Shown here in pieces: positions 1 through 23,799 of a DNA stretch of 23,799 nt. Positions within the stretch are counted from its first letter, which is position 1; each line of letters opens with the position of its first letter. A program made the position numbers and the translations under genes. The notes beneath the pieces were generated by a model. That model saw only the letters and a list, made by a program, of their open reading frames with translations, was not told the origin of the DNA and did no database searches. Source of the stretch: a virus; the IMG/VR virus record IMGVR_UViG_3300023294_001163, positions 1 to 23,799 of that record; one strand, given 5' to 3'.

Positions 1-447
1 ATGCCTATTAGTGAATTAGGTAATCCCGTAAGTGTAAAAACACTATACAAATATATTGAACGTAAACCTGTAGGAACTGAAATATTTACAGTGGTAAAAC
101 AACCTGTAAACAAAAAAACAGGTAGAAAAAGTGGAGCTCCGGCTTCAGTAAGAGCCGCGATTAAGTATAATGATTTACTTGGATATTGGAAGCTAGATAA
201 AGATTATAGCCAAATAGTACAAGGTGATAAAGTAAAATGGATATATTTAAAAAAAAATCCTTTTAATATAGAAGCACTAGCATATCTTGATTATGATTGT
301 CCTCCTAAAATCCAAGACTTCTTAGATAAGTTTGCTGACAAAGAAAAAGTATTTGACACTATTTTATTAAATAAGCTAGAAGGTTTCTATGAAGACTTAG
401 AATGGAAACTTACAACAAACCCATACGTTAATCAATTTTTTATATAA
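1..447 (+). CDS. 43: C-terminal part of a T4-like family B DNA polymerase (gp43), 5' side not in window or split
   Basis: The product resembles the extreme C-terminus (thumb end) of T4-type replicative DNA polymerase. Residues 47-58 (APASVRAAIKYN) match the family pattern of a proline, then HVRG-like and a LxYN element. Residues 74-89 (QGDKVKWIYLKKNPFN) match the conserved EGDKV...YL..NPFG block. The segment after it (LDKFADKEKVFDTILLNKLEG) fits the last helix before the clamp-binding tail. None of the polymerase or exonuclease catalytic motifs are present, so this piece alone cannot be an enzyme. The first codon of the window happens to be ATG. This is either an internal methionine at the window edge or the start of a separately encoded C-terminal piece, as in T4-type phages with split gp43. 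The stop codon directly abuts the sliding clamp ATG, a typical replisome arrangement. Confidence 0.7.
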   Translation: MPISELGNPVSVKTLYKYIERKPVGTEIFTVVKQPVNKKTGRKSGAPASVRAAIKYNDLLGYWKLDKDYSQIVQGDKVKWIYLKKNPFNIEALAYLDYDCPPKIQDFLDKFADKEKVFDTILLNKLEGFYEDLEWKLTTNPYVNQFFI

Positions 448-1167
448 ATGAAAAAAAGTTATATTATAGACAACATCCAAAAATACTTCCTAGGAGGTTT
501 AGTAGGAGAAGTAATTTGGACAATCCAAAACGGTAAAGTAGAAATAGATTTTACTACATCAACAAAAGATACAGTTGGTAATTTGATATTCGACTTAGCT
601 TTAGAGGATAATGAAATCGGGATTTATAATACAGATTCACTATTAAGGTTATTAAGTATTACAAATGAAGATGTCCAACTCGAATTATCTAAATCAAACA
701 CAGGGTTAGTAAATAAACTTAAAATTAGAGATAATAAATTCGATTTAGACTACAATCTAAGTGATATAAATGTTATCCAAGCTGTACCTAAAGTAGGTGA
801 GGTAGAATATGGTTTTTCATTCAATATTGATAACGAGTTTATAACTAATTTTTTAAAGGCACATAACGCCTTAGAAAAAACAGCAGCATTTACTATTAAT
901 ACATCTACCACAAAACAAGGAGAAAATATAGTTGAATTGTTGCTAGGTGAACGTACAACACACGCTAATAAAGTTAAATTCACCGAACCTGCTACATTTA
1001 CAGAACCAAGCGATATATTACCATTTTCAGCATTGGTATTTCGTGAAATACTAAGTGCTAATAGAGGTTCTGAAGGTACAATGTCTGTAAGTAATAAAGG
1101 ACTAGCAAAACTAGAATTTAAAACAGAAACGACTTTTGTAAAATACTTTTTAGTAAGGCTACAATAG
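448..1167 (+). CDS. 45: Sliding clamp (T4 gp45-like)
   Basis: At 239 residues the protein is close to T4 gp45 (228 residues). It has the alternating beta-strand and hydrophobic pattern of a two-domain PCNA-like clamp: about residues 1-115 for domain 1 and 116-239 for domain 2. Domain 2 includes the recognisable segments VEYGFSFNIDNEFITNFLKA and SDILPFSALVFREILSAN. The C-terminal strand (TTFVKYFLVRLQ) has the character of a gp45 end. Three copies would form a ring that tethers the polymerase to DNA; in T4 it also serves late transcription. The gene starts on the base after the polymerase stop, and the clamp-loader genes 44 and 62 lie about 3.5 kb downstream. This order (43-45-...-44-62) differs from T4 (43-regA-62-44-45). 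Identification is by overall resemblance and context rather than a short diagnostic motif. Confidence 0.75.
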   Translation: MKKSYIIDNIQKYFLGGLVGEVIWTIQNGKVEIDFTTSTKDTVGNLIFDLALEDNEIGIYNTDSLLRLLSITNEDVQLELSKSNTGLVNKLKIRDNKFDLDYNLSDINVIQAVPKVGEVEYGFSFNIDNEFITNFLKAHNALEKTAAFTINTSTTKQGENIVELLLGERTTHANKVKFTEPATFTEPSDILPFSALVFREILSANRGSEGTMSVSNKGLAKLEFKTETTFVKYFLVRLQ

Positions 1168-1186
1168 TATATATTTATAATAAACC

Positions 1187-1217
1187 TTGACTCTAGAGCG
1201 AGTTAGTTATATAATTG
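1187..1217 (+). promoter_or_regulatory. Putative Bacteroidota-type promoter for hsp20
   Basis: TTG at 1187-1189 is followed by exactly 20 bases and then TATAATTG at 1210-1217, one mismatch from the Bacteroidota -7 consensus TAnnTTTG. The same spacing is seen before 1770 and 4269. The site also reads as a sigma-70-type promoter (TTGACT, 17 bases, TATAAT). The expected transcript start near 1223 gives a leader of about 50 bases before the hsp20 ATG at 1273. Confidence 0.55.
1192..1202 (+). repeat. Left arm of an 11-bp inverted repeat flanking hsp20
   Basis: TCTAGAGCGAG here is the exact reverse complement of CTCGCTCTAGA at 1693-1703, on the other side of hsp20. The left arm lies inside the promoter spacer just after the -33 TTG. 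The right arm lies just before the -33 TTG of the next promoter. Confidence 0.6.
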
Positions 1218-1272
1218 TTATATTAAATTAATTTTAACCGAGTAGCTTAGGCACTCAAAAACGTAAATCATT

Positions 1273-1686
1273 ATGAGTACACTACTTTATGAACGTAATC
1301 CGTTCGACATTTTAATCAGGAATTTCTTCCAAGATGCTAGTAAATATTCACCACTAGCCGAATCAAAAGTACCCCACCCCGCAGACATTTATACAACAGA
1401 AACACATCTCGTGTTTGATATTGCTTGTACTGGTCTTGCCAAAGAGGAACTAGATATCCAAATAAAGGATAACACACTTCAAATTACATACGATAAACCC
1501 CAAATTGAAGAAAAGGACGTAGATTATATCCATAGAGGTATAGCAAAACGTTCATTTAATTTAGGTTGGAAGATTGACAGCAAGTTCGATTTAAAAAAGG
1601 CTGAAGCCGAATTTAATTATGGAATGTTGAAAATCACTATTCCATTTGCCAAAACAGTCTTATCAAAAACACTGCAAATTAAGTAA
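1273..1686 (+). CDS. Small heat-shock protein, Hsp20/alpha-crystallin family
   Basis: The protein has 137 residues, the usual size for this family. A short variable N-terminal arm is followed by an alpha-crystallin domain from about residue 32 to 128. The signature end of the domain is visible as AEFNYGMLKITIP (A-x-x-x-x-G-x-L), and the tail KTLQIK supplies the I-x-I/V-like motif used in oligomer assembly. The product should act as an ATP-independent holdase that keeps unfolding proteins soluble for GroEL. It sits between the sliding clamp and the groES/groEL pair, with its own promoter at 1187-1217 and an 11-bp inverted repeat on either side, which suggests separate control. Small heat-shock proteins are known from T4-like cyanophages, so presence in a phage is uncommon but not new. 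Confidence 0.9.
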   Translation: MSTLLYERNPFDILIRNFFQDASKYSPLAESKVPHPADIYTTETHLVFDIACTGLAKEELDIQIKDNTLQITYDKPQIEEKDVDYIHRGIAKRSFNLGWKIDSKFDLKKAEAEFNYGMLKITIPFAKTVLSKTLQIK

Positions 1687-1692
1687 AAATCT

Positions 1693-1703
1693 CTCGCTCT
1701 AGA
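1693..1703 (+). repeat. Right arm of the 11-bp inverted repeat flanking hsp20
   Basis: CTCGCTCTAGA is the exact reverse complement of bases 1192-1202. It ends one base before the TTGG that begins the promoter of the 1770 gene. It may be a binding site shared by two promoters, or the two arms may pair in a transcript covering hsp20. Confidence 0.6.
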
Positions 1704-1704
1704 C

Positions 1705-1735
1705 TTGGTTTATCGCACTAATGTTCGTATATTTA
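1705..1735 (+). promoter_or_regulatory. Putative Bacteroidota-type promoter for the groES/groEL transcript
   Basis: TTG at 1705-1707, a 20-base spacer and TATATTTA at 1728-1735 (compare TAnnTTTG) lie 34 bases before the ATG at 1770. The flanking string CGTATATTTA recurs at 4236-4245 and, with one base of difference upstream, at 8350-8359. That recurrence argues for a real promoter class. Confidence 0.65.
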
Positions 1736-1769
1736 CGACATAGTAATAATCACAAACAAACAATCAGTT

Positions 1770-2051
1770 ATGGCAAATCCAAATTTCAAAGGCAGACCAA
1801 AAGGGTCTGGAAAAAGTACATTTATTGAAGATCCATTATTAGGGAACTTTAAAATCGTTGTAGATGAATACAGCTATAATGTAGTAGATATTATAAAAGA
1901 TAAAACCATTGGTTTTTATACAAATTTAGGAACAGCAGTTTTAGCTGTAGCAAAAAACTTGTCTAACAAAGATGGAGTATTTACCTTAAAGGAATATGCT
2001 AATAACTTTGAAACAATCCACACTAATTTAAAAGAAGCAATTTTAAGATGA
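1770..2051 (+). CDS. Unknown 93-residue phage protein upstream of groES
   Basis: I do not recognise this protein with confidence. It begins with a basic, glycine-rich stretch (NFKGRPKGSGK, residues 4-14), like a short nucleic-acid or anionic-surface contact tail. A compact mixed segment follows (residues 20-60, FKIVVDEYSYNVVDIIKDKTIGFYTNL), then an amphipathic helix-rich C-terminus. The middle part vaguely resembles small phage proteins of unknown function that read 'x-V-D-x-Y-x-Y ... GYY/FYxxL'. It is the first gene after the promoter at 1705-1735, and its TGA overlaps the groES ATG (ATGA at 2048-2051). It is therefore co-translated with the chaperonin genes and may work with them. Confidence 0.7.
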   Translation: MANPNFKGRPKGSGKSTFIEDPLLGNFKIVVDEYSYNVVDIIKDKTIGFYTNLGTAVLAVAKNLSNKDGVFTLKEYANNFETIHTNLKEAILR

Positions 2052-2341
2052 ACAAATTAAAACCAGTACACGGACACGTAGTCCTAAAGCCAATCGAAGA
2101 AGAAGAATTGATGGCTGGAAACATTGTAATCCCAGATATGGGTAAAGAAAAACCAGAAATGGCTGAAGTTATAGCAATTTCACCAATTTTTAATTTTAAT
2201 ACAGACAAAGAAGTCCCATTGTTTATTAAAGTAGGAGATAAAGTCTTAATTCCTAAAATGGGGGCACAAACAGTTACTGTAGAGGGGGAAGATTATTATA
2301 TTACACAACAAAATTCAATTATAGCAATTTTAGAAGATTAA
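2048..2341 (+). CDS. groS: Co-chaperonin GroES (10-kDa chaperonin)
   Basis: The 97-residue length matches cellular GroES. The N-terminus KPVHGHVVLKPIEEEE is the usual first strand (x-P-L-x-D-R-V-L/V-V-K-P), and the mobile-loop region reads MAGNIVIPDMGKEKPEM. The C-terminal half has the typical VKVGDKVLIPKMGAQTVTVEGEDYYI element and ends with hydrophobic IIAIL. It would form the heptameric lid of GroEL. The mobile-loop tripeptide is NIV rather than the usual G-I-V/I-I, a small change at the GroEL contact. The gene overlaps the upstream ORF by ATGA and is followed after four bases by groEL. It is closer to bacterial GroES than to T4 gp31, so a host origin is likely. Confidence 0.93.
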   Translation: MNKLKPVHGHVVLKPIEEEELMAGNIVIPDMGKEKPEMAEVIAISPIFNFNTDKEVPLFIKVGDKVLIPKMGAQTVTVEGEDYYITQQNSIIAILED

Positions 2342-2345
2342 ATTT

Positions 2346-4007
2346 ATGAACCGAGACGAACAAACAATTACATTATTTGGTGCTGAACTAAAAGATAAAC
2401 TTTTAGAAGGTGTCAAACAACTAAATCAGAGTGTATCTTCAACATTGGGACCAGCTGGTAGAACAGTTTTAATTAAAAGGTTACATAACAAAACAATTAT
2501 CACTAAAGATGGTGTTACTGTAGCTAAAAACTTTAAAGAATTAGAAGATCAATTTTCTACCTTAGGAGTTGAATTAGTTAAAAAAGTATCTATCAAATCA
2601 GGAAACGAAGTTGGGGATGGAACAACTACAAGTTGTGTTTTAGCATATGCCATCCTAGAAGAGGGTATGAAAAATATCAAAGTAGGTTCTAATCCTGTAG
2701 AAATTAAAAAAGGAATAGATGAAGCTGTAGCTACTGTTGTAAAACAACTAGAAGAAATGGCTATTGAGATTACAGACGATGCTCAAATTAGGGAGGTAGC
2801 AACCATTTCTGCTAACAATGACGAAGAAGTAGGTAATTTAATTGTTACTGCTTTAGATAAAGTAGGTAGAGAAGGAATTGTTACTATTGAGGAATCTAAA
2901 ACAGGAGAAACATATCTTGAAACTGTAGAAGGTATGGAATTTACTAGGGGTTATGTTTCACCTTATTTTGTTACTGACAATGGTACAATGACAGCTCTTA
3001 TGACTGATCCTTATATCATGATTTTTGACGGGGTATTACAGAAATCTCAAGATATTGTAAATGCTTTACAAGTAGCCAATACTGATAACAGACCGTTAGT
3101 TATAGTTGCTAACGAGATTGGTGGAGAAGCTTTAGCAACCCTTATTGTAAATAAAATGAGAGGTATTGTTAATGTTGTAGGAGTCAAATCTCCAGATTTT
3201 GGTGAAAGAAGAACAATGGCATTAGAAGATTTAGCTACAATTACAGGTGGACAAGTAATTTCTAGAGATAAAGGACATAAAATTGATAAACTTCAACCAG
3301 TTCAACTTAAAGAATTATTTGGTTCAGCTCGTAGTGTAAATGTTGAAAAAGCTAAAACCACTATTATTGATGGTAAAGGAAGTGAAGAAGATATTGAAAA
3401 AAGAGCAGAAGAAGTAAAAACACTTCTAGAAAATGCTACTTCAGCATTTGAAAAGGAAAAACTACAAGAGCGTTTAGGTAAAATTGTAGGAGGGGTAGCT
3501 ATTATTAACGTAGGTGGTAATAGTGAAATTGAAATGAAGGAGAAAAAAGACAGAGTAGAAGATGCTTTATTTGCCTCATTAGCAGCCCTAGACGAAGGAA
3601 TTATAATTGGTGGTGGAACTGCCTTATTGTATGCTTCAGAAAAAATCTCAAGAGCTGGAACTGATGATAGAGCAGTTGGCAGAAGAATTGTCCGTAAAGC
3701 AATCCAAGAACCATTCCTAAAAATTCTTACAAATGCGGGTCATGATATTAACGATGCTCGTTACGCTGGTTCTAAATTAGTAGATTCTAACAAAGATGTA
3801 TGGTTAGGTTTAGATTATAAAGATCTGTCCACTATTAACTTCAAAGAAGCAGGAATTATAGATCCTAAAAAAGTAACTAGAATAGCATTACAAAATGCAT
3901 CTTCAGTAGCAGGAACTATATTAACAACAGATGCTGCTGTAGTAGAAAAAGGAAGAAATGAGGATGCCCCACCTCAACAACAATGGGACCCAAATGGAAT
4001 GATGTAA
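2346..4007 (+). CDS. groL: Chaperonin GroEL (60-kDa chaperonin)
   Basis: The protein is full length at 553 residues (cellular GroEL is about 545). ATP-site elements are intact: LGPAGRT at 34-40, KDGVT with Asp55, GDGTTT with Asp91, the DRVEDAL block that carries the hydrolysis aspartate, and [15 protein letters not shown]. The apical domain is continuous. The protein should therefore be an active ATP-driven folding chamber working with the adjacent GroES. The C-terminal tail reads [10 protein letters not shown] instead of the repeated GGM of many bacterial GroELs, so the cavity tail differs. Complete groES-groEL pairs are rare in phages, where a GroES-like or GroEL-like protein alone is more often seen. 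Here it lies in the middle of the replisome genes. Confidence 0.96.
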
Positions 4008-4029
4008 ATTAAATTTAAATTAAACAAAA

Positions 4030-4197
4030 ATGAGTAAACAAGAAGTTTTCGAACAAATCGATGGTCTTTATGAGACTTTCAAGACCGAGAATGCTGGAAC
4101 AACAAAAGCATCTCAACAACGTGCTAGAAAAGCAATTGGAGGAATTAAGAAACTCGTAACAGAGTATCGTAAGGCTTCCGTTGCAGAAAGCAAGTAA
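4030..4197 (+). CDS. Histone H1-like (Hc1-type) small basic protein
   Basis: This 55-residue ORF fills the gap after groEL. It reads as helix-forming, with a lysine/arginine-rich second half: KASQQRARKAIGGIKKL at about residues 27-43, then VTEYRKASVAESK. The layout of an acidic first helix, a 'KA..RARKA...I.KL' middle and an 'E(F/Y)RK.S...SK' end resembles the short H1-like/Hc1 proteins common in Bacteroidota, which bind DNA nonspecifically. It starts 22 bases after the groEL stop and ends six bases before the terminator hairpin, so it should be the last gene of the groES/groEL transcript. It may compact phage or host DNA. The family assignment is from memory of the pattern; the ORF itself is well supported by context. 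Confidence 0.7.
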   Translation: MSKQEVFEQIDGLYETFKTENAGTTKASQQRARKAIGGIKKLVTEYRKASVAESK

Positions 4198-4202
4198 TTT
4201 AT

Positions 4203-4226
4203 TGGGGGGGCTATTTGGTTCCCCCA
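4203..4226 (+). terminator. Probable intrinsic terminator after the chaperonin unit
   Basis: TGGGGG pairs with CCCCCA (4203-4208 with 4221-4226), leaving a 12-base loop, or a shifted G-run pairing with a 10-base loop. A T-rich stretch TTATTATTT follows. It is the only obvious G/C-rich hairpin between transcription units here. The loop contains the TTTG that is the -33 element of the next promoter. Confidence 0.65.
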
Positions 4227-4245
4227 TTATTATTTCGTATATTTA
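4215..4245 (+). promoter_or_regulatory. Putative Bacteroidota-type promoter for the clamp-loader operon
   Basis: TTTG at 4214-4217 (TTG at 4215-4217), a 20-base spacer and TATATTTA at 4238-4245 precede the ATG at 4269 by 23 bases. Spacer length and -7 sequence match the promoter at 1705-1735. Confidence 0.65.
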
Positions 4246-4268
4246 GGGGTTATTAAAAATTAAAGGTT

Positions 4269-4712
4269 ATGGAATATACTTATGGAAATGGAGATTTAAA
4301 AAAATGGTCATTAAATAATATTAGTTTATTATTAGGAGATCCTAAATTTCAAGCACTTATAGTAGAAAAAAAAGTAGCTGCTGATGCTGGTTCGCAATTT
4401 GTAGATAAAAATGGCCATGATGAAGTACACCACACTAAAGGTAGAATAGAAACTAAATATACTAACTACATAAAACCCTCAGGAGAGTTAAGAGTTAATA
4501 AAGCAGGAGAAAACAAAAAGAATGGTTTTGATTTTATTCGTATTATAGACGGCATTAATGAACGAATATTTGAAATACCTCATAATATATGGTTTACAGT
4601 AGCTAAACTAACTAGCAACGGAGAATTTTTATGGAGTAATACATATAATAAAGAAGACAAATTACAAAGAAGTAATACCCAACTATTATTAGATTACGAA
4701 GTTACTAAATAA
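4269..4712 (+). CDS. Unknown 147-residue protein, possible PD-(D/E)XK-type nuclease
   Basis: The function is not recognised with confidence. Charged residues are arranged in a way that could be a restriction-type nuclease core: DKNGHDEVHH (about residues 46-55) followed by GRIETKYTNYI (about 58-68), where E-T-K would be the (D/E)XK lysine motif. A strand-like segment GFDFIRIIDGINERIFEIP and IWFTVAKL come later. The catalytic reading is inference only; a DNA-binding or structural role is equally possible. It is the first gene after the 4215-4245 promoter and is followed two bases later by gp44, so it is expressed with the clamp loader. Confidence 0.6.
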   Translation: MEYTYGNGDLKKWSLNNISLLLGDPKFQALIVEKKVAADAGSQFVDKNGHDEVHHTKGRIETKYTNYIKPSGELRVNKAGENKKNGFDFIRIIDGINERIFEIPHNIWFTVAKLTSNGEFLWSNTYNKEDKLQRSNTQLLLDYEVTK

Positions 4713-4714
4713 CA

Positions 4715-5635
4715 ATGATAAAAGAACATACATTATATACAGAAAAATTCCGTCCAACTAATCCCGCAGATTATATTGGGAATAATAGTTTTAAACAAGA
4801 CTTAAATCAGTGGATTGAAAAACAAGATATACCTCACCTATTACTACATGGTGCAGCAGGTACAGGTAAAACTACTGCTGCTAAATTAATTACAAGTAAT
4901 ATAGATTGCGATTTCTTATATACCAATTGTTCAGATGAAAATGGTATAGAAACAATTAGAGATAAAGTAAAATTATTCGCATCGTCCGCAACATTCCACG
5001 CCTTAAAAGTGGTTATAATGGATGAAGCCGATTTTCTAACGATCAACGCACAAGCCGCATTACGTAACGTAATTGAAACTTTTTCCAAAACAACACGTTT
5101 TATCTTTACTTGTAATTATGTTGAACGTATAATTGACCCCATACAATCAAGAACATCAGTATATGAAATAACTCCCCCATCAAAGAGCGAGGTTGCTAAA
5201 AGATGTGTTAGTATATTACGTGAAGAGCAAGTTGATCACTCTAAAGAAGATTTAGTAGAGATTATCAACAAAACATACCCTGATATTAGGAAAACATTAA
5301 ATCTATTACAATCTTGTATTGTATGGGAACCAGATGTTAAATTTCTCAAATTAAAGGATAATATTGTAAATCAAAAACAATACACAGATAAAATCATTGA
5401 ATTGATTTCATCTAACGATGAAAATACCTTTAACAAAATCCGCCAAATTATAGCGGACGCAGGTATCAAAGAATACAACGAATTATATAGAGCCCTATTT
5501 AACAATTTAGACACATTTCATAACCCAGTGTTAGGCACTATTATTATAGCCGAATCACAATATCAATCTGTAATGGCTCCAGATCGTGAAATAACATTTA
5601 TGGCATGCGTCGCTAATCTTTTAAAACCATTCTAA
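4715..5635 (+). CDS. 44: Clamp-loader large subunit, AAA+ ATPase (T4 gp44-like)
   Basis: The 306-residue protein (T4 gp44 has 319) is an AAA+ ATPase of the RFC/gp44 type. Walker A is GAAGTGKT at residues 46-53, Walker B is VVIMDEAD at 99-106, and the SRC-type arginine finger region reads IQSRTS with Arg146. The N-terminal YTEKFRPTNPADYIG is the usual clamp-loader opening (E-K-Y/F-R-P). With gp62 it would open and load the gp45 ring on primer-template DNA. The lid (residues about 165-205) and a collar domain follow. The stop overlaps the next start (TAATG at 5633-5637). Confidence 0.93.
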   Translation: MIKEHTLYTEKFRPTNPADYIGNNSFKQDLNQWIEKQDIPHLLLHGAAGTGKTTAAKLITSNIDCDFLYTNCSDENGIETIRDKVKLFASSATFHALKVVIMDEADFLTINAQAALRNVIETFSKTTRFIFTCNYVERIIDPIQSRTSVYEITPPSKSEVAKRCVSILREEQVDHSKEDLVEIINKTYPDIRKTLNLLQSCIVWEPDVKFLKLKDNIVNQKQYTDKIIELISSNDENTFNKIRQIIADAGIKEYNELYRALFNNLDTFHNPVLGTIIIAESQYQSVMAPDREITFMACVANLLKPF

Positions 5636-5859
5636 TGGAACAACCACAAATGAACTTAGATTTAACTAAGACAACAGCATTAAACACTCCAAGCGGGGGT
5701 AAAATTTGGCAACAAGGTGTAATTCTAAGATCTGCCTCTAAATTTCTTACAGGAACAAGCGAGGATGCTTTGATTCCAATCCCTGTATTTTTTGATCCTG
5801 AAACAAAAGAAATTTTTGAAGGTACATTACCTAAAGAATTAAAAGAAGAATATATATAA
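5635..5859 (+). CDS. Unknown 74-residue protein between gp44 and gp62
   Basis: The gene is linked to both neighbours by TAATG stop-start overlaps, which supports it as a real translated gene. The protein starts with an extended polar segment (residues 1-25), then has a strand-rich core IWQQGVILRSASKF and IPIPVFFDPETKEIFEG, ending in an acidic helix (LPKELKEEYI). T4 has no gene between 44 and 62, so this is an added component in the clamp-loader operon. It may bind the clamp loader or be a small regulator. No motif fixes a function. Confidence 0.75.
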   Translation: MEQPQMNLDLTKTTALNTPSGGKIWQQGVILRSASKFLTGTSEDALIPIPVFFDPETKEIFEGTLPKELKEEYI

Positions 5860-6269
5860 TGACATTATTCCAATGGCTCGACCAAATCAGTTATGAAAAG
5901 AAACCATGGGCCTCATTCTCAGGTGACGATCATGGTTCCTTTAACCCCTTTATGCTAAATCGTTTTATTAGTATGAGGTCGGAGAACATTGAAGTAGTTA
6001 ATTTAATTCAAAAGTATCCTAATTTACCAAAGGAACACTTATATAATTTTTATTGTCATGTTATCCCTAAAAAGAAAACATTCTTTAAATATATAAAATC
6101 TAAAACAAAAGATTACAACCCCAAACTTATAAAGCTTATAGCAAGCTGGTTTGCGGTTAGTGAAAGAGAAACAATTGAATTTTACCCACTTTTAGGTAAA
6201 GACGAAGCAAAAACTATCCTATCTTTAATAGGAATAAGTGATAAAGAAATTAAAAAACTTTTAAAATGA
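5859..6269 (+). CDS. 62: Clamp-loader small subunit (T4 gp62-like)
   Basis: The 136-residue protein is shorter than T4 gp62 (187 residues) but sits where gp62 is expected, in an operon with gp44. Features fitting gp62 are the N-terminal LFQWLDQISYEKKPW, the NPFMLNRFISM block (about residues 29-39), the YCHVIPKKKTFFKYIK segment and the helical C-terminus EAKTILSLIGISDKEIKKLL. It has no ATPase motifs, as expected for the nonenzymatic subunit that completes the gp44 ring. Its stop overlaps the next ATG (ATGA at 6266-6269). The last six codons and the stop are copied downstream at 6840-6860. Confidence 0.85.
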   Translation: MTLFQWLDQISYEKKPWASFSGDDHGSFNPFMLNRFISMRSENIEVVNLIQKYPNLPKEHLYNFYCHVIPKKKTFFKYIKSKTKDYNPKLIKLIASWFAVSERETIEFYPLLGKDEAKTILSLIGISDKEIKKLLK

Positions 6270-6271
6270 AA
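6247..6271 (+). repeat. Left copy of a 25-bp direct repeat (end of gp62)
   Basis: These 25 bases are identical to 6838-6862. This copy holds the last codons of gp62 (IKKLLK and TGA) and the ATGAAA that begins the oxygenase gene. The two copies are 591 bases apart and bracket the oxygenase gene. Confidence 0.9.
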
Positions 6272-6844
6272 GAATGGTATAAAGAATTTATAGGAGTGTA
6301 TGAAAATATAATTTCTAAGGAATTATGTGAAGAAGTTATGAACTTAATGAATAATATAGAATTAGGAGAAAGATCTATAGAAGAAGGAAGAGGATTAAAA
6401 AAAGAAGATTATGGTTCTCACCTTGAATTTCACAACCTAGAACTAACTAATAATATCAAAAATATTTTATATACCCAAATTATACCTTTATATTCTAATA
6501 AATATTCTATATTTAAAAACATATACCCCTTACATATTCCTGCCTTTAAAATCCAAAAAACTATTCCTTCTGGGGGATATCATGAATGGCATTGTGAAAG
6601 TTCTACTTGGAATAATAGACATAGAATAGGAGCTTATACTATATATCTAAATGATGTAGAAGAAGGGGGTGAAACTGAATTTCTATATCAATCTCTAAGA
6701 GTAAAACCTACACAAGGTACAGTATGTATATTTCCTGCGGGATACACACATACCCATAGAGGTAATCCTCCTCTTTCTAGAGAAAAATATATTATTACAG
6801 GATGGGTAGAATATTTAGACCCTAAATTATTAGAACAAAATTAA
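6266..6844 (+). CDS. 2-oxoglutarate/Fe(II)-dependent oxygenase, prolyl-4-hydroxylase-like
   Basis: The 192-residue protein has a double-stranded beta-helix core with the iron facial triad. His109-Cys-Glu111 is in YHEWHCESS (an HxE variant of the usual HxD). The distal histidine is in AGYTHTHRGN (His162 or His164), followed by the 2-oxoglutarate-binding basic residue in REKYIITGW. The surrounding pattern IYLNDVEEGGETEF...VKPTQGTVCIFPAG is typical of P4H/PKHD-type hydroxylases, which are frequent in T4-like marine phages. The substrate is unknown. The gene interrupts the clamp-loader operon and is flanked by 25-bp direct repeats, which points to later acquisition. Its ATG lies inside the gp62 stop (ATGA), so it borrowed the junction of the resident operon. 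Confidence 0.9.
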   Translation: MKEWYKEFIGVYENIISKELCEEVMNLMNNIELGERSIEEGRGLKKEDYGSHLEFHNLELTNNIKNILYTQIIPLYSNKYSIFKNIYPLHIPAFKIQKTIPSGGYHEWHCESSTWNNRHRIGAYTIYLNDVEEGGETEFLYQSLRVKPTQGTVCIFPAGYTHTHRGNPPLSREKYIITGWVEYLDPKLLEQN

Positions 6845-6862
6845 AAAACTTTTAAAATGAAA
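6838..6862 (+). repeat. Right copy of the 25-bp direct repeat (fossil gp62 tail)
   Basis: This copy is identical to 6247-6271. It spells the last codons of gp62 (IKKLLK then TGA) but no longer follows gp62. The oxygenase stop (6842-6844) falls inside it, and its ATGAAA is the start of the 6857 gene. Confidence 0.9.
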
Positions 6863-7087
6863 CCACATTTATACAAAATGTTAAAAACCGAAGCTGAAGC
6901 TGAAAAAGCAAAAGCTTTATTATCTCTTGAATTATTATCTAATAACGCTGTAGGAATTGGAGACCATACTACTGGTGATTTTTATTCTAGTGCTACTGAA
7001 GCTTTAATGATGTTAGTTGATGCTGATGACAAATTAAGTATCTTAGAAAAATATTTTAACGGAGATAAAGATAATCTATTAGGATAA
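6857..7087 (+). CDS. Unknown 76-residue acidic helical protein
   Basis: No family was recognised. The first half is a charged helix (TEAEAEKAKALLSLELL, about residues 11-27), followed by a turn with GIGDHTTGDFYSSATEAL and a second helix (MMLVDADDKLSILEKYF). It may be a small two-helix regulator or structural adaptor. Its start ATG is in the right copy of the direct repeat. Before the oxygenase inserted, it probably began in an ATGA overlap with the gp62 stop. It overlaps the next gene by TAATG. Confidence 0.75.
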   Translation: MKPHLYKMLKTEAEAEKAKALLSLELLSNNAVGIGDHTTGDFYSSATEALMMLVDADDKLSILEKYFNGDKDNLLG

Positions 7088-7407
7088 TGAGTGATTCAGT
7101 AACCAAATACTTTGAAAATATGACAAAAATTATAGATGATAACAATGGATGGACTATTACCCCTCATAAACAACCTATTGACAAAGTCTTATGGTACTCA
7201 AACACAACATTTCCAGATAAAAAAGACAAATATGTCCACCAAGTAAAGGAAAAATTTGAAGAACGTTCACAAATCGGTATTAAAAAATATAATACTACCT
7301 TAGAACGTACTGATTTAGATTTAAAAGCATGGTTAACCCACCTCCAAGAAGAATTAATGGATGCTACATTATATATTGAACGCCTAAAAGACGAAGTTGG
7401 AAATTAA
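7087..7407 (+). CDS. MazG-like/all-alpha nucleotide pyrophosphohydrolase-type phage protein
   Basis: The protein has 106 residues. The C-terminal half carries the pattern of small phage all-alpha NTP-pyrophosphatase-like proteins: ERSQIGIKKYNTTLERTDL (a GxxKY-x-TxL element, about residues 59-77), then LTHLQEELMDATLYIERLK with the metal-binding style EE-x-x-D (about 83-101). Such proteins hydrolyse nucleoside triphosphates or act in nucleotide pools. The N-terminal 50 residues are not assigned. The family call is tentative, because only part of the four-helix metal site can be seen in this short protein. It overlaps the next gene by 11 bases. Confidence 0.65.
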   Translation: MSDSVTKYFENMTKIIDDNNGWTITPHKQPIDKVLWYSNTTFPDKKDKYVHQVKEKFEERSQIGIKKYNTTLERTDLDLKAWLTHLQEELMDATLYIERLKDEVGN

Positions 7408-8344
7408 TTACGCTACAGATAAAATAGTTTCGTTCTCTCAATACTCTATGTACAAATCGTGCCCACACAAGTGGTACTTGCAGTATGTAAAGGGTTATAA
7501 AGACGATAAACCAAATATACATTTTGTATTCGGTACTGCAATGCACGAGGCTTTACAACATTATCTCAAAACCATGTACGACGTATCCATAAAAGCCGCT
7601 GATGATGTTGATATCACGCAGTTCTTTAAGGATAGGATGATGGATGAATATAAAAAATACCTAAAGAAAAATAAAGATAAACATTTCTCTACTCCTGAAC
7701 AATTATCCGAATTTTATAAAGATGGGGTGGGTATTTTAGAATGGTTTAAAAAACACAGAAATGGTAGAAGAACTAACTTTTCTAAAAAAACAATGGAGTT
7801 AGTAGGTATTGAAATACCCTTAATTCTACAACCAATTAAAGAACGCCCTAATATTAAATATATGGGGTATGTCGATTTAGTTACTAAAGACAAAACCACC
7901 GGAGATTACACTATTTACGACATAAAAACATCTACAAAAGGATGGAGTAAATGGGAAAAAGGAGATAATGTAAAATCCCAACAATTACTACTCTACAAAA
8001 ATTACTATTCAGAATTATTTAAAGTACCCAAAGATAAAATTAACGTAGAATTTTTTATAGTTAAAAGAAAGATATTAGATTTTAATGATGAAAAATTAAT
8101 GTCACCACACCAAGCATATCGTGTTCAGAACTTTCGCCCAACTGATAATCCAAAACGTTTAAAAGAGGCACAAGAAGATTTTGTAGCTTTTATAAAAGAT
8201 TGTTATACTCCCGAAGGACAACCTATAGATAAAGAATTTCCAAAACACCCCTCTAAATTATGTGATTGGTGTAATTTTGGAAAAAATAGAGAACTATGTG
8301 GGGAAGGCTTGTCTCCTGATGAAAAGTTTTTTACATTAGAGTAA
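7397..8344 (+). CDS. PD-(D/E)XK nuclease, Cas4/RecB-like, with four-cysteine Fe-S signature
   Basis: The 315-residue protein shows the RecB-family nuclease motifs in order. There is SFSQYSMYKSCPHKWYLQY at the N-terminus with Cys22, the FGTAMHEALQH motif with His50, GYVDLV with Asp160, YDIKTS with Asp175 and Lys177, and SQQLLLY as the QxxxY helix. Cys289, Cys292 and Cys301 near the C-terminus (CDWCNF...ELC) complete a 1+3 cysteine set like that of Cas4/AddB, which hold a 4Fe-4S cluster. It should cut or resect DNA, probably during recombination or host DNA breakdown. The start is a TTG at 7397, because the same frame has a stop at 7385-7387 and the next ATG (7448) would remove the conserved N-terminus. 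Confidence 0.88.
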   Translation: MEINYATDKIVSFSQYSMYKSCPHKWYLQYVKGYKDDKPNIHFVFGTAMHEALQHYLKTMYDVSIKAADDVDITQFFKDRMMDEYKKYLKKNKDKHFSTPEQLSEFYKDGVGILEWFKKHRNGRRTNFSKKTMELVGIEIPLILQPIKERPNIKYMGYVDLVTKDKTTGDYTIYDIKTSTKGWSKWEKGDNVKSQQLLLYKNYYSELFKVPKDKINVEFFIVKRKILDFNDEKLMSPHQAYRVQNFRPTDNPKRLKEAQEDFVAFIKDCYTPEGQPIDKEFPKHPSKLCDWCNFGKNRELCGEGLSPDEKFFTLE

Positions 8345-8350
8345 GTTTGC

Positions 8351-8366
8351 GTATATTTATATATAC
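8351..8366 (+). promoter_or_regulatory. Weak promoter with an overlapping 6-bp inverted repeat before the RHH gene
   Basis: TATATTTA at 8352-8359 matches the -7 box seen at 1728 and 4238, again preceded by CG/GCG. However, the -33 position has TTT rather than TTG. GTATAT (8351-8356) and ATATAC (8361-8366) form an inverted repeat with a TTAT spacer across this box, a candidate operator for the small DNA-binding protein encoded 17 bases later. Confidence 0.4.
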
Positions 8367-8382
8367 AATAACAAAATATATT

Positions 8383-8574
8383 ATGAGCAAAGCAGGTTTA
8401 CAATTAACAAGTGTTAAAGTACACAGAGATTTATTTGAAGATTTTAAAATCGAATGTATCAAGACAAAATTTAGTTTACAAAAATTAACTGATAGAGCAT
8501 TATACCTCTACCTTACATCCGATGAATTTAAAAAACAAATTCACAATCAAACAAATTTAACAATAGATAAATAA
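8383..8574 (+). CDS. Small ribbon-helix-helix-like protein (putative transcription regulator)
   Basis: The protein has 63 residues from the ATG at 8383. A longer reading from a TTG at 8347 is possible, but it would place the promoter-like box inside the gene, so I prefer the ATG. The layout is a short strand (LQLTSVKVHRDLFEDFK), a helix (ECIKTKF), a turn and a second helix (SLQKLTDRALYLYL). This is the size and order of CopG/Arc/MetJ-type ribbon-helix-helix proteins. It may repress its own promoter at 8351-8366. It marks the border between the replication genes and the sugar island. The fold call is by pattern only. Confidence 0.6.
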   Translation: MSKAGLQLTSVKVHRDLFEDFKIECIKTKFSLQKLTDRALYLYLTSDEFKKQIHNQTNLTIDK

Positions 8575-8585
8575 ACTACAAATTA

Positions 8586-8669
8586 ATGTCAAACCTTAAA
8601 AACAAATATGGTCGTCACATTGAGAAAGAATACAGGAAAAAAATCCTCTTTCTCTGTGACGACATTTGA
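8586..8669 (+). CDS. 27-codon ORF: apparent N-terminus of the next glycosyltransferase, cut by an in-frame TGA
   Basis: This ORF starts 11 bases after the previous stop, the normal spacing here, and ends at TGA 8667-8669. It is in the same frame as the glycosyltransferase that begins at 8676, with only GTT AGA between. Its end, RKKILFLCDDI, is a classic first Rossmann strand of a GT-B enzyme. Joined across the TGA it runs straight into RMHSGIATMAREIV, the expected glycine-containing loop and helix. The simplest reading is one ancestral gene from 8586 to 10046 with a nonsense codon at 8667, or a two-codon insertion TGAGTT. Alternatives are a leader peptide that controls translation of the enzyme, stop-codon readthrough, or a sequencing error. 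Confidence 0.6.
   Translation: MSNLKNKYGRHIEKEYRKKILFLCDDI
8611..8663 (+). other. Strong RNA hairpin just upstream of the TGA and the glycosyltransferase start
   Basis: GTCGTCACA (8611-8619) pairs with TGTGACGAC (8655-8663). After a TT bulge, GAGAAAGA (8622-8629) pairs with TCTTTCTC (8647-8654). GGA (8635-8637) pairs with TCC (8644-8646) around a six-A loop. That is 20 base pairs, all perfect apart from the bulges. There is no T-tract after it, so it is not a standard terminator. It ends three bases before the TGA. Confidence 0.85.
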
Positions 8670-8675
8670 GTTAGA

Positions 8676-10046
8676 ATGCATAGTGGAATAGCCACAATGG
8701 CAAGAGAAATAGTATTAGGAACCTGTCACAAGTATAATTGGGTTAATGCAGGGGCTGCCATTAACCACCCCGAAGTTGGAAAACGAATTGATTTAAGTGC
8801 TGATACGAGTAATCGTGCAGGAATAACTGATGCCTCGGTATTTTTATATCCCCAAAATGGGTATGGAGATTCTACCTTAATTCGCAAAATGTTAAAAGAG
8901 GAAAAACCAGATGCTATATTTTTCTTTACAGATCCCCGTTATTGGGAATGGTTGTTTCAAATTGAAAACGAAATTCGTACTAAAGTCCCAATGGTATATC
9001 TAAACATTTGGGATGACCTACCAGCCCCGATGTATAATGAATCATACTACGAATCATGTGACACCTTATTAGCAATCTCTAAACAAACTGAAAATATTAA
9101 CAGAGTTGTTTTAGGTGAAAAAGCTAAAGATAAGATTATAGCTTATGTGCCCCATGGTATTAATGAAGAACAATTTTTCCCTATAACAGAGGAACACGAA
9201 AAATGGGATGAATTACAAAAAGCCAAAAAACAATTATTTGGAGATAAAGAATTCAAACACGTATTTTTCTTTAATTCAAGAAATATTAGAAGAAAGGCCA
9301 TATCAAACCTTATAGCAGCCTACTCAGTATTTAAAGATAATTTACCTGAAGATCAGAAAAAAGATGTGGCATTAGTATTACATACCCAACCTATAGATGA
9401 AAATGGAACCGATTTATATGCAGTTCGCGATTTATTTTTAGGTGAGGATCCAAGTGTAATATTTTCTACTGGTAAATTAGCTACAGAAAGTATGAATTAC
9501 CTTTATAATTTAGCTGATATTACAATTTTACCATCTAACGCTGAAGGTTGGGGGTTAGCTTTAACTGAATCTATGATGGCGGGTACAATGATTTTAGCTA
9601 ATGTTACAGGTGGTATGCAAGACCAAATGCGTTTTGAAGACGAAGACGGAAATTGGATTAAATTTAGTGCAGATTTCCCATCAAATCATCAAGGAACTTA
9701 CAAGAAACATGGTAAATGGGCTATACCAATTTTCCCTGCCGTATCTACATTAGTAGGTTCACCAAAAACACCATATATTTTCGAAGACCATGTTGATTTT
9801 AAAGAATTAGCCGAAAAATTAAAACAATCATACAAAATGTCTAAAGAAGACATAGCAGAAGCAGGAAAAGCCGCTCGTGAATGGGTTACATCAGATGAAT
9901 CCGGTATGTCTGCCAGAATGATGAATGAAAACATAATCAAACATATGGATGAAACAATTAACACGTTTACTCCAAGAAAGAAATTTGATTTTATTAAAAT
10001 ATACAAATTAAAAGTTAATAAGTTACAACACAAATTAGTATATTAA
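8676..10046 (+). CDS. Glycosyltransferase, GT-B fold, GT4-like
   Basis: The protein has 456 residues from the ATG at 8676. The C-terminal Rossmann domain has the retaining-transferase E-x7-E motif EGWGLALTE (Glu290 and Glu298) followed by GTMILANVTGGMQDQM. Before it, KHVFFFNSRNIRRKAISNLI is the usual nucleotide-sugar domain entry (strand, then R/K pair), and ADITILPS precedes the motif. As annotated from 8676 the protein lacks the first strand of the N-terminal domain, which is encoded in frame upstream (8586-8666) but separated by a TGA. It may thus be made by readthrough or be a shortened form. It is the first enzyme of the sugar island; the sugar and acceptor are unknown. Confidence 0.85.
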   Translation: MHSGIATMAREIVLGTCHKYNWVNAGAAINHPEVGKRIDLSADTSNRAGITDASVFLYPQNGYGDSTLIRKMLKEEKPDAIFFFTDPRYWEWLFQIENEIRTKVPMVYLNIWDDLPAPMYNESYYESCDTLLAISKQTENINRVVLGEKAKDKIIAYVPHGINEEQFFPITEEHEKWDELQKAKKQLFGDKEFKHVFFFNSRNIRRKAISNLIAAYSVFKDNLPEDQKKDVALVLHTQPIDENGTDLYAVRDLFLGEDPSVIFSTGKLATESMNYLYNLADITILPSNAEGWGLALTESMMAGTMILANVTGGMQDQMRFEDEDGNWIKFSADFPSNHQGTYKKHGKWAIPIFPAVSTLVGSPKTPYIFEDHVDFKELAEKLKQSYKMSKEDIAEAGKAAREWVTSDESGMSARMMNENIIKHMDETINTFTPRKKFDFIKIYKLKVNKLQHKLVY

Positions 10047-10049
10047 GTT

Positions 10050-11345
10050 ATGAGTAAACCATTTATAGTAGTTAGTTGCCCACTTGAAACTTATAGCGGT
10101 TACGGCTCTCGCAGCCGCGATATCGCAAGAGCACTAATCAAATCAGATAAATACGACGTTAAGTTTTTATCTCAAAGATGGGGGAATACCCCATTTGGTT
10201 TTTTAGATGAAAACGATGAAGAAGATAAAAAGTTACTAGATAGAATCATTCCAATCCCACTACAAAGACAACCTGATGTATGGGTGCAAATATCAATCCC
10301 AGACGAGTTCCAAAAAATAGGTAAATTCAATATTGGTATAACTGCGGGAATAGAAACCGATACCTGTGATGTAAGGTTTATACAAGGAGCTAATAATATG
10401 GATTTAATTTTAGGTTCATCTAAACATTCACTAGCTGCATTATTAAACACTCAATACGAACAAAAAGATAAAGAGGGTAAATCACAAGGTGTAATTAAGT
10501 TTGAGAAAAAAGCAGACATATTATTTGAAGGTGTAGATTTAGAAAAATATTTTTATATTGAACCTAAAGACTTGCCTAAGACGGAACTTGTAGAATCTTT
10601 AGATACAATTAATGAGGCATTTTGTTTCTTATTTGTAGGGCATTGGTTAAAAGGTAGTTATGGAGAAGATAGGAAAAATGTAGCTGTATTAGTTAAAACA
10701 TTTTTAGAGACATTTAAAAATAAAAAAGGTGCACCTGCCTTAATTATGAAAACAATGTCAGGTCCTGCTTCTATAATGGATAGAGAAGAAATCCTAAAGA
10801 AAATTGATGCTATTAGAAGTACGATAAACGGTAAATTACCTAATATTTACTTAATACATGGAGAAGTAGATGACGAAGACATAAACCATTTATATAACCA
10901 CCCTAAAGTTAAAGCAATGGTTAACTTAACCAAAGGTGAAGGATTCGGACGTCCCTTACTTGAATTTACCCAAAGTAAAAAACCAATAATTGCTTCAAAT
11001 TGGAGTGGACATTTAGATTTCCTAAACCCTGAATTTGCAAGTTTAGTACCTGGTGAACTTAAACCCGTACACGAATCAGCTATTCAAGATAGGTTAATAA
11101 TTAAAGATTCAAAATGGTTTGCTGCTGATGTAAACTTCACTACATTGTTATTAAAAGACTATGTAAGTAGCTATAAAGGGTATGCCGAAAAAGGTAAGCG
11201 TTTAGGACATTATTGTAAAACAAACTTCTCATTTGAAAAAATGCAAGAAAAGTTAGAAGCCATAATGGACGCAAATGCACCTAAAAAAGTAGAAATTAAG
11301 CTCCCAAACATTAAAAAAATCTCATTACCTAAAAAACCAGCATAA
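10050..11345 (+). CDS. Glycosyltransferase, GT-B fold, GT4-like
   Basis: The 431-residue protein opens with SKPFIVVSCPLETYSGYGSR, a first strand followed by the serine/glycine-rich donor loop. The C-terminal domain has the E-x7-E motif GEGFGRPLLEF (Glu297 and Glu305), preceded by KAMVNLTK and followed by KKPIIASNWSGHLDFL. The arrangement is that of retaining GT4-type enzymes, as in the preceding gene, but the two proteins are not close copies. The C-terminal 25 residues are lysine-rich (KKVEIKLPNIKKISLPKKPA), perhaps a basic tail for membrane or protein contact. The gene starts three bases after the upstream gene and overlaps the next by TAATG. Confidence 0.85.
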   Translation: MSKPFIVVSCPLETYSGYGSRSRDIARALIKSDKYDVKFLSQRWGNTPFGFLDENDEEDKKLLDRIIPIPLQRQPDVWVQISIPDEFQKIGKFNIGITAGIETDTCDVRFIQGANNMDLILGSSKHSLAALLNTQYEQKDKEGKSQGVIKFEKKADILFEGVDLEKYFYIEPKDLPKTELVESLDTINEAFCFLFVGHWLKGSYGEDRKNVAVLVKTFLETFKNKKGAPALIMKTMSGPASIMDREEILKKIDAIRSTINGKLPNIYLIHGEVDDEDINHLYNHPKVKAMVNLTKGEGFGRPLLEFTQSKKPIIASNWSGHLDFLNPEFASLVPGELKPVHESAIQDRLIIKDSKWFAADVNFTTLLLKDYVSSYKGYAEKGKRLGHYCKTNFSFEKMQEKLEAIMDANAPKKVEIKLPNIKKISLPKKPA

Positions 11346-11800
11346 TGAAAGATAAACTAGACATATGCCCCAAATGTGGTTCAGATGCGTGCTACGTAGT
11401 TCCACTTAATAGTACAGCCAACACCTATAACTGTTTTGGTTGTGGTTTTACTACAAATGACTTAATGAAACGAGGTGAATTTAACTTCGAAGAATACGAA
11501 GAGACAATCCCAGAACTTTATAAAGATATTAAGGTAATGGATGATGAAGAACGTATTTGGTATCCTATTACAATAAACATTCACAATAAAGGAACAGTAT
11601 TTGTCCATGGAACAGATGCTACAAATTGGGAGTGGGCTGGTGTAAAGGTTAAAGAAGTAACAGAAGAGGAAAAAGGTAAGTTCAAAATACCTGGTACTGA
11701 CGAATTTTATGCCCATAAAACAGACATGACTACTTTAAAGAAATTTGGTAGAAAAGACTTTATAGAAGGATTAGACTACATCAACTTTTTCGAAGAATAG
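11345..11800 (+). CDS. Unknown 151-residue zinc-ribbon protein
   Basis: The N-terminus holds a zinc ribbon: Cys8-x2-Cys11 (CPKCG) and Cys30-x2-Cys33 (CFGCG), spaced as in primase-type or topoisomerase-type ribbons. The remaining 110 residues (from about ELYKDIKVMDDEERIWYP) look like a separate beta-rich domain, with WYPITINIHNKGTVFVHG and an acidic C-terminus ending FFEE. The function is not recognised. Its place between two glycosyltransferase genes suggests it belongs to the island, though zinc-ribbon phage proteins often bind nucleic acid or other phage proteins. It is followed after one base by the next gene. Confidence 0.75.
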   Translation: MKDKLDICPKCGSDACYVVPLNSTANTYNCFGCGFTTNDLMKRGEFNFEEYEETIPELYKDIKVMDDEERIWYPITINIHNKGTVFVHGTDATNWEWAGVKVKEVTEEEKGKFKIPGTDEFYAHKTDMTTLKKFGRKDFIEGLDYINFFEE

Positions 11801-11801
11801 T

Positions 11802-12434
11802 ATGATATCATTTTTAGTTACAGCATATAACGAGTACGAAGATTTAAAACGTCTTTTAGGACAATTAACCCAAGTTATTAAAGATTCTGATGAATTAGTT
11901 ATCCAGTTAGATACAAAGGCTACTGTTGAAGTGATACAGTTGGTAGACGAATTTATTGTAAAAAATAAAGATGGCATGTTAATTAAAAAGTGCCATTTTG
12001 ATTTAAATGGAGATTTTGCTTCATTTAAAAACAATGCTAAAAGTTATTGTACTAAAGATTTCATTTTTCAAATCGACGCAGATGAAACCTTATCAGAAAC
12101 ATTTGGTACAGTAATCCATCAAGTATTAGAATCAAATGAAGAAATTGACTTAATGTCTGTACCACGTGTTAATATTGTTAAAGGGTTAGAACAAAACGAT
12201 GTTATAAGATGGGGGTGGCAATTAAATAACCAAGGTTGGGTCAATTGGCCTGACAACCAGCATCGAATTTTTAGAAACAAACCTGAAATAAAGTGGGTAA
12301 ATAAAGTCCATGAAAAAATTATAGGTTGGAAGACATACGCAGATTTACCTTGCGAAGACGATTCATATGCCTTATACCATATTAAGGATATAGATAGACA
12401 AAGAGCACAAAACGAATTTTATTCAACGTTATGA
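11802..12434 (+). CDS. Glycosyltransferase, GT-A fold, GT2-like
   Basis: The 210-residue protein begins MISFLVTAYNEYEDLKRLL, the standard GT2 opening. The metal/nucleotide site is the DxD-type motif QIDADETLS (Asp92-Ala-Asp94-Glu95) after ENNAKSYC-like helix residues. The C-terminal part NNQGWVNWPDNQHRIFRNKP and VHEKIIGW is the acceptor side seen in short GT2 enzymes such as SunS/waaE-like ones. It should use a nucleotide-sugar donor with inversion. The gene overlaps fcl by ATGA. Confidence 0.85.
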   Translation: MISFLVTAYNEYEDLKRLLGQLTQVIKDSDELVIQLDTKATVEVIQLVDEFIVKNKDGMLIKKCHFDLNGDFASFKNNAKSYCTKDFIFQIDADETLSETFGTVIHQVLESNEEIDLMSVPRVNIVKGLEQNDVIRWGWQLNNQGWVNWPDNQHRIFRNKPEIKWVNKVHEKIIGWKTYADLPCEDDSYALYHIKDIDRQRAQNEFYSTL

Positions 12435-13333
12435 AAACACTAATTACTGGAGGAGGAGGAATGGTTGGTTCAGCCATGGAATCCGAATTAAAACTAACTC
12501 GCGAATATTGCGATTTAACAAATAGAAGACAAACCGAAACTTTATTTCAAACTATTAAACCAGAAGGTGTAATTCACTGTGCTGGTAAAGTAGGAGGTGT
12601 TGGTGGAAATATGAACTTTAAGGGTGAATATTTTTATGACAACTTAATGATTAATACTAACGTAATAGAAGCATCTCGTAAAGCAGGTGTAAAACGATTA
12701 GTAGCCTTTCTATCTACCTGTGTATTCCCAGATAAAGTCCAATATCCCTTAACAATAGACCAAATCCACACTGGAGAACCACATAGTTCAAACTATCCCT
12801 ACGCATACGCAAAACGTATGGCTGATGTTCAAATTAGAGCATATAGAGAACAATATGGTCTAAACTATACATCGGTTATACCTTCCAACATTTATGGTCC
12901 TAATGATAACTTTTCATTAGAGCACGGACATGTAATGCCTATGTTAATCCATAAATTACACTTAGCCAAAGAAAACAAATCAGACTTTACTGTATGGGGT
13001 AGTGGGAAACCATTAAGAGAATTCATATATTCCGAAGATGTTGCTCGTTTAGCAGAATGGACACTTGAAAACTATAAAGGAACAGACCCCTTAATATTCA
13101 GTGGTGATAGTGAAGTAAGTATTAAAGATTTAGTAGATTTATTGGTTCAAGAATTTAATTTTAAAGGTAAAGTTATATTTGACAGTAATAAACCAGATGG
13201 ACAATTTAAAAAACCATCCGATAACTCTACAATTAAAGAACTTTATCCAAATTTCGAATACACACCCTTCGAGGCAGGAATTAAGAAAACAGTAAAATGG
13301 TTTATAGATAATTATGAAGCAGCAAGAAAATAA
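12431..13333 (+). CDS. fcl: GDP-L-fucose synthase (GDP-4-keto-6-deoxy-D-mannose 3,5-epimerase-4-reductase)
   Basis: The 300-residue short-chain dehydrogenase has the nucleotide loop TGGGGMVGSAM at the N-terminus, then the Fcl-typical AGKVGGVGGNM and LSTCVFPD segments. The catalytic pair is YAYAK (Tyr124 and Lys128), and VIPSNIYGPNDNF closes the substrate pocket. It turns the product of GDP-mannose 4,6-dehydratase into GDP-L-fucose with NADPH. That dehydratase is encoded two genes downstream (13863-14840). The enzyme is slightly shorter than E. coli Fcl (321 residues). The 3' end overlaps the second oxygenase gene by 20 bases. Confidence 0.92.
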   Translation: MKTLITGGGGMVGSAMESELKLTREYCDLTNRRQTETLFQTIKPEGVIHCAGKVGGVGGNMNFKGEYFYDNLMINTNVIEASRKAGVKRLVAFLSTCVFPDKVQYPLTIDQIHTGEPHSSNYPYAYAKRMADVQIRAYREQYGLNYTSVIPSNIYGPNDNFSLEHGHVMPMLIHKLHLAKENKSDFTVWGSGKPLREFIYSEDVARLAEWTLENYKGTDPLIFSGDSEVSIKDLVDLLVQEFNFKGKVIFDSNKPDGQFKKPSDNSTIKELYPNFEYTPFEAGIKKTVKWFIDNYEAARK

Positions 13334-13859
13334 TATTGAATTTATTCAACTGATAAACCTAGGGTTATATAGAACTCATTTAGATTCTTTTGATTTAGAC
13401 TATTGGGTTAATAACATATACGAATATAAAAAAAACAACCCCATATCCGTTTTAAATAGTAATAGGGGAGGGTGGCAATCTAATCAAAACTTAGATACTA
13501 TTTCCAAATTTTTTCCTTTATGTAAAATAATTTTAGATGCTATGTATCTTATATCTCCAAACCCCGCAAGAATTATAACTTCCATGTGGGCTAATATATC
13601 CCTTTTTACTAATTATAACGCACCCCACCATCATGCTTCTGATGAATATCCTTACACCCGATATTCAGGGGTTATTTATTTAAAAGTCCCTCCAAACAGT
13701 GGAGATATTGTTTTTAACACTGCTCTTAACAATAGTTTAGGGCATCCTATATCTCCTAAGGAAAGGGATATACTTTTCTTTCCTTCTGCTTTAGCTCATT
13801 ATGTAGAACCTAATTTAAGTCAAGAAGGTAGAATTTCAATAGCATTCAATTTTAATTAA
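13314..13859 (+). CDS. 2-oxoglutarate/Fe(II) oxygenase of the 2OG-FeII_Oxy_5 type
   Basis: The 181-residue protein follows the layout of the phage/proteobacterial 2OG-FeII_Oxy_5 family. The iron site begins in NAPHHHASDEYPYTRYSGVI, then come a P-x-x-SGDIVF strand and the distal histidine in SALAHYVEPN, with the 2-oxoglutarate arginine in GRISIAFNFN. It is unlike the 6266-6844 oxygenase in sequence layout. Its substrate is unknown; it could hydroxylate a sugar intermediate or a phage protein. It sits between fcl and gmd, two genes of one pathway normally found side by side, so it may have inserted there. The start shown overlaps fcl by 20 bases; no better start is visible. Confidence 0.85.
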   Translation: MKQQENNIEFIQLINLGLYRTHLDSFDLDYWVNNIYEYKKNNPISVLNSNRGGWQSNQNLDTISKFFPLCKIILDAMYLISPNPARIITSMWANISLFTNYNAPHHHASDEYPYTRYSGVIYLKVPPNSGDIVFNTALNNSLGHPISPKERDILFFPSALAHYVEPNLSQEGRISIAFNFN

Positions 13860-13862
13860 AAT

Positions 13863-14840
13863 ATGAATAAAAAAGTAGCACTTATAAGTGGAATCTCTGG
13901 CCAAGATGGGTCATATTTAGCCGAATTTTTATTAGAAAAAGGTTATGAAGTATGGGGAACAATAAAACGCAATTCCGTAGCTGAAAACCAAACATCACGT
14001 TTAGATAAAATCTACCCACTACTAGAAGGTAAATTAGTATATGCGGATTTAACTGATATAGCCTCCCTAATTTCAGTTATACAACAATCACAACCCGACG
14101 AGATTTACAATTTAGCGGCGCAATCACACGTTAGAATATCATTTGACCAACCTATATACACATCACAAGCAACAGGCATTGGAACGTTGAATTTACTTGA
14201 AGCTATACGTTTAACTAAACCTGATGTTAGAATGTATCAAGCATCAAGTAGTGAGATGTTTGGAAATAATATTGATACAGATAGATTCCAACGAGAAACC
14301 ACCCCCCTATCCCCTGTTTCACCTTATGGGTGTGCTAAAGTATATTCATACAACATTTGTAACAACTATAAAAACTCTTATGGTATGTTTATCTCAAATG
14401 GTATTTTATTTAACCACGAATCACCCAGAAGAGGAACTAACTTTGTAACAAATAAAGTAGTTAAGGGTGCTGTAATGATTTCAAAAGGATTAAAGGATAA
14501 CTTAGCATTAGGTAATATGGAAGCTACCCGTGACTGGGGACACGCAAAAGATTATGTTAAAGCTATGTGGATGATCTTACAACTAGACCAACCTGACAAC
14601 TTTGTATGCTCTACAGGTGTATCACATTCAGTAAAAGATTTAGTTGCTTACACATTTGGTAAATTAGATTTAGATTGGAAACAACACATTAAACAAGACC
14701 CTAAATTCTTACGCCCTGAAGAACTAGAAGACTTAAAAGGTGATAGTACAAAATTACGTACTGCTACAGGATGGGAACCAGAGTATACATTTGAGACAAT
14801 GATTGATGAGATGATTGAATATTGGATGAAAACACTATGA
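13863..14840 (+). CDS. gmd: GDP-mannose 4,6-dehydratase
   Basis: The 325-residue enzyme has the GMD nucleotide loop SGISGQDGSYLAEFL and the NADP-binding R-x-S region KRNSVAENQTSRLD. The central SSSEMFG and catalytic YGCAK (Tyr155 and Lys159) are present, as are FNHESPRRG and DWGHAKDYVKAMW, which are diagnostic for this family. It converts GDP-D-mannose to GDP-4-keto-6-deoxy-D-mannose, the substrate of Fcl (12431-13333) and a branch point for other 6-deoxy sugars. It is a little shorter than bacterial GMD (about 370), with the missing part mostly in the C-terminal domain. Its TGA overlaps the next ATG. Confidence 0.95.
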   Translation: MNKKVALISGISGQDGSYLAEFLLEKGYEVWGTIKRNSVAENQTSRLDKIYPLLEGKLVYADLTDIASLISVIQQSQPDEIYNLAAQSHVRISFDQPIYTSQATGIGTLNLLEAIRLTKPDVRMYQASSSEMFGNNIDTDRFQRETTPLSPVSPYGCAKVYSYNICNNYKNSYGMFISNGILFNHESPRRGTNFVTNKVVKGAVMISKGLKDNLALGNMEATRDWGHAKDYVKAMWMILQLDQPDNFVCSTGVSHSVKDLVAYTFGKLDLDWKQHIKQDPKFLRPEELEDLKGDSTKLRTATGWEPEYTFETMIDEMIEYWMKTL

Positions 14841-15655
14841 TATTAAAAATAAAACATTTCGATGAAGCTGTTTTTAGAGGTAAAATGGAACACCTTAAAG
14901 ATGTTCCATTCACTCTATTTGTAGACGACATCCCAAAAGTTCAAGAAGATTTAAGTGAAGTAAATGTTTTAGTATTACAAGAACCAAACGAATACTTCGG
15001 TTTACATGATTGGGCAATAACAAATAAACACTACTTCTCCGTTATATTAACATGGGACGATAAGGTTTTAAACAATTGCGATAACGCAATGTTTTTACCT
15101 TTCGGGCATACTTGGTTTAGAAAAGAAGAATACGAAAAAACATATGATAAAAAATTTCAAGTATCCCATTTAGCAGGTGCTTTAAATAAAACATATGGGC
15201 ATTCACTTAGACACGAATTAACAGCTAGAGAAAACGAATTAAAATCACCAACTAATTTTTATAAAACATATGGAAGTAGATTCTATATTGATGATGCTAG
15301 AAAGGGTAAAGTTGAAGTATTTGGAGGAAGTGAATTTGGGGTTGCGATTGAAAACACTAATCATAGAGGGTATTTTACAGAAAAAATCCTAGATTTATTC
15401 TTACTTAAAACAATTCCAATATATTGGGGTTGTTCAAATATTGGTGATTTCTTTAATCCTTATGGAATTTTTGAATGTAGTAATGTAGATGATATAACTT
15501 ACACTATTAATAGTTTAGATAAAACTACTTATGAAAATCATAGAGAAGCTATAGAAGAAAATTATCAAACAGCATTAAAATATGTTGATTATGAACAAAA
15601 CATAGTTGACACTATAACTAAATTATTTACTGAAAATGGGATACTGGCCTTATAA
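14837..15655 (+). CDS. GT10-type glycosyltransferase, probable alpha-fucosyltransferase
   Basis: The protein has 272 residues from the ATG at 14837, which overlaps the gmd stop (ATGA). A TTG at 14822 in the same frame is a less likely start. The C-terminal half holds the GT10 donor-binding signature: FGVAIENTNHRGYF, TEKILDLFL and TIPIYWGCSNIGDFF (about residues 170-217). In characterised GT10 enzymes this region binds GDP-fucose. With gmd and fcl immediately upstream, fucose transfer is the natural inference, though other GDP sugars are possible. The N-terminal half is poorly conserved, as usual for acceptor domains. It overlaps the next gene by 20 bases. Confidence 0.85.
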   Translation: MILKIKHFDEAVFRGKMEHLKDVPFTLFVDDIPKVQEDLSEVNVLVLQEPNEYFGLHDWAITNKHYFSVILTWDDKVLNNCDNAMFLPFGHTWFRKEEYEKTYDKKFQVSHLAGALNKTYGHSLRHELTARENELKSPTNFYKTYGSRFYIDDARKGKVEVFGGSEFGVAIENTNHRGYFTEKILDLFLLKTIPIYWGCSNIGDFFNPYGIFECSNVDDITYTINSLDKTTYENHREAIEENYQTALKYVDYEQNIVDTITKLFTENGILAL

Positions 15656-16160
15656 TAAATTATTTGAACAATATAAAAATGATTGTACAGTGTTCTTTGA
15701 AACAGGAACCCACATGGGAGATTCAGTACAAGATGCTCTAGATTTAGGGTTTGAACGTATAATATCAATTGAAATAGATGAAAGATTTTATGAGCATTGT
15801 ATGTCTCGTTTTTCTCTACTTGATGTTTGGGATAAAGTAAAGTTATTTTTAGGTTCAACTGAAGACAATATTGAAAAGTTAACCCAAGAATGGGTTAATG
15901 GAAAATGTATGTTTTGGATAGATGCCCATGAAGGTGGAATTAACGCATCCAGTCCCTTTAAGTTAGAAATCGAAGCCATAATGAAACATGAACGAAACGA
16001 CCATGTTATAATAATAGACGATGTTCATAGGGCCTACATTGGAGAAAGTGGTATAGAATGGATTAAAGAAACCTTGGCTATCCACAATCCCCTTTATACA
16101 TTTACAAAAACGAACGTCCACCCAAATACAGGTGGACAATTTATAGCATATATTCCATGA
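15636..16160 (+). CDS. SAM-dependent methyltransferase-like protein
   Basis: The 174-residue protein has a Rossmann methyltransferase core. Motif I is TVFFETGTHMGDSV (about residues 17-30), the acidic end of strand 2 is RIISIEIDERFYEHC, the post-I strand KVKLFLGSTEDNI precedes the helix, and strand 4 is KCMFWIDAHEG. A later VIIIDDVHRAYIG is like strand 5 of small sugar-island methyltransferases. It probably modifies a glycan or small molecule; the target is unknown. The protein is short and lacks an obvious acceptor domain. It overlaps both neighbours (20 bases upstream, ATGA downstream). Confidence 0.75.
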   Translation: MGYWPYNKLFEQYKNDCTVFFETGTHMGDSVQDALDLGFERIISIEIDERFYEHCMSRFSLLDVWDKVKLFLGSTEDNIEKLTQEWVNGKCMFWIDAHEGGINASSPFKLEIEAIMKHERNDHVIIIDDVHRAYIGESGIEWIKETLAIHNPLYTFTKTNVHPNTGGQFIAYIP

Positions 16161-17467
16161 AAGAAATTTTAGATCAAGTAGGAGAGTTTGTTAGAGCAAA
16201 GGAAACTAAATGGGAAGCAGGTAAGGATTTAGTCCAATATGCTGGTCCTTATATTAACGAGGAAGAATATAAAGCTGTAGTTAGAACTATGCTTGAAGGT
16301 TGGCTCGTGTTAGGTAAAGAAGGAGGGGCGTTTGAAAGAAAGTTCCCAAAAAAATTAGGTAAAAAATTAGGTGTATTAGTAAATAGTGGTTCAAGTGCTA
16401 ATCTACTTATGATGCTAGCTCTAACCTCTAAACGTGGCTTAAACTTACCTAAAGGAACTAAAGTAATTACTCCCATAGCTGGATTTCCAGCCACACTTTC
16501 CCCCGCAATTCAAGTAGGTTTTGAGCCTATATTTGTTGATATTGAATTAGAAACATTAAATTTAGACTTAGACCAAGTTGAAAAAGCATGCCAAGAGAAT
16601 CCTGATGTTAAAATTATTACATTCGCACACGTATTAGGTAACCCACCCAATATGGATAGGTTAATGGAAATCGTAGAAAAATACAATTTAATTCTATTAG
16701 AAGATTGTTGCGATGGTTTAGGAACAACTTACGATGGTAAATTATTAGGTTCATTTGGCAAAATGTCCACATGCTCATTCTACCCAGCCCACCACATTAC
16801 TATGGGTGAAGGTGGATTTGTAGCTTGTAATGATTTAGATACCGAAAGAATATTAAGAAGTTTTAGAGATTGGGGTAGAGGTTGTTATTGTGCTGGACAG
16901 GCTAATGCCTTAAGAAATGGAAGTTGTGGGTGTAGATTTAATAATTGGATGCCTAGTTTGCCTGAAGAAATATTTGATCATAAATACATTTATGAAGAAA
17001 TTGGGTATAATTTAAAACCCACCGAACTTCAAGCCGCAATGGGTAACGCCCAATTAAATAAATTAGATGAAATTGGGGTTCTACGTAGGCGTAACCATGC
17101 TGCGGTAGTAGATATATTTAAACCCTATACCGATAAATTTATACTACCTAAAGCCCAGGACAAATCCAACCCTGATTGGTTCGCTGCCGCCTTTACAGTA
17201 AAAGACGGAGCAGGGTTTACAAGAACAGAATTTTGCGAATATTTAGAGGATAATTTAATCCAAACACGCCCTTATTTTGCCGGTAATATTATGTTACAAC
17301 CAGCATACTCTCATTTGATAGATGCCGAAAGAGTAATTAATGATTTTCCTGTAGCAAGAAAAGTAACAACTGATACCTTTTTCTTAGGGTGTAGTCCGGT
17401 TATTACATTAGAACAAATAGATTATATTAAAATAATAGTAGATAAATTTTTCACAGATGAGCAGTAA
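16157..17467 (+). CDS. DegT/RfbH-type 4-keto-6-deoxyhexose 3-dehydratase (E1-like)
   Basis: The 436-residue PLP protein of the DegT/DnrJ/EryC1 fold reads SFYPAHHITMGEGG at the catalytic site. His212 replaces the aminotransferase lysine that would form the internal aldimine. This change marks the 3-dehydratases such as CDP-sugar E1 (RfbH/DdhC) and ColD. Downstream, a cysteine group (CYC at about 241-243 and CGC at about 256-258, within RDWGRGC...GSCGCRFNNW) matches the Fe-S region of E1 rather than ColD. The later HKYIYEEIGYNLKPTELQAAMG is the E1-like tail. It would remove the 3-OH of a 4-keto-6-deoxy sugar nucleotide. No CDP-glucose enzymes are visible in this window; gmd makes the GDP version of the substrate class. 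Confidence 0.88.
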   Translation: MKEILDQVGEFVRAKETKWEAGKDLVQYAGPYINEEEYKAVVRTMLEGWLVLGKEGGAFERKFPKKLGKKLGVLVNSGSSANLLMMLALTSKRGLNLPKGTKVITPIAGFPATLSPAIQVGFEPIFVDIELETLNLDLDQVEKACQENPDVKIITFAHVLGNPPNMDRLMEIVEKYNLILLEDCCDGLGTTYDGKLLGSFGKMSTCSFYPAHHITMGEGGFVACNDLDTERILRSFRDWGRGCYCAGQANALRNGSCGCRFNNWMPSLPEEIFDHKYIYEEIGYNLKPTELQAAMGNAQLNKLDEIGVLRRRNHAAVVDIFKPYTDKFILPKAQDKSNPDWFAAAFTVKDGAGFTRTEFCEYLEDNLIQTRPYFAGNIMLQPAYSHLIDAERVINDFPVARKVTTDTFFLGCSPVITLEQIDYIKIIVDKFFTDEQ

Positions 17468-17585
17468 ATTTTTTTCAAGTCGTAGTGATAACCCACCTCC
17501 AAAATCTAATACAAAAAACTCTACTTCTAGTAGAACTAATGTTAAAAAACAAAATAACGTAAAAAAGAGTGGCCGTGGGAAATAA
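17457..17585 (+). CDS. Possible 42-residue basic, Ser/Asn/Lys-rich protein
   Basis: The reading frame opens with ATG overlapping the end of the RfbH-type gene by 11 bases and runs through the otherwise empty 100-base gap into the methyltransferase start. It begins MSSKFFSSRSDNPPPK and ends KKSGRGK. It is low in complexity, like a disordered tail. It may be a real small gene, or just an open frame before a methyltransferase whose true start is the GTG at 17569. Confidence 0.35.
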   Translation: MSSKFFSSRSDNPPPKSNTKNSTSSRTNVKKQNNVKKSGRGK

Positions 17586-18297
17586 ACTTAAAAGTACTAA
17601 CAAGTACACAAAAATGCAAAAAAAATACTATGAAGAAGCGGCTGCAACCGGTGATGGTGTAACCGTGGATAATGTAGTAGGATCTTTTGACCAGCATAAT
17701 AAATGGTGGGATTACAATCTTTTGTTTATTAGGTTAGGTGATACTGATTATTCTAGTTTTAAGGTATTGGATTTTGCTTGTGGTCCCGGCCGTAACTTAG
17801 TTAAATATCGAGATAAATTTGGGCAAATTGATGGTGTAGACATTGGTAAAAATAATATAAAAAATGCTAAAGCATATCTTAAGAAAGAAGGAATAACTAA
17901 TTCTGAATTATTTGTATGTAATGGTATAGATTTAGATGTTATTAAAGATGAGAGTTATGACCTAATAATTAGTACTGTTGCTTTACAACATATTAGTGTT
18001 TGGGATATTAGAATGAACTATTTTAAAGAATTTCATAGAATTTTAAAACCTGGTGGTGTAATTTGCATTCAAATGGGATTTGGCTCACCATCCCCTTCCA
18101 CAGTATTTTATCATGAAAATTACTATGATGCCCCTGGTACTAATAGAGCATTTGATACTAGTATTGAACACCCAAACCAACTAAAAAAGGATTTAAATAA
18201 TGCTGGCTTTCCTTGGTTTAATTATTTAATTGGCCCAACAGGGCCAGGTGATGTACATCCCTATTGGATTTATTTTAACGCGCAAAAATCAAAATAA
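17569..18297 (+). CDS. Class I SAM-dependent methyltransferase
   Basis: The 242-residue protein (if begun at the GTG 17569) has a clear methyltransferase core. Motif I is KVLDFACGPGRNLVKY, followed by the second-strand acidic residue in QIDGVDIGKNNI, YDLIISTVALQHI (motif II region) and LKPGGVICIQM (motif III). It resembles Methyltransf_11/25 enzymes, which methylate small molecules or sugars. The start is uncertain: GTG codons at 17569 and 17575 and an ATG at 17614 are in frame, and the ATG would remove the first 15 residues without touching the core. The gene is followed directly by the NAD epimerase gene (TAATG). Confidence 0.85.
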   Translation: MAVGNKLKSTNKYTKMQKKYYEEAAATGDGVTVDNVVGSFDQHNKWWDYNLLFIRLGDTDYSSFKVLDFACGPGRNLVKYRDKFGQIDGVDIGKNNIKNAKAYLKKEGITNSELFVCNGIDLDVIKDESYDLIISTVALQHISVWDIRMNYFKEFHRILKPGGVICIQMGFGSPSPSTVFYHENYYDAPGTNRAFDTSIEHPNQLKKDLNNAGFPWFNYLIGPTGPGDVHPYWIYFNAQKSK

Positions 18298-19253
18298 TGA
18301 ACAAAAAAATAGTATACGTAACAGGATGTTTTGGTTTTATAGGTAGTCACGTAACTCGAGCGTGTTTAGCTAAGGGTTGGTATGTTTATGGTGTTGATAA
18401 AATGACTTATGCTTATCATAAACCTTCATATGATGAATTTAAGGAACACCCCCATTTTTCATTTGAGCAAACGGATATAAACGATTTAAAATTTTTATAT
18501 GAATGTGATTATGTAATTAACACGGCCGCTGAAACTCACGTTGGAAATTCAATAGTTAAAAGTGATGAATTTGTAAAATCTAATATAAATGGTGTTCATA
18601 ATTTACTTGAACTTCTTAAAAATTATAGAGGAGAAGGCAAAAACAAACCTATACTATTACATTTTTCAACAGATGAAGTATATGGAGACATTACAGAAGG
18701 GGAACATATCGAAACTGACATGCTTAAACCTTCAAACCCATACTCCGCTACCAAAGCAGCGGCAGACCAATTAATTACAGCTTGGGGTAGAACACATAAC
18801 TTACCTTATGTAATACTACGCCCAACTAACAATTATGGTATAGGACAATATGTTGAAAAACTTATTCCAAAAACTATTAAGTATCTTACATTAGATAAAA
18901 AAATACCATTACATAACGAAGGAACCCCCATACGTAACTGGCTACACTCTAAAGATACAGCAAAAGCCGTAATTACAATTATTGAATCAGGTGTTAAAAA
19001 TGAAATTTACAACATTTGCGGGGGATATGAGCAATCTAACTTGGCTACTGTATCTAAAATTATTAAATTATACTATGGAGATTCTAAAAAGCTGTATAGT
19101 TATTTAGACTTATCATATTCAAGACAAGGTCAAGATATTAGATATGCCCTAAATGATAATAAATTAAGAGCATTAGGGTGGGAACCTAAATCTAAATTTG
19201 ATGATGAACTCCCACAAATAGTAAAATATTATAACAAAAACTTTATATGGTAA
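18297..19253 (+). CDS. NAD-dependent sugar-nucleotide epimerase/dehydratase, RmlB-like
   Basis: The 318-residue extended short-chain dehydrogenase shows the nucleotide loop VTGCFGFIGSHVTRACL, the AAETHVGNSI block typical of dTDP-glucose 4,6-dehydratases, HFSTDEVYGD with the catalytic Thr-Asp-Glu triad, and YSATK (Tyr149 and Lys153). RPTNNYGIGQY and GTPIRNWLH also match RmlB-like enzymes. RmlB would give dTDP-4-keto-6-deoxyglucose, but no RmlA is seen here, so the substrate nucleotide is open. It could equally supply the 4-keto-6-deoxy intermediate of the nearby RfbH-type 3-dehydratase. It overlaps the next gene by seven bases. Confidence 0.88.
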   Translation: MNKKIVYVTGCFGFIGSHVTRACLAKGWYVYGVDKMTYAYHKPSYDEFKEHPHFSFEQTDINDLKFLYECDYVINTAAETHVGNSIVKSDEFVKSNINGVHNLLELLKNYRGEGKNKPILLHFSTDEVYGDITEGEHIETDMLKPSNPYSATKAAADQLITAWGRTHNLPYVILRPTNNYGIGQYVEKLIPKTIKYLTLDKKIPLHNEGTPIRNWLHSKDTAKAVITIIESGVKNEIYNICGGYEQSNLATVSKIIKLYYGDSKKLYSYLDLSYSRQGQDIRYALNDNKLRALGWEPKSKFDDELPQIVKYYNKNFIW

Positions 19254-21004
19254 GGGTAGGTGATTATGTAGCTCAATTTTTAAAAAATAAAGGAGTTGAA
19301 CATATATTCCTGGTTACGGGGGGAGGATCTATGTTTCTTAATGATGGTATTTCTAAAGAACCATCTATTACACCTATATTTAACCATCATGAACAGGCTT
19401 CCACTATGGCTGCCGTCGCATATTCAAAAGTAAATAATAAAATAGGCGTTGTAATGCCTACTACGGGTTGTGGTGGTACCAATACAATTACAGGACTACT
19501 AGATGCTTGGCAAGATAGCAACAAATTACTAATCATCTCAGGCCAAGTAAATACAAAAGAGGTAACTTCATTAAAACCTGAATTAGGTTTAAGAAAATTA
19601 GGAGTTCAAGAAGCTAATATTACGGATATTGTTAAACCTATCACTAAGTGGAGTATAGTTGTAGATAATCCTAAAAAAATTAAATATTATATAGAAAAAG
19701 CATTTTATCTTATCTCTAATAAAAGACCAGGTCCTGTATGGTTAGATATTCCATTAGATGTTCAAGGATCTTTTATAGATCCTAACTCTTTAAAATCCTT
19801 TACCCCACCTATTACAAACATTATCCCCCCCGATATTTCAAATCTTTTAAAAAATTCACAAAGACCTGTAATTATAGCAGGGTATGGAATACATTTAGGA
19901 AATGCTCGTAAAGAATTTCAAGAATTTGTTGAAAAATATAAAATTCCTGTAACCTTTACTTATCTTTCTATTGATCTCCTCCCTAGTACCCATCCACAAT
20001 ATATTGGAAGGCTAGGAACTAAAGGAGATAGGGCAGGGAACTTTGCTGTACAAAATGCTGATTTAATTTTATCTATAGGTAGTAGTTTAAGTATTCCTGT
20101 TACAGGATTTAGGTATGACACATTTGCTAGAGAAGCAAAAATAGTAGCAATAGATGTAGACCCTTTAGAACATAAAAAACCCACAATTAAAATAGATGAA
20201 TTTATAGAATGTGATTCTAAGTTATTTTTAGAATCTAATATGTCTTTAGACTATGAATGTAATTTACAATGGTTAGAAAAATGTAATGAGTGGAGAAATA
20301 AATGGCCGGTTCATAACCCTAAAAATAAAAAATTAAACCTATATTCATTTACCAAAACACTATCAGATTCACTTGATAATACAGATTCTACCATAATCAC
20401 AGATGCGGGTTCAGCTTACTATGTATTATGTCAAGCTTTATTAATTAATCAAAATCGATTTATTACATCCGGGGCTCAAGCTGAAATGGGTTTTACCCTA
20501 CCAGCTTGTATAGGAGCTTCATTTGCTAACCCTAATAGTAATATAATAGGAGTAACAGGTGACGGTTCATTTCAGTTTAATATTCAAGAATTACAAACTA
20601 TAATACAATACAATCTCCCAATTAAGATATTTGTACTTAATAATGATGGTTATATGTCTATTAAGAATACTCAAGATAAATTTTTTGAGGGAAGATATTT
20701 TGGGGTAAATTCGGATTCAAATGTTTCTTTCCCCTCAACTAAAAAAATATCTAAAGCCTATGGTTTAGATTATTTTAAATTTTCATCTCTTAATAAATTA
20801 AAAGAAGATATAAATTCTGTCCTTAATAACCCTAATCCTACTATTTGTGAAATAATTTTACCTTCTAAAGAAGCAATATTACCTTCATCATCAGCAAAAG
20901 TAAATGAAGAAGGGAAAATGGTATCACAACCCTTGGAGAATATGTTTCCCTTTTTAAGTAAAAAAGAATTTAATAAAGAAATGATTGTTAAAAAATTAAA
21001 ATAA
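19247..21004 (+). CDS. Thiamine-diphosphate enzyme, acetolactate-synthase-like (YerE-like)
   Basis: The 585-residue protein has the three-domain layout of the acetohydroxyacid synthase/pyruvate-oxidase family. The catalytic Glu49 lies in IFNHHEQASTMAAVAY and the early loop reads VTGGGSMFLNDG. The central domain begins near residue 190. The diphosphate motif is GDGSFQFNIQELQT (GDG at 438-440) with VLNNDGY about 26 residues later. The GGGSMFLND loop, instead of the usual G-x-P-G, resembles YerE and related enzymes in sugar loci. YerE moves a two-carbon acetyl unit from pyruvate onto a 4-keto sugar nucleotide to make a branched sugar. Its neighbours support that role. A simple acetolactate or decarboxylase function remains possible. 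Confidence 0.85.
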   Translation: MVRVGDYVAQFLKNKGVEHIFLVTGGGSMFLNDGISKEPSITPIFNHHEQASTMAAVAYSKVNNKIGVVMPTTGCGGTNTITGLLDAWQDSNKLLIISGQVNTKEVTSLKPELGLRKLGVQEANITDIVKPITKWSIVVDNPKKIKYYIEKAFYLISNKRPGPVWLDIPLDVQGSFIDPNSLKSFTPPITNIIPPDISNLLKNSQRPVIIAGYGIHLGNARKEFQEFVEKYKIPVTFTYLSIDLLPSTHPQYIGRLGTKGDRAGNFAVQNADLILSIGSSLSIPVTGFRYDTFAREAKIVAIDVDPLEHKKPTIKIDEFIECDSKLFLESNMSLDYECNLQWLEKCNEWRNKWPVHNPKNKKLNLYSFTKTLSDSLDNTDSTIITDAGSAYYVLCQALLINQNRFITSGAQAEMGFTLPACIGASFANPNSNIIGVTGDGSFQFNIQELQTIIQYNLPIKIFVLNNDGYMSIKNTQDKFFEGRYFGVNSDSNVSFPSTKKISKAYGLDYFKFSSLNKLKEDINSVLNNPNPTICEIILPSKEAILPSSSAKVNEEGKMVSQPLENMFPFLSKKEFNKEMIVKKLK

Positions 21005-21009
21005 AAATT

Positions 21010-21546
21010 ATGAAAAAAGCACTAATATTAACTTGGGAAGGGTATAAAGATTATGAAGCTGTTTATCCTTACTATAGGTTAATTGAAGAAGGTTTTGAAG
21101 TAGATGTTATGTCTAATGTTATTGGAAAAGTTCAAGGGATTTTAGGTAGTTCAATTCCAAGCCATTACCTTACCAGCGACTTAGATGATCCTACATTATT
21201 TGAGGATTTCCTAAATGACTACGAAATATTAATTTTACCTGGAGGCGTAGTTTCATTAGAAAAACTAAGACTATGTAAATCATCAGTCAAATTTGTATCT
21301 GAATGGAATAAACTTAACAAAACAATAGGTAGTATATGTTCAGGAGCTCAAATGCTTATTTCTGCTAAAGTTGTAAAGGGAAGAGATATTACTGGGTACT
21401 ATAGTATGGAAGATGACATAATTAATGCTGGGGCTAATTTTATAGATGCTCCTGCGGTAACTGATGGAAATATTGTAAGTAGCCCACATTATAAATGGGT
21501 AGGGCACTGGATGAAGGAAGTTATTAATGTATATAATTCTAAGTAA
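21010..21546 (+). CDS. DJ-1/PfpI family protein
   Basis: The 178-residue protein has the DJ-1/PfpI fold, with first strand KKALILTWEGYKDYEA, then a middle strand ILILPGGVVSLEKLR, and the nucleophile elbow SICSGAQML with Cys110. HYKWVGHWMKEVINV closes the domain. Members include glyoxalase/deglycase-type enzymes, isonitrile hydratases and proteases, so the function here is not fixed. In a sugar island a role in removing reactive carbonyl or glycated products would fit, but this is inference. It lies five bases after the TPP enzyme and immediately before the cupin gene. Its short 3' spacing suggests one transcript. Confidence 0.85.
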   Translation: MKKALILTWEGYKDYEAVYPYYRLIEEGFEVDVMSNVIGKVQGILGSSIPSHYLTSDLDDPTLFEDFLNDYEILILPGGVVSLEKLRLCKSSVKFVSEWNKLNKTIGSICSGAQMLISAKVVKGRDITGYYSMEDDIINAGANFIDAPAVTDGNIVSSPHYKWVGHWMKEVINVYNSK

Positions 21547-22221
21547 ATGTATAAAGATATAGTTGTAACTAAACCTTGGGGACATGAATACCTTGCTTAT
21601 GAAAATGACGAGGTAGGGTTATGGTTTTTACATATAAAAGAAGGACAACAAACTTCCATGCATTGCCATCCTAAAAAAACTACTGGTTTAGTAGTATTGG
21701 ATGGTGAAATAGAAGTATCGTTCTTAGCCGATAGTAGAAAATTAACTGCCCCAAGTAAGGTTATGATTAGAAGAGGATTATTCCACTCCACCAAGGCACT
21801 ATCAGACGAAGCACTTATATTCGAAATAGAAACCCCAAAAGACAAACATGATTTAGTTAGACTAAATGATTCTTATGGGCGTGCTAAATCAACTTACGAA
21901 GGTAAAAAATTCGAAAATCCTAAAACAGATAAAGACTTATGGATTGAAGAACCTGAATTAGGTAAAAGTATAGATTATCAATTTGCTGGGTGTAATTTAA
22001 AAGTAGAAACAATAGATAATATTGAAGTTATTAACAATAAAAAAAATTCTGATATTATAATGTTTTTAAAAGGAGGAATGACACGTAACTTAGAGGACAC
22101 AACCCATACTGTAACTTCACCCGGTGATGTAGGACATGGTAGTATAATTAAACAAGTATCTACTCAATTAGATGGAGTAGTACCGGGAACTATAATAATG
22201 ACAATTACAAAAGATGAATAA
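21547..22221 (+). CDS. Two-part cupin, sugar-isomerase-like
   Basis: The 224-residue protein begins VVTKPWGHEYLAYEN, the KPWG-x-E opening of mannose-6-phosphate-isomerase-type cupins. The metal-binding histidines are in QTSMHCHPKKTTGLVVLDGE (about residues 36-55), with a later RRGLFHSTKAL. The second half (from about residue 125) reads as a degenerate cupin, with IIMFLKGGM and SPGDVGHGSII, and is less conserved in metal ligands. It may be a sugar isomerase or epimerase, or it may bind a sugar phosphate or ketosugar. It is close to gmd in pathway terms, since PMI feeds mannose into GDP-mannose. The substrate is not provable. It overlaps the next gene by eight bases. Confidence 0.75.
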   Translation: MYKDIVVTKPWGHEYLAYENDEVGLWFLHIKEGQQTSMHCHPKKTTGLVVLDGEIEVSFLADSRKLTAPSKVMIRRGLFHSTKALSDEALIFEIETPKDKHDLVRLNDSYGRAKSTYEGKKFENPKTDKDLWIEEPELGKSIDYQFAGCNLKVETIDNIEVINNKKNSDIIMFLKGGMTRNLEDTTHTVTSPGDVGHGSIIKQVSTQLDGVVPGTIIMTITKDE

Positions 22222-22600
22222 AGATAATTTTCCACCTGGTTTTGAAGACGATGCTAAAAACATTGGTATAGATTTTGATGGTGTAATCCATAACATGGAT
22301 AAAGGATTCCATGATGGGGCTGTATATGGTGACCCTATACCAGGGGCATTAGATGCTTTAAGACGTTTAGCTAAAGATTACACTATTATAATTTATACTG
22401 CTAAAGCAAAACCATCACGTCCCTTAGTTAATGGTAAAACAGGAACTGAATTAGTGTGGGAATGGTTAGAACAATATGATGTAGCCCAATATGTAAAAGA
22501 AGTTACAGCAGAAAAACCAAGGGCAATTTTGTATATTGACGATAATGGTTATAGATTTAGTAATTGGAGAGCAACCCTAGAATTTATTAAAGCTGTATGA
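22214..22600 (+). CDS. Small HAD-superfamily phosphatase-like protein
   Basis: The 128-residue protein carries the HAD motifs: GIDFDGVIHNM (nucleophile Asp20 and Asp22), TIIIYTAKAK with the motif II threonine, and the acidic motif IV in AILYIDDNGYRFSNW. No large cap domain is present. The C-terminal WRATLEFIKAV is a helical end. Such small HAD proteins in sugar islands usually remove phosphate from a sugar phosphate, here perhaps an intermediate of the deoxysugar branch. The motif spacing fits a phosphatase, but the substrate is unknown. It overlaps the dehydrogenase gene by four bases (ATGA). Confidence 0.8.
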   Translation: MNKDNFPPGFEDDAKNIGIDFDGVIHNMDKGFHDGAVYGDPIPGALDALRRLAKDYTIIIYTAKAKPSRPLVNGKTGTELVWEWLEQYDVAQYVKEVTAEKPRAILYIDDNGYRFSNWRATLEFIKAV

Positions 22601-23634
22601 ATATAAAATTCAACTATAAACTATTAAGAAAATTATTATTAGAGGCATTAATTAACATAAATGTCCCTAATAATGTGTCTATACCTTTAGTAGATTCCCT
22701 TATAGAAACATCCTTAAGAGGCGTTGATTCACATGGGATTAACCTATTCCCCTTATACTATAAGCTTCTTAATAGAGGAAGAATAAATAAAAATCCTCAA
22801 TTAAAAATAACCCAAACTGGATTATCAACTACAACTATAGACGCTAATAACGGGTTGGGATATTATGCTGGAAGTAAAGCTATGGATAAAGCTATAGATA
22901 TGGCTTCTGAAACAGGTGTAGGAGTAGTAACAGTAAAAAACTCAAATCACTTCGGTGCTGCTAGTTATTTTACTCATAAGGCTGCTAATAAAGGAATGAT
23001 AGGATTTGCTTTTACTAATACTGAACCTTTAGTTAATGCCTTTAATAGTACGGAGGCCTTTTTGGGGACTAATCCTTTTTGTTTTTCGGCTCCCATGGAT
23101 AAAGAAGAACCATTTTGTTTAGATATGGCAACATCTACAGTAGCATGGAACAAAATAAAAAATTATCAAAGAGAAAACCAAACCCTATCCCAAGGTTGGG
23201 CATTAGATAATAAAGGAAATGAAACATTAAATCCCCATGATGCTCATAGTTTAATTGCTATAGGAGGATATAAAGGATTTGGTTTAGGAATGATAATTGA
23301 AATACTTTGTTCGGGGTTAACAGATAGCACTTTAGGGGTAGATATACATTCTATGCATGATATAGAAAACCCTAACGAAAGAAAAATAAGCCATTTCTTT
23401 TTAGTTATAGACATTAAAAAATTTATTAATTTGGATATTTTTAAAAAATATATGTCTACTTTATCTACTAGAGTAAGAAATCTACCTAGTTCTAAAGAAG
23501 AAAAAGTTTTAATGGCTGGAGATAAAGAAAAAGAAAATTTTAAACAAAGAGTTACTAAAGGTATTCCTGTAGATGAAATTAAGTTCCAAGAATTTTTAGA
23601 CATATCCCCTAAATTTAAACAATCTATATTATAA
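22597..23634 (+). CDS. LDH2/malate-lactate dehydrogenase-type NAD(P)-dependent oxidoreductase
   Basis: The 345-residue protein is a full-length member of the Ldh_2 (malate/L-lactate/ureidoglycolate/sulfolactate dehydrogenase) family. Visible signatures are SLRGVDSHGI near residue 44, KNSNHFGAASYF, FLGTNPFCFSAPM, LDMATSTVAWNKI and the dinucleotide element GGYKGFGLGMIIEIL. Family members reduce or oxidise 2-keto/2-hydroxy acids. In this island the substrate could be a carbon-chain unit handled by the TPP enzyme (19247-21004) or a nonulosonate-like sugar acid, but nothing in the sequence decides it. The SNHFG histidine region appears intact, so the enzyme is probably active. The gene is linked to the next by TAATG. 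Confidence 0.88.
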   Translation: MNIKFNYKLLRKLLLEALININVPNNVSIPLVDSLIETSLRGVDSHGINLFPLYYKLLNRGRINKNPQLKITQTGLSTTTIDANNGLGYYAGSKAMDKAIDMASETGVGVVTVKNSNHFGAASYFTHKAANKGMIGFAFTNTEPLVNAFNSTEAFLGTNPFCFSAPMDKEEPFCLDMATSTVAWNKIKNYQRENQTLSQGWALDNKGNETLNPHDAHSLIAIGGYKGFGLGMIIEILCSGLTDSTLGVDIHSMHDIENPNERKISHFFLVIDIKKFINLDIFKKYMSTLSTRVRNLPSSKEEKVLMAGDKEKENFKQRVTKGIPVDEIKFQEFLDISPKFKQSIL

Positions 23635-23799
23635 TGAAAATACTAATTACAGGTGGTAATGGTTTTATAGGTAGAAACCTAATAAAAGCCTTACAAGACA
23701 AACACGACTTACACTCCCCAAGTAGTAGTGAATTAGATTTAACTGATGCCCAACAAGTAACAACGTATTTACAAACTAAATACTTTGATGTTGTAATAC
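23634..23799 (+). CDS. NAD(P)-dependent epimerase/dehydratase, N-terminal part (cut by window end)
   Basis: The ATG overlaps the LDH2 stop. The visible 55 residues begin MKILITGGNGFIGRNLIKAL, a Rossmann G-x-x-G-x-x-G nucleotide loop of an extended short-chain dehydrogenase. ELDLTDAQQV follows, as in RmlD- or Fcl-type reductases that start by listing a D/L-T-D segment. The rest is outside the window. It could be an RmlD-like 4-ketoreductase or another epimerase, completing a sugar made by the upstream genes. Confidence 0.85.
   Translation, partial: MKILITGGNGFIGRNLIKALQDKHDLHSPSSSELDLTDAQQVTTYLQTKYFDVVI

Follow-up and report, generated by a model that had tools for sequence, protein, structure and literature searches.

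Phage glycosyltransferase genes interrupted at a single codon junction: a probable family of translational bypass elements associated with homing endonucleases

Introduction

How might a phage make a complete glycosyltransferase from a gene that carries an in-frame TGA directly after its first 27 codons? The question is raised by G000, a tailed-phage genome fragment (IMG/VR record IMGVR_UViG_3300023294_001163) whose entire 23,799 bases were analysed and are referred to here as the window. Its genes include clamp-loader, GroEL/GroES-like and surface-sugar functions, and the interrupted gene encodes a GT-B type glycosyltransferase (Pfam Glycos_transf_1). The closest annotated relatives of this enzyme, 59% identical, are found in Flavobacterium phages of the genus Immutovirus, and the hosts are probably Bacteroidota, since the nearest annotated phages infect Flavobacterium. 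This phage, with its own GroEL/GroES-like genes, also carries a run of surface-sugar genes at 14822-23634 (a DegT/DnrJ/EryC1-type aminotransferase, sugar dehydratase/epimerases, a TPP-dependent enzyme, an Ldh_2 dehydrogenase and a GT10-like transferase).

For decades, T4 gene 60 has stood nearly alone as a case of efficient natural ribosomal bypassing. A homing endonuclease is encoded close to its 50-base gap, which has been proposed to protect against that enzyme (PMC5009743; PMC3014915). Counterparts, perhaps shorter and with matched codons, were described in a 2016 review as 'long presumed' (PMC5009743), and a 2024 kinetics paper names only yeast mitochondria as the site of similar events (PMC11194080). 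Our search of the open-access literature (subscription papers and preprints lay outside it) found no prior report of a bypass element in a glycosyltransferase gene.

Results

The TGA belongs to a 6-base insertion at a conserved codon junction

All features of the window gene lie on the + strand. It is preceded by a small gene of 63 amino acids without a Pfam family (8384-8574), a gene of similar size being found before most intact relatives, and the stop codon of this small gene (TAA, 8572-8574) is separated by 11 bases from the ATG at 8586. The 27 codons that follow (8586-8666) translate as MSNLKNKYGRHIEKEYRKKILFLCDDI, in the same frame as the downstream enzyme, and encode the glycosyltransferase N-terminus with the first Rossmann strand, KKILFLCDDI. 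Next come six bases, TGAGTT (8667-8672), and then the post-gap reading frame at 8673-10046, which encodes the remainder of the enzyme and opens with AGA (Arg, 8673-8675); the annotated start, ATG 8676, comes directly after this codon.

When relatives were fetched by protein similarity, 79 of 80 read ...RKKIL[FL][LI]CDDI-R-M[HT]SG... or a close variant without a stop, with DDI (or DDL) followed directly by R, and in the one remaining (L076) the same junction is interrupted by 39 inserted bases. The closest relative, L001, whose protein is 87% identical, has an uninterrupted gene, and TGAGTT appears in the alignment as a 6-base gap. The uninterrupted DDI-R of intact relatives identifies TGAGTT as a 6-base insertion and AGA as part of the original sequence. 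The initial annotation had recognized a first strand at 8586-8666 in frame with the enzyme, and both the coordinates and the peptide, matched in 79 of the 80 relatives, bear this out. It had also placed TGA GTT AGA between the two halves; TGAGTT is the entire insertion, but AGA is the native Arg codon rather than an extra one. Whether the six bases arose by substitution or insertion, a point it had raised, is answered by the homologs in favor of insertion. In the same comparison with L001, the N-terminal codons upstream of the gap were found to be swapped for diverged sequence of another length (61-74% identity, with gaps), and both flanks show mostly 77-92% nucleotide identity.

The same junction is interrupted in a family of phage genes

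To find further carriers of such insertions, IMG/VR contigs were scanned for K-I-L-x-x-(C/S)-D-D-I without an Arg codon next, and were scanned further for the upstream inverted repeat described below, with and without a stop; GTDB genomes were scanned for the repeat plus a stop. These scans yielded 14 distinct phage carriers with an insertion at exactly the same codon junction, although only one of the 92 GTDB matches (L109) was a real carrier. Interruption of the same junction in 14 distinct loci puts the pattern far from chance. The same gap also recurs across separate assemblies (three contigs of the L085 type, four of L088 and two of L086), and we rejected sequencing error for the carrier family on the basis of these identical gaps in independent assemblies.

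The ten distinct gap sequences are 5, 5, 6, 8, 9, 9, 39, 39, 40 and 41 bases long. The proposed take-off codon is ATT or ATC (Ile) in all 14 carriers, and AGA always follows the gap. In the window, take-off would occur at ATT (8664-8666), which is adjoined by TGA (8667-8669), and the proposed landing codon is GTT (8670-8672). Take-off at ATT is followed by TAATT in L082, L084, L085, L087 and L092, by TAGTC in L083, by TGAGGAATC in L088 and by TGAAGAATT in L094; in L086, ATC is followed by TAAAAATT. The long gaps have 39 bases in L076 and L100, 40 in L096 and 41 in L109, with ATC as their last codon except in L096, where it is ATT. Thus, the final triplet is ATT or ATC in eight of the ten distinct gaps and GTT or GTC in two. 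An RTY triplet ending all ten would be expected by chance with a probability of order 1e-12, an estimate that assumes roughly even base use for gaps that are partly non-independent. In 12 of 14 carriers, take-off and landing codons are both Ile, and those of the window and L083 (ATT to GTT or GTC) match by wobble only. A stop lies directly 3' of the take-off codon in 12 carriers, including the window, and may be TGA, TAA or TAG; in L076 and L096 this position holds a sense codon. Gap lengths modulo 3 cover all values, and with all three frame classes present, a codon-matched hop is the only event that would restore every protein.

In each of the four long gaps, a hairpin of about 10 predicted pairs starts several bases past the take-off codon, and none was found in the window or any short-gap carrier. 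When the gaps were checked for Shine-Dalgarno-like sequences, GGGGGA was found within the hairpin of long gaps and was absent from the window. No conserved KKYK nascent-peptide signal was found among the carriers. Their N-termini are basic and have in common R[HY][IL], located ∼16-18 residues before the take-off codon in the stretch that also encodes the stem described next.

A strong 5' stem-loop accompanies the gap

A strong hairpin abuts the upstream Ile codon in every carrier and in none of the intact genes found. In the window, it lies within the coding sequence at 8611-8663, with its base against the take-off codon, and comprises a 9-bp outer stem (8611-8619 with 8655-8663), an inner stem (8622-8629 with 8647-8654) and a top (8635-8637 with 8644-8646). 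Its folding energy is -20.5 kcal/mol; none of 200 dinucleotide-shuffled sequences folded as stably, and 3 of 500 synonymous resamplings did. Minimum free energies over the 54-base stretch ranged from -17.9 to -23.4 kcal/mol in carriers, compared with a mean of -7.6 kcal/mol in 66 intact relatives. After codon-preserving resampling, carriers gave z values from -3.5 to -9.4, with 0 of 500 resamplings as stable in 13 of 14; the mean z of intact genes was -1.4, so these are weakly positive as well, and the evidence is the much stronger signal in carriers, not the presence of any signal.

In 13 distinct carriers, 85% of cells were paired, compared with 24-50% in slid versions, and the covariation score was matched by 0 of 500 shuffles, a figure to which the relatedness caveat of the covariation tool applies. 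At the pair 8611-8663, which lies immediately beneath the take-off codon, four of these carriers have G-C and three have A-U, and the other six are unpaired. The register of the inner stem moves by 2-3 bases from carrier to carrier, and a single consensus understates the stem. In all carriers, the motif CGT(C/T)AC stands at a constant distance of 37 bases from GTGACGAY, and the two form the stem-loop, whose base lies against the take-off codon. Within the clade that has 5-base gaps, synonymous divergence (pS) was 0.22 in stem codons and 0.64 in adjacent codons. Stem scans without any gap requirement returned 19 viral loci, all of them gapped glycosyltransferase genes, which links stem and gap. 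The IMG/VR scan for a stem plus a stop found no bypass element in other genes, and the scan for hairpin-type gaps also found no other gene; its unrelated matches (L286-L290) look like chance.

Post-gap codons of the 5-base clade are conserved but mostly lack a start

The initial annotation had offered a freshly broken gene with restart at 8676 as one reading. According to this explanation, the 27-residue peptide ends at the TGA and translation restarts at ATG 8676, producing, by decay or fission, an enzyme without its first strand. In the window, as in several other carriers, an ATG lies directly past the resume codon, and genuine fissions with restart, at the interdomain linker, are found in the same enzymes. 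However, the window gene is not decaying: its dN/dS relative to L001 is 0.084, compared with 0.079 for the next gene, indicating normal constraint, and decay was ruled out on this ground. The 5-base clade is an old one, as its glycosyltransferases are ∼45-60% identical to that of the window, and the first ATG, GTG or TTG after the gap is found at codon 56 in L082, 69 in L083, 61 in L084, 24 in L085 and 26 in L087. Only the sixth member, L092, has an early candidate (GTG at codon 6). Thus, in five of six members the 23-68 codons past the gap offer no in-frame start, but purifying selection acts on the first 23 post-gap codons of the clade (pN/pS 0.18; dS 1.4). Indirectly in keeping with a single protein, selection of this kind is seen on both sides of the gap. 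Since these codons are constrained though start-less, they must be translated, in a frame that differs from the upstream reading frame and downstream of a stem constrained at the RNA level, which excludes simple restart in this clade and would be explained by a hop. Restart also has no need for an Ile-type final codon or a stem, and we consider it an unlikely explanation.

Readthrough of the TGA (or its decoding by selenocysteine insertion or a suppressor), which would give DDI-X-V-R, is less probable still. In its favor, the window gap is short and in frame, and the 9-base gaps, with one stop each, likewise keep the frame. Gaps of 5, 8, 40 and 41 bases, however, are out of frame, the 39-base gap of L076 contains two in-frame stops, TGA, TAA and TAG are used indifferently, and two added residues would interrupt a motif found unbroken in intact relatives. 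The initial annotation had named readthrough or bypass together as its other reading; bypass fits the family, but readthrough cannot account for the out-of-frame gaps. Ribosomal frameshifting at the stop (-1 or +2, without a hop) could restore the frame for 5- and 8-base gaps at the cost of one or two extra residues, but it is of no use for gaps of 6, 9 or 39 bases and would shift the wrong way for one of 40, no slippery pairing for -1 is available at AUU-U, and the Ile codon before AGA would be left unexplained, making this explanation very improbable. Removal of the gap from the RNA, by splicing or as a small excised element, might be imagined from the ATT...ATT/ATC repeats that flank most gaps and from the structured RNA, but it is the least credible explanation of all, since no known mechanism excises 5-9 bases, an Rfam intron search gave no match above chance, and codons rather than a splice motif define the gap ends.

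Homing endonucleases lie upstream of most gapped genes

Homing-endonuclease genes or their remnants were found directly upstream of 10 of 14 carriers; among intact genes the figure is 2 of 71 (Fisher p = 2e-8 with relics counted and 2e-5 when they are excluded; relics were sought in carriers only). Six of the carrier endonucleases are intact, one is degraded and three are relics. A NUMOD3-containing protein, whose N-terminus we take to be of the GIY-YIG type, lies directly upstream in L076 and L096, and an endonuclease of the DUF4379/DUF723 type (PHROG 'HNH endonuclease', 'homing endonuclease') is found in L083, L085, L092 and L094. L086 has a degraded copy, and relics of 15-32 residues remain in L082, L084 and L088. 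No homing endonuclease was found upstream of the window gene. This association, like the 5' stem-loop and the matched Ile codons, had escaped the initial annotation.

A family-independent look at the 71 intact relatives showed an upstream reading frame under 130 amino acids in 69 and another GIY-YIG-like gene in two. An endonuclease was seen upstream of an intact gene in L046, L064 and L213, so nuclease presence alone does not force a gap. In L213, an endonuclease (2501-3259) that shares 50% identity with the L076 enzyme directly precedes an ungapped gene that reads GDDL-R, not CDDI-R; resistance to the nuclease was possibly acquired here by sequence change instead of insertion. L046 and L064 carry GIY-YIG-like genes of another kind, at ∼660-235 and ∼601-263 bases upstream of the matched stretch, respectively, with intact glycosyltransferases, suggesting that the intergenic spot attracts several nuclease families. 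Relatives of the nucleases located elsewhere (L205-L211) have neighboring genes without a visible gap. On a glycosyltransferase tree of 96 proteins, 17 of them from carriers, we counted nine state changes, at least eight of which are forced by well-supported branches, and the patchy spread of the insertion thus reflects at least eight gains or losses.

Other splits occur at interdomain linkers

The same glycosyltransferase is split at residue ∼146-154, in the interdomain linker and with an ATG restart, in L083 (∼2939-3028), L087 (reverse complement, past the N-terminal 152 residues) and Microcystis phage Mel-JY01 (L197, 3531-3542). These splits look like gene fissions into separate N- and C-domain proteins. 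Homologs of the next glycosyltransferase (10050-11345 in the window) show a break near residue 167-189 in four contigs, their two parts standing 50-900 bases apart: L083 (4455-5375, with an extra reading frame inside), L087 (7477-7530, oriented), L109 (∼6460-6552) and L059 (6415-7155). This may be a second fission or a mobile-element hotspot, and the breaks look like ordinary ATG-restart fissions at the interdomain linker.

Discussion

The insertion, the codon rule, the stem, the selection on post-gap codons and the nuclease linkage are direct observations, and their best explanation, which we regard as probable from these comparisons of sequences, is programmed translational bypassing like that of T4 gene 60, disseminated along with homing-endonuclease cassettes. 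For the window copy considered alone, readthrough or restart may apply instead, because its gap is in frame, its landing codon is a near match (GTT for ATT), and it has neither a gap hairpin nor a nuclease. The case for bypassing in the window is made by the site, stem and codon rule that it has in common with relatives in which restart and readthrough are excluded.

The steps of stalling, detachment, landing and zippering, and the nuclease target, are those that we infer. The ribosome would translate 8586-8666 and stall with peptidyl-tRNA-Ile on ATT 8664-8666 and the stop in the A site. With ATT in the P site, the 3' arm of the outer stem occupies positions -9 to -1 relative to the codon and the inner arms are further upstream; given the ribosome footprint, the inner arms are near or outside the exit channel. 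As the message leaves this channel, the inner stem would fold behind the ribosome, and zippering of the 9-bp outer stem would drag the message backward, the order of events that the 'motor' model published for gene 60 assigns to its 5' stem-loop, with the inner stem forming first and the outer one zippering during sliding (PMC5009743). The tRNA would then detach, slide six bases and re-pair at GTT 8670-8672 through a U-G wobble at the first codon position. Decoding would resume at AGA and give ...LCDDI-RMHSGIATMAR..., the intact enzyme. Relatives may use the same device over 5-41 bases; short gaps would need the pull of the stem only, and in long gaps the second hairpin could shorten the path. 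We know of no tests of bypassing with Bacteroidota ribosomes. The element was probably at first one component of a homing-endonuclease cassette that had inserted upstream, and by interrupting the conserved DDI-R codons the gap would remove the target of this same nuclease, a role also proposed for the gap of T4 gene 60. In the window, the nuclease may have been lost, or may never have been present.

It also appears likely, if somewhat less so, that these genes form a widespread family of mobile bypass elements in phages, in which the same glycosyltransferase codon junction has repeatedly gained, lost and shrunk inserts that ribosomes skip, in company with two kinds of homing endonuclease, and in which very short, conserved hops (5-9 bases) would need only the abutting 5' stem and no gap hairpin. 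Such a family would tie bypassing to selfish DNA, the gap being perhaps a scar that protects the homing-endonuclease allele, and the carriers display the stages, from an intact nuclease through a relic to none. Comparing its natural members, which differ in the length of the gap, the landing codon, the stop and the hairpin, may reveal what a ribosome needs to hop. Gene callers omit the first strand of such enzymes.

Among known systems, two other phage genes are also suspected of bypassing, the terminase gene of Streptomyces phage Hau3 (PMC5009743) and the tape-measure gene of mycobacteriophage Corndog, where an HNH gene adjoins the gap (PMC4351075); both are single, unproven cases without comparative support of the kind available here. 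In mitochondria of Magnusiomyces capitatus, ribosomes skip short inserts and tolerate imperfect codon matches (PMC5009743), as would be the case here, but that system is mitochondrial and described as context-independent, whereas the carriers are phage genes with a dedicated upstream structure. Synthetic stop-hops, in which matched codons around a stop allow about 9 bases to be passed for one amino acid (PMC5009743), have a geometry similar to that of the 5-, 6- and 9-base gaps. Those are laboratory constructs, while the hop proposed here from sequences would be natural, conserved and coupled to a stem.

The comparison with T4 gene 60 is the closest. Matched codons, an adjacent stop and a 5' stem-loop are features that it has in common with the carriers. 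However, the gene here is a different one, a glycosyltransferase gene, the take-off tRNA would be Ile rather than Gly, gaps span 5-41 bases rather than 50, and most carriers, including the window, lack a gap hairpin. The 5' stem of the carriers abuts the take-off codon, unlike that of T4, and the KKYK peptide found ∼25-30 residues before take-off in T4 is not conserved. These differences suggest a gene 60-like bypass variant rather than a replica of the T4 element, and where T4 provides a single case, the carriers constitute a family with many variants and two unrelated types of endonuclease.
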